In this document: positions 1-64,000 of the stretch, in pieces
How positions within the stretch are numbered: the stretch's first letter is position 1
Layout: the number at the start of each line of letters is the position of its first letter
The notes under the pieces: generated by a model
Database searches by the model: none
What the model saw: only the letters and a program-made list of their open reading frames with translations
What the model was told of the DNA's origin: nothing
Position numbers and translations under genes: made by a program
From: Clostridiales bacterium
GTDB lineage: Bacteria; Bacillota; Clostridia; UBA1381
DNA: 64,000 bases
Direction: 5' to 3'
Assembly (NCBI GenBank): GCA_029226975.1
Contig: JAQXZB010000037.1
Coordinates: 33,011 to 97,010 of the forward strand

Positions 1-19
1 AGGCTTTAGGAGGGGTAAA

Positions 20-475
20 ATGGGCTATTTATCGGAGCTTAGAAAAAAGGTCGGACATGACCGTATTATAATGGTGGGAGCGACTGCCTTTGTCGAAAAT
101 GAAAAGGGCGAGCTTTTAATGCAGCTTCGTTCCGATACCAATGACTGGAGCTTGCCGGGCGGCAGCACAGAGCTTGGGGAAACGGTGGAGGACGCGGCAA
201 AGCGCGAGCTTTTGGAGGAAACGGGGCTGTGTGCCGAGGGTGCAGAGCTTATGGGAATATTTTCCGGGCGTGAATATTTTTACACCTATCCCAACGGCGA
301 CAAGGTGGACACGCTTACAATCCTCTTTAGGATGACCGGCATAAGCGGCAAGCTGCATATCGCAGACGATGAGAGCAAAATTTTAAAATATTTCCCGAAA
401 GACAGTCTGCCGGAGCCTTTGGAGGCGCGTACACAGATAATGTTTGGCAGGCTCAAAGAAATGGGACTTTTGTAA
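20..475 (+). CDS. Nudix hydrolase
   Basis: A 151-residue protein with a complete Nudix box (GX5EX7REUXEEXGU) at about residues 47-70, read as GGSTELGETVEDAAKRELLE followed by ETGL. The family hydrolyses nucleoside diphosphates linked to another moiety using Mg2+ held by the Glu residues of the box. The substrate cannot be told from sequence; sanitising oxidised nucleotides or ADP-ribose-type substrates are both possible. The start is supported by the strong SD AGGAGGGG 6-8 bases upstream. The gene ends just before an intrinsic terminator, so it is separate from spoVAD; its upstream neighbour lies outside the window. Confidence 0.9.
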   Translation: MGYLSELRKKVGHDRIIMVGATAFVENEKGELLMQLRSDTNDWSLPGGSTELGETVEDAAKRELLEETGLCAEGAELMGIFSGREYFYTYPNGDKVDTLTILFRMTGISGKLHIADDESKILKYFPKDSLPEPLEARTQIMFGRLKEMGLL

Positions 476-490
476 AAAAAGCTTTTGACA

Positions 491-528
491 AAAAATTGCT
501 TCTTCTTGGGTGGGAGCAATTTTTTTTT
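491..528 (+). terminator. Intrinsic terminator after the Nudix gene
   Basis: An AAAATTGCT / AGCAATTTT hairpin is followed by a run of T. It separates the Nudix gene from the spoVA genes. Confidence 0.8.
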
Positions 529-591
529 CATAAACATGTTTAAAATTCGATAAAATGCAGACCATATAATTAAAAGGGAGGGGGATTTTTT

Positions 592-1599
592 ATGAATAAA
601 AAGCTTGGAAAGCAGACGGTTGCCTTTTCACAGCCGCCTGTTATTATAAATGCGGCTGCCGTCGGCGGGCAAAAGGAGGGCGAGGGACCTCTCGGTAAGG
701 ATTTTGACGTCATAGTTCCCGATGACAAGCTGGGTCAGCAGACCTGGGAAAAGGCGGAAAGCTCATTGCAGCGGCAGACGGCGGTGCTGGCAATGGAACG
801 CGCCGGTCTTACGCCTAATGACGTGGATTATATTTTTGCCGGGGATCTTTTAAATCAATGCGTCGGAGCAAGCTACGGATTAAGAGAACTGCAAATTCCC
901 TTTTTCGGGCTTTACGGCGCCTGCTCCACAATGACCGAGAGCATTTCCTTGGGAGCAATGCTCATAGCCGGGGATTATGCAAAAAATGTAATGTGTGTTA
1001 CGTCCAGTCATTTTTGCAGTGCGGAGAAGCAGTTTCGCTATCCTCTCGAATACGGCGGTCAGCGTGCGCCGTCGGCACAGTGGACGGTGACCGCCTCTGG
1101 CTGTGCGGTGCTGTCAAAAAGCGGGGAGGGACCGAGGATAACGCAGGTCACAACCGGTAAAATCGTGGACATGGGCATAACCGATATAAGCAATATGGGC
1201 GCGGCAATGGCACCGGCGGCAATTGATACGCTGTGTGCGCATTTTGAGGATACGGGCAGCTCGCCTGAGGATTATGACCTTATTCTTACCGGGGATTTGG
1301 GTGTTGTCGGCTCGGATATACTGATAAAGCTTATGCGGGAAAACGGATATGATTTGAGCAGTCGGCACAATGACTGCGGAAAAATGATATACGATATTGA
1401 AAAGCAGGACGTACACGCCGGCGGAAGCGGCTGCGGCTGCTGCGGAAGCGTACTGTGCGGGCATATATACAAGGAGCTTAAAAGCGGAAGAATAAATAAA
1501 ATGCTTGTTATGGCAACCGGGGCATTGATGAATCCGATGGTGGTTGAGCAGGGCGAGTCAATTCCGGGTATAGCACATGCAGTAGTAATAGAAAGTTAG
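592..1599 (+). CDS. spoVAD: Stage V sporulation protein AD
   Basis: A 335-residue thiolase-fold protein, the usual SpoVAD length. It starts MNKKLGKQTVAF and carries the conserved GLYGACSTM segment around the position of the thiolase active-site Cys. SpoVAD is part of the SpoVA complex in the spore inner membrane that takes up dipicolinic acid in sporulation and releases it in germination; SpoVAD itself binds dipicolinate. The SD GGGAGGGGG lies upstream of the ATG. The gene stands directly after a terminator with no spoVAC in front, and spoVAE follows about 210 bp later behind a structured repeat. The SpoVA family is normally made in the forespore under sigma G; I could not assign a convincing sigma-G promoter. 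Confidence 0.95.
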   Translation: MNKKLGKQTVAFSQPPVIINAAAVGGQKEGEGPLGKDFDVIVPDDKLGQQTWEKAESSLQRQTAVLAMERAGLTPNDVDYIFAGDLLNQCVGASYGLRELQIPFFGLYGACSTMTESISLGAMLIAGDYAKNVMCVTSSHFCSAEKQFRYPLEYGGQRAPSAQWTVTASGCAVLSKSGEGPRITQVTTGKIVDMGITDISNMGAAMAPAAIDTLCAHFEDTGSSPEDYDLILTGDLGVVGSDILIKLMRENGYDLSSRHNDCGKMIYDIEKQDVHAGGSGCGCCGSVLCGHIYKELKSGRINKMLVMATGALMNPMVVEQGESIPGIAHAVVIES

Positions 1600-1602
1600 G
1601 AG

Positions 1603-1803
1603 ATAACGTGAAAAATAAGCTGCGCATCTCACCGCTTTTTGCTCGGGGCGGTATACTCATACAGCACCGCTCGCTGCAAAGCGGCAATCTGCATTCACCG
1701 CCAAGAAGGGCGGACGCACGTAGTGCGGCTTTTGCGAAGCAAAAGTGATGACAGGCTTCTTTTCCACGTTATGATTTATGCCGCGAATGGCGGCGGAATG
1801 GAG
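1603..1803 (+). repeat. Structured leader repeat, copy A
   Basis: One copy of a dispersed structured repeat. Outer arms ATAACGTG (1603-1610) and CACGTTAT (1765-1772) are perfectly complementary. Inside are, in order, hairpins with stems ACCGC/GCGGT, CCGCT/AGCGG, CCGCC/GGCGG, CGCAC/GTGCG and CTTTTGC/GCAAAAG. A further GCCGC/GCGGC hairpin lies just outside, and the unit runs into the SD (GGAG) of spoVAE. It lies between spoVAD and spoVAE in the direction of transcription. A GTG behind a GGAG at 1608 opens a 46-codon frame ending at TGA 1746-1748, which may be chance. Confidence 0.85.
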
Positions 1804-1809
1804 AGTATT

Positions 1810-2166
1810 ATGGATTATGTAAAGGCTTTTGTTGTGGGCGGTCTGATATGTGTTGTGGGACAGATTTTAATAGATAAAACAAAGCTTACACCGGCAAGAA
1901 TTTTGGTTACGTTTGTGGTTTTGGGAGTGGCTTTGGAGCTTATCGGAGTTTACGGACGCTTGGTGGATTTTGCCGGAGCGGGCGCTACGGTTCCGCTTAC
2001 CGGCTTTGGTTATAATTTATGCAAGGGTGTAAGAGATGCGGTTGCCCAAAACGGGGCAATGGGGATTATGACCGGCGGACTTAAGGCGGCGGCGGGCGGC
2101 ATAAGCGCCGCACTGGTTTTCGGCTTCCTTGTGGCGGTTATATTTAAGTCAAAGGCGAAAAAGTAA
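1810..2166 (+). CDS. spoVAE: Stage V sporulation protein AE
   Basis: A 118-residue integral membrane protein with about three to four hydrophobic segments and the family signature FVVGGLICVVGQILIDKTKL near the N-terminus. It is the membrane partner of SpoVAD in the dipicolinate channel complex of the spore. The ORF track starts it at 1639, but the extra 57 residues are translated from the structured repeat (the same peptide precedes yggS), so I place the start at the ATG at 1810, after GGAG. With that start the length matches the family. It is separated from spoVAD by the repeat and followed by a terminator. Confidence 0.93.
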   Translation: MDYVKAFVVGGLICVVGQILIDKTKLTPARILVTFVVLGVALELIGVYGRLVDFAGAGATVPLTGFGYNLCKGVRDAVAQNGAMGIMTGGLKAAAGGISAALVFGFLVAVIFKSKAKK

Positions 2167-2213
2167 AAAAACTTTTGATAAAGCTGCGCCTTTGGCGCAA
2201 GGTAAGTTTTTTT
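2166..2213 (+). terminator. Intrinsic terminator after spoVAE
   Basis: A compound hairpin: outer arms AAAAAACTT and AAGTTTTTTT enclose an inner TGCGCC/GGCGCA stem, ending in T7. Confidence 0.7.
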
Positions 2214-2219
2214 GCTAAT

Positions 2220-2307
2220 AGGAAATTGAGAAATTTCCTCTTAGATAAAAAAGCTTTTGACAAAGCTTGCGGCTGCGGTTTTTGAATGGGAATTTAAAAA
2301 CCGCAGC
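2220..2307. other. Two further perfect hairpins between spoVAE and tRNA-Gly
   Basis: AGGAAATT/AATTTCCT (2220-2239) and a 12-bp perfect stem GCTGCGGTTTTT/AAAAACCGCAGC (2272-2307) with a 12-base loop. The second ends 9 bases before the -35 box of the tRNA promoter. Neither has a T-run on the plus strand, so these are hairpins of unknown role. Confidence 0.6.
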
Positions 2308-2316
2308 AAAAAAATC

Positions 2317-2345
2317 TTGACTTAATACATAAAATATGGTATAAT
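2317..2345 (+). promoter_or_regulatory. Sigma-A promoter of tRNA-Gly
   Basis: TTGACT, 17-bp spacer, TATAAT, ending 9 bases before the tRNA 5' end. Confidence 0.85.
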
Positions 2346-2354
2346 AGATGTAAT

Positions 2355-2428
2355 GCAGGTGTAGTTTAGCGGTAAAATACAAGCTTCCCAAGCTTGGGTT
2401 GTGGGTTCGACTCCCATCATCTGCTCCA
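2355..2428 (+). tRNA. tRNA-Gly (anticodon CCC)
   Basis: A 74-base cloverleaf including an encoded CCA. The acceptor stem GCAGGTG pairs with CATCTGC (one G-T pair). The anticodon stem CAAGC/GCTTG holds the loop TTCCCAA, giving anticodon CCC, which reads GGG glycine codons. The T arm is GTGGG-TTCGACT-CCCAT. It has its own promoter and a terminator directly downstream, so it is a single-gene transcription unit. Confidence 0.93.
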
Positions 2429-2432
2429 CATC

Positions 2433-2462
2433 ACAGCGAGCCTTTCGGTTCGCTGTTTTTTT
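2433..2462 (+). terminator. Terminator of tRNA-Gly
   Basis: An ACAGCGA/TCGCTGT stem with T7. Confidence 0.85.
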
Positions 2463-2467
2463 GGGGT

Positions 2468-2505
2468 AAAAAAAGAGCGCGGCATAAGCGACTGCCGTAC
2501 TCTTA
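2468..2505 (-). terminator. Terminator of the SSB-like gene
   Basis: On the minus strand, an AAGAG..CGGCA / TGCCG..CTCTT hairpin followed by T6, just after the stop at 2511. Confidence 0.75.
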
Positions 2506-2510
2506 ATGTG

Positions 2511-3179
2511 TTATTCTTCGATATTCTCCTCAATCGGAGCGGCTTCCTCCTCGGGAGCCTCCTCCTCGGTTACAAGCTCCATGCGGTTTATGGAAACCTC
2601 ATAGGCGGTTTTGGTTATGGTTTCATCCTCGGAAATCCGCTTTTGGTAATTTCTGGACTGTATGCGTCCCCATACCTTTACATTATCGCCCACGTTAAGG
2701 CTCTTTGCAAAGCGGGCGTTTCTGCCCCAGGCTATAATGGGGATATAGTCGGATTTGTTGTAGCTTCTGTTTACCGCAAGCAGAATATCCGTAATCTCCC
2801 TGCCGAACGGCGTGGTGCGGTATACCGGCGGCTTGCATATGTAGCCGTTTAAGTACAGAATATTCGGGTTTTTGCTCTCGTCCTCATCGTAATGCATAAT
2901 ATCCTTTGCGAATACGGTAAGAATAAGGCGATTGTCGCCGTTTTCATAGCTGTTGTAGGAACGGAACTGACCGGTTATTTCAACCTTGTCGCCGATATTG
3001 TAGGTGCCGTCCATGATAAGCCTTTCGGAAATCATTATGCGCACATTGTCATATGTGCCGCTCAGGCGCGGAATTTTCACCGTAAAGGTGTAGAACTTCT
3101 CCGCATAAATTTCGTGATTTAATTTGAATTCGTCCTCAATAGTGCCAATCACGGTGGCTTGGTTGTTGGTGTTATCCAT
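2511..3179 (-). CDS. Single-stranded DNA-binding protein with two OB folds
   Basis: A 222-residue acidic protein. I see two successive OB-fold/SSB-like halves: residues 1-100 (IYAEKFYTFTVKIPRLSGTY...) and 105-200 (LNGYICKPPVYRTTPFGREI..., with the SSB-like segment IIAWGRNARFAKSLNVGDNV). The C-terminus is a Glu-rich tail. The family binds single-stranded DNA in replication and repair. The normal SSB has one OB fold per chain and a tail ending in DDDIPF; this one has two folds and an EENIEE end, so it is probably an accessory SSB rather than the main one. It starts at ATG 3179 after AGGAGG. The 240 bases upstream (3180-3422) are AT-rich and I see no gene in them. Confidence 0.8.
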   Translation of the reverse strand: MDNTNNQATVIGTIEDEFKLNHEIYAEKFYTFTVKIPRLSGTYDNVRIMISERLIMDGTYNIGDKVEITGQFRSYNSYENGDNRLILTVFAKDIMHYDEDESKNPNILYLNGYICKPPVYRTTPFGREITDILLAVNRSYNKSDYIPIIAWGRNARFAKSLNVGDNVKVWGRIQSRNYQKRISEDETITKTAYEVSINRMELVTEEEAPEEEAAPIEENIEE

Positions 3180-3422
3180 AATTCGATCCTCCTTAGTTTT
3201 TGATCATCAGTTATACATATTCCGAAAAACGGTAAAATATTCCTCGTTTATAAAAATATCATATAAATATCTTTAACAGCATTATACTATTAAATTGTAA
3301 ACAAAATATAAACTTGGGGTTAATAATGTTTTAATTATTTTTGGGATTGGACAATTTGCCTTAAAAACAGTCTAAAAAGCCTAAAAATCGTATACAGACA
3401 ATAAATAATTACGGTTTTGGGG

Positions 3423-3451
3423 TTGACAAAGAGAGTAAAAAATGAGATAAT
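3423..3451 (+). promoter_or_regulatory. Sigma-A promoter for the small membrane gene and valS
   Basis: TTGACA, 17-bp spacer, GATAAT; it lies 44 bases before the ATG of the small membrane protein gene. Confidence 0.75.
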
Positions 3452-3494
3452 TAAAAGATGAATATTGGTTTTGCGGCAGAAAGGGGCAGAATGT

Positions 3495-3686
3495 ATGATT
3501 ATTAGGATAACAGCCGTCATTATCGGCCTGCTGGTGCTTTTAATGTCCTTTCGCAGTGAATGGATATTAAGAAATATCATAAAGATAGATGAGCCGTCCG
3601 ATAAGCAGATTCTTACGCTTAAGTCGGCCGCACTGGCAGCCGCCGTTATATTATTTATTGTTGTTACAGTTATATTAAAGATTTAA
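3495..3686 (+). CDS. Small membrane protein of unknown function
   Basis: A 63-residue protein with two hydrophobic helices, residues 2-18 ([16 protein letters not shown]) and 45-62 ([18 protein letters not shown]), joined by a polar loop. I do not recognise a family. The track places the start at a TTG at 3465; the ATG at 3495 is preferred because AAAGGGG lies 9 bases upstream. It is the first gene after a good promoter and is 17 bp ahead of valS, so the two are probably co-transcribed. Confidence 0.6.
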
Positions 3687-3703
3687 AACCGGAGGATATT
3701 ATA

Positions 3704-6361
3704 ATGGAAGACGCAAAAAACATAGCAAAAACCTACGACCCTGCCTCGTTTGAGGAAAAGTGGTACAACGAATGGGTTGAAAAGGGGTATTTCCACGCCG
3801 AGCCTAATCCCGACAAAAAGCCCTTTACCATCGTTATCCCACCCCCCAACGTAACAGGGCAGCTTCATATGGGACACGCTTTGGACGAAACCCTACAGGA
3901 CATTTTGATAAGATATAAAAGAATGCAGGGCTATGAGGCACTGTGGGTTCCCGGCACCGACCATGCCGGAATTGCAACTCAGATAAAGGTTGAGGAGGAT
4001 TTAAGAGTTAACGAGGGGCTTACACGCTACGACTTGGGCAGAGAAAAATTCCTCGAAAGAGTATGGGACTGGAAGAATAAGTTCGGAAGCCGGATTATAA
4101 ATCAGCTAAAGAAAATAGGCTCGTCCTGCGATTGGGACAGAGAACGCTTTACCATGGACGAGGGCTGTTCCGAGGCGGTTAAGGAGGTTTTTGTAAACCT
4201 CTATAACAAGGGACTTATCTACAAGGGCAACAGGATAATCAACTGGTGTCCCCACTGCTTGACGGCGCTTTCGGACGCAGAGGTTGAGCATGAGGAGCAG
4301 GCGGGACATTTCTGGCATATTAAATATCCCGTTAAGGACAGCGATGAATTTGTAATCATAGCCACCACAAGACCCGAAACCCTTTTCGGCGATACCGCCG
4401 TTGCGGTAAATCCCGAGGACGAAAGATATACGGCTCTGGTTGGCAAAACCCTTATACTGCCGCTTACCGGCAGGGAAATTCCGGTTATTGCGGACGAGTA
4501 TGTTGACAAGGAATTCGGAACGGGCTGCGTAAAGATTACCCCGGCTCACGACCCCAACGACTTTGAGGTTGGAAAAAGACATGACCTTGAGGTTATAAAG
4601 GTAATGAACGATGACGCCACAATGAATTCTTATGCCGGAAAATACGAGGGCATGGACAGATACGAATGCCGAAAAGCCATGGTTGAGGATTTAAAGGAAA
4701 TGGGGCTTTTGGTAAAAATCGAGGAGCACAGCCATAATGTAGGTACCTGCTACAGATGTAAAACCACCGTTGAGCCGGTAGCGTCAAAGCAGTGGTTCGT
4801 TAAGATGAAGCCGCTTGCAGAGCCGGCAATCGAGGCGGTAAGGTCGGGAAGCTCCAAATTTGGTCCCGAAAGATTTTCAAAGATATACATGAACTGGATG
4901 GAGAATGTTCAGGACTGGTGTATTTCAAGACAGCTTTGGTGGGGACACAGAATCCCGGCGTATTACTGCGAGAAATGCGGTACTCATGAGGAACCGAAGA
5001 TTTTCGTTTCAAAGGAGGAAATGACCGTCTGCCCGGACTGCGGAGCACCCTTAAAGCGCGATGAGGACGTGCTTGACACATGGTTCTCCTCGGCACTGTG
5101 GCCGTTCTCGACCTTGGGCTGGCCCGAAAATACAAAGGAACTGGAGTATTTTTACCCCACAAGCGTACTTGTTACGGGCTATGACATAATATTCTTCTGG
5201 GTTGCGAGAATGATTTTCTCGGCAATGGAGCATACCGGCAAGGCACCCTTTGAGCATATCTTTATTCACGGTCTTGTAAGGGACAGCCAAGGAAGAAAAA
5301 TGAGCAAATCCCTCGGCAACGGCATAGACCCCTTGGAGATAATAGACCAATACGGTGCGGACGCGCTGAGATTTACCCTCGCAACGGGAAATGCGCCCGG
5401 AAACGATATGCGTTTCTATACCGAAAGAGTTGAGGCAAGCCGAAACTTTGCAAACAAGATATGGAACGCGTCCAGATTTACGCTGATGAATTTGGATATA
5501 ACCGAAAACAAGCTTCCCGATAAGGACAAGCTTCAGACCGAGGACAAGTGGATACTTTCCAAATACAACAGGGTTGTAAAAGAGGTTATAGATAATCTTG
5601 ACAAGTTTGAGCTGGGCGTTGCTCTTTCAAAGCTATATGACTTTATATGGGACAGCTTCTGCGACTGGTATATCGAGCTTGTAAAGCCGAGATTGTTTGA
5701 CAAGGAAAACAAAACCGCCGAAACGGCGCAGTATGTGCTTACTTATGTTCTGTCCAACACAATGAAGCTTCTGCACCCATTTATGCCCTTTATTACCGAG
5801 GAAATATGGCAGCATCTTCCCCACGAGGGCGAGAGCATCGTAATAAGCTCTTATCCCGAATTTGACGAGGGACTTGTGTTTGAGGACGAGGAAAAGGACA
5901 TGGAAATGATTATGGAGGCGATTTCTGCCGTAAGAAACAGAAGAGCGGAAATGAATGTACCGCCTTCAAGGAAAGCGCAGCTTATAATCGTTACGGACAA
6001 AACAGATACCTTTATGAGGGGCGCAATGTTCTTTGAAAGACTCGCTTCGGCAAGCGGCGTGACCGTAAAAACCGACAAGTCGGGCATAAGCGACAATGCG
6101 GTAAATATCGTTGTGGGCGGAGCGGAGATATTCCTGCCCCTTGAGGAGCTTGTTGACCGGGATAAGGAGCTTGAACGCTTAAAGGGCGAGAAAAAGAAGC
6201 TTGAGGGCGAAATAAAGCGCGTTGAGGGCAAGCTTTCAAACAAGGGCTTTGTTGAAAAGGCTCCCGAAAAGGTTGTAGCCGAGGAACGTGAAAAGGGAGA
6301 AAAGTACAAAGCAATGCTCGACAAGGTTATAGAGAGCATAAACGCAATGGAAAATATGTAA
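3704..6361 (+). CDS. valS: Valyl-tRNA synthetase
   Basis: An 885-residue class I aminoacyl-tRNA synthetase of full family length that charges tRNA-Val in the cytoplasm. The HIGH-type motif is in [15 protein letters not shown] (about residue 45), the KMSKS motif in [11 protein letters not shown] (about residue 530). The CP1 editing domain lies between them, and the C-terminal 60 residues form the coiled-coil arm typical of ValRS ([20 protein letters not shown]). CxxC pairs around residues 425 and 445 look like a zinc-binding knuckle. The start follows GGAGG. It is followed by folC, an order common in Firmicutes. Confidence 0.98.
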
Positions 6362-6379
6362 AAAGCTTCAATTATCTGA

Positions 6380-6401
6380 GAGCGGCTCGGCAGAGCCGCT
6401 C
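6380..6401. other. Perfect 9-bp hairpin between valS and folC
   Basis: GAGCGGCTC-GGCA-GAGCCGCTC with no following T-run, 18 bases after the valS stop. It may slow decay or attenuate rather than end transcription. Confidence 0.55.
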
Positions 6402-6421
6402 ATTGCGTTAGGAGGATTAAG

Positions 6422-7654
6422 ATGAATTATGATGAGGCAATAGAATATATACATTCCATACCCAAATTTATAAGACCACTGGGGAATGTAAAGCTTGCCG
6501 CACTGCTTAAAGCCCTGGGCAATCCCCAGGACAAGCTTAAATTCGTGCATATAGCCGGAACAAACGGCAAGGGCTCGGCGGCGGCAATGCTTTCGGCAAT
6601 GCTTACGGCTCAGGGGTACAAAACAGGAATGTATACCTCGCCCTTTATAGAGGTGTTTAACGAGAGAATACAGATAAACGGGGAAAATATTCCCGATGAG
6701 CGGCTTGCGGCACTGACGGAGCGGGTACGGGACGCAATGGGAGAAAATCAAGTATCCGAATTTGCGTTTATAACGGCTGCGGCATTTTTGTATTTTTATG
6801 AGGAGGGCTGTGATTGGGTGGTTGCCGAGGCCGGAATGGGCGGCAGATTGGATGCTACCAATATTATAAAAAAGCCTGCCGTATCGGTTATAATGTCAAT
6901 ATCCCTTGACCATATGCAGTATTTGGGAAATACGGTGGAGGAAATTGCAAGGGAAAAGTGCGGAATTATAAAGGAGGGCTGTCCCGTTGTGTCCTATCCG
7001 AATTTTGAGGTCAGGGATATAATAAAAAGCTCTGCAAAGGCAAAGGCCGCACCGCTGATTTTTGCAGGCGTACCGACGCGCGCAGAGGGCGGCTTTATAT
7101 ACGGCGGCAGGGAATATGCCCTTTCCCTTGCCGGTGCGTATCAGCCTCAAAACGCCGCAGTGGCAATCGAGGCGGCGCGGGTAATCGGCATTTGTGAAAA
7201 TGCGGTTTATGAGGGCTTAAAAAATGTGCGCTGGCCGGCAAGATTTGAGTATATTGCGGATAATATCGTTATTGACGGAGCGCATAATATTGACGGAATA
7301 AAGGAGCTTGTAAAATGTCTTGATCAAACCGGTCGGCGCATAGTAATTTTAGCTGCCATGATGGAGGATAAGGCCTGTGAGGAATGTATGAGTATCCTTT
7401 CGGGGGCGGCGGATAAAATTATTACAACACAGCTTTCCATGCCCCGCTGCATAAGCGATAAAGGGCTTGCAAAATACTGCGGCGGCGAAGCGGCGGGAGA
7501 GCCTAAAGCGGCATTGGAGCGCGCTCTGGAGATAGCGGGAGAGGACGGGCTTGTGTGCGTATGCGGCTCGTTATACCTTGCCGGCGAGATAAAACGGCTC
7601 AAAAAAGTATGTGCAGGCACTGTCAAGGCTTTTAGCTTATCGCCGGGAGAATAA
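6422..7654 (+). CDS. folC: Folylpolyglutamate synthase / dihydrofolate synthase
   Basis: A 410-residue Mur-ligase-type ATP-dependent enzyme that adds glutamate to dihydropteroate or folates. The P-loop is HIAGTNGKGSAAAML at about residue 40, the KPAVSVIMSISLDHMQYLGN segment is at 155-175, and the C-terminal domain begins near WPARFEYI. The start follows AGGAGG. It lies 60 bp downstream of valS with a hairpin between. Its last 23 bases overlap the 3' end of the convergent histidine kinase gene. Confidence 0.95.
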   Translation: MNYDEAIEYIHSIPKFIRPLGNVKLAALLKALGNPQDKLKFVHIAGTNGKGSAAAMLSAMLTAQGYKTGMYTSPFIEVFNERIQINGENIPDERLAALTERVRDAMGENQVSEFAFITAAAFLYFYEEGCDWVVAEAGMGGRLDATNIIKKPAVSVIMSISLDHMQYLGNTVEEIAREKCGIIKEGCPVVSYPNFEVRDIIKSSAKAKAAPLIFAGVPTRAEGGFIYGGREYALSLAGAYQPQNAAVAIEAARVIGICENAVYEGLKNVRWPARFEYIADNIVIDGAHNIDGIKELVKCLDQTGRRIVILAAMMEDKACEECMSILSGAADKIITTQLSMPRCISDKGLAKYCGGEAAGEPKAALERALEIAGEDGLVCVCGSLYLAGEIKRLKKVCAGTVKAFSLSPGE

Positions 7655-8666
7655 CCTGGAATATGGTATACTCGCCTAACCTTGATTTGCAGAGTATCGT
7701 ACCGGAATGGTAGTTGATTGTTTTTAATACGGTTGAAAGACCGATACCCATATTATTTGAGCTTTGCTTGGAGGAGTAAAGGGGTCTGAATATTTTTTTA
7801 CGGGCGTTTTTTCGTATTACGCAGCCGTTGTCGTAGAAATTGATAACGGCTGAGCCGTCCTCCGTAAAAAGCGACACCTTTATCGAGGGGTTTAAAATCC
7901 CCTCGGTGGCCTCCACAGAGTTGTTTATAATATTTGTAAACGCCTCCTTAAGGTCATCGCGGCTGCCGTTTATAAACACGTCCTCCGAAGGAAAGTCGGA
8001 GGTCAGGCTTAGATTTGGTATTGCTTGAAACTGAAGCAGCAGTTCATTTAAAAGCTCCGTAAGATTAAGCTTTGTTTTTTGGGTTGTAAAATCATAGCTT
8101 AAAATAATGCTGTCGAGCATCTGCCGCGACTGCTCATAGGAGGTTTGAGAAATACTTTTTATATTTTCAATGGCGGCATTTACCATAATGTTGTCTGTTT
8201 TTACATTGCTTTCAAGTATGCTGCTGAAGCGGTCTATGGCAAAGAATGCGTTTTTATATTTATGAAATATTGTTTTTAACATCTCATCATTTTGCAGCTC
8301 CGAGTTCTTTTCACTTCGGCGCGTGGTTATATTAAAGGTCAAAGAAAAGTCACAGTATATAATTATGTAAACCAAAATAACTATGGCAATGGACAGGAAA
8401 AGCTCGGTGTATTTTGAATTTACCGAAAACATCGTACCGATTTTACCCGTCATCAGGCTGTTTGTTACGGGCATGGAGTTTATATCACAGCGCATGGGAT
8501 AGTAATTGCTGTAGGGGTTGGTAAAGAGTATAAAGCCCATGGTAAATTCAATCACAAAAATATAGAGCGAGGTACCCAAAATATATTTTTTCTTTGAAAA
8601 AATCTTCGTTTTGCGGTACTGATACGCCAAGTGTATAAGCGGCAGCAGGAAATATACAATAAGCAC
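7632..8666 (-). CDS. GHKL sensor histidine kinase, C-terminal part of a probably frameshifted gene
   Basis: The readable part has two hydrophobic stretches at its start, a candidate phospho-acceptor region (KTIFHKYKNAFFAI, about residue 130), an N box (DDLKEAFTNIINNSVEAT) and a G box (MGIGLSTVLKTINYHSG), so it is an ATPase of the GHKL / AgrC-like type. The start used here is a GTG with no clear SD. The same frame stays open for about 45 more codons upstream, reading RFKYKIWNYCISYGKSDPLE, which overlaps the last codons of the membrane-protein ORF at 8717-9121. One missing T near 8732-8736 (CAAATTTTAT on the plus strand) would explain the split. No response regulator gene is adjacent. Confidence 0.8.
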   Translation of the reverse strand: MLIVYFLLPLIHLAYQYRKTKIFSKKKYILGTSLYIFVIEFTMGFILFTNPYSNYYPMRCDINSMPVTNSLMTGKIGTMFSVNSKYTELFLSIAIVILVYIIIYCDFSLTFNITTRRSEKNSELQNDEMLKTIFHKYKNAFFAIDRFSSILESNVKTDNIMVNAAIENIKSISQTSYEQSRQMLDSIILSYDFTTQKTKLNLTELLNELLLQFQAIPNLSLTSDFPSEDVFINGSRDDLKEAFTNIINNSVEATEGILNPSIKVSLFTEDGSAVINFYDNGCVIRKNARKKIFRPLYSSKQSSNNMGIGLSTVLKTINYHSGTILCKSRLGEYTIFQVILPAIS

Positions 8667-8716
8667 CAGGCTGTTTATTATTACCAGCGGCTCTAAAGGG
8701 TCGCTTTTGCCGTAGC

Positions 8717-9121
8717 TTATGCAGTAATTCCAAATTTTATATTTAAAACGCGGGTGGTTTTGATATAATACAGTATGGGAGGAATAAAAAGCAAAAGCTT
8801 TTGCAGCACTGCCTTTTTTCCGGAAATGATAAGAAAAATCGTAACGGAAGCAAGGAGCAGTGCATTTCCCAAATTATACAGCACCACAATATCGGCAATA
8901 TGTATTTTAAGATGCAGCACGATATAATAGCCCGCTTTTTCAAGAAGTCCCGACTGGAGCGAGTAATTGTAGTTGATTATGATATTGTAAATAAGGAGCG
9001 CGATAACTATGGTATATGAGCTTATCTGGTACGCGCCCAAGGACCATACAAGCAGATTTTTGCCCTTAAAAAGCGCGAAAAGCAATATCGCAAGCAAGAT
9101 AATGGAATATATTAAAAGCAT
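8717..9121 (-). CDS. Membrane-sensor N-terminal part of the same histidine kinase
   Basis: A 134-residue hydrophobic protein with about four membrane helices (LLIYSIILLAILLFALF; ISSYTIVIALLIYNIII; VLYNLGNALLLASVTIFLII; LLLFIPPILYYI). I start it at ATG 9121 because GGAG lies 7 bases ahead; the track uses a TTG at 9142. Alone it matches nothing I recognise, but in size, strand and topology it is what is missing from the downstream kinase ORF. The two reading frames overlap and would join with a single-base insertion at about 8732-8736. Either the gene is broken, the base is an assembly error, or the two are genuinely separate coupled genes. The 225 bases between 9122 and 9346 hold no gene. Confidence 0.65.
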   Translation of the reverse strand: MLLIYSIILLAILLFALFKGKNLLVWSLGAYQISSYTIVIALLIYNIIINYNYSLQSGLLEKAGYYIVLHLKIHIADIVVLYNLGNALLLASVTIFLIISGKKAVLQKLLLFIPPILYYIKTTRVLNIKFGITA

Positions 9122-9346
9122 ATCAGCCGCTCCTTTGTACAAATTTTATTGTAATAAGTATATCACAAGATATGGCGTTAGTCGAGAATTTTTAGCAGGG
9201 GACAAGCGGCAAAATTTTTGTTGGGAAAAACCTAAACGCATTGCTTGAAAAAAACATTACTATGCAAAATGGTAAAAATATGCTATTATTTGAATGATAA
9301 ATTAAGCAATTATATCATTTGAGATGATACAGAACGGAGGTTCACC

Positions 9347-11020
9347 ATGAGAATAAAAACAGCAATCATATCGATGGCGCTTGCAATATTGCTCGGTGCA
9401 TCGGCGCAGGCTTCACAGCCCTATGTCGAAACTGTGCCGGGTGAGGTTTACAGCCGTATAAGCGGAAGCGTGACACCGGCGGATTTGGGATATAGCGAGG
9501 ATCAGATAAGAAACCGCGCGCCTTACACGCCGATGCAGATAAGCATATCGATTACCGACCCTCAAAACGGGGAGCTGCTTTGGGCAAATCAGCTTAGTGC
9601 GGACGATGGGGGAAATTATGAGGTTAATTTCATTCTTCCGGTTGATGACGGAAATTACATAATAAAGCTTTACTGCGCCTACAGCAAGGTTTACGAGGGC
9701 GAATTTGCCTATCATGACGGAACGATAGACGGCTTTAATCAGCTTGCCCCACAGGGCAATGCCGGGGAACTGGAAAGCTACATGAGAGCCAATGCAAAGT
9801 ACATGGGACTGGATTTGGCGCAGTTTGTACAGTTTACCGACTCGGAAAGAACCGCCCTGGTTGAGGGATTGGCCCTAAAAGCTCCCTTTGAGTCAAAGGC
9901 ACAGCTGGGAACAGAGCTTAAATCCGCGGTATTCTATACCGGTCTTACAACCGTAACCTTAAGCGATGAGGAAAAGTCAAAGCTTTTGTATGATTATATT
10001 GACGAGCAGGGCGAGGAATATAGTGAGATAGGCATGTTTATAAAGGATAAGGGCATAGCGATAACCGTTATAGACCTGTACAATGCCGGCGGCTATGACA
10101 GCCTTAAGGATGCTCTTTATGAGCTGGCAATGAGGGCTTTTATTGAAAAGAAGGTAAACAACATATATGACCTGGAAGCGCTGTTTGAAAACAACCTCTT
10201 TAAAATTCCGGAGGATACATTAAAGGAATACCAAGACGCTTCATATAAAACCGCGGCTTTGACACTGCTTTACAACAGGCGTGAGAATATAAAGACAACC
10301 GGGGATTTGGCAAATGCTCTAAAAACCGCATTGACCGAAGCTAAAAACGCACAGAGCACTCCCGCACCTACAGCCCGTCCAAGCGGCGGAGGCGGCGGCG
10401 GAGGAGGCGGCGGTGTAAGCACCCATACCGTACCCGTGCCGGTACAAACCCCGAAGCCGACACCGACACCTTCACCGAGCATAAGATTTAACGATATAGG
10501 CGCATACGCATGGGCGGAGCCTGCCATAAACGCACTTTCAAAAAAGGGTGCAATAAGCGGCTATGATGACGGAAGCTTTAAGCCCGGCGGCGAAATAAAG
10601 CGTGAGGAATTTATAAAAATTGTTGCGGGCGCTTTCGGTATTAAATCCGAAAAGGGCGGCGCGGCTGAATTTGAAGATGTTAAGGAAAGCGACTGGTACT
10701 ATGAAGCCGTTAAGGCTTGCCGCGAGCATAACATAACGGACGGAATTTCCGATACGGTGTTCGGAGTGGGCAGGGCGGTAACAAGGCAGGAGGCTGCGGC
10801 CGTTTTGTCAAGAATACTAAAGCCCGGGGCTTACAACGGTGAAGCCTTTGCCGATGACAGCTCCATTGCGGACTGGGCAAGGGACGGAGTGTATGGGCTA
10901 AAGGCGTTGGGTGTGCTTGACGGTTATGAGGATAATACCATTAGACCCCAACAGCGGCTTAACCGCGCGGAGGCTGCCAAGATTATTTACGGCTCAATGA
11001 AGCTTAATGAGGAGGAATAA
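9347..11020 (+). CDS. Secreted S-layer homology (SLH) protein with Gly-rich hinge
   Basis: 557 residues. Signal peptide at 1-24 (RIKTAIISMALAILLGASAQA); an N-terminal beta-rich domain of about 85 residues; a helical middle region (150-340); a Gly-rich hinge containing ten consecutive Gly, followed by a Pro/Thr-rich spacer; then three SLH domains (about 375-430, 435-495, 500-557; cores NDIGAYAWAEPAINAL, EDVKESDWYYEAVKA, DDSSIADWARDGVYGL). SLH triplets anchor proteins to pyruvylated secondary cell-wall polymer. What the N-terminal part binds is unknown. SD ACGGAGG precedes the ATG. It is followed 3 bp later by another surface protein and then a secreted glycoside hydrolase, presumably one operon. 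Confidence 0.88.
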   Translation: MRIKTAIISMALAILLGASAQASQPYVETVPGEVYSRISGSVTPADLGYSEDQIRNRAPYTPMQISISITDPQNGELLWANQLSADDGGNYEVNFILPVDDGNYIIKLYCAYSKVYEGEFAYHDGTIDGFNQLAPQGNAGELESYMRANAKYMGLDLAQFVQFTDSERTALVEGLALKAPFESKAQLGTELKSAVFYTGLTTVTLSDEEKSKLLYDYIDEQGEEYSEIGMFIKDKGIAITVIDLYNAGGYDSLKDALYELAMRAFIEKKVNNIYDLEALFENNLFKIPEDTLKEYQDASYKTAALTLLYNRRENIKTTGDLANALKTALTEAKNAQSTPAPTARPSGGGGGGGGGGVSTHTVPVPVQTPKPTPTPSPSIRFNDIGAYAWAEPAINALSKKGAISGYDDGSFKPGGEIKREEFIKIVAGAFGIKSEKGGAAEFEDVKESDWYYEAVKACREHNITDGISDTVFGVGRAVTRQEAAAVLSRILKPGAYNGEAFADDSSIADWARDGVYGLKALGVLDGYEDNTIRPQQRLNRAEAAKIIYGSMKLNEEE

Positions 11021-11023
11021 ATC

Positions 11024-13870
11024 GTGAAAAATAAATTCAGAAGATTTATATCGGCTGCCGCCATTGTGTGCCTGATTGCGGGAATGTTTGTAATGCCGGC
11101 GGCGGCACAGGACGAGGATAAATTTGAGGCTCAAAAAAAGCTTCTTTCGGATTTGGGCATATTAAAAATCGAGATTACAGACCCCGAAGCGGCTCTAAGC
11201 CGCGGACAGTTTGCGGATATGGCAATGAGGACATATTACAAGGAACTGCCCTCATATCAAAAGGCGTCCACCTTTAACGATGTTATTCCCAATTACGAAT
11301 ACAAGGACGCAGTTGAGGCGGGATATGCAAGCAACATAATCCGCGGCGTTGAGGACAATGTTTTCGGCGTGGATATGACCCTTACGCCGGGTTCGGCGAT
11401 CACTATAATGCTTAGGATTTTAAATTACGAAAAATGGATTGAAGCGGCGGGGGATTATAACCTGCATTACCTTGACACCGCAAGAGAAATCGGGCTTATA
11501 AGCGGCATTGACCTTAAAAAAGAGGAGCTGAGCTTTAAAGAAGCCGTAAAGCTTATATATAATGCCATAGAGATAGCACCCTTAAAGCTTTCCTCGGCAA
11601 AGCCCGGTGAAGCGGAGTATATTAAGGATAAAAACACAACCCTCATCTACGAACGTCTGGGAATAGACCAGAGAAAGGGTATTGTAACCGATAATTTTTA
11701 TGTATCTCTCAGCGGCGGTGAGGGCGTCGGCATAGGAAATGTCCGAGTTGACGGAATAGATTACAAGGCGGGCAAAAGCGGAGCGGAAAATTTCATAGGC
11801 TACAGCGTCCGCATATATTTTGACGAGGACACAAACACCATACTTCACATAAGGGACAATAACAGCGAGCTGACGGTTATTGACCACACAAGCGACTGCG
11901 CATGGAATAACGGAAGTATTCATTATTACAATGCAAACGGCGGCGGACGTGATGTATATGTGGGAGCGGACGCGATTGTCATATATAACGGAAAGCTTGT
12001 AAGAAGCGGTCAGTTTGACCCGTCTCTGTTTGATTTGGATTTGGGAACGATAACGATTATAAAAAAGTCCTTTGAAAACCACACAGTCGTTGTAATACAG
12101 TCCTATAAGGACACAGTATCAGACCGTTTGGTAGAGAATGACGACGGATTTGTATTTGTGGATAAATTCAATGCAGAGCGAAATATTTACATTGACGATG
12201 AGGATAATTTCTATATAAGTGACGAAAACGGCGCGCCCATGGAGCTTGGCGGCGTTGCAAAGGAATCGGTTATATCCGCGGCGATAAGCCTTGACGGACA
12301 GATAGGAAGCTTAATCGTAAATACCGGCACAAGCAAAATTTCCCAGGCATATGTGATTTCAGCCGCAGAGGACAGCGCACTGCTTAAAACCTATAATGAA
12401 TCCATACATACCTATGAGGAAAAGACCTATGAATATACAAAATATTTCAAGGAAATAAACAAGGAAGAAAACAACGTAAAGCCCGGCAGGGAATGTACGG
12501 TATATCTTGACGTATTCGGCAAGGCGGCGTATATTTCGGCGGATACGGATATGTCGGATTTTTACGCCTATATTATAAAAGCGTCCTATGACGATGTGAA
12601 TACCGATGAACCGGTTACATTGAAGCTGTTTAGAGATGACGGCAAGGTGGCCGATTATAAAATGGCAAAGGCGGTGCAGATAGACGGAATAAGCTGTAAA
12701 AAGAAAAATGCCGATGAAATTGTGAATTTACTGGGAATTAACAATGGGGACAAATCGGGGCTTGCTTATATAAGCCTGACCTTTGATTCCGAAATAAAGG
12801 AAATAGACACCTGTCCCGAGGAAAATTCCGCAAGAGAGGCGGACTATTCCTTATATAAAACAGACCGTGAGGCAAAGGACACCATGTACAAGATTGAGGC
12901 GGGGGCTTCGGCATGGACACCGACCTTTACGGACAGAAACCGTTATTCAAGCGATACAAAATCCTTTGACGCGGGAATTTTAATGGACTCGTCAACAAAA
13001 ATCATGGCAGTGCCAAGAGAATGTAAGGACGCGGACAGATTTAAGCTGATTACCAGCGCATCATTTATAAACGACCGCGAATACAAGGTAAAGGCCTATG
13101 GCAGATCGGACGATAAGGTAACGGCTGATGTGGTTATATACGAATACTGGAGCCGCTATGACCCGCTGAAGGAAAATGCGGAGGTTGTGGGCGCAAATTA
13201 TTTTGCAAGAGTTCCCTTCCAAAGAAGCTATGACTGCACAACAGCTATTGTAACCGATGTAAGCGAAAAGCTTAATACCGATACAAACGAGATAGAAAAG
13301 TGCGTAACCATGACCACCATACCCGGCGGAACAGAGGTTTCGTATTTTGCGGAAAATGAGCTTTTGGAGGGTATATGCCGAGGACAGATTACAAGATTTA
13401 TGACTGTGGGCGGAGCGTTATGCTATATCGAAAATGTATATGACATACCCACGCGGGAATTTAACAAGGAGGCGAGAATTATGAGATGGCAGAGCAATCC
13501 CCTTGTATATTCCTATTATCTTGAAGATAACGATACTTATCTTGTAGACAGCGGCGGTGCCTATTCGACAGGCACTGCTGACAACCCAACCTATTCCATT
13601 GCAAGAGCCAAGGTGATGAACTGCTCAAAAACGCATTTGGCATTTATTACCCGCGGCAAATACGATGAAATGGGCGACAGTGTTCCCCAAAATGACTGGA
13701 AGATATACGAATGTTCTACGGCAAAGGTGTTTACATATAACGAAAGAAGCGGAGAGGTTCTAAAGAAAACCTTGGAGGATATTATATCCGTTGACGAAAG
13801 CACTCTTAAAAATTCGGAAATAGTTGTTATAACAAAGAATAGAAGAGCGCTGGGAATAATTCTATATTAA
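11024..13870 (+). CDS. Large secreted protein with N-terminal SLH-like repeats
   Basis: 948 residues starting at a GTG directly after GAGGAGG. Signal peptide with AMA-like cleavage region (FVMPAAAQ, about residue 28). Residues 30-185 contain two to three divergent SLH-like repeats (LSRGQFADMAMRTYYKE; AGYASNIIRGVEDNVFGVD; AREIGLISGIDLKKEEL). The remaining 750 residues are beta-rich and I do not recognise them; the pattern of short strands and Asp/Asn-rich turns suggests repeated beta domains. Between an SLH anchor protein and a secreted glycoside hydrolase, it is probably a cell-surface scaffold or polysaccharide-binding component, but that is inference from position. Confidence 0.75.
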   Translation: MKNKFRRFISAAAIVCLIAGMFVMPAAAQDEDKFEAQKKLLSDLGILKIEITDPEAALSRGQFADMAMRTYYKELPSYQKASTFNDVIPNYEYKDAVEAGYASNIIRGVEDNVFGVDMTLTPGSAITIMLRILNYEKWIEAAGDYNLHYLDTAREIGLISGIDLKKEELSFKEAVKLIYNAIEIAPLKLSSAKPGEAEYIKDKNTTLIYERLGIDQRKGIVTDNFYVSLSGGEGVGIGNVRVDGIDYKAGKSGAENFIGYSVRIYFDEDTNTILHIRDNNSELTVIDHTSDCAWNNGSIHYYNANGGGRDVYVGADAIVIYNGKLVRSGQFDPSLFDLDLGTITIIKKSFENHTVVVIQSYKDTVSDRLVENDDGFVFVDKFNAERNIYIDDEDNFYISDENGAPMELGGVAKESVISAAISLDGQIGSLIVNTGTSKISQAYVISAAEDSALLKTYNESIHTYEEKTYEYTKYFKEINKEENNVKPGRECTVYLDVFGKAAYISADTDMSDFYAYIIKASYDDVNTDEPVTLKLFRDDGKVADYKMAKAVQIDGISCKKKNADEIVNLLGINNGDKSGLAYISLTFDSEIKEIDTCPEENSAREADYSLYKTDREAKDTMYKIEAGASAWTPTFTDRNRYSSDTKSFDAGILMDSSTKIMAVPRECKDADRFKLITSASFINDREYKVKAYGRSDDKVTADVVIYEYWSRYDPLKENAEVVGANYFARVPFQRSYDCTTAIVTDVSEKLNTDTNEIEKCVTMTTIPGGTEVSYFAENELLEGICRGQITRFMTVGGALCYIENVYDIPTREFNKEARIMRWQSNPLVYSYYLEDNDTYLVDSGGAYSTGTADNPTYSIARAKVMNCSKTHLAFITRGKYDEMGDSVPQNDWKIYECSTAKVFTYNERSGEVLKKTLEDIISVDESTLKNSEIVVITKNRRALGIILY

Positions 13871-13895
13871 GCCTTTGGCTTTAGAGGAGATTGTC

Positions 13896-16800
13896 ATGTT
13901 AAAGAAATTAAAGGTATTAACGGCGTTTGTTACTGCCGTATCGCTTGCGGCGGCCTCCCTTTGCCCGGTATTTGCCCGGGAGGAGGACGCCTTGGAGGAA
14001 CAAATAACGGTGGAGGAAGCCGCGGATAATTCTCTTATTTATTACTACAATATGCATAGGCTAAGAAACCAAGGAGAGATGAGCAATATAAGCGAGTCCG
14101 ACAACGGTCTGAGAGAGAGCGGCGGCGTGTTCTATACAGAGCTTGCGGCGGCACAGGATTATTTGGGTGTTACATATAAATGGGACGGAGCAAGCTCTTC
14201 CGTAATCCTTGATGACGGTGAGGACAGCTGTGCGGTAAAATGCGTGGATTTGTCGGAGGTTGAGGAGGAAGGCACAGTCGGATTTTTCATGGGCGAGTAT
14301 CTGTACATACCCGTAAAGGTCATTGCCGAGGGCATGGGCTGGCATTATTATCAAAATTCCGATTTGTGGGCAGTAAGCAAGAAAACTCCCATTGACGAGC
14401 TTTTCGGCAAGGAGAAGGACGCGGAGCTGTTAAATTTGGGAAAAACAACCGTAATCGACCTGGATTTTGAGGAGGAAAAGCCGGAGTTTAAAAAGGGCTA
14501 CTGGAACGGCGCTTCCGAGGGCAGCTTTGCAAAGCCCATAGGAGTTGTTACGGAGGAGGGTAATTCCTATCTTCAGATAGGCGCTTCCACCGCCGGTTAC
14601 GGCGGACCCTATATCCCGCCGGTGGAATTTTTACCAAACACAAAAATACAGCTGGAATTTGACGTTACAAAGAGCGAGGATTTTGAGGGCGCAAGCTTTT
14701 CGGTGCTTATTCAGGGTTTTTATAACGGCGCGTTTAAAACCTATATTGACGGTGTGTATCAAACTCCGACAGACGCAGGGAAATGGGTGCATATCACAAA
14801 GGAGCTTGACTCATCTCAAATTCCTGAGGGTATTTCGGACATAAGATATGTTTTTACAACAACCAACAAAGCCGCAAAAACAGCCGGCGCAATCAAGGTT
14901 GACAATATCGTTGTAAGAACATATCCCGTACCGGTAAGCAATGAGATAACGCCGGAAATTACGGCGGATAAGCTGGGCAACTGGTATATACTGGGCGAAA
15001 CCATAACCATGGCTCCGAAAAACAAGCTGGATACGGAGCAGTATAAGAGTGTGGGTATTGAAATATACGATTCCTGGGACAATATCGTTCACAAGGAAAG
15101 CATTTCAGCAAAGCAGTTTAACGAGGGGTATAAATGGACACCCGATAAGCAGGGCTTTTACGAATACAAGTTCTATACCACCGATAATTACGGCAGAACA
15201 CAGGAGCTTAACGATTTTTATACCGGCACAAACCCCAACACCAAGGAAAAGGTAAAGATTTACCTAAAGCGTCAGGGTGTTGTTGTGGCAAGGTATAAAA
15301 CAAAGCCCATGGAGGAGAGATCGCCGAGACTGGCGGTTTCGGTTGAGGCGGGAAGATACCTAAACCCGGAGATTGCCAACGGACGAAAGAACGGACTTCA
15401 GGGCAATCAGATAGCATTGGCGGATATTTTGGGATTTAGTACAATACGTTTCCACTGGCTGTCGCCGGACGGACTGGCGTATAAAACCCAGTCCCGGGCA
15501 AACGTAAGGCGCGGCGTGTTCGACTTTGCCGAATGGGACCTTTCGGTAAACGACGCAACGGAGCGGGGATTTGATTTGATACTTAATCTTTTGGGAACTC
15601 CCCGTTATGCCGTTCCCTACCGTACAGGCTATACAACGCCCACCGGCAAGGGAATAAACTACTATGCTCCGGTGGATATAAACGCATGGAGAGCCTATGT
15701 GGATTATGCGGTAAACCGATACAAGGACGTGTGCCATATCTGGGAGATATGGAATGAGCCACATGTATACGGCGGCAGTATTTTCTGGCAGGGAATAACC
15801 GAGGACTTTGCCGAGATCCAAAAGGCGGGCTACGAGGCGGTAAAGAAATATCAGCCCGGAGATGAAAGCATTGTGCTTCTGGGCGGTATCGGCGCAAGGC
15901 GTTACACCAACTTCTATGAGGAGCTTGTGCAGACGGATGCGTATGATTATTACGATATGCTGGCAATGCACGGCTGGGACGTTGACCCATGGACATATAA
16001 CAAGATTGCCGAGGATTACGGCAAGGAGGCAAAGCCCATTTGCTCAACGGAAATGCATATGATGCTAAGAGCCTCCGATTCAGAGTATTTGAACAATACG
16101 GAAAAAGAAGAGGCAATGAGATGTATTGTGGAGTTTTTAAAGGACTTTAAGTACGGAGCAAAGTTTACAACCTTCTTTGCGGTAAATCTGCAAAGTAATA
16201 TCGAATGGCTCAAATACTTAAACGAAAACAAGATATACGGTCAGGGCATGGACGGCGGCGCCTATAAGGTGGGAATTTCTCAGCCCAGGTTTGCGGCTAT
16301 TGCAATGAACACCTTCTTTGACACAATGGGCAAGCAGTACGATTATGTTGACGAGTATCTTTTGGCAAACAAAAAGCAAAACGTTGTCCGGGTAAACAAT
16401 AACGGCAAGGATCAGCTTATCGTGTGGAACGTGGGCGGCTCAAAATCCAACACAACCATTCTTTCAAAGCAGATAACCGACTGTGCCGGCGAGGATTTTC
16501 GGATTGTTGACTGGGAGAACAATGATGTGGATGTATCCGATTTGGAGAACATATCCATCAAGCCCGAAACCATGTACTTTATAAGCGGTCTTAACTCCGA
16601 AAAGCTTGATGAGATTGAGTCGGCGCAGGGAGAAGAGCTATACACCGGCAAGGTTTTATACAACAACACCGAAAAGCAAAAGACCGATACGGGAAATATC
16701 CTAAACCATGTAATAACAAACGGCACCACAAGCGCGCTGTTTGACAAAAACAGCTTTGAGCTTAGCAAGGATATTGAATACACCGAGGACAACTGGAGAT

Positions 16801-18011
16801 GGAGAGCCCTTGAGGACGGTGCAAAGCAGGAGGACTTCGGAGCAAAATATGCCCTGTCGGTAACGGACGAGGGAATGTATCTTGTTGTTAAGGTAAATGA
16901 TGCAACGGATAATGCAATTGCAGGCTCACCGGCACAGATGAACCTTAAAGACAGCATACAGTTTGCCTTTGACACCGTAGGTGACCGCAGTGACAACGGC
17001 TATATGGAATGTTATGCGGGTCTTGACAGTACGGGAACTCCGACGGTTTACAAGAAAACCGCACCATATATAGGCGGCGATATTATCTCCGACTTTACAC
17101 CGGGCGATACGGTTATAAAGAACGCAGTATTTAACCGCACCGCAAACGGCTCGGAGATAACATACATGATATTCCTGCCCACAAGGGAAATATATCCCTA
17201 TGAAAAGAACGTATATGAAGCGATGCACCTCTCACTGGCCATAAATCAAAACAACGGTGAAAAGAATATCGGCAGACTTGAGTGGGGCGCAGGACTTGGT
17301 GAGGTAAGATCACCCCTTAAATTCGGAGATGTATGGCTCGATGCCGAGGTTGCAAAAAACAGCGGCGTATATTATCCGCCTTTGGGAATAGGCTGTGACA
17401 AGCCCATATTCGACCTTGAAACCCTTGAATACACCGAGGATATAAACTGGATAAGCGACAACATGAACTGGGTATCCTTGGCGGGAGACGATCCTAACTT
17501 TAAGGCGAAATTTGCCGTAGGCATGACCGAGGAGGGAATGTACCTTGCGGCAGAGGTTGAGGACGATGAGCTGTTCATGGAGACTTCAAGCGGAGGAGGA
17601 TTATGGAACCGCGACAGTATGCAGTTTGCCATGGATTTGAGCTTACGTGGAGCAAGCGAGGACAGAATTGAGGCTCAGTGCGGAAAGGTTACCGGCTTGG
17701 GAGATACGATTTACAAAGAAGCGGCACCCTTCGTTTCGGCGGAAAAGACCCCCGAGGGCTATACTCAGGCGAAGAATGTCATAAGCGGCGGAGTAAAGAA
17801 TATTACAGCCGAGGACGGAAAGATTGTCTACAAGCTGTTTATTCCGGCAAGTGAATTTTATCAGTTTAACATTGCCGAAAACGACTGCATAAAGCTTTCA
17901 CTGCTGTTTAACCAGTACAAGGACGGCAAGCGCTTAGGCTACCTTGAATGGAGCAGCGGTATCGGCGGCAGCAAGAATGCTAAGCAATATGGTATTGTAA
18001 GCTACAGATAA
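13896..18011 (+). CDS. Secreted multidomain glycoside hydrolase (clan GH-A type)
   Basis: 1371 residues from ATG 13896 (SD AGAGGAG; the track starts at an upstream TTG). Order: signal peptide (1-27); a stalk domain like the copper amine oxidase N-terminal domain (about 60-165); a jelly-roll carbohydrate-binding-like domain from about 185 (VIDLDFEEEKPEFKKGYWNG); a (beta/alpha)8 catalytic domain (about 480-790) with acid/base Glu in HIWEIWNEPHVYGG and a candidate nucleophile Glu in PICSTEMHMM; then two tandem CBM9-like domains near the C-terminus (ALSVTDEGMYLVVKVND and AVGMTEEGMYLAAEVED). WEIWNEP resembles GH39 and relatives, but I cannot fix the family. It is probably held outside the cell by its SLH neighbours. 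Confidence 0.82.
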   Translation: MLKKLKVLTAFVTAVSLAAASLCPVFAREEDALEEQITVEEAADNSLIYYYNMHRLRNQGEMSNISESDNGLRESGGVFYTELAAAQDYLGVTYKWDGASSSVILDDGEDSCAVKCVDLSEVEEEGTVGFFMGEYLYIPVKVIAEGMGWHYYQNSDLWAVSKKTPIDELFGKEKDAELLNLGKTTVIDLDFEEEKPEFKKGYWNGASEGSFAKPIGVVTEEGNSYLQIGASTAGYGGPYIPPVEFLPNTKIQLEFDVTKSEDFEGASFSVLIQGFYNGAFKTYIDGVYQTPTDAGKWVHITKELDSSQIPEGISDIRYVFTTTNKAAKTAGAIKVDNIVVRTYPVPVSNEITPEITADKLGNWYILGETITMAPKNKLDTEQYKSVGIEIYDSWDNIVHKESISAKQFNEGYKWTPDKQGFYEYKFYTTDNYGRTQELNDFYTGTNPNTKEKVKIYLKRQGVVVARYKTKPMEERSPRLAVSVEAGRYLNPEIANGRKNGLQGNQIALADILGFSTIRFHWLSPDGLAYKTQSRANVRRGVFDFAEWDLSVNDATERGFDLILNLLGTPRYAVPYRTGYTTPTGKGINYYAPVDINAWRAYVDYAVNRYKDVCHIWEIWNEPHVYGGSIFWQGITEDFAEIQKAGYEAVKKYQPGDESIVLLGGIGARRYTNFYEELVQTDAYDYYDMLAMHGWDVDPWTYNKIAEDYGKEAKPICSTEMHMMLRASDSEYLNNTEKEEAMRCIVEFLKDFKYGAKFTTFFAVNLQSNIEWLKYLNENKIYGQGMDGGAYKVGISQPRFAAIAMNTFFDTMGKQYDYVDEYLLANKKQNVVRVNNNGKDQLIVWNVGGSKSNTTILSKQITDCAGEDFRIVDWENNDVDVSDLENISIKPETMYFISGLNSEKLDEIESAQGEELYTGKVLYNNTEKQKTDTGNILNHVITNGTTSALFDKNSFELSKDIEYTEDNWRWRALEDGAKQEDFGAKYALSVTDEGMYLVVKVNDATDNAIAGSPAQMNLKDSIQFAFDTVGDRSDNGYMECYAGLDSTGTPTVYKKTAPYIGGDIISDFTPGDTVIKNAVFNRTANGSEITYMIFLPTREIYPYEKNVYEAMHLSLAINQNNGEKNIGRLEWGAGLGEVRSPLKFGDVWLDAEVAKNSGVYYPPLGIGCDKPIFDLETLEYTEDINWISDNMNWVSLAGDDPNFKAKFAVGMTEEGMYLAAEVEDDELFMETSSGGGLWNRDSMQFAMDLSLRGASEDRIEAQCGKVTGLGDTIYKEAAPFVSAEKTPEGYTQAKNVISGGVKNITAEDGKIVYKLFIPASEFYQFNIAENDCIKLSLLFNQYKDGKRLGYLEWSSGIGGSKNAKQYGIVSYR

Positions 18012-18177
18012 AAAAGGGGGCACAGCAAAATGCACAGACCGCATAAAGCGAAAAAGTATAGTGAATAAGCCGATTTTAGAACAAAATATAGTTATAACAG
18101 GCTTAATTCTAAGGTAAAAATCGCTTTATGCTATAAACAAACCTCACCACAGGGGCGTCCATGTACGCCTTCGGGCA

Positions 18178-18275
18178 AGGATTTTTAGGCTTAACGCCTA
18201 AAAATCTTCGGTTTGTTCATTCTGCACTATTTTGCCGCACCCCCCAAGAGGCTGTTGCAAATGCAACAGCCTCTT
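18178..18275. other. Two strong hairpins in the 270-bp gap before the GH3 gene
   Basis: GATTTTTAGGC/GCCTAAAAATC (18178-18204, 11 bp) and AAGAGGCTGTTGC/GCAACAGCCTCTT (18246-18275, 13 bp, AAAT loop). They lie between the convergent 3' ends of the glycoside hydrolase and the GH3 gene and probably act as terminators, although T-runs are short. I see no gene in 18012-18281. Confidence 0.6.
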
Positions 18276-18281
18276 TACCTA

Positions 18282-20576
18282 TCAGTCAATCTTTAAAATC
18301 ATTTCAAGAATACGCTTTGCGCACTGTGCGGTCTGCTCTCTTGTGATTTCGCCGTTTTCCAGTCTTTCCAAAACTGCTTTCTCGTCCGATACGGGCATTC
18401 TTACATCGTTTCCGGCGGCTATTTCCTTTACATGGTCGGCATGGTTCCACCAGTCTGTGGTTACCATTCCCTTATAGCCCCATTCACCTCTTAAAATGCC
18501 TGTTAAAAGCTCCGCATTCTCCGAGGAACGAACTCCGTTTACAATGTTATAGGAGGTCATTATCATGCCCGGATTCGACTCCTTAACGCATATCTCAAAG
18601 CCCTTTATGTATATTTCTCTTAATGCTCTTTCCGATACAACCGAGTCCGAATCGGTACGGTTTGTTTCTTTATTGTTGCAGGCAAAATGCTTCGGGCAGG
18701 CACAGATATTTTCCGACTGAATACCTCTTACCTTTGCCGCCGCCATCTTTCCGGCAATTAACGGGTCCTCCGAGAAATACTCGAAGTTTCTGCCGCACAG
18801 GGGACTTCTGTGGATATTTAAAGCCGGTGTGAGCCATACGGCAAGGTTGTTTTCCTTTACCTCCAATGCTCCCGCTTTTCCGACCTCCTCCACAAGGGCT
18901 TCATTCCATGTGCAGGCAAGCATTGACGCTACCGGGAACGCCGTTGTGCTTGTCCCGCATTTCCTTTCAAGTCTTAATCCGGCAGGTCCGTCGGCGGTCA
19001 TTACTCTGGGTATGCCGAACTCCTCAACATCGCCCATGCCCATGGTGTTTGCCACACCCAAATTGGGCTGTCCGCTTACTATGTGAACAAGCTGTTCGTT
19101 GCTTAGCTGTGCGATAAATTCGTCAAGGGTGATTTTGCCGCACTCAACGTCCTCAAGCATATACTTTTCCTCGGGCTTGTCCGCCATGGTGTATGTGCAC
19201 TCAAAGCTTAACGGCTCACGCTCCGAGTTCTTTGCCGGGATATAGCTTCCGTCCGAGAGCATTCTCTTTTCAAGAGTTTTGGGCGGGCAGTATTCGCTAA
19301 GCTGCTTTGTGATTACATTATCGTCAAGAGTAAGCTTAAATTCCGCTTCCGCCACGTCCCTTACGGACTTACCCACATAGAATTTATATTCGCCCTTTTC
19401 CATTACATATGCGGATTTTTGTATCTGACCCAAATCGTCATAGGACGCCATAGCCTCTATTTCAAAGGACGCAGTTACTCTGCACTCCTCGCCCGGTGCA
19501 AGCATGGGAGTTTTTGCGAATGCGCAAAGCTGTCTTTTCGGCTTTGAAATAACCCCTGCGGGTGCTTCAAAATAAACCTCCACAATTTCCTTGCCCTTAT
19601 ATGCGCCGGTGTTTTTAACCGCTGCGGTTACGAAAACAACCTTTCCGTTTGAGCAAAGGCTGATATTTGAAATATCAAAGCTTGTGTAGGACAGTCCGTA
19701 ACCGAAAGGATAAACAACCTTTTTGTCCGCGCCGGGAACGGTTTGGAAATATCTGTAGCCTACAAACACATCATCGCTGTATTTAACATAATCCTCCGAC
19801 TCCGCAAAGCCCTCCGATGAGGGATAATCGTCAAAGCTTGCCGCACAGGTGTCAACCAGTTTTCCCGAGGGAACAGCGTCGCCCACCAAAATATCAGCCG
19901 CCGCAAGACCGCCCAATGAACCGCCCTGCCAGATTAAAAGCGCCGCTTCGATTTTATCGTTATCGGCAAACCATGAAGCGTCAATCATTGCGCCGGTGTT
20001 GAGCATAACAATTACATGCTTAAAGTTCGCCAAAACGGTATCAACCATTGCCTTTTCGGTTTTGCTAAGATAAAAATAATCATCGTCCTCGCTGTTTTTT
20101 CTGTCCCAGCCCTCGCCGGAATAACGGTTTATTGTAATTATTGCCGTATCGGTAAACTCTGCCGCCGCTTTTACAAGCTTTTCGTCAAGCTCCGGCTCGG
20201 CAAACATTCCCGGCCACACGTCCTCGCCTTTTTTTAATTCGTTCTTTACATACGCATCGTAAAATGCCGAAAGCTCTTCAAAAACATCTACGCCGCTCTT
20301 TGTCTTAAGACCCTCGTAAATGTTCGTTACATGAGATGTGAAAACATCTCCCGACCCGCCGCCGCCTTTTACATAGTCAAACTGCGCTTTGCCAAATACC
20401 GCCAGCTTTGTTCCCTTTTTTAGGGGAAGCAGGGAGGAATTGTTCTTTAAAAGCACCGTTCCTTCCCAAGCCGCGCGCCTTGACAGCTCCAGGTGTGCAT
20501 CACATTCGGTGATGCGGGTTTTGTTCTGCCCCAAGGGCAGACAGGGCTGATATTTTGCTCTTGCCCATCTTTCCAT
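18282..20576 (-). CDS. Beta-glucosidase, glycoside hydrolase family 3, domain-swapped order
   Basis: 764 residues from ATG 20576 (SD AAAGGATG region; the track extends 25 codons further). The order is reversed compared with most GH3 enzymes: the alpha/beta sandwich comes first (WEGTVLLKNNSSLLPLKKG at about 40), a fibronectin-III-like domain follows (about 320-430), and the TIM barrel is C-terminal (TAFPVASMLACTWNEALVEE; CGRNFEYFSEDPLIAGKMAA; PKHFACNN; candidate nucleophile Asp in KGMVTTDWW). A C-to-N reversed order is known from some ruminal and clostridial beta-glucosidases. No signal peptide, so it should act in the cytoplasm on imported oligosaccharides. It is divergent from an araC gene through overlapping promoters. 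Confidence 0.93.
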   Translation of the reverse strand: MERWARAKYQPCLPLGQNKTRITECDAHLELSRRAAWEGTVLLKNNSSLLPLKKGTKLAVFGKAQFDYVKGGGGSGDVFTSHVTNIYEGLKTKSGVDVFEELSAFYDAYVKNELKKGEDVWPGMFAEPELDEKLVKAAAEFTDTAIITINRYSGEGWDRKNSEDDDYFYLSKTEKAMVDTVLANFKHVIVMLNTGAMIDASWFADNDKIEAALLIWQGGSLGGLAAADILVGDAVPSGKLVDTCAASFDDYPSSEGFAESEDYVKYSDDVFVGYRYFQTVPGADKKVVYPFGYGLSYTSFDISNISLCSNGKVVFVTAAVKNTGAYKGKEIVEVYFEAPAGVISKPKRQLCAFAKTPMLAPGEECRVTASFEIEAMASYDDLGQIQKSAYVMEKGEYKFYVGKSVRDVAEAEFKLTLDDNVITKQLSEYCPPKTLEKRMLSDGSYIPAKNSEREPLSFECTYTMADKPEEKYMLEDVECGKITLDEFIAQLSNEQLVHIVSGQPNLGVANTMGMGDVEEFGIPRVMTADGPAGLRLERKCGTSTTAFPVASMLACTWNEALVEEVGKAGALEVKENNLAVWLTPALNIHRSPLCGRNFEYFSEDPLIAGKMAAAKVRGIQSENICACPKHFACNNKETNRTDSDSVVSERALREIYIKGFEICVKESNPGMIMTSYNIVNGVRSSENAELLTGILRGEWGYKGMVTTDWWNHADHVKEIAAGNDVRMPVSDEKAVLERLENGEITREQTAQCAKRILEMILKID

Positions 20577-20637
20577 GATTTTATCATCCTTTCCTTTTTT
20601 GCACCGGAAAAAATTTTCCCAAATGCTTATTTTATGC

Positions 20638-20666
20638 TTGAATTGTAGCATGGAATATGTTATAAT
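20638..20666 (+). promoter_or_regulatory. Sigma-A promoter of the AraC-type regulator
   Basis: TTGAAT, 17-bp spacer, TATAAT. Its two boxes physically overlap the promoter of the divergent GH3 gene. Confidence 0.8.
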
Positions 20667-20670
20667 TCAA
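20642..20670 (-). promoter_or_regulatory. Sigma-A promoter of the GH3 gene
   Basis: On the minus strand TTGAAT (20670-20665), 17-bp spacer, TACAAT (20647-20642). It is face to face with the plus-strand promoter at 20638-20666, so both cannot be occupied at once. Confidence 0.75.
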
Positions 20671-20728
20671 GTCATAAGGATAATAAAAACAAGACAAAAA
20701 TCGCTGTCACAAAAAAAGGGGGAATAAT

Positions 20729-21520
20729 ATGCTTCCGTATTACGAATTACCCACGCGCAGTATTTTTCTTTCCCATGGAAAATGCTCGCAGAATTACCCG
20801 GCGCATTTCCATAACAGCTTAGAGATAACCTATTGTTTTTACGGAATACAGCCCATAAGGATTTCGGACAAGGTGTATGAGCTTAAGGAGGGTGACGCGG
20901 CGGTGATTTTTCCCAATACGGTGCATGAGCATATCCGCTGCGAAAACCCGCCCAAGACAAAAAGCCTTTCGATAATCTGCCAAAGCCGACTGATAAACAG
21001 GCTTGTGCCCTGCATAAATGACACCATTCCCCAAAACCCCTATATTACGGAGGTGCCGGAGGACACAAAGCGGGCGTTTTTTAGCATAACGGATGTTTCG
21101 GACGAGCTTGCCATGGTGGGCTGGACCTGTATTATCATATCCGGCTTGTTTTCGCGCTTAGAGCTTGTAAGCACCGACTACGCCGGCGAAACGGATATTA
21201 TACAGCGGCTTACCTCCTACGTGGCGGCAAATTTCACAAAGCCATTGACGCTTGAATACATAGCCCGCCAATTCGGAATGAACAAGTCCTATTTATCCCA
21301 TGTTTTTTCCGATAAGATAAAGATAAATTTCAGGGACTACATAAATACCATGCGTTCGGAACACGCGGCAATGCTTATCCGCTCCACCTCAAACGATCTT
21401 ACGACCGTTGCCTACGATTCGGGGTTCGGCTCTCAAAGAAGCTTTAACCGGGCGTTTATGTCGGCGTTTCACATGACGCCGTCACAGTACAGAAAAAGCG
21501 TATCGGGGTTAAGACCGTAA
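20729..21520 (+). CDS. AraC-family transcriptional regulator
   Basis: 263 residues: an N-terminal cupin-like sensing domain (about 1-150; HFHNSLEITYCFYG and DAAVIFPNTVHEH are typical) and a C-terminal pair of helix-turn-helices (about 165-260; IARQFGMNKSYLSHVFSDKI and VAYDSGFGSQRSFNRAFMSAF). Such regulators sense sugars and control carbohydrate genes. It starts at ATG 20729 after AAAAAGGGGG. It is divergent from the GH3 beta-glucosidase and followed by an aldo/keto reductase, so it most likely controls the GH3 gene and perhaps the neighbouring hydrolase operon. Confidence 0.93.
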   Translation: MLPYYELPTRSIFLSHGKCSQNYPAHFHNSLEITYCFYGIQPIRISDKVYELKEGDAAVIFPNTVHEHIRCENPPKTKSLSIICQSRLINRLVPCINDTIPQNPYITEVPEDTKRAFFSITDVSDELAMVGWTCIIISGLFSRLELVSTDYAGETDIIQRLTSYVAANFTKPLTLEYIARQFGMNKSYLSHVFSDKIKINFRDYINTMRSEHAAMLIRSTSNDLTTVAYDSGFGSQRSFNRAFMSAFHMTPSQYRKSVSGLRP

Positions 21521-21548
21521 AAATGAACAATAAACGCGTTTTTATTGA

Positions 21549-21577
21549 GTGACAACGGCGCACTTATATGATATAAT
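21549..21577 (+). promoter_or_regulatory. Promoter of the aldo/keto reductase gene
   Basis: GTGACA, 17-bp spacer, TATAAT, 26 bases before the ATG at 21603. Confidence 0.6.
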
Positions 21578-21602
21578 TGAAAAAAAGAAAGGAATGATTA
21601 CA

Positions 21603-22592
21603 ATGTATATTGCAGACGAAAAAAGATATGACAAAATGAAATATAACCGCTGCGGAAAAAGCGGATTAAAGCTTCCGGCGCTTTCACTGGGACTGTGGCA
21701 TAATTTCGGAAGCTGTGACAGCTATGACAACATGGTAAATATGCTCACAACCGCCTTTGATTTGGGAATAACCCATTTTGACGCAGCCAACAACTACGGC
21801 CCATATCCCGGAAGTGCCGAGGAAAACTTGGGAAAAATCCTAAAAAACCAGCTTGCCCCCTACCGCGACGAGCTTATTATTTCCACAAAGGCGGGATACA
21901 CCATGTGGCCGGGTCCCTACGGCGACCATGGATCGAGAAAATACCTTATTGCAAGCCTTGACCAAAGCTTAAAGCGTCTGGGGCTTGATTATGTGGATAT
22001 ATTCTATCACCACCGCCCGGATCCTGACACACCCATGGAGGAAACCGCCGCCGCCCTTGACCAAATCGTAAGGTCGGGAAAGGCTTTATATGTGGGCGTG
22101 TCAAACTACAGCCCGGAGCAGACCCGAAAGATGGCGGATATTATGAAGGGACTGGGAACTCCCCTCATTATTCATCAGCCCAAATACAATATGTTCGACA
22201 GACAGCCGGAGGAGGCACTCTTTGACGTACTGGAATACGAGGGCATGGGCTCAATATCCTTTTGTCCCCTTGCTCAGGGAATGCTGACGGACAGGTACCT
22301 AAAGGGCATACCCGCCGATTCAAGAGCGGCAAAAAGCTCGCCGTTTTTAACCCGCGAGGGAATTACGGAGGAGAAGCTTTCAAAGATAAAGGCTTTAAAC
22401 GAGATAGCAACAGGCAGAGGTCAGTCCCTGGCACAGATGGCGTGTGCATGGAATTTAAGGGGCGGCAGACTTACAAGCGTGCTTTTGGGCGCGTCAAGAC
22501 CGGAGCAGATAATTGACAGCGCAAAATCCCTCACAAAGCTTGACTTTACCGAGGACGAGCTTGCGGAAATTGACAGAATAGTCAAGGATTAG
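21603..22592 (+). CDS. Aldo/keto reductase (YghZ-like)
   Basis: 329 residues from ATG 21603 (SD GAAAGGAATG; the track uses an upstream codon). NADPH-dependent (beta/alpha)8 oxidoreductase. The tetrad is visible: Asp and Tyr in THFDAANNYGP, Lys in IISTKAGY, His in DIFYHHRPD. The NNYGP..GSAEENLG segment and MWPGPYGDHGSRKYL insert are typical of the YghZ / glyceraldehyde-3-phosphate reductase branch. The sugar or aldehyde reduced is unknown. Position beside the AraC regulator suggests a role in sugar use. Confidence 0.9.
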   Translation: MYIADEKRYDKMKYNRCGKSGLKLPALSLGLWHNFGSCDSYDNMVNMLTTAFDLGITHFDAANNYGPYPGSAEENLGKILKNQLAPYRDELIISTKAGYTMWPGPYGDHGSRKYLIASLDQSLKRLGLDYVDIFYHHRPDPDTPMEETAAALDQIVRSGKALYVGVSNYSPEQTRKMADIMKGLGTPLIIHQPKYNMFDRQPEEALFDVLEYEGMGSISFCPLAQGMLTDRYLKGIPADSRAAKSSPFLTREGITEEKLSKIKALNEIATGRGQSLAQMACAWNLRGGRLTSVLLGASRPEQIIDSAKSLTKLDFTEDELAEIDRIVKD

Positions 22593-22648
22593 TGTATATT
22601 TTCAACAAAAACCGCATGGAAATTTCGGCACTCAATGTTAATAAATAC

Positions 22649-22677
22649 TTGATTTTTTGGTAAAAAAGTGGTATACT
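22649..22677 (+). promoter_or_regulatory. Promoter of the surface-polysaccharide operon
   Basis: TTGATT, 17-bp spacer, TATACT, 45 bases before the ATG of the priming sugar transferase. Confidence 0.75.
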
Positions 22678-22722
22678 GTTAGCGGGGTATGCGGGGAAAT
22701 ATTTGTGAAGCGGGGGCTTTAG

Positions 22723-23364
22723 ATGTACAGAAATTATATCAAAAGGATAACAGATGCCATAATGTCGGCAGTGGGACTGGTTGTTATTTCACCGGTGCTG
22801 CTTGTTATTGCTGTTTTGATAAAGCTTGACTCGCCCGGACCGGTGCTCTTTAAGCAAAAAAGAGTCGGCATGGGCAAGGGGTATTTTAATATTTTAAAAT
22901 TCAGAACAATGAGGTCCGACACACCGAAGAATGTTCCCACGCATATGCTTAAGGAGCCGGACCGGTACATAACGAAAATGGGCGCGTTTTTGAGGAAGTA
23001 TTCCCTTGACGAGCTTATGCAGATAGTGAACATATTAAAAGGGGATATGTCCTTTATAGGTCCGCGTCCCGCGCTGTGGAATCAGTATGATTTGATTGAG
23101 GAGCGCGACAAATACGGCGCAAACGACATAAGACCGGGACTTACCGGATGGGCGCAGATTAACGGCAGAGACGAGCTTGAAATTGATGTAAAAGCAAGGC
23201 TTGACGGTGATTATGCCGCTGTCCTAAGTTCAGGGCATTTTAAAGGCTTTTTGATGGACTGCCGTTGTTTTTTGGGCACGATAGGATGCGTTGTTAAAAG
23301 TGACGGAGTTGTTGAGGGCGGTACCGGTGAAATGAAAAAAAACGAGGAGCCGGTAAACAAGTGA
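22723..23364 (+). CDS. Priming undecaprenyl-phosphate sugar phosphotransferase
   Basis: 213 residues with one N-terminal membrane helix (IMSAVGLVVISPVLLVIAVLI) and the bacterial sugar transferase domain: SPGPVLFKQKRVGMGKGYF, FRTMRSD, KYSLDELMQIVNILKGDMSF, GPRPALW, RPGLTGWAQINGRDEL. It transfers a hexose-1-phosphate to undecaprenyl phosphate at the cytoplasmic membrane face, starting assembly of a surface polysaccharide or glycan. It is the short form lacking the multi-helix N-terminal domain. First gene of an operon of five tightly spaced genes, preceded by its own promoter. Confidence 0.93.
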   Translation: MYRNYIKRITDAIMSAVGLVVISPVLLVIAVLIKLDSPGPVLFKQKRVGMGKGYFNILKFRTMRSDTPKNVPTHMLKEPDRYITKMGAFLRKYSLDELMQIVNILKGDMSFIGPRPALWNQYDLIEERDKYGANDIRPGLTGWAQINGRDELEIDVKARLDGDYAAVLSSGHFKGFLMDCRCFLGTIGCVVKSDGVVEGGTGEMKKNEEPVNK

Positions 23365-23398
23365 AATCATTTAATTTTTGGGGAAAGGCGGAGATACC

Positions 23399-24250
23399 AT
23401 GGCACTGGGCTTGATGTATATAACGAATAACCCGCAGGTTGCCGCAATTGCACAGACTGCCGGTGTTGATCGTATTTTCGTTGATATGGAATATATCGGA
23501 AAAGAAGAACGTCAGGCGGGAATGAATACCGTTAAATCTCACCACACCTACCAAGATATTAAAAACATATCGGCGGTGACCCGAAACGGTAATTCCCGGC
23601 TGCTTGTCAGGGTAAATCCCATGCATGAGGCAGCAAAGGATTATTGTTCTTCAAAAGAAGAAATCGAAACCGCCGTTTCCTGCGGAGCTGATATTATTAT
23701 GCTCCCGATGTTTAAAACCTGTAAAGAGGTGGAGAGCTTTTTAAATATTGCATACGGAAAAGCAAAAACCATGCTGCTGCTCGAAACAAAGGAAGCCGCC
23801 CAAAAAATTGATGAAATAATAGCTGTCGGCGGCTTTGATGAGATACATATAGGATTAAATGACCTGCATCTTGCCTATGGAAAAAAATTCATGTTTGAGC
23901 TGCTTTCGGACGGGACGGTTGATCGGCTGGCATATAAGCTAAACAGCAATGCAATTCGGTTTGGTTTTGGCGGTATAGCCCGTATCGGCTACGGTACACT
24001 TCCTGCGGAATACATTATTGCGGAGCATTATCGGTTAAACTCGCAATCGGCTATATTATCAAGAAGCTTCTGCAATGCCAACACAATTGACGATACCCAA
24101 ACTATTCGCCGGTTATTTAACGAGGGAATAAAAAACATTCGTGATTTTGAAAAGAAAGCATCGGCTTATACAAGTGATGAGTATTTTAACAACCATAAAA
24201 CGGTAGTTTCGCTTGTGGAGAAGATTGTTGAGGGATTTAATGGAAAATAA
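23399..24250 (+). CDS. HpcH/HpaI-family aldolase-like protein
   Basis: 283 residues from ATG 23399 (SD GGCGGAG; the track starts at a TTG). A (beta/alpha)8 enzyme of the HpcH/HpaI aldolase / citrate lyase beta type: VDRIFVDMEYIGKEERQAG, LLVRVNP, GADIIMLPMFKTCKEVESF, MLLLETKEAAQ, and FDEIHIGLNDLHLAYG matching the family's EGxNDL/GxxDL metal region. Family members cleave or form C-C bonds with pyruvate or related 2-keto acids using a divalent metal. In a polysaccharide operon it may make an unusual acid or branched sugar component. It overlaps the next gene by 11 bp. Confidence 0.8.
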   Translation: MALGLMYITNNPQVAAIAQTAGVDRIFVDMEYIGKEERQAGMNTVKSHHTYQDIKNISAVTRNGNSRLLVRVNPMHEAAKDYCSSKEEIETAVSCGADIIMLPMFKTCKEVESFLNIAYGKAKTMLLLETKEAAQKIDEIIAVGGFDEIHIGLNDLHLAYGKKFMFELLSDGTVDRLAYKLNSNAIRFGFGGIARIGYGTLPAEYIIAEHYRLNSQSAILSRSFCNANTIDDTQTIRRLFNEGIKNIRDFEKKASAYTSDEYFNNHKTVVSLVEKIVEGFNGK

Positions 24251-25418
24251 AAGCATTAAAATATGTGCGTTGACAACAATATCAAAAACAATGGATTGGT
24301 TTATTGTTGACTCTATGAGAAATTTAGCCAAAAACGGCTATGAGGTTACGCTTATCTGTGATATGGAGGACGGATTTGCACAAAGAAACAGCGATTATGC
24401 AGCCTGTATCAATCTGCCCATGAGCCGGGGAGCAAGCCTTAAGGATTTGCTTACTGTACCCTTTAAGCTTAGAAAGATATTTAGAAAAAACAAGTTTGAT
24501 TTAATATACTACACCTCTCCCAATGTATCGCTCTATGCTTCCATAGCGGGCTTTTTGGCGGGGATAAACACGCGCATTTACAGCCAGTGCGGACTGCGTT
24601 ATGTATCCTTTACCGGGATTAAACGAAGGATTTTTCGGTTGGTTGAGCGCATTACCTGTAAATTCTCAACCCACATAAGGGCGCAGAGTCCCATGAATAT
24701 GCAATTTGCCATTGATGAGAGGCTTTGTCCCGAAAGCAAGATTTCTGTTGTCGGCATAGGCGGAACGACAGGCGTGGATTTAAAGCAATGCGGCTCATTT
24801 GACCATAATAGGGCAAGGTCGGAATTAAGAAATAAATATAACATTCCAAAAGACGGGTTTGTCTTTGGTTATGTGGGAAGAATAAACAGGGATAAGGGCA
24901 TCAATGAGCTTATAGAAGCCTTTTGCTCTCTTCGGGAGAAGTACGAAAATATATATCTTTTGTTGGTGGGCATGATTGATGACACAAATCCCATAAGCGA
25001 GAACAGCATGCAAACAGCCAAAAGCAATCCGCATATTATTTTAACAGGCAATGTTCCCTCCGACCGGGTTTATTGTTATATGTCTATGTTTGATGTTTTA
25101 GTGCACCCTACATACAGAGAAGGCTTCGGCAAGGTTTTGCAGGAGGCTATGGGTATGAGCTTAGGAATTATTACAACCGATGTACCCGGTCCTTCGGAAG
25201 TGGTTGAGAACGGTGTGTCAGGCATACTGGCCAAAGTGAAAAATCCCGGTGATTTGGCAAAAAAAATGGAGTTTATGTACAACAACCCCGAACAAAGAGA
25301 AAAACTTGCATACGAGGGCAGAAAAAGAGCCGAAAAGTATTTCGACCGCCCGATTATGCTTAACAATATCCTGACAGATTTAAACAATATCATGTCAAAA
25401 GCAAGAGGAAACAAATGA
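24240..25418 (+). CDS. Glycosyltransferase family 4
   Basis: 392 residues from ATG 24240, inside the end of the preceding gene; the track adds nine upstream codons. GT-B fold: the acceptor half has the YYTSPNVSLYASIAGFLAG segment, the donor half starts at FGYVGRINRDKGINELIEAF and carries the EX7E motif region VLVHPTYREGFGKVLQEAMG. It transfers a sugar from a nucleotide donor to the lipid-linked glycan started by the priming transferase. The product ends 4 bp inside the next gene (ATGA overlap). Confidence 0.92.
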   Translation: MENKSIKICALTTISKTMDWFIVDSMRNLAKNGYEVTLICDMEDGFAQRNSDYAACINLPMSRGASLKDLLTVPFKLRKIFRKNKFDLIYYTSPNVSLYASIAGFLAGINTRIYSQCGLRYVSFTGIKRRIFRLVERITCKFSTHIRAQSPMNMQFAIDERLCPESKISVVGIGGTTGVDLKQCGSFDHNRARSELRNKYNIPKDGFVFGYVGRINRDKGINELIEAFCSLREKYENIYLLLVGMIDDTNPISENSMQTAKSNPHIILTGNVPSDRVYCYMSMFDVLVHPTYREGFGKVLQEAMGMSLGIITTDVPGPSEVVENGVSGILAKVKNPGDLAKKMEFMYNNPEQREKLAYEGRKRAEKYFDRPIMLNNILTDLNNIMSKARGNK

Positions 25419-26392
25419 CAGGATTTAATTTTGAAGAAGAAAAAAACAAGGTTATTGAGGCCCTAACCCAAAACGGTCTTGATAACAAGCAGGCTCAGAT
25501 TGCCGCGGATTGTTTTGCAACCGCCGATTTATACGGTGTGACAAGCCACGGCTGTGCTGTTTTGCCCGCACATATTCAAAGGCTCAAAAGAGGCGGATAT
25601 AACCTTAACCCGTCTTTTAAAACAATTCGTGAAACGCCGTCCTTTGCAGTGATTGACGGTGATAATGCAATGGGTCCCGTTTCGGCGGCTTACTGTATGA
25701 ATTATGCGACAGACCGCGCAAAGACAAACGGTGTTTTTTCTGTGTTTAGCCCAAATAATAACACCTTCGGTCCCGCCTTTTACTATTCGCTTAAAGCGGC
25801 AGAGAAAGGATGCATAGCTTTTATCTGTTCAAACAGTCCCGCACAGATGGCACCTGTGGGAGGAAAGGAAAAAATGCTCGGAACCAATCCGTTTTCTATG
25901 GTAATTCCCGTACCCGGCGATGACCCGATTATGGTTGATATGGCGACAAGCGTTGCCGCAAAGTCAAAATTTAAGGAATATAAGGCTAAAAATCAACCGC
26001 TCCCTGACGGTTGGGCGCTTGATGAGAACGGAAATCCCACCAATGACCCTGATAAGGGAATACAGGGCTTGGTTCAGCCTATGGCAGGCTTTAAGGGATA
26101 TTCGATATCGATGCTTATAGATATTATGTCGGGTGTTTTATCGGGAGCTGCTTATTTAAACCGGGTCGGACGCTTTTACAGCGAGGACAACATGAATGTG
26201 GGATTTTACATAAGTGCGTTTTCACCCGAAATCATTTTGGGAGAAGAGTACAAAGAACGCATAAAGGATTTTGCGGCCTTACTTAGAAATTGTGAACCTG
26301 CAAACAGGCAGTCGGTTTGTCTGCCGGGTGATGACAGGATTATTGCGAGGGCAGAAAAATTGAATAATTCCGATAAAAGGAGAACGCCATGA
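25415..26392 (+). CDS. Malate/L-lactate dehydrogenase-family oxidoreductase (Ldh2 type)
   Basis: 325 residues of the NAD(P)-dependent Ldh2/MDH/YlbC-type fold, which is distinct from classical LDH. Recognisable segments: CFATADLYGVTSHGCAVLPA (catalytic His in SHG), VFSPNNNTFGPAFYYSL, PVGGKEKMLGTNPFSM, VDMATSVAAKSKFKEY, and GFKGYSISMLIDIMSGVLSGA. The family reduces 2-keto acids (pyruvate, oxaloacetate, 2,3-diketogulonate, ureidoglycolate) to 2-hydroxy acids. Between two glycosyltransferases, and with an HpcH-type aldolase in the same operon, it probably acts on a keto acid used to decorate the glycan. ATGA overlaps on both sides indicate tight co-translation. Confidence 0.88.
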   Translation: MTGFNFEEEKNKVIEALTQNGLDNKQAQIAADCFATADLYGVTSHGCAVLPAHIQRLKRGGYNLNPSFKTIRETPSFAVIDGDNAMGPVSAAYCMNYATDRAKTNGVFSVFSPNNNTFGPAFYYSLKAAEKGCIAFICSNSPAQMAPVGGKEKMLGTNPFSMVIPVPGDDPIMVDMATSVAAKSKFKEYKAKNQPLPDGWALDENGNPTNDPDKGIQGLVQPMAGFKGYSISMLIDIMSGVLSGAAYLNRVGRFYSEDNMNVGFYISAFSPEIILGEEYKERIKDFAALLRNCEPANRQSVCLPGDDRIIARAEKLNNSDKRRTP

Positions 26393-27681
26393 GAATACTT
26401 GTTTTTACTGTTTCGTCTTGGAACAGCAAAGTCGGTTCAAATACTTGGGCAGCCTTATTGAACGGATATGATCCGTCACAGGTTGCCAACATATGTATTC
26501 GGGACGAAATACCGGACAGCCCGGTATGCTCTCGGTATTTTGGCATATCGGAAAACAAGATAATAAAAAGCGTTTTTAACCGTAAAATAAAAACCGGACG
26601 TGAAACAAGCGCTCTTAGTTCTTCAGCCTCCGACAATACCGACCTTGAGGAGCATAATACACGCTATCAAAAAATGACGGTTAAAAGACGGTATTCAATG
26701 CTCATGGCCCGGGAGCTTGTTTGGAAGCTGGGACGCTGGAAAACAAAGGAGCTTAACGATTTTCTTGATGATTTTCACCCGGATATTATTTTACATTCCA
26801 TGGAAGGATATATTCATTTAAACAGAATTATCGAGTATGCGATAAAGCGTACCGGGGCAAGGGCTGTCGGATACATTTGGGATGATAATTTCACATATAA
26901 GCAATATAAAAATCTCGGATACAAGGTATATCGTTATTTTCAGCGCCGGTCATTAAAACGCTTGGCGAGAAAAACCGATGAATTTTTTGCAATATCTCCG
27001 TTCACCAAATCAGAAGCGGACAAATTCTTCGGCATAAACTGCCATGTTCTGACAAAACCCTTATCCAAGATACCGACGGTTACGGAGTATAACGGTGCTT
27101 TGCCTATTCGTATGGTTTATACGGGCAATCTGCTTATCGGCAGAGATAAGAGTTTAATTCGCTTGTGCAGGGCACTTAAAGAAGTAAACAGTGACCGGGA
27201 AATGATATGTTTGGACGTTTACACAAAGACTGTTTTACCCGAGAGTGTATCGGCCAAGCTGCAAAGCAGCTATTGTCATATACATAAACCCATTATGCAG
27301 TCGGAAGCATTGAAGAAACAAAATGAAGCCGATGTTTTGCTGTTTTTGGAAGATATTGACGGCAAGGACGCTAAAGCTGCCCGCCTTTCATTTTCTACTA
27401 AAATCACAGATTATCTTTCGGCGGGAAAATGTATATTTGCCATCGGAAATTGTGACACGTCTCCTATGCAGTATTTTATTGAAAACAAGGCAGCGATTGT
27501 ATGTGACAGCGATGAAAAAATACTGCGCGGATTAAATCAGCTTACAGAAAATACGAGCATATTAAATGAATATGCCAAAAATGCTTGTGAAGCGGGAAAG
27601 AAAAATCATGACCCTCAATCAATTCGGAAATTATTGTTTGGGGTGCTTGACTGTGTATACACAAAAAATAAGGGGAAATGA
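26389..27681 (+). CDS. Glycosyltransferase (GT-B type)
   Basis: 430 residues. It starts MRILVFTVSSWN and has a GT-B layout: an N-terminal half with a basic low-complexity stretch near 65-105, LHSMEGYIHLNRII near 145, and a C-terminal donor half from IRMVYTGNLLIGRDKSLIRL through FSTKITDYLSAGKCIFAIG. I cannot name the linkage made. Start codon overlaps the previous gene by 4 bp; a bidirectional terminator follows at 27695, so this closes the polysaccharide operon. Confidence 0.85.
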   Translation: MRILVFTVSSWNSKVGSNTWAALLNGYDPSQVANICIRDEIPDSPVCSRYFGISENKIIKSVFNRKIKTGRETSALSSSASDNTDLEEHNTRYQKMTVKRRYSMLMARELVWKLGRWKTKELNDFLDDFHPDIILHSMEGYIHLNRIIEYAIKRTGARAVGYIWDDNFTYKQYKNLGYKVYRYFQRRSLKRLARKTDEFFAISPFTKSEADKFFGINCHVLTKPLSKIPTVTEYNGALPIRMVYTGNLLIGRDKSLIRLCRALKEVNSDREMICLDVYTKTVLPESVSAKLQSSYCHIHKPIMQSEALKKQNEADVLLFLEDIDGKDAKAARLSFSTKITDYLSAGKCIFAIGNCDTSPMQYFIENKAAIVCDSDEKILRGLNQLTENTSILNEYAKNACEAGKKNHDPQSIRKLLFGVLDCVYTKNKGK

Positions 27682-27694
27682 TTTTTTCGTAAAA

Positions 27695-27732
27695 AAATAA
27701 CGCCGATCCGTTAAAGCCGGCGTTATTTTAAT
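27695..27732. terminator. Bidirectional terminator between the polysaccharide operon and hicAB
   Basis: AAAATAACGCCG / CGGCGTTATTTT with an 11-12 base loop. It serves the plus-strand operon and the minus-strand hicAB. Confidence 0.8.
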
Positions 27733-27772
27733 AAAATAACTCACTTGTAATTAAAGGAGATGATGAAAATAA

Positions 27773-27982
27773 TTATGCGTAATGAAGATGAGCTTTAGGA
27801 TACGGAATTTCCTCGCCGTCCTCCAAAGCAACTTCAATCCATTCTTTAATTATTGTTTCGGCATTGGCAATTGCTTCCTGACGGGTTTTTCCATCTGCCA
27901 TGCAGCCCGGAAGGTCGGGAACTTCGGCGATAAAGGCATTGTCATCATCGCTCCAATAAAGGATAATTTCATAATTATACAT
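27773..27982 (-). CDS. hicB: HicB-family antitoxin
   Basis: 69 residues with the HicB fold (IILYWSDDDNAFIAEVPDLPGCMADGKT, a partly degenerate RNase-H-like core). It neutralises HicA. This is the short form with no C-terminal DNA-binding domain that I can see, so autoregulation would need another route. The gene follows hicA with an 8-bp overlap, in the order toxin then antitoxin. Confidence 0.9.
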   Translation of the reverse strand: MYNYEIILYWSDDDNAFIAEVPDLPGCMADGKTRQEAIANAETIIKEWIEVALEDGEEIPYPKAHLHYA

Positions 27983-28235
27983 GGTTATCAGCTCCTAACT
28001 TGTAATTCAACATAATGTTACGGATTTGTTTGACTTGATAAGGCTTTGCAAAAGCCCCATTGGGCTGAATATTGATTTTTTCAGCAATTCCCTGTCGCGT
28101 GTATATGTAGTGATCACCTCTGATTCGCTCACGGAAACCCAAATATAACAATACACGCTGAATATCTCTGAATTTTATGTTTTTATCTTGATTACCGCTC
28201 AAAACAGAAGCAAGCAGCTTATCAATTTGTCCCAT
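27975..28235 (-). CDS. hicA: HicA-family mRNA interferase toxin
   Basis: 86 residues. The C-terminal half has the dsRBD-like HicA motif with catalytic His in IRGDHYIYTRQG. HicA cleaves mRNA when free of HicB. The N-terminal half is a little longer than in many HicA proteins. ATG start at 28235 after GGAG. Toxin first, antitoxin second, co-transcribed on the minus strand. Confidence 0.88.
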   Translation of the reverse strand: MGQIDKLLASVLSGNQDKNIKFRDIQRVLLYLGFRERIRGDHYIYTRQGIAEKINIQPNGAFAKPYQVKQIRNIMLNYKLGADNHV

Positions 28236-28352
28236 TGCGGCTCTCCTCTGATTATATTATTTATGATAGACCGTTTTCAATGACTTTATACCTGTTTTTT
28301 CGGTACGTCCGAAGAATGCTTAATAATATTATAACACCATCGCAAACGGTTG

Positions 28353-29231
28353 TCAAGTATGCGAGGAAAGCGGTTTGCAATTTTCAAAGGCGCAAAGAAG
28401 GGTTTTTGCCATTGGCTCGTATGCCGCTTTAAGGTCGGTAAGAGGGTTTTTTCCTTTGCCTATTTCCAAGGTGTAGCCCTCCTTTTTAAATTCATCTATA
28501 AACCAATCCTTCATTCCCCCGAATGCTGCCGTTCCCTCAGGCTCGCAGACCCTGTAACCGCCCGCCGCCGCCATTTTCTCTGCCCTCTCCCTTGCTCCCG
28601 CGGGCGCATTGCCGCAAAAATCATAGTATATCTCCTCGCCCTGGGAATGGAGGGCTATGAGCATATCGGGCTTGATTTTTCTTATAAATTCCGTTATTGC
28701 CTTTGTTTCCGGCTCGGATTCGGGATATTTTCCGCCGTATTTTGACGGCGCAATTCCCTTTGTTACCGGCTGCCACATGGCATTGTAATTGTGGTTTAAG
28801 TCCACTCCTCTTGCGTTTGCCTGCCAAAGCTGTGTAAATTCTCTTATGCCCAGCCGCCTTATAAGCGCTCTGTGCCGAGGGTCCTGCAAATTTGCGCCGT
28901 TTACGGCTATGTCAACCCCGTCGGGATTTAGCATGGGTATAAAATAAACCGTATTGTTTTCATATATCCCAACCGCGTCCGCGCCGAAAAACGGCGTTTT
29001 TGTCATGTAATGCACGATAAAGTCCGAAATGAATTTCATTACCGCCGCCGCGGTCAGATATTCTAAGCCATGCACCGCCGCCGCACACACAATCTGCCTT
29101 TTTCCCCTGCCTGTTTTTATGCACAAAAGCTCCCTGCCGCAGACGCTTTTCCCCACAGAAAAGCCCTCAAGCTCCTTAAATTCCAAAAGCAGCTTTGTAT
29201 CCCTTTTCAGTTTTTCATAATCATAGCGCAT
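28353..29231 (-). CDS. M14-family zinc carboxypeptidase (gamma-D-glutamyl-diamino acid peptidase type)
   Basis: 292 residues from ATG 29231; the track extends it by seven codons. Zinc ligands HxxE in AAAVHGLEYL (about 56-60) and a second His in LIALHSQGEEIYYDF; the catalytic Glu is in GYTLEIGKGKNP near the C-terminus. It resembles gamma-D-glutamyl-(L)-meso-diaminopimelate peptidases that process murein peptides. No signal peptide is visible, so it may act on recycled muropeptides in the cytoplasm or in the forespore. It stands alone, divergent from the PRTase operon. Confidence 0.9.
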   Translation of the reverse strand: MRYDYEKLKRDTKLLLEFKELEGFSVGKSVCGRELLCIKTGRGKRQIVCAAAVHGLEYLTAAAVMKFISDFIVHYMTKTPFFGADAVGIYENNTVYFIPMLNPDGVDIAVNGANLQDPRHRALIRRLGIREFTQLWQANARGVDLNHNYNAMWQPVTKGIAPSKYGGKYPESEPETKAITEFIRKIKPDMLIALHSQGEEIYYDFCGNAPAGARERAEKMAAAGGYRVCEPEGTAAFGGMKDWFIDEFKKEGYTLEIGKGKNPLTDLKAAYEPMAKTLLCAFENCKPLSSHT

Positions 29232-29302
29232 TATTTCACCCCTTTTATGCAAGTATATGCGCCGAATTTTTCGGATATACTGTATTTATGCGGATTTTTC
29301 GG

Positions 29303-29331
29303 TTGACATAAGTGATTAAATGAGTTATAAT
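29303..29331 (+). promoter_or_regulatory. Sigma-A promoter of the PRTase to divIVA operon
   Basis: TTGACA, 17-bp spacer, TATAAT: a consensus match in both boxes. It is the only clear promoter I see before divIVA ends at 34760. Confidence 0.85.
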
Positions 29332-29365
29332 ATAGTAGTATAAATGTATTTGAAAGGACAACGCC

Positions 29366-29914
29366 ATGAATTACGAAATGACAATCGCGGGACTTAAGCG
29401 TTCGCTGCCGCTGTTCCCGATAAACGAAAACTTACAGATAGCGGCGTTTATCATGCTGGGTGATACGGAAATTACCGAAGCCTGCGCAAGAGAGCTTTTA
29501 AAGAAGGCTCCCGATTACGACATACTCATAACCGCCGAATGCAAGGGAATACCTCTTACATACGAAATGGCGAAGCAGGCGGGAAAGAGCTACATTGTGG
29601 CAAGAAAATCTCCCAAGCTGTATATGAAGGATGTACTTACGGTACATTCGGACTCAATCACCACCGAGGGCATACAGACCCTGTGTTTGGGCGGTGATGA
29701 CGCACAGCTTCTTAAGGGTAAAAGAGTTCTTATTACCGATGACGTTATAAGCACAGGCGGCTCGCTTTCTGCCCTTGAAAAGCTTGTTCGGCGGGCAGGC
29801 GGCGAGATTGCCGGGAAAATGGCGGTGCTTGCCGAGGGCGATGCCGCTGTAAGGGACGATATAATCTTTCTTGAAGCGCTTCCGCTGTTCGATAAGGACG
29901 GAAAGGTGATTTAA
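29366..29914 (+). CDS. Adenine/xanthine-type phosphoribosyltransferase
   Basis: 182 residues with the PRPP-binding loop VLITDDVISTGGSLSALEKL at about 118-137 and the flexible-loop segment YIVARKSPKLYMKD near 75. Type I PRTases make nucleoside monophosphates from a base and PRPP; the length and loop suggest an adenine phosphoribosyltransferase-like protein. Several Clostridia carry such a gene at the head of the division cluster. Good SD (GAAAGGAC). First gene of the operon; the next gene begins directly after its stop. Confidence 0.88.
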   Translation: MNYEMTIAGLKRSLPLFPINENLQIAAFIMLGDTEITEACARELLKKAPDYDILITAECKGIPLTYEMAKQAGKSYIVARKSPKLYMKDVLTVHSDSITTEGIQTLCLGGDDAQLLKGKRVLITDDVISTGGSLSALEKLVRRAGGEIAGKMAVLAEGDAAVRDDIIFLEALPLFDKDGKVI

Positions 29915-30988
29915 TTGGATTACGGCTTGGTTTTTGCCGGCGGCGGAGTTCGCGGCGCGTATCATATCGGAGTTTGGAGAGCCATAAAGGAGCTTGGAAT
30001 TAAAATAAGCTCTGTGTGCGGTGCTTCCATAGGCGCGGTAAATGCGGCTATGCTTTGTATGGACGCTTATGAGGACGCACTGCGGCTGTGGGAGGAAATA
30101 TCCCTTTACGATATTGTCGCTCTCCCCTCTGACACGAAAATAGAGGGTGACCTGTTTTGTGCAAAAACCATTGCTTCCCTGATACGGCAGATTTTCGTTT
30201 CAAAGGGGCTTGAAATGCAGCCCTTAGAGGAGCTTTTGCGCTCGCTCATTGACGAGGATAAAATCCGCAGTTCAAAAATACGGCTTGGAATTGCGCTTTT
30301 TTCCGTTACGGATAAAAAGGAAATGCTCCTTGACGTTTCACAGATACCCGAGGGCAGGCTTGTGGATTATCTTATGGCAAGCGTGTGTCTTGTGGGCTTT
30401 AAAAGCCGCACCATAGGCGGCAAGCGCTTTATTGACGGCGGTATGGCGGATAATATGCCGGTAAGCTATATGCTTAAATACAACACAAAAAACATAATAA
30501 CCGTAAATGCCGGGGGCATAGGCGTATACCGCGACCGTAACCTTGCCGGCAGAAACGTTATTGAAATAAAATGCCGTTCTCCCTATACGGGTACGATGGA
30601 TTTTGACCGTAACGGGATTTTAAAGAGCATCGAAAACGGCGCTCTCGATGCCCGCCGCGCCTTGGGGCTTTTGGGCGGAGAGATTTATTATTTTAACGCC
30701 GAGGCGTACAGGCGGCTGCATTTTAAATACAGCCATGACTTGATATTGGGAGCGGAGTATGCGGCGGAGCTTTTGGGGATTGACAAGCTTAAGGTTTATG
30801 ATTTTGACGAGCTTGTTTCGCTCATTAAAAAAGAAAAGGACAATGCGCCTTTGCAGCTTCAAAGGGTTATGAAAATGCTTTGCCGCGACGGATTTATTGA
30901 AAGCAAAATAGATAATGTGCTGGGCGGCACATACCTTGCCGCTTCGGCGCTCATGTACTTTGGATACGGGGGATATGGGGAAATTTAA
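29915..30988 (+). CDS. Patatin-like phospholipase
   Basis: 357 residues from a TTG directly after the previous stop (SD AAAGGTG). It has the patatin oxyanion loop GGGVRGAYH at about residue 9, the nucleophile elbow GASIG (Ser at about residue 39) and the catalytic Asp in DGG of KRFIDGGMADNMP. It is predicted to hydrolyse acyl lipids; no secretion signal is present. The C-terminal 130 residues have no assigned function. It overlaps the downstream gene by 14 bp, so translation is coupled. Confidence 0.92.
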   Translation: MDYGLVFAGGGVRGAYHIGVWRAIKELGIKISSVCGASIGAVNAAMLCMDAYEDALRLWEEISLYDIVALPSDTKIEGDLFCAKTIASLIRQIFVSKGLEMQPLEELLRSLIDEDKIRSSKIRLGIALFSVTDKKEMLLDVSQIPEGRLVDYLMASVCLVGFKSRTIGGKRFIDGGMADNMPVSYMLKYNTKNIITVNAGGIGVYRDRNLAGRNVIEIKCRSPYTGTMDFDRNGILKSIENGALDARRALGLLGGEIYYFNAEAYRRLHFKYSHDLILGAEYAAELLGIDKLKVYDFDELVSLIKKEKDNAPLQLQRVMKMLCRDGFIESKIDNVLGGTYLAASALMYFGYGGYGEI

Positions 30989-32174
30989 CATAAAACAACG
31001 GCTGCTTATGGGATTTGTTCTTCTGGTCATGCTTGCGGCGGCTTACGGCATATACTATGCTACGGCGCAGCTGTCCATGATTGACATGGCACAGGATACC
31101 GTTGAAAACAGCATAAATTGTAAAACTGCATATATAATACGGGAGGAACGGGTTTTTGAAGCGCCCTACAGCGGCAGTGTGTATCACAGCGTCTCGGACG
31201 GGGAAAGGGTTTCAAAGGACTCGCTTATAAGTACGGTCTTTTCGGGAAAAATCAGCTCCGACAAGCTAAAGGAGCTTCGCACCATCGACAGGAAAATCCA
31301 ATCCCTTAAAAGCTCCGAATTTGGCTTAGCGTATGTTTTTTATGACTCGGACACCGAAAGCGCGGTAAACGAGATAATTTCCGAAATCCCGGCTTTGGGC
31401 GAAAAAAACGAGGTTTCGCGCATTGCCGGCGCAAGGGAGGATTTAAACGCAATAAGGAGCGGTGTTTCTTCTTCGCCCTCCGACCGCTTAGACAGCCTTT
31501 TAGAGCAGAAGCAGATTATCCAAGACAGCATAAGCGCACAGCGCATGGATATAATAACGGATATTTCCGGGGTGTTTACCACCTATGCGGACGGAATGGA
31601 GAGCGCATTGATTCCGGAGGATATTCCCTCCTACGGCGCATCATACATCTCGTCCCTAAAGCCCGCGGCGGCGGTGCGGCTGTCGCGAAGCGAGGCAGAG
31701 GCGGGCGGCGCGGTATGCAAGGTTATGAACAATCATTTATGGTATGTTATAATGAATGTTCCCTTATCCCGTATGGACGGACGAAAGGTCGGCGACGATG
31801 TGTGGCTTCGCTTTAATTCCATGGCGGGAGAAAAGATCGGCGCACAGATATATTATATAGGAGAGCCGGAAAATGACATTGTTCCGGTGACGGTGCGCTG
31901 CGGGCAGTATTTGGAGGGTGCTTTTGCCTACAGAAGCGCCGATGTTGATTTGATATTTGAAAGCTACAGCGGATGCCGCGTTCCCATTCAGGCAATACGC
32001 TCGGACAATAACGGTAACAAATACGTTTTGGGAATGATCGGAACGAGGGAATATATCTGCTACTGTACGGTGCTGTATTCGGATATTGACCGAAACATCG
32101 CCATAATCGAGTCCACCCAAACCGCGCAGAATAAAATTCAGTCCATGGAGCGTATAGTGACAGGCGAGAGGTAG
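30975..32174 (+). CDS. HlyD-like membrane-anchored protein upstream of the sepF cluster
   Basis: 399 residues from ATG 30975 with GGGGG as SD; the track adds 20 upstream codons in frame. One membrane helix near the N-terminus (LLMGFVLLVMLAAAYGIYYA), then a short beta segment like a half-barrel (FEAPYSGSVYHSVSDGERVS), a central helical hairpin (about 90-200), and a beta C-terminal domain. Membrane-fusion-protein (HlyD) relatives occur at this position in Clostridia. No transporter gene is nearby, and the neighbours are cell-division genes, so a role at the septum is a reasonable inference. Confidence 0.75.
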   Translation: MGKFNIKQRLLMGFVLLVMLAAAYGIYYATAQLSMIDMAQDTVENSINCKTAYIIREERVFEAPYSGSVYHSVSDGERVSKDSLISTVFSGKISSDKLKELRTIDRKIQSLKSSEFGLAYVFYDSDTESAVNEIISEIPALGEKNEVSRIAGAREDLNAIRSGVSSSPSDRLDSLLEQKQIIQDSISAQRMDIITDISGVFTTYADGMESALIPEDIPSYGASYISSLKPAAAVRLSRSEAEAGGAVCKVMNNHLWYVIMNVPLSRMDGRKVGDDVWLRFNSMAGEKIGAQIYYIGEPENDIVPVTVRCGQYLEGAFAYRSADVDLIFESYSGCRVPIQAIRSDNNGNKYVLGMIGTREYICYCTVLYSDIDRNIAIIESTQTAQNKIQSMERIVTGER

Positions 32175-32179
32175 GAGGA

Positions 32180-32384
32180 ATAATGCGAAAAATAAGCTGC
32201 GCATCTCACCGCTTTTTGCTCGGGGCGGTATACACATACAGCACCGCTCGCTGCAAAGCGGCAATATGCATTCACCGCCAAGAAGGGCGGACGCACGCAG
32301 TGCGGCTTTTGCGAAGCAAAAGTGATGACAGGCTTCTTTTCCGCATTATGATTTGTGCCGCCGCATGGCGGTTGAATGGAGGAG
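32180..32384 (+). repeat. Structured leader repeat, copy B
   Basis: Closest relative of copy A. Outer arms ATAATGCG (32180-32187) and CGCATTAT (32342-32349) are perfectly complementary, though the sequence differs from copy A. The same five internal hairpins follow, then a CCGCC/GGCGG hairpin and the GGAGG SD of yggS. An ATG at 32183 with GGAGG just upstream is in frame with yggS and the frame is open throughout, which is why the ORF track extends yggS into the repeat. Confidence 0.85.
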
Positions 32385-32389
32385 TTGTT

Positions 32390-33079
32390 ATGTCAATAGA
32401 AGAAAATCTTAATTCCGTAAAAGAGCGCATAGCCAAGGCGGCAGTGCGGGCAGGACGAAGCCCAAAGGATATTTCGCTCATTGCCGTTACCAAAACCCAT
32501 GGCGCGGATATGATTAACGAAGCGATAGACAAGGGCGTAAGCGACATAGGCGAGAACAAGCCCCAGGAGGTGCGCGACAAGTTTGAATATGTAAAAAGCG
32601 GCGTAAAATGGCATCTTATCGGGCATTTGCAGACAAATAAGGTAAAATATATAATAGACAAGGTTTGTCTTATACATTCGGTTGACAGCATACATCTTAT
32701 GGAGGAGATAGACCGTCAGGCAAGGAAGTACGGAAAAATCATGGATGTGCTTATACAGGTGAATATTTCCGGGGAGGAAAGCAAGTCGGGAATTGAGCCG
32801 GGAGAGCTTGATGCGCTTTTAAAAAAGGCGGGAGAGCTTGACAGCCTGCGGGTTAAGGGACTTATGACCATTGCTCCCATAGAGGGCGATGCGTCGGTGC
32901 ATTTTAAAAATATGAAAGCTTTGTTTGACGAATATAAGGAAAAATCCTATCCTCATGTGAGCATGGAGGAGCTGTCCATGGGCATGAGCGGGGATTTTGA
33001 AAAGGCGATTGAGTGCGGCGCGACAATGGTACGCGTAGGCTCGGCGATATTCGGAAAACGCGATTATACAAGGAGGTAA
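32390..33079 (+). CDS. yggS: PLP homeostasis protein (YggS/YlmE family)
   Basis: 229 residues from ATG 32390 (GGAGG, 6-base spacing). The PLP Lys is in LIAVTKTHGADMI (about residue 36); GENKPQEVRDKF, WHLIGHLQTNKV, VNISGEESKSG, GLMTIAP and SMGMSGDFEKAIECGATMVR are all present. A fold-type III PLP-binding protein with no known catalytic reaction, thought to buffer PLP. Begins the ylm-type cluster with sepF, ylmH and divIVA. The upstream ORF extension of 69 codons comes from the structured repeat and is not part of the family. Confidence 0.95.
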   Translation: MSIEENLNSVKERIAKAAVRAGRSPKDISLIAVTKTHGADMINEAIDKGVSDIGENKPQEVRDKFEYVKSGVKWHLIGHLQTNKVKYIIDKVCLIHSVDSIHLMEEIDRQARKYGKIMDVLIQVNISGEESKSGIEPGELDALLKKAGELDSLRVKGLMTIAPIEGDASVHFKNMKALFDEYKEKSYPHVSMEELSMGMSGDFEKAIECGATMVRVGSAIFGKRDYTRR

Positions 33080-33083
33080 AAAA

Positions 33084-33572
33084 ATGGCAATCATAAACAC
33101 CATTAAAGGCTTTTTCGGTTACGGAGAGGACGATTTCGAGGACTACGACGAGGAGTATGAGGAGTACGAGGAGGAGGAAGAAGCTCCCAAAAGAAGCTTC
33201 TTTAAGGAACGCCAAAGCGCAAAGGAAGAGGAGGATACTCCCAAAAGAAGCTCCAAGGTGGTTCCCATCACCTCGCGAAACGAGCGCGCAAACGTGCAGA
33301 TAATCACGCCGACGGTTTTCGATGATACCAGAAAGGCTGCGGAAATTATAATGAACCGCCGCGTGCTTATATTAAACGTAACAAAAATGCGCGACACCGA
33401 CGAGGCAATGCGCGTTGTGGATTTCATATCCGGTACGGTTTACGGGCTTCGGGGAAATATCCGCAAGGTGCATGACGGAATATTTGTTGCCGCACCCAGC
33501 AACATCGATATTTCCGGCGACAGCATAAAGGACCATACATACAATAATTTTAACCTGCGACATGACGGCTGA
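33084..33572 (+). CDS. sepF: Cell division protein SepF
   Basis: 162 residues. Short amphipathic N-terminus (AIINTIKGFFGYGED) for membrane binding, a strongly acidic linker (DDFEDYDEEYEEYEEEEE), and the SepF core at about 75-155 (IITPTVFDDTRKAAEIIMNR...VVDFISGTVYGLRGNI). SepF tethers FtsZ to the membrane and shapes the division ring. Follows yggS by 4 bp and overlaps ylmH by 11 bp. Confidence 0.96.
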   Translation: MAIINTIKGFFGYGEDDFEDYDEEYEEYEEEEEAPKRSFFKERQSAKEEEDTPKRSSKVVPITSRNERANVQIITPTVFDDTRKAAEIIMNRRVLILNVTKMRDTDEAMRVVDFISGTVYGLRGNIRKVHDGIFVAAPSNIDISGDSIKDHTYNNFNLRHDG

Positions 33573-34311
33573 GGATAAGCTTTTGCTCGCCCGCGCAGAG
33601 GATTTGTTTTCGCTGTGCGAAAAATACTGCACACCGCGGTTTTCTTCCTTTCTTGACGGCGGCGAGATTGCGGTTTTGGAGGATAATTTCATCACCGGCG
33701 GCGCGGATACAATGCTTTGGGGCGGCTTTGAGGGTGCAGAGCACCGAATTTTGGGTGTGTTCCCCGAATGGAGTGAGCCGGAGGCGGCGGAGTTTCCCAT
33801 AACGGCTTTATATATAAAAAACAACGGCTCAAGGGAGCTTTCCCACAGGGATTTTTTGGGAACGCTGATGTCCTTGGGAATAGACCGTTCCAAAACCGGG
33901 GATATTGTAACCGATGAGGGCGGAGCGTATATATTCCTTTCATCGGATATTGCCGACTATGCGGCTCAAAACATAACAAAGATAGCAAGCTGCGGCGTAA
34001 GCGTTCGCAGGGCAGAGCCTGATGAGATAAAGAATGTGTCCAAAAAAATGCAGAGCATGGAGCTTGTATGCGCGTCATTGCGGCTTGACGCTTTATGTGC
34101 GGCGGCAGCGGGCATTTCAAGGCAGGCGGCGTCAAGGCTTATAAGCGGCGGCATGGTAAAGCTTAACCACCGTCCCGTTACGGACGGGTCAAAGGCGGTT
34201 TGTGAGGGGGATTTGCTTTCCTTAAGGGGGTACGGCAGATTTATCCTTTCCCGGTGCGGTGCAATGACCCGCAAGGGCAGAATACATATAACGGTAAATA
34301 AATTTATTTAG
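33562..34311 (+). CDS. ylmH: S4-domain RNA-binding protein (YlmH family)
   Basis: 249 residues. The start lies inside the last codons of sepF. N-terminal YlmH domain, then a C-terminal S4 domain at about 175-245 (LRLDALCAAAAGISRQAASR followed by LISGGMVKLNH). In Bacillus and relatives YlmH acts on stalled ribosomes carrying peptidyl-tRNA in the 50S subunit; here that role is by family. Part of the yggS-sepF-ylmH-divIVA operon. Confidence 0.92.
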   Translation: MTAEDKLLLARAEDLFSLCEKYCTPRFSSFLDGGEIAVLEDNFITGGADTMLWGGFEGAEHRILGVFPEWSEPEAAEFPITALYIKNNGSRELSHRDFLGTLMSLGIDRSKTGDIVTDEGGAYIFLSSDIADYAAQNITKIASCGVSVRRAEPDEIKNVSKKMQSMELVCASLRLDALCAAAAGISRQAASRLISGGMVKLNHRPVTDGSKAVCEGDLLSLRGYGRFILSRCGAMTRKGRIHITVNKFI

Positions 34312-34322
34312 GAGTGGTGGAA

Positions 34323-34760
34323 ATGCTCAGACCCATAGACATTCAAAACAAGGAATTTGAGAAGAAAATAAAGGGCTACGACTGCAACGAGGTCGATGAT
34401 TTTCTCGACGCCGTAATCGCCGATTACGAGCGGCTGTGGAAGGAAAACAGCTCTTTAAAGGACAAAATCGGAATGCTTACCGAGGCGGTGGAGCGCTACA
34501 AGCTTATGGAGGTTACCATGCGCCAGTCCTTAGACGTGGCGAAGCAGTCCGCGGAGGAAACCCGCAAAAACGCTCAGCTTGAAGCGGACGGGATTATCGC
34601 AAAGGCAAAGCTTGACGCAACCCATTTGGCAAAGCAGATAGACGAGGAGCATTTAAGACGGCATCAGGAAATGCTCTCGGTAAAAACACAGGTGGAGAAT
34701 TACAAGTCCAGGGTTCGGGCAATGACGGACGGACTTTTAAAAGCTCTTGAACAGATATAA
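34323..34760 (+). CDS. divIVA: DivIVA domain protein
   Basis: 145 residues from ATG 34323 (AGGAGTGG). N-terminal DivIVA motif PIDIQNKEFEKKIKGYDCNE, VDDFLDAVIADYERL, then a long coiled coil to the end. It binds negatively curved membrane at poles and septa and recruits division or sporulation partners. Last gene of the division operon; a promoter for ilvE begins right at its stop codon. Confidence 0.95.
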   Translation: MLRPIDIQNKEFEKKIKGYDCNEVDDFLDAVIADYERLWKENSSLKDKIGMLTEAVERYKLMEVTMRQSLDVAKQSAEETRKNAQLEADGIIAKAKLDATHLAKQIDEEHLRRHQEMLSVKTQVENYKSRVRAMTDGLLKALEQI

Positions 34761-34781
34761 TTGACATTTGATTATATCTGT
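34751..34781. repeat. Perfect 11-bp inverted repeat across the ilvE promoter
   Basis: ACAGATATAAT (34751-34761) and ATTATATCTGT (34771-34781) with a 9-base loop. It covers the divIVA stop and the -35 and spacer of the ilvE promoter, so it could be an operator or a weak transcript-end hairpin. It does not match the CodY motif. Confidence 0.65.
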
Positions 34782-34789
34782 GGTAAAAT
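34761..34789 (+). promoter_or_regulatory. Sigma-A promoter of ilvE
   Basis: TTGACA, 17-bp spacer, TAAAAT, starting on the base after the divIVA stop codon. Confidence 0.8.
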
Positions 34790-34823
34790 AAATACGAATA
34801 AACAATGGAAGGAAGTCTTTTAA

Positions 34824-35849
34824 ATGGAAAAGAAAAACATAGACTGGTCAAATCTCGGCTTCGGCTATATTAAGACCGACAAGAGATATGTTTCGTACTA
34901 CAAGGACGGCGCATGGGACGAGGGCGCGCTTATCGATGACCCCATGATTACCATGAGCGAGTGCGCCGGCGTTTTGCAGTACGCACAGACCTGCTTTGAG
35001 GGTCTTAAGGCGTATACAACCGCCGACGGACACATCGTTGTCTTTAGACCCGACTTAAACGCGGAGCGTCTGGAAAATTCGGCAAAAAGACTTGAAATGC
35101 CGGTATTTCCCAAGGATCGCTTTATTGACGCGGTAGTAAAGACCGTTAAGGCAAACGACGCGTATGTTCCGCCCTACGGCACCGGCGCAACGCTGTATTT
35201 GCGTCCGTATATGTTCGGCAAGAACGAGGTTATCGGCGTAAAGCCGGCAGACGAGTATGAGTTTCGGCTCTTTACCACGCCGGTAGGTCCTTATTTTAAG
35301 GGCGGCGCAAAGCCTCTTACAATAAAAATCTCGGATTTTGACCGAGCAGCACCCCATGGCACAGGAAACGTAAAGGCAGGGCTTAACTATGCCATGAGCC
35401 TTCACGCAATCGTAACCGCCCACAACGAGGGCTATGACGAGAATATGTACTTAGACCCGGCATCCAGAACGAAGGTAGAGGAAACCGGCGGCGCAAACTT
35501 CCTGTTTATAACCAAGGACAACAAGGTTGTAACGCCCAAATCCGACAGTATTCTGCCCTCGATAACACGCCGCTCGCTGATGTATGTGGCAAAGGAATAT
35601 TTAGGTCTTGAAACCGAGGAGAGAGAGGTATATCTTTCGGAGCTTGACGATTTCGCGGAATGCGGGCTCTGCGGCACTGCGGCGGTAATCTCGCCGGTAG
35701 GCAAGATTGTTGACCATGGCAGAGAAATATGCCTGCCCAGCGGCATGAACGAGATGGGACCTGTGACAAAGAAGCTTTACGATACCCTAACGGGTATTCA
35801 GATGGGCAAGGTAGAAGCGCCCGAGGGCTGGATTAAGGTTATAGAATAA
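34824..35849 (+). CDS. ilvE: Branched-chain amino acid aminotransferase
   Basis: 341 residues, PLP fold-type IV. The PLP Lys is in GTGNVKAGLNYAMSL (about residue 185), the phosphate-binding region in ITRRSLMYVAKEYLGLE, and ECGLCGTAAVISPVG near 280 is characteristic of BCAT. It interconverts Val, Leu and Ile with their 2-keto acids using glutamate. SD GGAAGG. Own promoter with an inverted repeat, and a terminator follows. Confidence 0.95.
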   Translation: MEKKNIDWSNLGFGYIKTDKRYVSYYKDGAWDEGALIDDPMITMSECAGVLQYAQTCFEGLKAYTTADGHIVVFRPDLNAERLENSAKRLEMPVFPKDRFIDAVVKTVKANDAYVPPYGTGATLYLRPYMFGKNEVIGVKPADEYEFRLFTTPVGPYFKGGAKPLTIKISDFDRAAPHGTGNVKAGLNYAMSLHAIVTAHNEGYDENMYLDPASRTKVEETGGANFLFITKDNKVVTPKSDSILPSITRRSLMYVAKEYLGLETEEREVYLSELDDFAECGLCGTAAVISPVGKIVDHGREICLPSGMNEMGPVTKKLYDTLTGIQMGKVEAPEGWIKVIE

Positions 35850-35858
35850 TACATAACG

Positions 35859-35891
35859 GGACTGTCATAAAGAGGCAGTCTCTTTTTTTTG
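35859..35891 (+). terminator. Terminator of ilvE
   Basis: GGGACTG / CAGTCTC-type hairpin followed by T8. Confidence 0.75.
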
Positions 35892-35909
35892 TATATTTGT
35901 AATTTACTC

Positions 35910-35938
35910 TTGTTAAATTCCGACACTTGTGTTATAAT
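35910..35938 (+). promoter_or_regulatory. Promoter of the GSF-repeat gene
   Basis: TTGTTA, 17-bp spacer, TATAAT, 34 bases before the chosen ATG. Confidence 0.75.
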
Positions 35939-35971
35939 ATAATTACAATAAAACCGAAAAGAGGGATGTAT

Positions 35972-36448
35972 ATGGCACCGGATACGATTGTTTTTGAACA
36001 GGAAGGGCTTGATCGGGCGATTGCGGCAGGATTTGTGAGCATCGGTCTTTGCGATAACACTTTTGTGCTGCCACCCAAAACGGGGATTACATATATGGCA
36101 ATAGGCAGCGTTTCTGTAAGTATTCCTCTTACAAGGGCGCAGTGCGCCGGTATACATTTTAACGGCTTTGAGCCGAAATTTGCTCCGGACATTGCATATG
36201 TGCCGCGGTATACGCCGTCGGCGTGTGTTCCCACCTCCGGCAGCGGTTCATGGGGTTCTTTCGGGAGCTATGCGTCCTCTTACGGGTCATTTTTCCATAT
36301 GTATGAGTACGAGTATGAATATGGTTCATTTAACCGCGGGTCATTCGGTTTCGGCTCTTTTGGCTACGGCTCGTTTTCGGGGTCATTCGGCTCATACAAC
36401 CATATTATAAACCCATTTGTAAAAGGCTACGGTATAAATCTGATATGA
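35972..36448 (+). CDS. Small protein with a C-terminal [G-S-aromatic] repeat tract
   Basis: 158 residues from ATG 35972 (SD GAGGG; the track starts further upstream). No family recognised. Residues 1-85 form an ordinary-looking, probably beta-rich domain (VSIGLCDNTFVLPPKTGITY). Residues about 90-145 are low complexity, with ten copies of Gly-Ser-Trp/Phe/Tyr and a YEYEYEY patch (GSGSWGSFGSYASSYGSF; GSFNRGSFGFGSFGYGSF). No signal peptide and no cysteine pattern beyond three Cys. The stop overlaps the start of the next gene (ATGA), so the two are translated together. It could be a substrate for modification by the neighbour, a RiPP-like precursor, or a phase-separating protein; none of these is shown. 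Confidence 0.75.
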   Translation: MAPDTIVFEQEGLDRAIAAGFVSIGLCDNTFVLPPKTGITYMAIGSVSVSIPLTRAQCAGIHFNGFEPKFAPDIAYVPRYTPSACVPTSGSGSWGSFGSYASSYGSFFHMYEYEYEYGSFNRGSFGFGSFGYGSFSGSFGSYNHIINPFVKGYGINLI

Positions 36449-37287
36449 ACGCTTTGCATATAAACTGGTCAAAGCCCTTCACGCTTCGCCATAAGGCGTT
36501 TTTCGTGGAGGATTTTGAGCTTTTGACTACAATTTTATCAGCCCTTAAATGGCGCGAGAAAAACGGAAGCATAAAGCTGTGCGCGGACAAAACCGCCTTG
36601 CTGTTCTACGAAGCGGCGGGGCTTTTGCCCATATGGGACGGCGGTTATGAGGAGCTTGTTGTGGACGAGGACATAGACCCAATAATGTTTTGGGCGGCGG
36701 GCAAGCTTTTTGCCCTGCGTTTACAGAATGCGCCGGTGGCGGTCATGGACACTGATTTCATTGTCTGGGAAAGTATTCTCTTTGACAGACTTCCCGAATG
36801 CAGCGTTATTCATTTTGAGGAGCTTTATCCCGATGTATATCCGGGTAAAGAGTATTTTAAGCTGCGGCCGGGCTTTGATTTGGACGGGCTTGACTGGAGC
36901 GTTCCCGCCTGCAACACCGCTTTTACGGTGTTTAAGGACGAGGGACTTTTAAAATACTACACCGAAACAGCGATAGATTTTATGAAGCACAGCCCTGCTT
37001 TGGACGATACGTTAAAATACATGGTCTTTGCCGAGCAACGGCTGCTTTCCATGTGCGCGAAAAAAAGGGGTGCGCACATACTTGCCTTTTCCGGGCTTGA
37101 CCGGCTGTTCTCGGACGGAAGCGGCTGTTTTACCCACACCTGGGGCATGAAGCAGCAGATGCGCGACAATGACGCGCTTCGCTATGATTTTTGTATGCGC
37201 TGCATAGGGCGCATAAAGAGGGAATATCCCTCAGTTTACGATATTATTCGAAATATAAGTATTTTTGACAAATATAAGGAGAAATAA
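36445..37287 (+). CDS. Putative glycosyltransferase-like protein (resembles DUF6734)
   Basis: 280 residues starting NALHINWSKPFTLRHKAFFV. The segment APVAVMDTDFIVWESILF near residue 100 has the hydrophobic-DxD pattern of GT-A nucleotide-sugar transferases, and the N-terminus looks like the start of a nucleotide-sugar-binding fold. I believe it belongs to the uncharacterised DUF6734 group, but this rests on memory of the pattern. Translationally coupled to the GSF-repeat gene (4-bp overlap) and 1 bp before the nucleoid-associated gene. A role in modifying Ser or Tyr in the GSF tract is a hypothesis. Confidence 0.6.
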   Translation: MNALHINWSKPFTLRHKAFFVEDFELLTTILSALKWREKNGSIKLCADKTALLFYEAAGLLPIWDGGYEELVVDEDIDPIMFWAAGKLFALRLQNAPVAVMDTDFIVWESILFDRLPECSVIHFEELYPDVYPGKEYFKLRPGFDLDGLDWSVPACNTAFTVFKDEGLLKYYTETAIDFMKHSPALDDTLKYMVFAEQRLLSMCAKKRGAHILAFSGLDRLFSDGSGCFTHTWGMKQQMRDNDALRYDFCMRCIGRIKREYPSVYDIIRNISIFDKYKEK

Positions 37288-37288
37288 C

Positions 37289-38308
37289 ATGATAGTTGGC
37301 TTAAAACACGCAATACTGCATATTTTAGACGCAAATTCGGGCGTTACGGTGTTTTCCGATGATGAGCTTGATCTCTCGGACGCCATGGTTGATTCGTTTA
37401 TCACAAAGCATATAGATAAAGTTTGCGCCGATTCGGGAGCGCGCAGAGGTGAGTTTAACGAAAGCAGCGGATTTTTATACCATGTAAAGGAGTATATCGC
37501 TTCCCCGGAGGAGGAGAGAGATTTGCACAGTCTTTCCATGTTCATTGCCGAACGCCTTTATGAGGGAATTTCCCATGCGGAGAACACCGAATCCTGCGAT
37601 GTTTTAATCTGCGACTGCAATATAAACGAACGTCCCGCAATAGCTGTCCTAAAGTTCGACAACAAGGTGGGCTACACTCACCGGGTCTTAAAGGAGGACG
37701 GCGAGGTCAGGAACGAGATTATAAACCACTATGCGATTTTGCCCTCAGCCTCAACGGCGGTAAGGGAATACGCATTTATCGACCAAACGGATTTAACAAT
37801 CAGATTTAAGGGACAAAAGCGCAGCATTGACGGCGAAAAGGTTGATTTAATGGCGGATTTGCTCTTAGAATGCAGCTTTGACATTTCCTCAAGGGAGTCA
37901 ATAAACGCGGTAAACCGCATTGCAAAAAAGGTTACGGAGGTAAACGAGGGCGACTCCATCGACACCTCGGCAAGAATGAAGCGTTATGTGGTGGAGAGCG
38001 TGGAGAAAGAGGATTTGAAGTTTGTGGAGCCGCAAAAGATTGCCGACACTGTTTTTGAGGGCAGACCGGTAATGAAAGCGGAGTTTCTCGAGGAGGTAAG
38101 AAAGGCGCAGGTGCCGGAAAAGGTTGAGGTTACGGGCTATGTGACAAAGAAAATGTCCTCGAATATCAAGCTTTCCACAGATATAGGTGTGGATTTATCC
38201 TTCCCCGCCGAATATTACAGCAACAGCGATTACATAGAGATTATAAACAACGATGACGGTACAATTTCCATTAAAATAAACAATATCGGCGAGCTTAAGA
38301 ACAAATAG
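37289..38308 (+). CDS. Nucleoid-associated protein (NdpA/YejK family)
   Basis: 339 residues from ATG 37289 (AAGGAG; the track adds eight upstream codons). Matches the 37-kDa nucleoid-associated family pattern: IVGLKHAILHILDANSG at the start, ADVLICDC-like segment DVLICDCNINERPAIAVLKF, YTHRV, IIKHYAILPS-like IINHYAILPSAS, and the C-terminal VDLSFPAEYYSNSDYIEII. The family binds DNA or associates with the nucleoid; its exact function is unknown in Firmicutes. Begins 1 bp after the putative glycosyltransferase-like gene and precedes tcdA by 19 bp. Confidence 0.8.
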   Translation: MIVGLKHAILHILDANSGVTVFSDDELDLSDAMVDSFITKHIDKVCADSGARRGEFNESSGFLYHVKEYIASPEEERDLHSLSMFIAERLYEGISHAENTESCDVLICDCNINERPAIAVLKFDNKVGYTHRVLKEDGEVRNEIINHYAILPSASTAVREYAFIDQTDLTIRFKGQKRSIDGEKVDLMADLLLECSFDISSRESINAVNRIAKKVTEVNEGDSIDTSARMKRYVVESVEKEDLKFVEPQKIADTVFEGRPVMKAEFLEEVRKAQVPEKVEVTGYVTKKMSSNIKLSTDIGVDLSFPAEYYSNSDYIEIINNDDGTISIKINNIGELKNK

Positions 38309-38327
38309 CTTAAACGGAGGAAATAAA

Positions 38328-39080
38328 ATGCTTAATCAATTTTCACGAACCGAGCTTTTATTGGGCAAGGAGGCACTAAAAAAGCTTGAGAGCTCTAAGG
38401 TGGCGGTATTCGGAATAGGCGGCGTGGGCAGTTACACCGCGGAAGCGCTTGTAAGATCGGGAATAGGCGCGATTGACCTTATCGACGATGACAGAGTGTG
38501 TCTTACAAACATTAACCGCCAGCTTTTCGCCACAAGAAAAACCGTTGGACAATACAAGGTCGATGTGGCACAGGCGCGGCTTTATGAAATTAACCCCGAT
38601 GTTAAAATAACGGTACACAAGACCTTTTATATGCCCGAAACGGCGGATATGTTTGATTTTACCGATTATGATTATATTGCGGACGCAATAGATACCGTAA
38701 CCGGCAAAATTTCCCTTGTGATGAGGGCAGACGCCGCAAAAACGCCGATAATCAGCTCCATGGGCGCGGGAAACAAGCTTGACCCGACAGCCTTTGAGGT
38801 GACGGATATATACAAAACCTCGGTTTGTCCTCTTGCCAGGGTTATGCGAAACGAACTGCGCCGCCGAGGTATAAAGAAGCTTAAGGTGGTATATTCAAAG
38901 GAAAAGCCCATAGTTCCCTTTGAGGATATGAGCATAAGCTGCAAAACCAACTGCATCTGCCCGCCGGGTACGGAAAGAAAATGCACAGCCCGCCGCCAAG
39001 TACCCGGAAGCAGTGCCTTTGTTCCCCCCGTTGCCGGGCTTATCATGGCGGGGGAAATTATAAAGGATTTGATAAAATAA
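38328..39080 (+). CDS. tcdA: tRNA threonylcarbamoyladenosine dehydratase
   Basis: 250 residues of the ThiF/E1-like family. ATP-binding GxGxxG in VFGIGGVGSYTAEALVRSGI, the Asp/Arg region LIDDDRVCLTNINRQLFATR, and DAIDTVTGKISLV. The CKTNCICPPGTERKC stretch near the C-terminus is typical of TcdA/YgdL. The enzyme cyclises t6A37 to ct6A in tRNAs that read ANN codons, using ATP. SD CGGAGG. A hairpin terminator follows immediately. Confidence 0.92.
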   Translation: MLNQFSRTELLLGKEALKKLESSKVAVFGIGGVGSYTAEALVRSGIGAIDLIDDDRVCLTNINRQLFATRKTVGQYKVDVAQARLYEINPDVKITVHKTFYMPETADMFDFTDYDYIADAIDTVTGKISLVMRADAAKTPIISSMGAGNKLDPTAFEVTDIYKTSVCPLARVMRNELRRRGIKKLKVVYSKEKPIVPFEDMSISCKTNCICPPGTERKCTARRQVPGSSAFVPPVAGLIMAGEIIKDLIK

Positions 39081-39100
39081 GCGGGACTGTGAAGTCCCGC
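39081..39100. terminator. Hairpin between tcdA and the QueD-like gene
   Basis: GCGGGACT-GTGA-AGTCCCGC begins directly after the tcdA stop; convergent genes on both sides. Confidence 0.65.
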
Positions 39101-39105
39101 CCATA

Positions 39106-39672
39106 TCAGCCTTTTTTGTATCCGCATTTGGGACATACGCCGTTTTCGTTAAGCGTTATGCCGCACAGAGGACAGCGGTCTATATTTAACTTCGGCTCAA
39201 ATTCCTCAGAAGCCGCATTAACACCGCTGGTAAAGGTCAATTTAACTATGTTTAGCTTATCCTTCAATAAATCATAAACAATTTTAATCATACCCTCAAC
39301 GGTCATTGTTTCCTTCGTAACCACCAAACGGCACTCAGGATATGCCGTTGCCAAATCGGTCTTAAAAGCGGGGCCTTTCATTACGTTATTGGGCGTGCCG
39401 TTTTTGATACCCTGTTTTTCATAAACATCCAAAACAGCCGGCAAAAGCGGGTCGTCCTCCCGAAGCACCAGGGCATGGTCGAAATTCTTAAGCACCTCCC
39501 ATGCGGTCTTTTGAATTTCATTGCAGGGGAAAACCATGTTGACTCCGTCATTAACCGAATCCTCCACCTCGATGGTCAGCACTCCCGTATGTCCGTGCAG
39601 GTACTGTGCTTCTCCCTTAAACCCATAGAAACGATGGGCATACTGTAAATCCAGTGTTGTAATACTTCTCAT
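39106..39672 (-). CDS. 6-carboxytetrahydropterin synthase (QueD)-like protein with C-terminal zinc ribbon
   Basis: 188 residues. The PTPS/QueD zinc His are visible in LQYAHRFYG and YLHGHTGVLT; catalytic-type Cys in MVFPCNEIQK and His in FDHALVLREDD follow. The last 30 residues form a rubredoxin-like zinc knuckle with two CxxC (CPLCG..CPKCG) that typical QueD does not have. The family makes 6-carboxy-5,6,7,8-tetrahydropterin for queuosine and other 7-deazaguanines, or pyruvoyl-tetrahydropterin. No queC/queE/queF is in the window, so the pathway is not confirmed. It lies 52 bp downstream of perR on the same strand. Confidence 0.85.
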   Translation of the reverse strand: MRSITTLDLQYAHRFYGFKGEAQYLHGHTGVLTIEVEDSVNDGVNMVFPCNEIQKTAWEVLKNFDHALVLREDDPLLPAVLDVYEKQGIKNGTPNNVMKGPAFKTDLATAYPECRLVVTKETMTVEGMIKIVYDLLKDKLNIVKLTFTSGVNAASEEFEPKLNIDRCPLCGITLNENGVCPKCGYKKG

Positions 39673-39724
39673 AATTATCTCTCCTTTATATTTTATTTAC
39701 GGGCATTCAGCCCGCATATGCACT

Positions 39725-40096
39725 TTAATTATCTGAGGACTTTTTCCGACATTCGGGACACAGATAAAACACCTTTAAATCGTAAAACAGAAAATCCTCT
39801 CCCAACTGCTCTTTTAATGACCCCGTCAAGTCCTCAAACTGTATGTCCGTAAGCTTTCCGCAGCCTTGGCAGACAATATGGTCATGCTTTACAATTCTGT
39901 CGTATCGGTCGGGCATACCGTCCACCGAGATTTTATTTATGAGCCTGTCTTTGTAAAGCTTATTCAAATTGTTATAAACGGTTGCCAAAACTACATTCGG
40001 AAAATCGGCTTTCAGTTTTAGGTAAATCTGCTCAACGCTCATGTGTGACGATGATTGATTGATGATTTCATATATACGCTTCTCGTATTTTGTCAT
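39725..40096 (-). CDS. perR: PerR-like transcriptional regulator (Fur family)
   Basis: 123 residues. N-terminal winged helix (MSVEQIYLKLKADFPNVVLATVYNNLN), then the metal-sensing domain: RYDRIVKHDHIVCQGCGKLTD with the PerR-type Asp/His set, and two CxxC pairs (CQGC, CPEC) for the structural zinc. PerR represses peroxide-defence genes until Fe-catalysed oxidation of its His ligands. Assigned as PerR rather than Fur from the His/Asp pattern and from its own box, but Fur or Zur cannot be excluded. A perfect 7-1-7 palindrome sits at the likely start of transcription, so it should repress itself. Confidence 0.85.
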   Translation of the reverse strand: MTKYEKRIYEIINQSSSHMSVEQIYLKLKADFPNVVLATVYNNLNKLYKDRLINKISVDGMPDRYDRIVKHDHIVCQGCGKLTDIQFEDLTGSLKEQLGEDFLFYDLKVFYLCPECRKKSSDN

Positions 40097-40112
40097 TTTC
40101 CTCAGTCCAATA

Positions 40113-40127
40113 TTAGAATTATTCTAA
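40113..40127. promoter_or_regulatory. PerR/Fur-type operator
   Basis: TTAGAAT-T-ATTCTAA, a perfect 7-1-7 inverted repeat like the Bacillus per box (TTATAATNATTATAA). It lies just downstream of the -10 of the perR promoter and 17 bases before the ATG. Confidence 0.85.
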
Positions 40128-40131
40128 AAAT

Positions 40132-40160
40132 ATTATAACACTTCTAATTTAAAATGTCAA
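40132..40160 (-). promoter_or_regulatory. Sigma-A promoter of perR
   Basis: On the minus strand TTGACA (40160-40155), 17-bp spacer, TATAAT (40137-40132): consensus in both boxes. Confidence 0.88.
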
Positions 40161-40169
40161 GACAAATTG

Positions 40170-40196
40170 AAAAAAAGGAGGTAAAAATTTACCTCC
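40170..40196 (-). terminator. Terminator of the serine acetyltransferase gene
   Basis: On the minus strand, GGAGGTAAA/TTTACCTCC with a 2-base loop and T7. Confidence 0.85.
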
Positions 40197-40211
40197 CTAA
40201 ATAACCCAATC

Positions 40212-41129
40212 TCAGAACTCGCCCTGTTTAAGCTCGTCGGAATCGCCGCCCGTAAATTGAAGCTCCGGGTTTTTCACGCTTACCTTGGTTCCCGCGGCAA
40301 CGGAGCTTACGATAAAGGCGTTTCCGCCGATGGTTGCACCGTCGCCTATGACGGTTTCGCCGCCTAAGATACTGGTTCCCGAATATATGGTCACATTATC
40401 GCCGATGGTCGGGTGTCTTTTCACGCCCTTAAGCTGCTGTCCCTTTCTTGTTGAGAGTGCGCCCAAGGTAACTCCCTGATAGATTTTTACATAATCTCCG
40501 ATTTTTGTGGTTTCGCCTATTACTATGCCCGTACCATGGTCTATGAAAAAGTATTTTCCTATCTCCGCGCCGGGGTTAATATCTATTCCCGTAACGCTGT
40601 GGGCATACTCCGTCATAATTCTCGGTATCATCGGCACCTTGAGAAGATAAAGCTCATGGGCAATCCTATAGACCGTAATCGCGAAAAGTCCGGGATATGA
40701 AAATATTATCTCGTCGGTGCTGTACGCGGCAGGGTCACCGTCATACGCCGCCTGAACGTCTGTGTTTAGGTATTCCCGTATTTTGGGGATTTTTTCCATA
40801 AACTGCTGTGAAAGCACCTGCGCTTTTTCCGCAAGGGTGGATTTGGGACATTCGCCGCATATCTCCTTACTGCCCATTGCGTTGGCAATCTGTTTTTTGA
40901 GATTGTACTGTATAAATTCAAGCTGTTCGCCGAGCAGGTATTTTATATACTCCGAACGTGCCTTGCTGCTGTCGAAAAATCCGGGGAACAGCACCCGTCT
41001 TAGCTTTTCCACAATTTCAATTATTGTATTTTTATTGGGAATATTTTCCTCGTCCAGTCTGCTGGTCAGCTCATATTTGCCGTAGCTTTCCAGTATGGCA
41101 TTTACCGTTTTTTCAGTTTTACTTTCCAT
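40212..41129 (-). CDS. Serine O-acetyltransferase
   Basis: 305 residues from ATG 41129 (SD GGAGGG; the track adds 28 codons). Helical N-terminal half, then the left-handed beta-helix acyltransferase domain: DINPGAEIGKYFFIDHGTGI, VIGETTKIGDYVKIYQGVTL, HPTIGDNVTIYSGTSILGG. It acetylates L-serine with acetyl-CoA, the first step in cysteine synthesis. It is the long form with an N-terminal domain of about 150 residues, as in EpsC/SatA-type enzymes. Stands alone with its own terminator; no cysK is near. Confidence 0.93.
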   Translation of the reverse strand: MESKTEKTVNAILESYGKYELTSRLDEENIPNKNTIIEIVEKLRRVLFPGFFDSSKARSEYIKYLLGEQLEFIQYNLKKQIANAMGSKEICGECPKSTLAEKAQVLSQQFMEKIPKIREYLNTDVQAAYDGDPAAYSTDEIIFSYPGLFAITVYRIAHELYLLKVPMIPRIMTEYAHSVTGIDINPGAEIGKYFFIDHGTGIVIGETTKIGDYVKIYQGVTLGALSTRKGQQLKGVKRHPTIGDNVTIYSGTSILGGETVIGDGATIGGNAFIVSSVAAGTKVSVKNPELQFTGGDSDELKQGEF

Positions 41130-41196
41130 ATTATCCCTCCAAATTTCCCGTATTTGTTTTATAACATAGTTTGGGCATTTTGTCAATACCTTTTTA

Positions 41197-41454
41197 TCAT
41201 TTCCATTGGTCAAGACACTTTTTTAGCAGTCTTGTAAGCTCTTCCTTTTCCTCCTCCGTAAGAAAGGACAGCGTTTCCTCCTTGGCGTTGCCGTGGCGCA
41301 GATGATGAGAGCATTTTAGCATAAGCTTTACGGTCTTGTCCTTTTTCTTTTTCTCCTCAACGCCGAAATATTTCATTCCGCGGGAGCAGTGAAGATTATC
41401 CGCACTGCAGTGTTTGCCGCAGCAGGGGCATACGTTTTCTTTTTTCTTTTTCAT
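41197..41454 (-). CDS. Small Cys-rich protein of unknown function
   Basis: 85 residues from ATG 41454 (SD AAAGGTGG; the track starts 12 bases earlier). The N-terminus is a compact zinc-binding-like cluster (CPCCGKHCSADNLHCSRG), followed by a Lys-rich stretch and a helical C-terminus (FLTEEEKEELTRLLKKCLDQW). LKCSHHLRHGN in the middle adds more possible metal ligands. I recall similar short proteins in Clostridia but cannot name a function. Its leader contains the tandem structured repeats C and C'. Confidence 0.7.
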   Translation of the reverse strand: MKKKKENVCPCCGKHCSADNLHCSRGMKYFGVEEKKKKDKTVKLMLKCSHHLRHGNAKEETLSFLTEEEKEELTRLLKKCLDQWK

Positions 41455-41480
41455 AAATATGACCACCTTTCACAAAACCC

Positions 41481-41653
41481 GTTTGGGAAAAGAGAAGCTT
41501 GTCATCACTTTTGCTCCGCAAAAGCCGCACTCCGTGCGTCCGCCCTTCTTGGCGGTGAGTGCAGATTGCTGTTATGAGGAGTGCAGTCGTACTTTGTGTA
41601 CTTCAAGCTCCGAATGACGGTAAGATGCGCCGCTTATCTTTTTCCAAACTTAT
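41481..41653 (-). repeat. Structured leader repeat, copy C
   Basis: Nearly full copy of the second subtype, read on the minus strand. Arms GTTTGG/CCAAAC close it. The CCGCC/GGCGG, CGCAC/GTGCG and CTTTTGC/GCAAAAG hairpins match copies A and B with other loop bases; the upstream half differs (nested GTAC/GTAC hairpin). It runs into the AAAGGTGG SD of the small Cys-rich gene. Confidence 0.85.
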
Positions 41654-41678
41654 AGTCCGAAATTCTTTCACCAATGCC

Positions 41679-41790
41679 GTTTGGGAAAAGAGAAGCAAGC
41701 AGATTGCTGTTATGAGGAGCGCAGTCGTACTTTGTGTACTTCAAGCTCCGAATGACGGTAAGATGCGCCGCTTATCTTTTTCCAAACTTA
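41679..41790 (-). repeat. Structured leader repeat, deletion derivative C'
   Basis: Tandem with copy C, 25 bases away. Identical to copy C at both ends, but the internal three-hairpin block (TTGTCATC...GTGAGTGC) is missing. It begins 11 bp after the stop of the amidase-domain gene. Confidence 0.85.
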
Positions 41791-41800
41791 TTCTCCCTTG

Positions 41801-42289
41801 TCAATTATCGTTTATATTAAATATATGAATGGGGCGAAGCTCGGCATAATTATAAGTAGAAAGCTGGCGGCAGTCGGAATCGTTTGTATGCGCCGCCACC
41901 AAAACCGTATCCGGCGTTCCCATTCCCTTATCCACCACCACCGGCGAATGGCCGAAGGTCTGTCTGCCCACAAATCTAAGCTGCACAATATCGCCCTCTT
42001 CAATTTCCGAAAGGGACACCACCCGTCCCTGGGGTCCTGCGGCGGTGTTTGTGGTAAGAAAACGATACAGCTCGTTTACTCCCGTCCACGCCGGAGCGCG
42101 GTTGTTTACCGAAATATAGTACCAGCCGTAGGTGGGCGTGTAATTCATTACCGCGCCGCCTGCCAAAAGACACTGGGAGGCGAAGTTTGTGCAGTCGCCG
42201 CCCAGGTTTGTAAAATCGAAAAATTCCGGGTTGCGCCTGTACGCCCATTTTTGGGCATAAGCCACAGCCGCGACTCTGTTATATTGCAT
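41801..42289 (-). CDS. Amidase-domain protein (amidase_6 type)
   Basis: 162 residues from ATG 42289 (SD GAGGTGG). Short hydrolase-like domain: NRVAAVAYAQKWAYRRNPEF, candidate nucleophile Cys in LGGDCTNFASQCLLAGG, GWYY, and a His in FGHSPVVVD. The family is linked to cell-wall or surface peptide hydrolysis and is common in Clostridia, often with a signal peptide or wall-binding domain; here neither is present. Its role is therefore uncertain. Followed on the minus strand by tandem structured repeats. Confidence 0.85.
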   Translation of the reverse strand: MQYNRVAAVAYAQKWAYRRNPEFFDFTNLGGDCTNFASQCLLAGGAVMNYTPTYGWYYISVNNRAPAWTGVNELYRFLTTNTAAGPQGRVVSLSEIEEGDIVQLRFVGRQTFGHSPVVVDKGMGTPDTVLVAAHTNDSDCRQLSTYNYAELRPIHIFNINDN

Positions 42290-42323
42290 ATATACCACCT
42301 CGGTATATTATATGCAAACTCTC

Positions 42324-43151
42324 TTATTCTGCTACGGGAATTTTTACGTCAAGCTTATGATATTTATAATCCGAAAGAACGCAGTCCTCCGGCACAAATT
42401 CATAAAAATCCTCGCGCTTTTTAAGCTCAAATTCCGGCGCGGAATACGGCTCGTTTTCCATGATTTTCTCCACAATGGGAACATGGCGGTCATATATATG
42501 CGCGTCCGCGATAACGTGCACCAGCTCACCCGGCACAAGCCCCGATACGCAAGAGAGCATATGCACCAAAACCGCATACTGACACACGTTCCAGTTATTT
42601 GCGGTAAGCATATCCTGGGAACGCTGATTTAGGATTGCGTTTAATCTGTTGCCGCTCACGTTAAAGGTCATGGAATAGGCACAGGGGTAAAGCCGCATTT
42701 CGGACAGGTCGCTGTGGACATAGATATTTGACATAATCCGCCTTGAGGAGGGGTTATTTTTCAAATCATAAATTATCCTGTCAACCTGGTCAAACTCACC
42801 CTCCGGGTATTTATGCTTTACGCCTAACTGATAGCCGTAGGCCTTGCCTATGGAGCCGTTTTTATCCGCCCACTGATCCCAGACATGGCTGTTTAAATCC
42901 TTGATATTATTGGATTTTTTCTGCCAAATCCACAACAGCTCGTCCACCGCGCTTTTTAGGTATGTACGCCGTATGGTTAAAATGGGGAACTCCTTTGACA
43001 AATCGTAGCGGTTTACTATGCCGAAGCATTTTATGGTATGCGCCTTTTCGCCGTCCTCCCAACGGGGGCGCACGTCAAGACCCTTGTCGCTTACGCCCTC
43101 CTTAAGAATTTGACGGCAGTTTTGTATAAATAGCTCGTCTGCTCTGCTCAT
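42324..43151 (-). CDS. thyA: Thymidylate synthase
   Basis: 275 residues. Folate-dependent dUMP methylation to dTMP. RTYLKSAVDELLWIWQKKSN (folate/substrate region), SRRIMSNIYVHSD, the nucleophile Cys in LYPCAYSMTFNV, RSQDMLTANNWNVCQYAVLV, and DAHIYDRHVPI are all recognisable. The YPCAY form replaces the PCH of E. coli ThyA; it is common in Firmicutes ThyA. It begins 1 bp after coaX ends, so it is in the panB-panC-coaX-thyA operon. Confidence 0.95.
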   Translation of the reverse strand: MSRADELFIQNCRQILKEGVSDKGLDVRPRWEDGEKAHTIKCFGIVNRYDLSKEFPILTIRRTYLKSAVDELLWIWQKKSNNIKDLNSHVWDQWADKNGSIGKAYGYQLGVKHKYPEGEFDQVDRIIYDLKNNPSSRRIMSNIYVHSDLSEMRLYPCAYSMTFNVSGNRLNAILNQRSQDMLTANNWNVCQYAVLVHMLSCVSGLVPGELVHVIADAHIYDRHVPIVEKIMENEPYSAPEFELKKREDFYEFVPEDCVLSDYKYHKLDVKIPVAE

Positions 43152-43152
43152 T

Positions 43153-43929
43153 TCATTCCTCCGATAAATGATTTTTATTATATATTATTTTAAGTCCCTT
43201 TAAAAGCAGCTCATCGTCCAGTATCACATCTCTCCTGCAAAGTCCGACCACCGCCGAAGCAAGCCCGCCCGTAGCAATTGCGGTACATTTTTGTCCCAGC
43301 TCGTCCTCAATCTTATCGATTATTCCGTCAATGCCCGACGCGGTAAAATTGAGTATTCCGCTTTTCATGGAATCGATGGTATTTGTGCCGATAAGGCGTT
43401 TTGGCGGGTCAAGGCTTATATTGGGAAGCTGTGAGGTTCTGCCCACAAGCGAGTTTAGGGAAACCTCTATTCCCGGAATAATGATTGTTCCTATATAATT
43501 CCGTTTTTCGTCCACCACCGAAACGGTCGTAGCCGTACCCATATCGAAGATTATAAGCGGCGGCTTATATTCGTTAATTCCCGCCACCGCGTCAACCACC
43601 AAATCCGCACCCAACTGAGCCGGGTTATCGGTCATTATGGAAAGCCCGGTTTTTATGCCCGGACCTATGACCATGGATTGGATTTTGGCAATTTTTTCTA
43701 TCGCCCTGCTTATCCTGTTGGTAACGGACGGCACCACCGATGAAATGATTGCTCCGTCAATCATTTCGGGCTTTATGCCGTAAAGCTCCAAAACGTTTTT
43801 AAAGGATATTGAATATTCAAGCACAGTTGCCTCATGCTTTGTTGTGAGCCGCTCGGTAAAAATTATCTCGTCCCGGTCAAAGCAGCCTATTACGATATTT
43901 GTGTTTCCCACATCGAGAGCCAGTATCAT
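43153..43929 (-). CDS. coaX: Type III pantothenate kinase
   Basis: 258 residues. ASKHA-fold: LALDVGNTNIVIGCFD (phosphate 1 loop), GADLVVDAVAG, FDMGTATTVSVVDE, GIEVSLNSLVGRTSQLP, and IATGGLASAV. Phosphorylates pantothenate at the start of CoA synthesis. Type III enzymes are not inhibited by CoA and need a monovalent cation. Overlaps panC by 4 bp; together panB, panC and coaX take ketoisovalerate to phosphopantothenate, lacking only panE (ketopantoate reductase) and panD (beta-alanine source) here. Confidence 0.96.
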   Translation of the reverse strand: MILALDVGNTNIVIGCFDRDEIIFTERLTTKHEATVLEYSISFKNVLELYGIKPEMIDGAIISSVVPSVTNRISRAIEKIAKIQSMVIGPGIKTGLSIMTDNPAQLGADLVVDAVAGINEYKPPLIIFDMGTATTVSVVDEKRNYIGTIIIPGIEVSLNSLVGRTSQLPNISLDPPKRLIGTNTIDSMKSGILNFTASGIDGIIDKIEDELGQKCTAIATGGLASAVVGLCRRDVILDDELLLKGLKIIYNKNHLSEE

Positions 43930-44780
43930 TGTTTTTCCTCCGTAAACGAAAAATTATCTATCAATCTTGTTTTACCTATATACACCGCTTCCGCAACCAG
44001 TACGGGACGGTCTATCTTTTTTACCGGCTTCATGGTTTCGGCGTCAACAATCTTTACATAATCGACTTTTGCAAGAGGCTCTCTCTCCACCTCCGCTCTT
44101 ATAGCCGCTTCAACAGCACCGCAGGAGCGTTCGCCACATTCGACAAGCCTTTTGCCTATTCTAAGGGATCGGCTGAGCACCGTTGCGGCGGCGCGTTCTT
44201 TCTCGTTTAAATAAGTATTTCTTGAGGATTTTGCAAGCCCGTCCTCTTCACGAACAATGGGACAGCCCACAATCTCTATATCCATGGACAAATCCTTCAC
44301 CATGCGTCTAATCACCGCAAGCTGCTGTGCGTCCTTTTCGCCGAAATACGCCCTGTCGGGTGTAACTATGTTAAAAAGCTTCGACACTACTGTGCAAACG
44401 CCCCTAAAATGTGTCGGGCGAGTTTTTGCGCACAGCTCCTCCGTAAGCCCCGACATCTCAACATAAGTACAGAACATTTCATCATACATTTCCTCCGGCT
44501 CCGGGTTAAACACCAATGCCGCGCCATGCTCCTCGCAAAGCTTTGCGTCATGCTCTATATCCCTGGGATAGCTTTCCAAATCCTCGCCGGGACCGAACTG
44601 TGTGGGGTTTACAAAAACCGAAACCACAGTTCTATCGTTTTGGGAAACGGACTTGTCCACAAGGCTCATATGCCCGTCATGCAAATAGCCCATGGTGGGA
44701 ACAAAGCCGATGGTTTTTCCCTCTCTTTTCCATTGTTTTACTTCTTCTCTTACTTCCTTTATTGTTTTTACAAGCTTCAT
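43926..44780 (-). CDS. panC: Pantothenate synthetase
   Basis: 284 residues. [16 protein letters not shown] (HIGH-like motif), [39 protein letters not shown] and [15 protein letters not shown]. Condenses pantoate with beta-alanine using ATP. 4-bp overlaps on both sides with panB and coaX. Confidence 0.97.
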
Positions 44781-45610
44781 CTTAACATTATCCTTTCAAG
44801 AATTTTTTCGTCCAATTTATATGAGTTGTTCTCGGCAGGGAACTGACCTGCGCGAACCTCGTTTATATATTCCCCAAAGGCTTCTTTCATAATATCGCCC
44901 ACCCGGCGGTACTGCTTGGCAAATTTGGGAACAAAATCCGAAAACATCCCAAGCATATCCTGATACACAAGCACCTGTCCGTCACAGTCCGCACCGGCAC
45001 CGATGCCTATGGTGGGGATTGAAAGCTGCTGCGTAATTACGGCGGCAAGCTCCCTAGGCACACATTCGAGCACCACCATACACGCGCCCGCTTCCTCGAC
45101 CGCCTTTGCGTCATCGATTATCTTCCTTGCCGTTTCCTCGGACCTGCCCTGAACCTTAAAGCCGCCGAAGGCGTTTACCGACTGCGGGGTCATGCCGATG
45201 TGTGCGCATACGGGTATTGACGCGGCGCATATTGCCTTAATCTGCGGGCAGACCTCGCAGCCGCCCTCAAGCTTAACGGCGTTTGCGCCGCCCTCCTTAA
45301 TGAGCCTGCCGGCATTTTCAAGGGCTGTTTTAGGGTCTGTTTCATATGACATAAAGGGCATATCCGCAATCAAAAACGCGTTCTTGACGCCTCTTGAAAC
45401 CGCCCGCGTGTGATGAAGCATATCCTCCATTGTAACAGACAGGGTATTCTCATAGCCGAGCATAACCATACCCAGCGAATCGCCCACCAATATTGAATTT
45501 ACTCCCGACTCGTCAACGAGCTTTGCTGTGGAATAATCATAAGCGGTGAGCATGGTAATCTTCTCGCCCCTCTGTTTTTGTGAAAGAATGGTTTGTACAG
45601 TATTTTTCAT
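44777..45610 (-). CDS. panB: 3-methyl-2-oxobutanoate hydroxymethyltransferase
   Basis: 277 residues from ATG 45610 (SD GGGAGG). The track adds 42 upstream codons reading through the promoter. [69 protein letters not shown] and [20 protein letters not shown] match the family. It transfers a hydroxymethyl group from methylene-tetrahydrofolate to ketoisovalerate. First gene of the minus-strand CoA operon; thyA at the end also uses methylene-tetrahydrofolate. Confidence 0.97.
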
Positions 45611-45664
45611 ATTTGTAACCTCCCATGCTATTATTTGCCCTGACGGGCAATACAATGCATCTAT

Positions 45665-45693
45665 ATTATAACATTTTGACATAAAAAAGTAAA
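45665..45693 (-). promoter_or_regulatory. Promoter of the panB-panC-coaX-thyA operon
   Basis: On the minus strand TTTACT, 17-bp spacer, TATAAT, 55 bases before the panB ATG. Confidence 0.7.
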
Positions 45694-45744
45694 GAGAAAA
45701 AAACAGGTTTGTCGGAGGGAACAGATAAAAATTCAAAAATCATA

Positions 45745-45773
45745 TTGACTTATTTTTTAATTTATAGTATAAT
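45745..45773 (+). promoter_or_regulatory. Sigma-A promoter of the AbiF-type locus
   Basis: TTGACT, 17-bp spacer, TATAAT, directly ahead of a structured 5' region. Confidence 0.85.
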
Positions 45774-45779
45774 ATAATT

Positions 45780-45836
45780 AACATCTCCCCCGGGCCTCTG
45801 TGGAAACACAAGCACACTTGGGGGCGCTTTGTTTTT
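45780..45836 (+). ncRNA. Short structured RNA upstream of the AbiF-type gene
   Basis: Expected start about 45780. CCCCC (45787-45791 region) pairs with GGGGG near 45820; inside are a GUG-GAAA-CAC tetraloop hairpin and a CAAG-CACA-CUUG hairpin. The GC-rich stem is followed by TTTGTTTTT, like a terminator. Weinberg and colleagues described an abiF RNA motif upstream of this protein family; position and size fit, but I cannot check the consensus. Confidence 0.65.
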
Positions 45837-45850
45837 AAGGAGTTTTTACC

Positions 45851-46720
45851 ATGAATGATAAATTATTTAAAACGATTGATGAGCAGTTAAATATTCTTAT
45901 CGACCGCGGTTTAATTATAGAAAATAAGGATAAAGCAAAAAAATTTCTTTTACATAACAATTATTATCGTGTAATAGGATACTCTCTTACGCTTTGCAAG
46001 CATGATATATTTTCAAAAAATGTATCTTTTGGGAATATTGTGGATATTTATAGCTTTGACCATGAGTTACGTCATATATTACTAAAATATATTGAAATTA
46101 TAGAGGTGGCATTTAAATCCGTTTATGCATATAAACTCACAAAAAAGCATGGTACATTGGGCTATTTGAACGCATCATTATTTACAGATACGGAAAAATA
46201 CAATAAAATTATGGAAAAATCACAAAAGCAAAAACAAATAAGCTTATACCATGAATCATATATAAGGCATTTTATGCATTCTGACATTCCTTTTGAGGCA
46301 TATGTTGATTTACTTACAATATCGGATATATCTATTCTTTATTCAATATCGGAAACAAATATAAAACAGGAAGTTGCAACGGAATTTGGACTTTGTATGA
46401 AACGCGGCGGCGAAATTCTCGGCAACTTTATGCACAGCATAACAATCATAAGAAATTTATGTGCTCACGGTGGCAGACTGTTCAATCGGTTATTTGAACA
46501 AAAACCTTCATTGAACCGCTCCGAGCAAGCCTTGCTCATAAAGCGCAGTAACATTATCGATAATTCTCATCTGTATGGCTTTATTATAATAATGCGCAGA
46601 TTATTGTCCGATGATCGTTTTTTGGAATTAAAAAACAATATTATTGAATTGACACAAAAATATCCGTTTGTGTCAATGCGATATTACGGTTTTCGTGATG
46701 ACTGGAAAGATGTATTATAA
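45851..46720 (+). CDS. abiF: AbiF/Abi_2-family HEPN protein
   Basis: 289 residues, with no membrane segment. Near residue 195 is the HEPN RNase motif R-X4-H in IRNLCAHGGRLFNR; N-terminal FLLHNNYYRVIGYSLTL and DIYSFDHELRHILLKYIEII match the Abi_2/AbiD-AbiF family of phage abortive-infection proteins. HEPN proteins are metal-independent RNases. AAGGAG SD precedes the ATG, after a short structured RNA. Recent work links AbiF to an RNA antitoxin and to the origin of Cas13; here this is by family. The gene is AT-rich compared with its neighbours, as expected for a mobile defence gene. Confidence 0.85.
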   Translation: MNDKLFKTIDEQLNILIDRGLIIENKDKAKKFLLHNNYYRVIGYSLTLCKHDIFSKNVSFGNIVDIYSFDHELRHILLKYIEIIEVAFKSVYAYKLTKKHGTLGYLNASLFTDTEKYNKIMEKSQKQKQISLYHESYIRHFMHSDIPFEAYVDLLTISDISILYSISETNIKQEVATEFGLCMKRGGEILGNFMHSITIIRNLCAHGGRLFNRLFEQKPSLNRSEQALLIKRSNIIDNSHLYGFIIIMRRLLSDDRFLELKNNIIELTQKYPFVSMRYYGFRDDWKDVL

Positions 46721-46796
46721 TATCGAATATGAATATAATATATATAACGACTCCCGCAAGCCTTTAAACGGCGCAATACCGCGGGCGGTCTGATAC

Positions 46797-46840
46797 AAAA
46801 GCCGCCGGCGCGGGATTTACCCGATAACCGGCGGCTTTTT
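46797..46840. terminator. Bidirectional terminator between abiF and trpB2
   Basis: AAAAGCCGCCGG / CCGGCGGCTTTTT around a 19-base loop; usable on both strands. Confidence 0.85.
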
Positions 46841-46863
46841 CAGCTTATATAATCAGAAAATTC

Positions 46864-48231
46864 TTATTCCGTTTTGGGAAGCTTATCCAGGTAGGATTGA
46901 ATTTCCTCGTCTGTGGGGACGTAGTCGCTCATCTGACCGTTGTGGAATTTTTCGTATGCCACCATGTCGAAATAGCCCGTTCCCGTCAGTCCGAATACTA
47001 TCGTCTTTTCCTCGCCCGTTTCACAGCATTTTAACGCTTCGTCCATCGCCGCTCTTATGGCGTGGCTGCTTTCGGGTGCGGGGAGTATTCCCTCTACTCT
47101 TGCGAAAATCTCCGCCGCTTCAAATACCTCGGTCTGCTTATAGGAAACCGCTTCCATAAGTCCGTCATGATAAAGCTGCGACAAAATCGAGCTCATGCCA
47201 TGGTATCTGAGTCCGCCGGCGTGATTGGGCGCGGGGATAAAGTCACTGCCTAAGGTGTACATCTTCGCAAGGGGGCATACCATACCCGTATCACAGAAGT
47301 CATATGCAAACTTTCCTCTTGTGAAGCTGGGGCAGGAGGCAGGCTCTACGGCTATAATTCTGTAATCCGCTTCACCTCTTAATTTATCGCCCATAAACGG
47401 CGAAATAAGTCCGCCCAAGTTGGAGCCGCCGCCGGCACAGCCGATTATTATATCTGCCTTTATATCGTATTTATCCAAAGCCGCCTTTGTTTCAAGACCG
47501 ATAACCGACTGGTGCAGAAGCACCTGGTTTAACACACTGCCCAAAACATAACGGTATCCCGGTGTTGTGGTCGCCTTTTCCACCGCTTCGGAAATGGCAC
47601 AGCCCAAACTTCCGGTTGTGCCGGGATGCTCGGCGAGAATTTTTCTTCCCACCTGAGTTTCCTCCGAGGGCGACGGCGTAACCGACGCACCATAGGTGCG
47701 CATTACCTCACGTCTGAAGGGCTTTTGCTCATAGGAAACCTTTACCATATACACCTTGCAGTCCAAATCAAAGTATGAGCAAGCCATGGAAAGGGCTGTT
47801 CCCCACTGACCGGCTCCCGTTTCGGTGGTAACGCCCGTTAAGCCCTGTTTTTTTGCGTAATACGCCTGGGCGATTGCGGAATTTAATTTATGACTGCCGC
47901 TTGTATTGTTGCCCTCGAATTTATAATAAATCTTTGCGGGGGTCTGTAATTTTTCCTCCAGTCTGTAGGCTCTCATAAGGGGTGAGGGACGATACATTTT
48001 GTAAAAATCCCGTATTTCCTCGGGTATTTCAAAATATGCGGTATTGTCATCCATTTCCTGCTTAACCAATTCCTCGCAAAACACTCCGCAAAGCTCCTCG
48101 GGCTTCATGGGCTCCAGTGTGGCGGGATTTAACAGCGGTGCGGGCTTGTTTTTCATATCCGCACGAACATTGTACCATACTTTGGGGATTTCCTTTTCCT
48201 CAAGATAAATTTTGTAGGGTATTTTTGACAT
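46864..48231 (-). CDS. Tryptophan synthase beta-like enzyme (TrpB2 type)
   Basis: 455 residues, longer than TrpB1, with an N-terminal extension typical of TrpB2. PLP Lys in NNTSGSHKLNSAIAQAYY; ETGAGQWGTALSMACSYFDL; phosphate loop IIGCAGGGSNLGG. It makes tryptophan from indole and serine and commonly works without TrpA, fitting indole salvage. No trpA or other trp gene is near. It is behind a T-box leader with terminator, so it is turned on when charged tRNA-Trp is low. Confidence 0.93.
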   Translation of the reverse strand: MSKIPYKIYLEEKEIPKVWYNVRADMKNKPAPLLNPATLEPMKPEELCGVFCEELVKQEMDDNTAYFEIPEEIRDFYKMYRPSPLMRAYRLEEKLQTPAKIYYKFEGNNTSGSHKLNSAIAQAYYAKKQGLTGVTTETGAGQWGTALSMACSYFDLDCKVYMVKVSYEQKPFRREVMRTYGASVTPSPSEETQVGRKILAEHPGTTGSLGCAISEAVEKATTTPGYRYVLGSVLNQVLLHQSVIGLETKAALDKYDIKADIIIGCAGGGSNLGGLISPFMGDKLRGEADYRIIAVEPASCPSFTRGKFAYDFCDTGMVCPLAKMYTLGSDFIPAPNHAGGLRYHGMSSILSQLYHDGLMEAVSYKQTEVFEAAEIFARVEGILPAPESSHAIRAAMDEALKCCETGEEKTIVFGLTGTGYFDMVAYEKFHNGQMSDYVPTDEEIQSYLDKLPKTE

Positions 48232-48257
48232 TTTTATAACTCCTTTCTCGTAACAGC

Positions 48258-48515
48258 AAAAAAGCCCTCAAACCGCAATTACGGTTCAAGGGCGAAACTT
48301 CCATTCCGCGGTGCCACCTTGATTTTAAGCCTTTGACAGCTCCTCAAAAGATACCTGCATATCTTTGGCTTCTCACGCGAGCCACACGTCAGCGCATTTA
48401 ACGCCGCCCTCGGCAGTCCATATTATTCAGCCGTCCTTTACGGAACTCACACCGTAATCCGCTCGCTCAAAAAGTCCGAATCTGATTTTTTTCTGCTTCA
48501 ATGGTTTGCTGTAAT
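48258..48515 (-). promoter_or_regulatory. T-box leader of trpB2 (probably tryptophan-specific)
   Basis: Minus strand. The T-box sequence AAGGTGGCACCGCGG is complete. It is followed by a terminator, GCCCTTGAACCG / CGGTTTGAGGGC plus T6 (48258-48294). The base of stem I is GCGAGC pairing with GCTCGC, and TGG lies immediately before the 3' strand of that stem, where the specifier is expected. That fits tryptophan. Confidence 0.9.
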
Positions 48516-48525
48516 ATTTTTCATT

Positions 48526-48554
48526 ATAATAACATATATTTACCGATTTGTCAA
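48526..48554 (-). promoter_or_regulatory. Promoter of the T-box leader
   Basis: On the minus strand TTGACA, 17-bp spacer, TATTAT, overlapping the end of the leucine-rich gene. Confidence 0.75.
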
Positions 48555-49472
48555 GCATTTTTCTATAAATTTTATCTCGCCGTTAATTAAGACATTCCCA
48601 AAAAGCCAGTCGGGAAGATTTTCCTTTTCCGGCAGTGAATGGGAATATAGCTTTACATTCTCACCAACCGTCAAATCAAGCTCTTTGCACCCCCAAAAGG
48701 CGTAATCGCCTATTTCGCTCAAAGAAACGGGAAGATTTATTTTATAAAGCTTTGCGTCGTTCATAAACGCCTGTGTTCCGATTTTTATAACGGAAGCGCC
48801 AAGCTCCACCTTATAAAGCTCCAAACATTCCATAAACGCGCCGCGGTTTATTTTTTCAAGGCTGTCGGGGAGAGTTATCGACCTTATGGGGGTTTTTGAA
48901 AACGCCTCCTCGCCTATTTCCTTTATTCCCTCCTCAAAGCTTACCGAGGAAAGCTTTTGACATTGCGAAAACGCGCCCACTCCCATATATGAAAGGGCTT
49001 CGGGAAATTTCACCGATTTTACGGCGGTTTTGGAAAAAGCGAAATCATCTATGACGGAAATATTTTCTCCGAAGTTAAATTCGCCAAGGGCACTGCATCC
49101 GAAAAACGCCTTCTCGCCTATCTCGACCGCCAAATAATCCTTACTCACCGAGGAAAGGCTCGTGCAGCCGTAAAAGGCGCCATCGCCGATATAGTCCGCG
49201 CCGCCCATGATTGTTTCAAGGCTTGTACAGCCGTAAAAGGCATAGTTTCCTATTCTTTCCAGTGATGAGGGAAGCTTAACGCTTGTAAGCTTATTTTTAT
49301 AAAAAGCGCGCTCACCTATTTCCCTTACGCCCGATGGAATTTCAACCTCCGAGGCATTTCCCCTATATTCAGCAAGAACACCGCTTGGGGTAATAACAAA
49401 ATCCTCTGCGGCATTTGCCCCGACGGGGCAGGACAAAAGCATAAAAATCAGCGGTATAATATATAATTTCAC
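48540..49472 (-). CDS. Leucine-rich repeat surface protein (BspA type)
   Basis: 310 residues. Signal peptide at 1-21 (LYIIPLIFMLLSCPVGANA), then about ten LRR_5 repeats of 22-23 residues (IGERAFYKNKLTSVKLPSSL; IGNYAFYGCTSLETI; IGEEAFSKTPIRSITLPDSL). These secreted solenoids bind host or matrix proteins or other cells in several bacteria. No SLH or sorting signal, so attachment is unknown. The start overlaps the restriction endonuclease stop by 4 bp, an odd neighbour for a surface protein; it may simply be the older last gene of the operon. Confidence 0.85.
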   Translation of the reverse strand: MKLYIIPLIFMLLSCPVGANAAEDFVITPSGVLAEYRGNASEVEIPSGVREIGERAFYKNKLTSVKLPSSLERIGNYAFYGCTSLETIMGGADYIGDGAFYGCTSLSSVSKDYLAVEIGEKAFFGCSALGEFNFGENISVIDDFAFSKTAVKSVKFPEALSYMGVGAFSQCQKLSSVSFEEGIKEIGEEAFSKTPIRSITLPDSLEKINRGAFMECLELYKVELGASVIKIGTQAFMNDAKLYKINLPVSLSEIGDYAFWGCKELDLTVGENVKLYSHSLPEKENLPDWLFGNVLINGEIKFIEKCLTNR

Positions 49473-50197
49473 TTAATCATCTCCGGTTTTTTTGATTTTT
49501 CAATTATTGCGTTTAAAATATCCCGAACACCGACTTCATATTCCGAAAATTCATCAATATTGGTTTCCTTTAACCACAGCTGACCCTCTCCTACATTTCC
49601 CCGATGCTGACCGAATGAAAAATGCTTATTATGTAAAACCTCGTCACTTGAAAGAACCCAATATCTGATAATATCCTTCCATACACCTATCCATACAAAA
49701 ACGTCACAGCATTTTGGCTTTATCTGCTGAAAATTCATATCAAATCCGTATTTAGAATCGCTTGATAAGGCTTTCATTATGAGAGTTTCGCCGCTTTTTC
49801 TTTTTACGGCTCGTGACGCCTTTACCTCAATTTTTATGCCGTTATACCAAAAATCATATTCACCGGAATAATTTGGGTCATATTTGACACAGGGCTTTTT
49901 AAGCTCGGGAATGATTTCGTTAAGATGCCTTTGCGCCCATGTTTCTCCAAAGGTTCTCGGTGCTGTTATTTCAAATAAGTACAAATACTTGTTTCTTTCC
50001 GAGTATTCGTTTCTAATATTTAAATATTGCTGCAGGCTGATTGTTTTCGTGGCAATCAAATGGCTTATAATATATTCAAATTTATTAAAGGGATATACCG
50101 AATAAAGCTTTTCCAAAACATTTTTGTCCATATTAAAGCCGTTATTCTTATTCATTATTTGCATATACTCTTCAAGCTCGTTAAGCAGTTTTTCCAT
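49469..50197 (-). CDS. Restriction endonuclease of a type II system
   Basis: 242 residues from ATG 50197 (AAGGAGG). A PD-(D/E)xK core is visible in GEYDFWYNGIKIEVKASRAV, with Asp, Glu and Lys in order. I cannot assign a recognition site. It overlaps the 3' end of the methyltransferase gene by 17 bp, a common arrangement in type II systems. Composition is AT-rich compared with the MFS and two-component genes upstream, consistent with acquisition. Confidence 0.8.
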   Translation of the reverse strand: MEKLLNELEEYMQIMNKNNGFNMDKNVLEKLYSVYPFNKFEYIISHLIATKTISLQQYLNIRNEYSERNKYLYLFEITAPRTFGETWAQRHLNEIIPELKKPCVKYDPNYSGEYDFWYNGIKIEVKASRAVKRKSGETLIMKALSSDSKYGFDMNFQQIKPKCCDVFVWIGVWKDIIRYWVLSSDEVLHNKHFSFGQHRGNVGEGQLWLKETNIDEFSEYEVGVRDILNAIIEKSKKPEMIK

Positions 50198-51902
50198 ACA
50201 ATGCCTCCTTAATATGCACAATTTCCTTTTCGTCTAAATTAAAAACTTGATAAATTACATCTTGAAGCTTACTGTCAAAGGCTTCCTTGCCGTTTAAAAT
50301 GTCGTCAACCAGCGAGCTTATATACAAATCTGTTTCGTGCGAAATATAAGGAAACGGCAATTGTGATAAATTACCCTTTAACACCTTTATTTCTCCGAAC
50401 ATTCTTGAATACAAATACCTAAACAATTCCGAATTTAAAAATGCCATTACTGTTTTAATCGACATTGTGTCTATTTTCGGTATAAGTATATTGGCGCTGT
50501 TTAAAAATAAACTTCCCGTATTGTCATAGGCAAATACAAGCTTGTTTGATATAAATTTATATACCAGTTTTTCGGGCGCACGATAATATTCTTCCTTGGC
50601 TACCTGCTGCAATTGCGAACGATTATACAGAATATACTTTTTTGCCGGTTTTAATTTATATCTGTCTATCTCTTTTCCCGTATATATAACTTCGCTGTTT
50701 TCAAATTCAATATCCTTTAATTTTTCTTTATTGTTTCCCGTTACTATCCCCAAAGCCCATATACTGTTTTTTAATGTAGAGTGTTTATTTGATTTCACCT
50801 TATTTATAATACTGTTGTCCGCTTCCTCCAACAGCGAAAATACGTTGTTTTCTGTCTGAAAAAATGATTTTTTAGAAACAAAAAACGATTTTTCATCTGT
50901 GCTTACAATTACATTTTTTTCGGGCTCTTGTGCCTTAAGCTCTATATCAACATAATCTGTTGTCACTCCGGTAAAGGATGATGTATATAATGTTATTTTT
51001 CTCAGATTTCCATTGTTTAGCATAAATCCTCTTATATCCTTATGCAGTTTAACATTTAACACGGACCGGGGAAGTAAAAATCTGATACACCCGTTTTCCT
51101 TTAATTGCTTAAATGCTTTTACAAAAAAGCATGAAAACGATTCCTTGGAATTTATCTGAGAGGGCATGATATATTTATCCGTTATTGCTCCCCAGGGGGG
51201 ATTTGTAATGATATAATCATATTTTTGCTTTAAAACAAGGTTTTCTTCTCCCTCCAAATAATCAACACAAAATATTTGCGGTTCAAATTCCCGGTCTTTA
51301 TATTTTATTAAAAGATTAATCTTGCATATAAAAACCGCACAGGGGTCATTATCCGTCCCGAACAGTACACCGGGATCTGCATTTTCCAAAGCAAGAAAAT
51401 ATGCTCCGCTGCCGCAGCATGGGTCAAAAAATGTTTCTCCCTTTGAAAAATTTAAATTTTTCACCATGTTTTTTGTGATTTCATAGGGTGTATAATATGA
51501 ACCGATAATATTTTTTTTACCCTCGTTAAGAAAAGACTGATATATCAATCCCAATAAATCCCTTTCATTTTTGGGGATTTCCTTATTCAGTAATTCTGTT
51601 ATAATATGATATGAATAACAGCCCAACACCTTTTTTACATATTTTTTATCCGATATTTTCGCTTCTTTAAGCAACATATTTGCTATTGTATATAATACAT
51701 CTTTAATATCCCAATTATTTAGAGCCGTTTCATGTAATAAGTCTTGTATAAACTGTATATTTTTACTGTCGGAAAAATACTCTAAAGGAAGAATATTTTT
51801 TACAGACATTCTTTTATTTGCTCTGCTCATAAGTTTATTGTCTGTATTGGCATTTAATTTTTCCCAATTTCTTTGAGTTGCCTGTGAAATTATTGAGTAC
51901 AT
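50181..51902 (-). CDS. Adenine-specific DNA methyltransferase
   Basis: 573 residues of the N6-adenine class. Motif I in FFDPCCGSGAYFLALENAD (SAM), motif IV in IITNPPWGAIT. The N-terminal 110 residues are helical, and the C-terminal 270 residues contain the probable target-recognition domain (KYILYNRSQLQQVAKEEYY, LLNSANI-like segment). Such an arrangement is seen in Eco57I/TaqI-type enzymes. It protects host DNA from the overlapping downstream endonuclease. It starts 1 bp after the MFS stop, so it uses the same transcript, and is AT-rich. Confidence 0.9.
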   Translation of the reverse strand: MYSIISQATQRNWEKLNANTDNKLMSRANKRMSVKNILPLEYFSDSKNIQFIQDLLHETALNNWDIKDVLYTIANMLLKEAKISDKKYVKKVLGCYSYHIITELLNKEIPKNERDLLGLIYQSFLNEGKKNIIGSYYTPYEITKNMVKNLNFSKGETFFDPCCGSGAYFLALENADPGVLFGTDNDPCAVFICKINLLIKYKDREFEPQIFCVDYLEGEENLVLKQKYDYIITNPPWGAITDKYIMPSQINSKESFSCFFVKAFKQLKENGCIRFLLPRSVLNVKLHKDIRGFMLNNGNLRKITLYTSSFTGVTTDYVDIELKAQEPEKNVIVSTDEKSFFVSKKSFFQTENNVFSLLEEADNSIINKVKSNKHSTLKNSIWALGIVTGNNKEKLKDIEFENSEVIYTGKEIDRYKLKPAKKYILYNRSQLQQVAKEEYYRAPEKLVYKFISNKLVFAYDNTGSLFLNSANILIPKIDTMSIKTVMAFLNSELFRYLYSRMFGEIKVLKGNLSQLPFPYISHETDLYISSLVDDILNGKEAFDSKLQDVIYQVFNLDEKEIVHIKEALYGKTA

Positions 51903-51903
51903 C

Positions 51904-53070
51904 TTAACTCTCCTTCCTTACCGGGCATTTTTTAACCAGTCTTTCGTGCATAACGCACATCAGCGCCAAAATTGCCGCTATATAGAACGGGAACAGCGAT
52001 ATGCTTATATTATTTGCAAGAACACCGAAAACCGGCGGCATAAGACAGCTTCCGGTGTAGGCGCTTGCCATCTGAACACCTATCAGGGCCTGGGATTTAT
52101 CCGCGCCGAAATGCGCCGGGGTGGAATGTATTATGCAGGGGTAAATCGGCGCGCAGCCAAGACCCATCAGCAAAAGTCCCCCGAGCATTATGTTTTCCGA
52201 AAGGGGCAAAAGCATTGCCAATGCGCCCGCTCCGATTATAATCATACCGGTGCGTATCATCTGTGTATCGCTGAATTTATAGGTTAAAAATCCGTTTATT
52301 CCCCGTCCCGCCGTTATTCCTATAAAGAACAGCGCCGCAAGACCCGCCGCCCGATCCGGGCTTATTCCTCTATGAATTGCCATATAGCTTGCCGACCACA
52401 AAATTGCGGTGCTTTCAAGGGCGCAGTAACAAAAAAACGTTACCATAACTTCCTTTGCGCCGGGGATTTTTACTATTTTTTTAAGGGAAAGGGGTTTTTC
52501 CTTTTTGCTTTCCTCGACCGCTTTTCTTCCCTTCCACAGCGGCAGTGAAAAAACCAAAATTGCCGTAAGACCTATTTGCAAAAACGCGATATATCTATAT
52601 CCCATGCCCCAGCCTCTGCCGCCGGTTAAGGCATAGCTCATTATATACGGTCCTATCGATGTTCCCACGCCCCACATACAATGAAGCCAGCTCATGTGAC
52701 TGCTTTTAAAATGCAGTGCCACATAATTATTTAGTGCCGCATCCACGCTTCCCGCGCCCAAGCCGTAGGGAATTGCCCACAGGCAGAGCATCCAAAAGGA
52801 GCGGCTTATCGAAAAGCCGAGCAATGCCGCCGCGGTCATTGCAACGCTTATTGCCGTAACAATGCCCGCACCGAGTTTTTTGGTGAGCCTGTCGCTTTGC
52901 AGGCTTGACGCTATTGTGCCGGCGGCTGTAATCATTGAAATTATCCCCGCCCATGAAATCGGGACATTGAAGTCCGTATACATCGAGGGCCACGCCGAGC
53001 CTAAAAGCGAGTCGGGAAGTCCCAAGCTTATAAATGCAAGATAAATTACTGCCAAAAGCAAACCTGTCAT
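51904..53070 (-). CDS. Major facilitator superfamily transporter
   Basis: 388 residues with about twelve membrane helices. It starts MTGLLLAVIYLAFISLGLPD and has the MFS motif-A-like loop SLQSDRLTKKLGAG between helices 2 and 3. Substrate unknown; the SLGLPDSLLG and YGLGAGSVDAALNNY segments are typical of FucP/NarK-like sugar or general MFS groups. Follows the histidine kinase gene by 14 bp, so it is likely controlled with it. Confidence 0.9.
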   Translation of the reverse strand: MTGLLLAVIYLAFISLGLPDSLLGSAWPSMYTDFNVPISWAGIISMITAAGTIASSLQSDRLTKKLGAGIVTAISVAMTAAALLGFSISRSFWMLCLWAIPYGLGAGSVDAALNNYVALHFKSSHMSWLHCMWGVGTSIGPYIMSYALTGGRGWGMGYRYIAFLQIGLTAILVFSLPLWKGRKAVEESKKEKPLSLKKIVKIPGAKEVMVTFFCYCALESTAILWSASYMAIHRGISPDRAAGLAALFFIGITAGRGINGFLTYKFSDTQMIRTGMIIIGAGALAMLLPLSENIMLGGLLLMGLGCAPIYPCIIHSTPAHFGADKSQALIGVQMASAYTGSCLMPPVFGVLANNISISLFPFYIAAILALMCVMHERLVKKCPVRKES

Positions 53071-53084
53071 TGAAATTTTTTCTC

Positions 53085-54293
53085 CTATCTGTTAAATACC
53101 GCCTTAAAGGTGATTATATTATCCGCGCATACGGCGCTTATTTTTCCGCCGTGGGAGTCCATTATCGATCTGGCAATGGACAGACCTATCCCGTAACCGC
53201 CGGTTTTGCGGGCGCGGGAGGTTTCGGCACGGTAAAACCTCTCGAAAATCCGATGAGTGTCCTCCTCGCTTAAATCCGCACCGCTGTTTGAAACCCACAG
53301 CTCTGCGGTTTTTGGCGTTTGCAGTACCTTTACGGTTATGCTGTCGCCCTTTTCGGTGTATTTTATGGCGTTGTCGAGAAGTATCGAGGTCAGTTGGGCA
53401 ACGCAGTCACCGTCCGCCTTCACCGTTACCGGCTCGCTGATTTCAAGCTTAAAGTCCCTGTCCAAGGCAGCTGTGCGGAAGCTTTCGGCGATTTCTCTTA
53501 CCGTTTCGGACATATCAAGCTCCGTTATATCCATTGCTCCGTTTTCCTCCATGCGAGAAAGCTTCAGAAGGCTTTTTATTAAAAGGTCGAGCCGCTTTGT
53601 TTGGTTTCTTATGCTCTTTGTCCAATCGTTTTTGCCGTACATCATCTCCAGCACCTCTGTGTTGGTGCTGATTATGGCAAGGGGGGTTTTCAGCTCATGG
53701 CCGGCATTTGTGATAAACTGCTTTTGCTTTTCTATGCTTTCCACCGCCGGCATAACAACGTTTGAGGAAATTGCCAAAAGTATAAAAAACATTGCCGTCA
53801 GAGCCAAAAGCGAGATTGAAACCGAATAAAACAGCAGTGAATTTAAGATATGACGCTGTGTTGTGAAATCGGTAAACACAATTATACTGCCGTAGGGCTT
53901 GTCTATTATTCTGTAACGGAAATTCTTTATAATGCCCTTGTTACCGGGACGAATAAGAGCGTTTTTTGCATAGCTTACCGCAGTTTCTCGGGTATGGGAA
54001 ACGGTATTTTGCAAATTTATATCCCCGATCTTTCCGTCCTTTGCCACCTTTACCGTAAAATACCTTGTGGAAATGCTGCTTTCGGGGGTCAAATTCAGCT
54101 CACGCTGTTCATTTTCGTCATCGGGAACAGGCAGCAGACCGTCATTATCGGCAATAAACCGAATTATATTATCGTTCTCTTGATTTAAACGAACGGTATA
54201 TGAAACGTTTATTGAGCCTACAAGCACTCCCATGACAATCATAATCGACAGCATTGCATACATGACAAATTTTCTTCTTAATACGCTAAGCAT
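53085..54293 (-). CDS. Two-component sensor histidine kinase
   Basis: 402 residues. One membrane helix at about 12-30, an extracytoplasmic domain of about 110 residues, a second helix near 155-180, HisKA with phospho-acceptor His in ITNAGHELKTPLAII, and HATPase_c with N box (LLDNAIKYTEKGD) and G boxes (KTGGYGIGLSIARSIMDSHGG). It overlaps the response regulator gene by 16 bp. The signal is not evident. Confidence 0.95.
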   Translation of the reverse strand: MLSVLRRKFVMYAMLSIMIVMGVLVGSINVSYTVRLNQENDNIIRFIADNDGLLPVPDDENEQRELNLTPESSISTRYFTVKVAKDGKIGDINLQNTVSHTRETAVSYAKNALIRPGNKGIIKNFRYRIIDKPYGSIIVFTDFTTQRHILNSLLFYSVSISLLALTAMFFILLAISSNVVMPAVESIEKQKQFITNAGHELKTPLAIISTNTEVLEMMYGKNDWTKSIRNQTKRLDLLIKSLLKLSRMEENGAMDITELDMSETVREIAESFRTAALDRDFKLEISEPVTVKADGDCVAQLTSILLDNAIKYTEKGDSITVKVLQTPKTAELWVSNSGADLSEEDTHRIFERFYRAETSRARKTGGYGIGLSIARSIMDSHGGKISAVCADNIITFKAVFNR

Positions 54294-54940
54294 TCTTTCA
54301 TCTCCAGAATATAACCGTTATCGGTATTTATTACGAAGTTTGCATTCACCGCATCAAGCTTGTTTTTAAGGTATGATATATAAATAACAAGCTCTCCGCC
54401 GTCCTCCTTCCATACCTCCGAGGTCAGTCTTTGTGCGCTTACGGGGGCTTTGGTATTTTTCATAAGCACCGATAAAACCTCCGTTTCCTTTGCCGAAAGC
54501 CTAAGCGATGAGCCCTCGCCCCGAAGCTCGTTGCTTTCGGGATTAAGCTCCACATTGCCGAAGCACAGAAGCTTTTTGCTGTTCTTGGGACGTGTCGCCG
54601 CTCTAACCCTTGCCATAAGCTCACCTACGGCAAAGGGCTTTGTTATATAATCGTCCGCACCGGAGTCAAGACCGTTTATCCTGTCGTCAACCTGGGCTTT
54701 TGCGGTCAGAAGTATTACCGGGGTGTCAATTCCCCTTGTCCTTATCTCGTTAAGGGCTTCAAGCCCGGTCATTTTGGGCATCATTATATCAAAAATCATT
54801 GCGTCATATTCGTTTTCAAGGGCAAGAGCAAGGGCGTCCGCACCGTTGTCGGCAACATCGGTTTCGTAGCCGTTATGTACAAAAATCGCCTTTAATGCTC
54901 TTGTCAGCTCGGTTTCATCGTCTGCAATAAGTATTCTCAT
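54278..54940 (-). CDS. OmpR-family response regulator
   Basis: 220 residues. Receiver domain with phospho-acceptor Asp in YDAMIFDIMMPKMTG (about residue 51), Lys in YITKPFAVGEL, and a winged-helix output domain (LRLSAKETEVLSVLMKN; VIYISYLKNKLDAVNA). Partner of the overlapping kinase. With an MFS gene next in the operon, it may control transport. Confidence 0.95.
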   Translation of the reverse strand: MRILIADDETELTRALKAIFVHNGYETDVADNGADALALALENEYDAMIFDIMMPKMTGLEALNEIRTRGIDTPVILLTAKAQVDDRINGLDSGADDYITKPFAVGELMARVRAATRPKNSKKLLCFGNVELNPESNELRGEGSSLRLSAKETEVLSVLMKNTKAPVSAQRLTSEVWKEDGGELVIYISYLKNKLDAVNANFVINTDNGYILEMKECLAY

Positions 54941-54952
54941 AGCCGTTCCTTT

Positions 54953-55552
54953 CTATTGCTGTATCAAATCATGGATGGTCTGCATTGTTATATCCGTCGA
55001 CGCTATCTCATCGGCACAGCGTTTAAGCTCGGAAACAATAAGCTCCTGATTTTTTATATTCTTTTTATATTTCATCAAATGCTCCAAGCTTGCCCAGCAA
55101 TCCATCGCAATGGTGCGAAGCTGTATCTCGGCATAGCACATAAGCTTGTTTTCACCCACACGCACCGGTATTTTCACTATCATATGGTAGCTTCTGTAGC
55201 CGTTGGGTTTGGGATTTTTTATGTAATCCTTTTCGGAAATTATCTCCATATCGTCCTGCTTTTTTAAAATATCGCGGACGGTATAAATATCGTTTATATA
55301 CGAGCATATAACCCTCACGCCCACCGCATCGTATACCTGTGTGAGCGCCGCTTCAAGAGTAACCTCAAGGCCCTTTCTCTGAAGCTTTTCCTTCATGCTC
55401 TCCTCGTCTTTTATACGGCTTGTGAAATGCTCTATGGGGTCGCGCACATTCTGTGACTTTAAATAGCTTCTTAAGGTTGCAAGCCTTGATTTTATCTCAT
55501 TTTCCGCTCCCTCAAGCAGCACAATCGACTCTTTGTAAAAGGACTGCTCCAT
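54953..55552 (-). CDS. Small alarmone synthetase, (p)ppGpp synthetase family
   Basis: 199 residues from ATG 55552 (AAGGAGG; the track adds 29 codons). RelA/SpoT synthetase motifs: YDAVGVRVICSYINDIYTVRD, YIKNPKPNGYRSYHMIVK, and CYAEIQLRTIAMDCWASLEH. No hydrolase or ACT domain, so it is of the single-domain SAS type that makes (p)ppGpp or pppApp from ATP and GTP/ATP. It precedes the two-component genes by 12 bp. Confidence 0.92.
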   Translation of the reverse strand: MEQSFYKESIVLLEGAENEIKSRLATLRSYLKSQNVRDPIEHFTSRIKDEESMKEKLQRKGLEVTLEAALTQVYDAVGVRVICSYINDIYTVRDILKKQDDMEIISEKDYIKNPKPNGYRSYHMIVKIPVRVGENKLMCYAEIQLRTIAMDCWASLEHLMKYKKNIKNQELIVSELKRCADEIASTDITMQTIHDLIQQ

Positions 55553-55602
55553 TATAATCCTCCTTGCTTTGGGTAAAATGCAATTACAGTTAGGAATTAG
55601 GA

Positions 55603-55664
55603 GTGTGGAATGTGGAGTTAATGATATATACAACTCCACTCTTCACTCTCAACACTCCACACTT
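55603..55664. other. Imperfect inverted-repeat region between SAS and DUF3343
   Basis: TGGAGTT / AACTCCA with a 12-base loop, flanked by GTGTGG / CCACAC. Divergent genes on both sides, so this may be a regulatory palindrome or a small repeat remnant. Confidence 0.5.
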
Positions 55665-55804
55665 ATATAATAATGGAAAACTATATTTTGTCAATACCTT
55701 TGCCGAAATATTTAAAAAAATTTAATTATTCTGAAATGATGTCAAAGCAAAAACACTCGGCATATTATACAATATACCAAGGTATGTATAAGGGATGTGA
55801 GATT

Positions 55805-56062
55805 ATGTATATTGTAACAGGCTCCGTTACCTCGGCAATGCGTCTTGCGCGGGCAGTGGAGAGGGAGGGGGAGTATTTTGCGGACGTGGTGCATACGCCC
55901 GCGGCGCTCTCACCCGTAGGCTGCTCCTATTCGGTTAAGTTAAAAGACGAGGCTTATGAAAGTGCAAAGAGAATTGCCGAGGAAATCGGAATTAAAATAA
56001 AAAAAGCATACACAGAGAAAATAAAGGACGGGGAGCGTGTGTTTTATGATATATCTGGATAA
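55805..56062 (+). CDS. DUF3343 protein (putative Se/S carrier)
   Basis: 85 residues from ATG 55805; the track extends upstream by 44 codons. It has the DUF3343 pattern: an opening beta strand with Thr/Ser (MYIVTGSVTSAMRLARAVE), then a conserved Cys in PVGCSYSVKL. The family is placed next to cysteine desulfurase-like and YedF-like genes and thought to carry selenium or sulfur on the Cys. Overlaps the following cysteine desulfurase by 17 bp. Confidence 0.85.
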   Translation: MYIVTGSVTSAMRLARAVEREGEYFADVVHTPAALSPVGCSYSVKLKDEAYESAKRIAEEIGIKIKKAYTEKIKDGERVFYDISG

Positions 56063-57155
56063 CGCCGCCACCACCAAGAAAAAACCCGCTTCGGTTTTGG
56101 CATCTCTTTTATGGCAGTCCGCATTTCACAGCACCAACGCCGGCAGAGGCACTCACACACAAAGCCTTTGCGCCGCCAAAACCGTAATAAACGCCCAGGA
56201 CGAAATCGCAGAGCTTTTTTGCATAAAAAAGCCCCAAAACATCATATTTAACCAAAACGCCACCTATGCCTTAAAATTAGCTATACTGGGAAGTCTTGAA
56301 AAAACCGACCATGTAATCATAACGCAGATGGAGCATAACAGCGTTTTAAGACCGGTGCATCGGTTAGGGAATTATTCGATAATCGGCGCGGACCGGGAGG
56401 GATATGTTAAAATAAACGAAATCGAGGGGCTTATCCGCCCCGACACGAAAATGATTATTGCAAGCCATGCTTCAAACGTCTGCGGCACAGTGCAAAACAT
56501 CAGCGCCATATCCAAAATAGCAAAACGGCACGGACTGCTGTTTTTGGTTGACGCGGCGCAAAGTGCGGGAGCAATTCCCATCGACAACAGCGCCTTAGGC
56601 GCGGATTTTATAGCCTGTGCGGGACACAAGGGACTTATGGGGCCGCTGGGTACGGGACTGTTATATGTAAATTCGCCAAGGCAGCTAAAGCCCGTAATCA
56701 CCGGCGGCACAGGCAGCGAGTCAAAGCTTCGCACTCAGCCGCGGACAATGCCGGATATGCTGCATCCGGGGACGTTAAACACGCCCGCAATAGCCGCCCT
56801 TTGCCAAGGCGTAAAATTTATAAAAAAGCATGGTGTTGAGGAAATAGGCGAGTATGAAAGCTCCCTTGCCAATGAGCTTTACATTAGGCTCATGAACATG
56901 GAAAAAGTAAAGGTTTACGGCAGCCGTCCGATAACGGGAACGGTTGCGTTTAACATAGAGGGAAAGCACAGCGAGGAAACGGCAGCCGCGCTTGCGGAAT
57001 TTGCGTTAAGGGCAGGCTTTCACTGCGCGCCCACAGCCCACGAAGCGCTGGGCACGCAGGAAACGGGAGCAGTAAGAGCGTCTTTCGGATTTTTCAACAA
57101 AAAATCCGAAGCAATAAAGCTTGCCGACGCGGTCTTTAGATTAAGCTGTAAATAG
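56046..57155 (+). CDS. Cysteine desulfurase-family aminotransferase (class V)
   Basis: 369 residues from ATG 56046. YLDNAATTKKKPASVLASL at the start, TQMEHNSVLRPVHRL, FLVDAAQSAGAIPID, PLP Lys in GADFIACAGHKGLMGPLGTG, TGGTGSESK, and RASFGFFNK near the end. It removes sulfur or selenium from cysteine or selenocysteine. CsdB/SufS-like subgroup. Coupled to the DUF3343 gene, so the pair probably generates and carries the chalcogen for tRNA or selenium use. A bidirectional terminator follows. Confidence 0.92.
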   Translation: MIYLDNAATTKKKPASVLASLLWQSAFHSTNAGRGTHTQSLCAAKTVINAQDEIAELFCIKKPQNIIFNQNATYALKLAILGSLEKTDHVIITQMEHNSVLRPVHRLGNYSIIGADREGYVKINEIEGLIRPDTKMIIASHASNVCGTVQNISAISKIAKRHGLLFLVDAAQSAGAIPIDNSALGADFIACAGHKGLMGPLGTGLLYVNSPRQLKPVITGGTGSESKLRTQPRTMPDMLHPGTLNTPAIAALCQGVKFIKKHGVEEIGEYESSLANELYIRLMNMEKVKVYGSRPITGTVAFNIEGKHSEETAAALAEFALRAGFHCAPTAHEALGTQETGAVRASFGFFNKKSEAIKLADAVFRLSCK

Positions 57156-57161
57156 GATATT

Positions 57162-57193
57162 AAAAAACGGGCTCATATGAACCCGTTTTTTTT
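57162..57193. terminator. Bidirectional terminator between the desulfurase gene and gap
   Basis: AAAAAACGGG / CCCGTTTTTTTT with a 10-base loop. Confidence 0.9.
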
Positions 57194-57206
57194 GTTATCG
57201 CTTTTT

Positions 57207-58223
57207 TTATGCAAGCTCTGAGAAGTACTTGATTGTTCTTACCATCTGTGATGTGTATGAATTTTCGTTATCATACCATGATACAACCTGTACCTCATAT
57301 AAATCGTCTGCTACCTTTGAAACCATTGTCTGTGTAGCGTCGAACAATGAGCCGTATCTCATTCCAACTATATCCGATGAAACGATTTCGTCTGTGTTGT
57401 AGCCGAATGACTCGTTTGAAGCAGCCTTCATAGCCTCGTTGATGCCCTCAACCGTAACGTCAGCACCCTTTACAACAGCTGTAAGGATTGTTGTTGAGCC
57501 TGTCGGTGTGGGAACTCTCTGAGCCGAACCGATAAGCTTGCCGTTAAGCTCGGGAATAACAAGACCGATTGCCTTTGCAGCACCTGTTGAGTTAGGAACA
57601 ATGTTTACTGCAGCAGCTCTTGATCTTCTTAAGTCGCCCTTTCTCTGAGGACCGTCAAGAGTCATCTGGTCGCCTGTATAAGCGTGAATTGTGCACATGA
57701 TACCCGACTGGATAGCTGCATACTTGTTAAGAGCGTCAGCCATCGGAGCCAGACAGTTGGTTGTGCATGATGCAGCCGAAATGATTGTATCCTCCGGCTT
57801 TAATGTTGTGTGGTTTACGTTGTAAACGATTGTCGGAAGATCGTTGCCTGCCGGAGCGGAAATAACAACCTTCTTTGCGCCTGCGTTGATGTGAGCCTGA
57901 GCCTTAGCCTTTGAGGTGTAGAAGCCTGAGCACTCCAATACAACGTCTACGTCCAAATCGCCCCAGGGGCAATTGTTTGCGTCGGGGAACGCATAGATCT
58001 TGATTTCCTTACCGTCAACTGTGATTGAATCCTCACCTGCTAAAACTTTCTCAGCCTTGTCGTACTTACCCTGTGATGAGTCGTACTTTAAAAGATGAGC
58101 AAGCATCTTCGGGCTTGTCAGGTCGTTTATAGCAACTACCTCATAGCCCTCTGCACCGAACATCTGTCTGAATGCAAGACGTCCGATACGACCGAATCCA
58201 TTGATTGCAACTTTAACTGCCAT
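57207..58223 (-). CDS. gap: Glyceraldehyde-3-phosphate dehydrogenase
   Basis: 338 residues. Rossmann start [17 protein letters not shown], catalytic Cys in [17 protein letters not shown], His in [36 protein letters not shown] near the end. Glycolytic NAD-dependent enzyme. GGAGG SD. Codon use is that of a highly expressed gene. It has its own promoter and terminator. Confidence 0.98.
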
Positions 58224-58279
58224 TTGAATTTCCTCCTAAAAAAATATATATATTTTTTCCGGGATATACCCTTTAGTAT

Positions 58280-58308
58280 ATTTTACCTCAAAAAAGGAAA
58301 ATATACAA
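58280..58308 (-). promoter_or_regulatory. Promoter of gap
   Basis: On the minus strand TTGTAT, 17-bp spacer, TAAAAT, 57 bases before the ATG. Confidence 0.65.
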
Positions 58309-58386
58309 GTACATATGATAAAATTTTATCTAAATTATGTTGTTTATACAAAAATTCGTCATATTCTTTCATAAAAATGTATATTT

Positions 58387-59184
58387 TTACTTGTTCTTTA
58401 TCTGTATCATGTACTGTGTACCCCAATCGAAGCTTTCCTCCTCGATGCTTGCGTCCACTCCGCCGCGCTTCATTATGTCCACAGCCTTTGCAACGGTGTT
58501 CTTAAAAAACGAAAGATTGTCCGAGGACGCCTTCTTCTGCTCCCTTATCCGCTTTTTCTTAGGATGATTTATCTCGTCTATAAGCCTGTTTGTTTCCTCA
58601 ACACTTAAGGAATTTATGCATATTCTTTTTACAACCTCTATACGGTCGTTTTCGTCTTTGAGCCTTAAAAGGGCGGCGGCGTGGCGTTCGGAAATATCGT
58701 ATTCGCGTATCAAGCGCCTTATTTGGGGCGAGAGCCTAAGAAGCCTTAATTTATTTGAAATGCTCGCGCGGCTTTTGCCCACCTTTTCGGCTATTTTCTC
58801 CTGTGTAAAGCCCTGCTCCCTTATAAGCTTTTCATAGCTTTGGGCAACCTCGAAAAAGGTCAAATCCTCCCGCTGAAGATTTTCAAGCAGAGAAAGTATC
58901 GCGCATTTATCCTCGGTAGTTTCCACAACCACAGCCGGGATTTCATAAAGCCCGGCAAGCTGTGCCGCCCGAAAACGCCTTTCGCCGCAGATAAGCTCAT
59001 AACCCAAGCTTGTCTTTCTGACGGTTACGGGATTTATCATTCCGTATTCGAGTATGGAATTTTTAAGGCTCTCCAAAGATTTCTCGTCAAAATACATACG
59101 CGGCTGGCAGGGATTTGGGAGAAGCTTTGAAAGAGGTATATTTATAAGATTGTTTTGCTTTGTTTTAAACATATTTATGACCAT
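58387..59184 (-). CDS. ParB/Noc-type chromosome segregation or nucleoid occlusion protein
   Basis: 265 residues. ParB N-terminal domain LSKLLPNPCQPRMYFDEKSL, CTP-binding GERRFRAAQ, ENLQREDLTFFEVAQSYEKL and the HTH GFTQEKIAEKVGKSRASISN. A C-terminal dimer domain follows. ParB/Noc proteins bind parS or NBS sites as CTP-dependent clamps. I cannot tell Noc from ParB; no parA is adjacent. I use ATG 59184 because GGAG lies just ahead, but ATG 59172 is also possible. The structured repeat D ends 19 bp before the start. Confidence 0.9.
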   Translation of the reverse strand: MVINMFKTKQNNLINIPLSKLLPNPCQPRMYFDEKSLESLKNSILEYGMINPVTVRKTSLGYELICGERRFRAAQLAGLYEIPAVVVETTEDKCAILSLLENLQREDLTFFEVAQSYEKLIREQGFTQEKIAEKVGKSRASISNKLRLLRLSPQIRRLIREYDISERHAAALLRLKDENDRIEVVKRICINSLSVEETNRLIDEINHPKKKRIREQKKASSDNLSFFKNTVAKAVDIMKRGGVDASIEEESFDWGTQYMIQIKNK

Positions 59185-59203
59185 TAACTCCTTTCACAAA
59201 ACC

Positions 59204-59376
59204 GTTTGGGAAAAGAGAAGCTTGTCATCACTTTTGCTCCGCAAAAGCCGCACTCCGTGCGTCCGCCCTTCTTGGCGGTGAGTGCAGATTGCTGTTATGA
59301 GGAGCGCAGTCGTACTTTGTGTACTTCAAGCTCCGAATGACGGTAAGATGCGCCGCTTATCTTTTTCCAAACTTAT
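59204..59376 (-). repeat. Structured leader repeat, copy D
   Basis: Nearly identical to copy C. Arms GTTTGG/CCAAAC; same CCGCC, CGCAC and CTTTTGC hairpins. Read on the minus strand, it runs into TTTTGTGAAAGGAG, the SD of parB/noc. Confidence 0.88.
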
Positions 59377-59439
59377 CACCTTAACTTTTTTTATACGGAG
59401 TATAGGGAGGACGGCGATGATTGATAAAAGCCTTGTTTT

Positions 59440-59591
59440 TATTCGGAATTACCTGTCCGGTTGTTTGGGGAATTGCCGGATGGCAATCCCATATGTTTGT
59501 CCGCCCTCCCATACCCTCGGTGGTGGAAGGTGTAAGACATTCGGGGGTAACAGGGTATTGGGGAAGACCCTTTTACTTATGCTGTCTTACA
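59440..59591 (-). ncRNA. Unidentified structured RNA candidate upstream of parB/noc
   Basis: On the minus strand, a promoter (TTTACT at 59625-59620, 16-bp spacer, TAATAT at 59603-59598) places the start at about 59591, exactly where GTAAGACA begins; it pairs with TGTCTTAC at 59539-59532. Inside are AGGGT/ACCCT and, downstream, GGGATTGCC/GGCAATTCCC (59468-59490). Not recognised as SRP RNA, RNase P or tmRNA; 6S-like RNA cannot be excluded. The overlapping plus-strand ORF 59282-59713 looks like chance. Confidence 0.5.
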
Positions 59592-59597
59592 AGTACT

Positions 59598-59625
59598 ATA
59601 TTACCATATTTTTCCAAAAAGTAAA
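59598..59625 (-). promoter_or_regulatory. Promoter of the RNA candidate
   Basis: TTTACT, 16-bp spacer, TAATAT on the minus strand. Confidence 0.6.
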
Positions 59626-59770
59626 GTTAATTCGTGCGACAAGCTTCGGCACATATCGACAATATTCCTTTATTTCGGCAAAACAAGTCAAAACTCGTCA
59701 AAATTTTATGTAAAAAATACGCATATTTTATCATGTCATGTCGTTTTTTGTCATACGGTTTTAATCAATA

Positions 59771-59966
59771 TTATCTGTATTTATAGTAATAGAAATAATT
59801 CTCATAAATCTTATATATTTCTTGTTTACTGTATGTACATTGTCTGTTAAGGTCCTTAAAAAATTGTTTCAATATCGGTATTTTACTATTTTTCAAAATA
59901 GGATATAGATGAGCAATACATCTTAAATATTTTGCTGTCTTACTCATATCATCATATGAATGAATA
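59771..59966 (-). pseudogene. ORF remnant cut by the IS21 left end
   Basis: The track ORF begins inside the IS end, so only the part from about residue 14 (HSYDDMSKTAKYLRCIAHLY...) is native. It is Lys/Tyr-rich and AT-rich and I do not recognise it. It may be the 3' end of a gene interrupted by the insertion. Confidence 0.35.
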
Positions 59967-60078
59967 TGCCGTTTCAACTGAACACCTCTACCGTCGAAGT
60001 TGTACACCCATTCCGCTCAAGTTGAACAGCAGTTCCGCTGAAGTTGTACACCCATCCCGCGATAGCTGTACATTGACA

Positions 60079-60278
60079 CATATCAAAAATTAATATATAA
60101 TATTCTTATCCGCAGCGGAGGATAGTGCAACGCTGAGGAGCGACATGAGCGCCGTTTGCGGGGATATACGGAAAGAGTGGATCTTTGGCTATTCACTCTT
60201 TTTCTGTGCCACTCTTTCCGGTATCCCTCAATGCGTTAAACCTCGGGTTCGGGCAGAGCCCGATGAGCCGAAGGCTCC
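60079..60278. other. Non-coding region of IS21 downstream of istB with nested hairpins
   Basis: CGGAAAGAGTGG (60169-60180) can pair with CCACTCTTTCCG (60209-60220) or with the nearer CACTCTTTTT (60194-60203), giving two exclusive hairpins. The nearer one with its T-run is terminator-like on the plus strand, which would shield the IS from outside transcription. No gene. Confidence 0.5.
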
Positions 60279-61028
60279 TTATTCTTCTGTTACGCCTTTA
60301 CGCTTGCGCATTGATTCCTTGCACTCAATGATTACTGAATATGCGTCATGTACTATTCGATCACATATGGCATCTGCAAGAATGGGTTCTCCTATCTTAT
60401 TCCTCCATCCCGGTACATCAAACTGTGAGCAGAAGATTGTTGATGCCGTTTTGTATCTCGTCTCCGCAATTTCAAGCAGATCTCGCGCTTCAGTTTCTTT
60501 GAGCGGATACAGCAGCCATTCATCCAATATGAGCAATGACGGCTTCTTGTATTGCTGAATTACTTTTCTGTAAGTTCCATTAACTCTGGCTATTGCAAGT
60601 TCAGTCAAGAGTTCAGGCAAACGTATATATTTCACAGTGAAAAAATTGCGTACTGCTGCCATTCCCAATGCACACGCAATATATGTTTTGCCGCTGCCGG
60701 TAGCACCTAACAGAAGTATATTATGATGCCCTGTTATGTAATTGCATGTCGCAAATCTCGCCATTTGAGCTTTGTCAAGAGTTCTGTCAGGGTGATATTC
60801 AATATCCTCAATACAGGCTCCGGGCTCTGCAAATGATGCTTTTTTGATAAGGCGTTTAAGATGATTGTTCTTCCTTGTTGTCCACTCTTGATCAACAAGA
60901 AGTCCAAAACGCTCTTCGAATGACAGTGATGCCATTTCCGGAGTAAGCAGTTGTTCCTGAAATGCTCGCGCCATTGTGCTGAGCCTCATATCCTGTAATT
61001 TGCTGACTGTTACTTCTTTGAGCATCAC
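60279..61028 (-). CDS. istB: IS21-family ATPase helper protein
   Basis: 249 residues, AAA+ DnaC-like. Walker A in LLLGATGSGKTYIACALG, Walker B in PSLLILDEWLLYPL, sensor-like IFCSQFDVPGW. IstB assembles on target DNA with ATP and recruits the IstA transposase. Translationally coupled to istA by a 4-bp overlap. Confidence 0.96.
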   Translation of the reverse strand: MMLKEVTVSKLQDMRLSTMARAFQEQLLTPEMASLSFEERFGLLVDQEWTTRKNNHLKRLIKKASFAEPGACIEDIEYHPDRTLDKAQMARFATCNYITGHHNILLLGATGSGKTYIACALGMAAVRNFFTVKYIRLPELLTELAIARVNGTYRKVIQQYKKPSLLILDEWLLYPLKETEARDLLEIAETRYKTASTIFCSQFDVPGWRNKIGEPILADAICDRIVHDAYSVIIECKESMRKRKGVTEE

Positions 61029-62566
61029 TTGTCCCTCCCTTCATAATATCCCGCTCCACGAGTGAAACCGTATTGTGATGATGACACTGTCTTTTTCTCT
61101 TCAATGTCTATTTCTGACTTGTCCTGTCCTGATGCAAGGATCGCTTGGATGTTTTTAAGGGAAGGACGCGCAGCAAATGTGAGAGCTTTTGTACAGGCAT
61201 TTTCTAAACGTTCCGGAGTGTACTTGTCTGCAAGCTTCAGAAGCCCCATACAGCTTTTGTAGCCTTGTTGCTCTACCTTGTAGCCGCTGAGAATTGCTGC
61301 TACAACTATGTTAGTGTTTTTCCCAATCTTTATCGCCCATTTCTTGAATCGTTCTCCATTCCACTGCACATATTGCTGATGCTTTTCCGGCATATGAGCC
61401 TCTATGGTACTGTATTGATTTGCACGGCCATACAATCGTGCATGTGAGCATATGCGGTTTCCGCCATAGAAAACTTCAATCACACCTTTTGTTATGCGGA
61501 CATCAACCTTATGTTTTATGTATTCATAGGGAACAGAGTAATTCATTTTATCTACTGATATGTGATAATTAGGCCCAACAGTTGCGATCTTCCAAGTTGA
61601 AAGCTCGTAATGCCTTTTCGGAAGCGACGTAAGAAACAGCTTTTCCTCTTCAAATTCGCTTGAACGGCTTCCGTCTCTTTTTTGAAACGGTTTATGGTTA
61701 AATTCATAAAGCCGTTCTGCAATAGCATCGTTTAACTCCCTAAATGAAAGGAATCTGCGATTGCGTAATGATGCAATTATGAAGGTGGAGATGACACCGA
61801 CTGTTCCTTCTACCATTGCTTTATCCTTCGGAGACTTTACACGGCAAGGAATCACGGCTGTGTTGTAATGCTCAGCCATTTCATTGTAACTCTTGTTTAA
61901 GCGTACCTCATTTCGACTATGCTTTTCAACTCCTGTTTTGAGATTATCACATTGAAGAATTTTAGCCACTCCGCCAAAGAAACTAAAAGCGTTGACATGA
62001 GCAGAAATCCAGCATTCTTCATTCATAGATGGGAACGCTTCTACATAGGTATAGCCGCTGTACGGCAAGGCAGCAACAAAGACATACGCTTTAATGATTT
62101 CACCTGTGTCCGTATCAACCACAGATGCGGTATCGCCTGCCCAATCCACCTGAAGGATCTCACCGGGCTTGTGGTTGAGATGCATAGTTGCATTTTTCTT
62201 TGCAAGATAATCGTTGTAGTACTTGTTAAACTGTGTAGACTGATATGCGAGTTCTCCATTCATTCGGCATACATCGCAGTATTCAAGCCATAACATATTC
62301 AAGGTTACACCGCTTTTTAGCATCTCCTTATGCACATAGTCATAGTCCGGCATTTTGTATTCCGGCTTTGCTGCTTTTGCCGGATAGAGAAGCTGCGCCA
62401 GCTCCTTGTCCGACATTGCTTCAGGCAATGGATATCGAATGCACTTCACCTCCGCCTGATTCAGAGCCTGTATTACAGTTGTTCTGGAACAACCGCAAGC
62501 CTCGGCTATCTGAGTTTTGTTGAGCCCAAGACTGTCAAGTCTGAGGATCTCACGATAATTGGTCAT
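61025..62566 (-). CDS. istA: IS21-family transposase
   Basis: 513 residues from ATG 62566 (AAAGGAGG; the track starts 27 bases upstream). N-terminal HTH (LGLNKTQIAEACGCSRTTVI), DDE catalytic residues in ILQVDWAGD, ILQCDNLKTG and DKAMVEGTVGVI. A C-terminal beta-barrel follows. Intact length, so the element could still move. Confidence 0.96.
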   Translation of the reverse strand: MTNYREILRLDSLGLNKTQIAEACGCSRTTVIQALNQAEVKCIRYPLPEAMSDKELAQLLYPAKAAKPEYKMPDYDYVHKEMLKSGVTLNMLWLEYCDVCRMNGELAYQSTQFNKYYNDYLAKKNATMHLNHKPGEILQVDWAGDTASVVDTDTGEIIKAYVFVAALPYSGYTYVEAFPSMNEECWISAHVNAFSFFGGVAKILQCDNLKTGVEKHSRNEVRLNKSYNEMAEHYNTAVIPCRVKSPKDKAMVEGTVGVISTFIIASLRNRRFLSFRELNDAIAERLYEFNHKPFQKRDGSRSSEFEEEKLFLTSLPKRHYELSTWKIATVGPNYHISVDKMNYSVPYEYIKHKVDVRITKGVIEVFYGGNRICSHARLYGRANQYSTIEAHMPEKHQQYVQWNGERFKKWAIKIGKNTNIVVAAILSGYKVEQQGYKSCMGLLKLADKYTPERLENACTKALTFAARPSLKNIQAILASGQDKSEIDIEEKKTVSSSQYGFTRGAGYYEGRDK

Positions 62567-62627
62567 ATTATCGACCTCCTTTATTGTATTCACGCATATG
62601 CGTGTAACAACATTTTATCGCAAAATC

Positions 62628-62720
62628 TTCAACTGTTCAACTACAGTGGAAAGGGTGTACAACTTCGGCGGTGATGCTGTACAACTTCAGCGGTTGCGTT
62701 GTTCAATCTCGCGCGGAACA
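62628..62720. repeat. Right-end repeat array of the IS21 element
   Basis: Four units related to the left-end 22-bp repeats but inverted (GTACAACTTCGGCGG, GTACAACTTCAGCGG and two divergent ones). Confidence 0.85.
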
Positions 62721-62887
62721 CTCATTCTGTTGCCTTTCCCAACAAAATATTTTCTGAGGTCAATTTGATTCACAATTTCGTTGAATGTGTAAATTGGGTC
62801 AGAAATTTCAATGATTTTTTCAAATCCTACTTGAAATTCCATTTGAATTGGTGTATAATATTTTTCGGTATTAATTTTGTTTTTCAT
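62721..62887 (-). pseudogene. N-terminal remnant of an older transposase, cut by IS21
   Basis: Starting at ATG 62887, YYTPIQMEFQVGFEKIIEIS followed by DPIYTFNEIVNQIDLRKYF resembles the N-terminus of IS1182/IS5-like transposases. The frame continues into the IS21 end and stops. So the gene was probably interrupted by the insertion, though the rest is not identifiable on the other side. Confidence 0.65.
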
Positions 62888-62944
62888 ATATTTATTATAC
62901 CACAAAACAGCTGTTACCTCAATGGTTTCAGCTGTTTTTGTATG

Positions 62945-62979
62945 TAAAAAATGCAAGAGCTTTCACCCTTGCATTTTTA
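62945..62979. terminator. Bidirectional terminator before the rhamnosidase gene
   Basis: AAAAATGCAAG / CTTGCATTTTT hairpin with an 11-base loop. Confidence 0.85.
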
Positions 62980-63097
62980 TGGGACTTTTTTAACAGCCCC
63001 ATTTTTTTGTACAAACAAAAGTGACACTCTGATTTCAGAATTAAAGGATTTGTCTTTTTTAAAGATATTTTCGAAACATATTAATTTGAACGTCATA

Positions 63098-63126
63098 TTG
63101 ACTTTTAAAATAAAATCATATATAAT
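63098..63126 (+). promoter_or_regulatory. Sigma-A promoter of the rhamnosidase gene
   Basis: TTGACT, 17-bp spacer, TATAAT, 32 bases before the ATG. Confidence 0.85.
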
Positions 63127-63158
63127 AAGGATAATATCATTTTATAGGAGATTGAATT

Positions 63159-64000
63159 ATGGGAAGTTATTGGATATGGAACTATGGAGATTATGAGATA
63201 TTTCACTCAAACAGTGTTAATGCACGCAGACAAGAATTTGGAGTAGATTATCCTGTTTTTTGGAAATACTATGACGTTGAGAGAAATGTGAAATTCTTTA
63301 CAGAAGTTGAAACTGAAGAAGATGGGTATATCAAATTATATCTTAAGGGCAAAGGATATATATTAGTTGATGGACAGCGGTATGGAACTGAAAAGGTTAT
63401 ATCTTTGAAAAAGGGAAAGCATGCGCTTGAAATTGCGGTTATGAACCTTACAGGACTCCCGGCAGCATATATAGAAAGCGATGTATGCTCAACAAATGAT
63501 AAATGGTACACAAAAGAAAACGGAACAACAAAGCAAGTAGGAATGGATATCAAGTATGACAGTCCTGAAACAAATCCTGAGATATTTCCGTTTGCATATG
63601 AGGAAAAACAACCTATATCAGTGGGAAAATATAATGATGGTATTTTATATGATTTTGGTAAAGAGCTTTTTGGTTTTTTATATATAAGAGATGTTATAGC
63701 GAGTGAAAATATCCATGTAAGCTATGGCGAATCACTTGAGGAAGCGGTAGATGTTGAAAATTCAATACTGTTTGAAGATGTATCAGGAGAAAATAGTTAT
63801 AAGCTAAGACAAAGAGCATTCAGGTATATATATATAACAGGCACAGAAAATGCAAATGTATATGCGGAACTTGAGTATTTACCCATTGAGTATAAAGGCA
63901 GTTTCAGATGTGATGATGAGAATTTAAATAAAATTTGGGATATGTGTGCATATACATTACATCTTAATATGCGTGAAGTATTAACTGAAGCAATAAAACG
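63159..64000 (+). CDS. Alpha-L-rhamnosidase-like glycoside hydrolase (GH78 type), N-terminal part
   Basis: 280 codons run to the window end without a stop, so this gene is partial and was missed by the ORF track. Start ATG 63159 follows TAGGAG. It begins MGSYWIWNYGDYEIFHSN. Two beta-sandwich parts follow (VSYGESLEEAVDVENS, and AFRYIYITGTENANVYAELE). The segment FRCDDENLNKIWDMCAYTLHLNMRE leads into the expected (alpha/alpha)6 barrel; the catalytic residues lie beyond the window. No signal peptide, so an intracellular enzyme. It would release rhamnose from plant or bacterial glycans. AT-richer than its neighbours. Confidence 0.8.
   Translation, partial: MGSYWIWNYGDYEIFHSNSVNARRQEFGVDYPVFWKYYDVERNVKFFTEVETEEDGYIKLYLKGKGYILVDGQRYGTEKVISLKKGKHALEIAVMNLTGLPAAYIESDVCSTNDKWYTKENGTTKQVGMDIKYDSPETNPEIFPFAYEEKQPISVGKYNDGILYDFGKELFGFLYIRDVIASENIHVSYGESLEEAVDVENSILFEDVSGENSYKLRQRAFRYIYITGTENANVYAELEYLPIEYKGSFRCDDENLNKIWDMCAYTLHLNMREVLTEAIK

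What the first reader, a model, noticed from the sequence alone, without database searches (positions are those of the whole stretch)
1603..1772. Outer stem of the repeat covaries between copies
Copy A has ATAACGTG/CACGTTAT, copy B has ATAATGCG/CGCATTAT, copies C and D have GTTTGG/CCAAAC. Arms differ between copies but are perfectly complementary within each copy. Loop bases of the inner hairpins also vary (GTA, GCA, GGA; GAA, GGA) while stems are kept. This is the signature of selection on structure. An alternative is a copying process that regenerates one arm from the other at each insertion.
Basis: partly seen in the sequence, partly recalled or inferred. Interest (0 to 1): 0.75.

Follow-up and report, generated by a model that had tools for sequence, protein, structure and literature searches.

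The report
Mobile hairpin at gene start sites
The repeat is one copy of a previously uncatalogued family of small hairpin-forming DNA elements, scattered by the dozen through genomes of gut Clostridia just before genes' start codons; their two arms change together because a folded structure is kept by selection, and the fold favoured is that of the DNA strand opposite the messenger RNA.

Summary
In detail: the four window copies have different but complementary outer arms. It generalises. The genome has about 26 copies, and most genomes of its family carry some. In 49 diverse copies, 29 of 37 stem pairs show two-sided changes (covariation score 0.39; at most 0.12 when slid), and 27 distinct arm combinations occur. 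One-sided intermediates and conserved mismatches show stepwise compensation, not regeneration of one arm from the other. So 'selection on structure' is supported, with two corrections. (1) The favoured fold is on the strand complementary to the mRNA: it is the more stable strand in 49/49 copies and in all 12 copies tested outside the A3 set. This argues against an mRNA-leader function. (2) It is an interspersed element, sense-oriented, sitting between the stop codon or Shine-Dalgarno (SD) site of one gene and the start codon of the next, usually about 40 nt before the start, with its own SD; orthologous junctions in relatives are empty. It matches no Rfam family. No Y1 transposase, reverse transcriptase, IS110 transposase or integron integrase tracks its copy number. 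Best explanation: a non-autonomous element mobilised through a folded template-strand hairpin, aimed at ribosome-binding sites. Structure, strand bias and placement are shown; the mobilising enzyme is inferred, not found.

The parts
1603..1610 (+). Copy A, left outer arm ATAACGTG, directly after the spoVAD stop codon (TAG) and a GGAG
   Evidence: sequence; spoVAD identified by Pfam PF07451
1611..1631 (+). Copy A, inner left stem AAAAATAAGC plus conserved motif (C)TGCGCATCTCA
   Evidence: near-invariant columns of A1 and A3
1632..1685 (+). Copy A, inner long hairpin (variable, covarying stem; GTAY-loop-RTAC tip)
1686..1692 (+). Copy A, conserved 3' side of the internal loop and stem (AATCTGC)
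1693..1754 (+). Copy A, about 62-nt optional internal module with three hairpins (loops that vary between copies); absent from short copies
   Evidence: comparison of long and short copies
1755..1764 (+). Copy A, inner right stem GCTTCTTTTC, pairs with GAAAAATAAGC
1765..1772 (+). Copy A, right outer arm CACGTTAT
   Evidence: sequence
1773..1804 (+). Copy A, 3' tail: small GC-rich hairpin (GCCGCGAATGGCGGC) followed by a Shine-Dalgarno sequence (GGAATGGAG)
   Evidence: shared by type-1 copies in several genomes
1810..2166 (+). spoVAE-like gene downstream of copy A (SpoVAC_SpoVAEB)
   Evidence: Pfam PF03862, E 1.3e-36
32180..32389 (+). Copy B (long form); arms 32180-32187 / 32342-32349; tail and SD to 32389; YggS-like gene (PF01168) starts at 32390
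41455..41649 (-). Copy C (type 2, GTTTGG/CCAAAC, long form) with tail; a small 85-aa ORF starts at 41454
41674..41793 (-). Copy C2 (short form, same arms) in tandem just upstream of copy C
   Evidence: R1 match, 110 bits
59173..59372 (-). Copy D (type 2, long form) with tail; ParB-like gene (PF17762, PF02195) starts at 59172, with an in-frame earlier ATG supplied by the tail at 59184

Best explanation
The repeat is a non-autonomous, interspersed hairpin element (about 120 nt short form, about 190 nt long form) that spreads within genomes and comes to lie at cistron junctions: just after the upstream gene's stop codon or SD and usually about 40 nt before the downstream start codon. It carries its own SD, and its left arm in some copies supplies the upstream gene's stop codon, so both neighbours stay translatable. 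The outer arms belong to the element and diverge stepwise with compensatory change, because a long, bulged hairpin on the strand complementary to the mRNA must be kept. The most likely reason is that this strand, folded as single-stranded DNA, is what the mobilising enzyme recognises, as attC sites and REP hairpins are recognised by their recombinases. Shown: structure, covariation, strand bias, dispersal, sense-only placement, empty sites. Inferred: that the folded molecule is DNA rather than antisense RNA, that it is a transposition substrate, and the unknown enzyme acting in trans.
For: Covariation. Strand bias: A.C 106 against G.T 44 on the sense strand; antisense strand more stable in 49/49 copies, 14/14 clusters and 12/12 further copies; in 11 of those, 48 G.U in the best antisense folds against 24 in the sense folds, p=0.006; DNA parameters agree for two copies. 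Dispersal: about 26 copies in the own genome, near-identical copies upstream of unrelated genes, 63 of 95 genomes of the order. Placement: 66 of 72 copies have a same-strand start codon with SD within 90 nt of the right arm against 16% of random positions in the same loci, most distances 39-42 nt; 45 of 72 have an upstream same-strand stop codon close to the left arm. Orthologous junctions without the element: yggS, ftsY, murB, the L051 gene. Left and right flanks share SD plus spacer strings in the own genome (permutation p=0.0014). Sharp left boundary at TAACGTG after an SD-like stretch.
Against: No mobilising enzyme found: Y1 transposase, reverse transcriptase, IS110 transposase and integron integrase do not track copy number. 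No element with an internal gene was seen. Target duplication is partial in the own genome and absent in G008. None of the viral pattern-match loci held a copy by the model, and there was no match in plasmids or phages. Transposition was not observed. The same strand bias could in principle come from antisense RNA, or from selection on the mRNA to fold less.
Confidence: 0.5

Rival explanations
1. A cis-acting mRNA leader or intercistronic RNA (sense strand) that regulates the downstream gene or processes the operon mRNA; copies multiplied because the regulation is useful.
For: Sense-oriented and just before start codons, with an SD in its tail; conserved internal loops.
Against: The sense strand is the worse-folding strand in every copy tested and tolerates A.C more than G.T; downstream genes are unrelated (spoVAE, YggS-like, ParB-like in the window; many others by sequence); orthologous genes lack it.
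Confidence: 0.12
2. An antisense RNA gene or element RNA: the antisense strand is transcribed, and the folded RNA, not DNA, is the functional molecule (for example bound by a protein, or acting in trans).
For: G.U-type tolerance and better folding of the antisense strand; conserved tandem GA internal loop and tip motif on that strand.
Against: In copy A the promoter scan found no antisense promoter inside the element; tails differ between types, so no shared antisense promoter is evident; no Rfam match.
Confidence: 0.15
3. Arms are regenerated by template switching (quasi-palindrome correction) during replication, which alone keeps them complementary; there is no functional selection.
For: Template switching is known to create and maintain stems with multi-base compensatory changes (PMC8794818); long palindromes are prone to it.
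Against: Conserved mismatches and internal loops survive across families, whereas copying makes perfect arms; one-sided changes are common, with TAACGTG paired to five right arms; strand-specific wobble bias is not expected.
Confidence: 0.1
4. A conventional MITE of a DDE insertion sequence: outer arms are terminal inverted repeats, moved by a transposase from an IS elsewhere, with short target duplications.
For: Short, non-autonomous, multi-copy; flank duplication signal in the own genome; inverted repeats.
Against: The right arm is not terminal (a tail of about 35 nt lies outside it) and the two arm types have unrelated arm sequences around one core; no duplication in G008; insertion is sense-only at start codons; no IS with these ends was seen.
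Confidence: 0.13

Closest known systems
Integron attC sites
   Same: Long imperfect hairpin recognised as a folded bottom strand, arms variable in sequence but complementary, located after a stop codon and before the next gene (general knowledge; bottom-strand recombination stated in the abstract of PMC2117344).
   Different: No conserved AAC/GTT core (arms such as GTTTGG/CCAAAC, TAAGACG/CGTCTTA), a conserved internal core instead, dispersed copies at chromosomal genes rather than a cassette array, and no integron integrase above cut-off in 70 genomes.
REP/REPIN elements with RAYT (Y1) transposases
   Same: Short, abundant, intergenic, palindromic, non-autonomous, with copy numbers tied to a cognate transposase gene (PMC3686654); thought to act as single-stranded hairpins (own knowledge).
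   Different: Much longer bulged hairpin, covarying arms, sense-only at start codons, own SD; Y1 genes absent from several genomes rich in copies.
MITEs and small interspersed repeats (BOX, RUP, Correia, ERIC)
   Same: Non-autonomous, multi-copy, intergenic, able to fold (own knowledge).
   Different: Placement at a narrow distance before start codons, strand-specific structure, arms not terminal on the right side.
Rickettsia palindromic elements
   Same: Palindromic repeats that tolerate being at or in genes and may be read by ribosomes (own knowledge, not tested).
   Different: These sit between genes; reading frames through the element are not conserved among copies.
Rfam structured RNA families
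   Same: Covarying secondary structure.
   Different: No match to any of 4227 families, even at relaxed threshold for seven loci.

Membership tests
Integron attC site | conserved AAC/GTT triplets in the outer (R) boxes | tested here: not met
   type-2 and several other arms lack them
Integron attC site | integron integrase (TIGR02249) in the genome | tested here: not met
   0 of 70 genomes above cut-off
Integron attC site | structure carried by one (bottom) strand | tested here: met
REP/RAYT elements | cognate Y1 transposase gene where copies are abundant | tested here: not met
   G001, G012, G013, G066, G068 and G080 have many copies and no Y1 match
IS110-type element with bridge RNA | IS110 transposase (PF02371) present where copies are abundant | tested here: not met
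   no match in G000, G001, G012, G029, G066, G067
Group II intron or retron-related element | reverse transcriptase present where copies are abundant | tested here: not met
   no RVT_1 in G012, G029, G066, G067, G068, G080
MITE of a DDE transposon | terminal inverted repeats at both ends | tested here: not met
   tail of about 35 nt lies outside the right arm
MITE of a DDE transposon | fixed-length target site duplication | tested here: inconclusive
   own genome p=0.0014 with variable length, G008 p=0.26
Known structured RNA (Rfam) | match at gathering score | tested here: not met
   only a tRNA in the window
Template-strand hairpin used in transposition | single-strand intermediate and cognate enzyme | not testable with these tools
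   needs biochemistry

The most novel reading that the evidence does not exclude
A new class of mobile element that moves as a folded single strand and uses the ribosome-binding site and start codon as its integration site, carrying stop codons at one end and a Shine-Dalgarno sequence at the other so that operons stay functional.
Probability: 0.25. Interest if true: 0.85.

Novelty: new variant of a known kind. Interest (0 to 1): 0.6.

Why it matters
Covariation is usually read as proof of a functional RNA. Here it is strong, yet the strand under selection is the opposite of the mRNA, so automated RNA-finding pipelines could file these elements as mRNA leaders. If the mobility reading holds, it is a family that places itself at start codons with little damage, changing the leaders of many housekeeping genes at once. 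Because copies are numerous and orthologous empty sites exist, it is a natural system for separating selection on structure from template-switch copying.

Tried and rejected
Rfam, gathering and relaxed thresholds: nothing. Y1 transposase, integron integrase, reverse transcriptase and IS110 as mobilisers: presence does not follow copy number. Viral, plasmid and phage occurrence: none confirmed; the 68 viral hits to the loose DNA pattern failed the covariance model. Encoded peptide: the frame after the element's GTG/ATG/TTG is open in some copies (A, B, G008) but differs or stops early in others; rejected. Host-derived left arm: in L379-L381 and the relA copies the left arm overlaps the end of the upstream CDS, which first suggested an inverted copy of host sequence, but comparison with copies lying beyond the stop codon (L013, L024, L026) suggests the arm, with its stop codons, is element sequence for most; unresolved for relA. 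A loose pattern scan for orthologous copies was too permissive; redone with model hits it gave one pair (L402/L413) with the same pairing outer-arm bases and no compensatory change there. Literature: seven searches gave no description of the element; subscription journals are not held.

Full report
OBSERVATION. Copy A: ATAACGTG 1603-1610, CACGTTAT 1765-1772; copy B: ATAATGCG 32180-32187, CGCATTAT 32342-32349; copies C and D on the minus strand: GTTTGG/CCAAAC. A fifth, short copy lies in tandem with C at 41674-41793. A and B are 96% identical over 182 nt yet differ at two arm positions with matching changes in the other arm. The hairpins with variable loops are part of a 62-nt module present in long copies and missing in short ones.

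THE FAMILY. The own genome (2.8 Mb, 123 contigs) has about 26 copies. A covariance model from 18 short copies (R1) matches 63 of 95 genomes of the order, nearly all in the same family, up to at least 38 per genome. A second model (R2), built on the antisense strand from 49 copies, matches 17 of 291 genomes of the class; outside the family the element is sporadic. Named relatives are gut Clostridia MAGs, including Oscillospiraceae. Rfam has no such family.

STRUCTURE. Alignment A3 (49 diverse short copies) supports 37 pairs: outer stem, inner stem, a 3-bp stem, an internal loop, then a long imperfect hairpin with a GTAY-loop-RTAC tip. 88.7% of cells pair; 29 pairs have two-sided changes; the covariation score is 0.39 against 0.056-0.12 when partners are slid, a control that keeps relatedness; no shuffle of 500 reaches any measure. 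There are 27 distinct arm combinations in the outer 7 bp: own arms give 6.0 canonical pairs, arms exchanged between copies 4.4. Between species, the orthologous relA-rlmB copies have left arms AATTTGACAAAATAAGC and AATTTGAAGAAATAAGC and right arms GCTTCTTTTGCCAAATT and GCTTCTTTCTTCAAATT: two adjacent pairs differ, both compensated.

WHICH STRAND. This is the main correction. On the mRNA-sense strand, A.C mismatches at paired positions (106) outnumber G.T (44). A.C on one strand is G.T on the other. The antisense strand folds better in all 49 copies, mean -48.0 against -36.2 kcal/mol, in each of 14 clusters at 75% identity, and in 12 copies outside the A3 set, the most diverged being -47.1 against -17.9. 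In 11 of those, best folds hold 48 G.U on the antisense and 24 on the sense strand, p=0.006. Positions 34/93 and 35/92 of A3, mostly not paired on the sense strand, are G.U or Watson-Crick on the antisense strand in nearly all copies. DNA energy parameters give the same direction for two copies. Copies are related, so these counts are not independent events, but the direction never reverses. An mRNA function should give the opposite bias.

COPYING OR SELECTION. Template switching can make and repair stems (PMC8794818). Against it as the sole cause: the left arm TAACGTG occurs with five right arms, with G.T and A.C intermediates; mismatches such as the A.C next to the outer stem, the A.G in the tip and the GA/GA loop are conserved, whereas copying would make them perfect; and copying predicts no strand bias. 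It may still supply some double changes.

PLACEMENT. All own-genome copies examined lie sense to the downstream gene, usually within a few nucleotides of the upstream stop codon. Of 72 copies from several genomes, 66 have a same-strand start codon with SD within 90 nt of the right arm, most at 39-42 nt, against 16% for random positions in the same loci; four of the six others also precede a start codon, with a longer SD spacing. In G008 the left boundary is sharp at TAACGTG, preceded by an SD-like stretch, and in most copies the tail reads GGAGGATTA two nucleotides before the start codon. In type-2 copies such as C, D, L056 and L058 the tail supplies its own in-frame start codon a few codons before the host ATG. 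Orthologous yggS, ftsY, murB, fucose-isomerase-like and L051-gene junctions in relatives have no element and neither arm; at spoVAE and DHFR the relative G001 has remnants of such elements. Own-genome left and right flanks share SD-spacer strings more than permuted pairs (p=0.0014), G008 flanks do not (p=0.26).

MECHANISM. Near-identical copies before unrelated genes plus empty orthologous sites mean dispersal. The antisense-strand fold and its independence from what the genes encode make a mobilisation signal the simplest role, in the manner of attC or REP hairpins. No tested enzyme family follows copy number, so the enzyme is unknown. Antisense RNA remains the chief rival for the strand bias.

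LIMITS. The genomes examined are mostly fragmented draft assemblies or MAGs, some contigs end in copies, no transcript data are available, and one search was too permissive to use. Names of genes other than those are from reading the sequences, not from a library search.

Noticed in passing
window 59979-62711: An IS21-type insertion sequence: IstB-like ORF 60279-61028 and IstA-like ORF 61025-62593, both minus, bounded by multiple about 22-nt inverted repeats (CTGAAGTTGTACA-type). It lies just beyond copy D; named from sequence, not searched against a library.
   Followed up: partly
window 1748-1775: A sigma-70-like promoter match (ATGACA-16-TATGAT, 10 of 12) on the gene strand across the right arm and tail of copy A; 2 sites found in the region against 0.6 expected. 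The long form might supply a promoter to the downstream gene.
   Followed up: no
window 1693-1754 and equivalents in copies B, C, D: The 62-nt three-hairpin module is shared by type-1 and type-2 copies whose arms and tails differ, so it seems to have moved between element types.
   Followed up: no
L374 6897-7226 and L375 6675-7008: Tandem arrays of 3-4 hairpin units at about 106-nt spacing between relA and rlmB-like genes in two species; the units of an array share nearly the same right arm, only the first has the matching left arm.
   Followed up: partly
L161, L163, L167 (G013) and L134 (G008): Mini copies lacking the inner hairpin (for example AAGTTTGGAAAAAGATAAGCACCGCTTCTCTTTTCCCAAACG) stand in tandem behind full copies.
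   Followed up: no
L402 and L413: The gene before an AtpD-like start (MSNIGKIVRIIGPVIDI) reads into the element and uses the TAA of AAAAATAAGC as stop, so the element sets its last residues.
   Followed up: no
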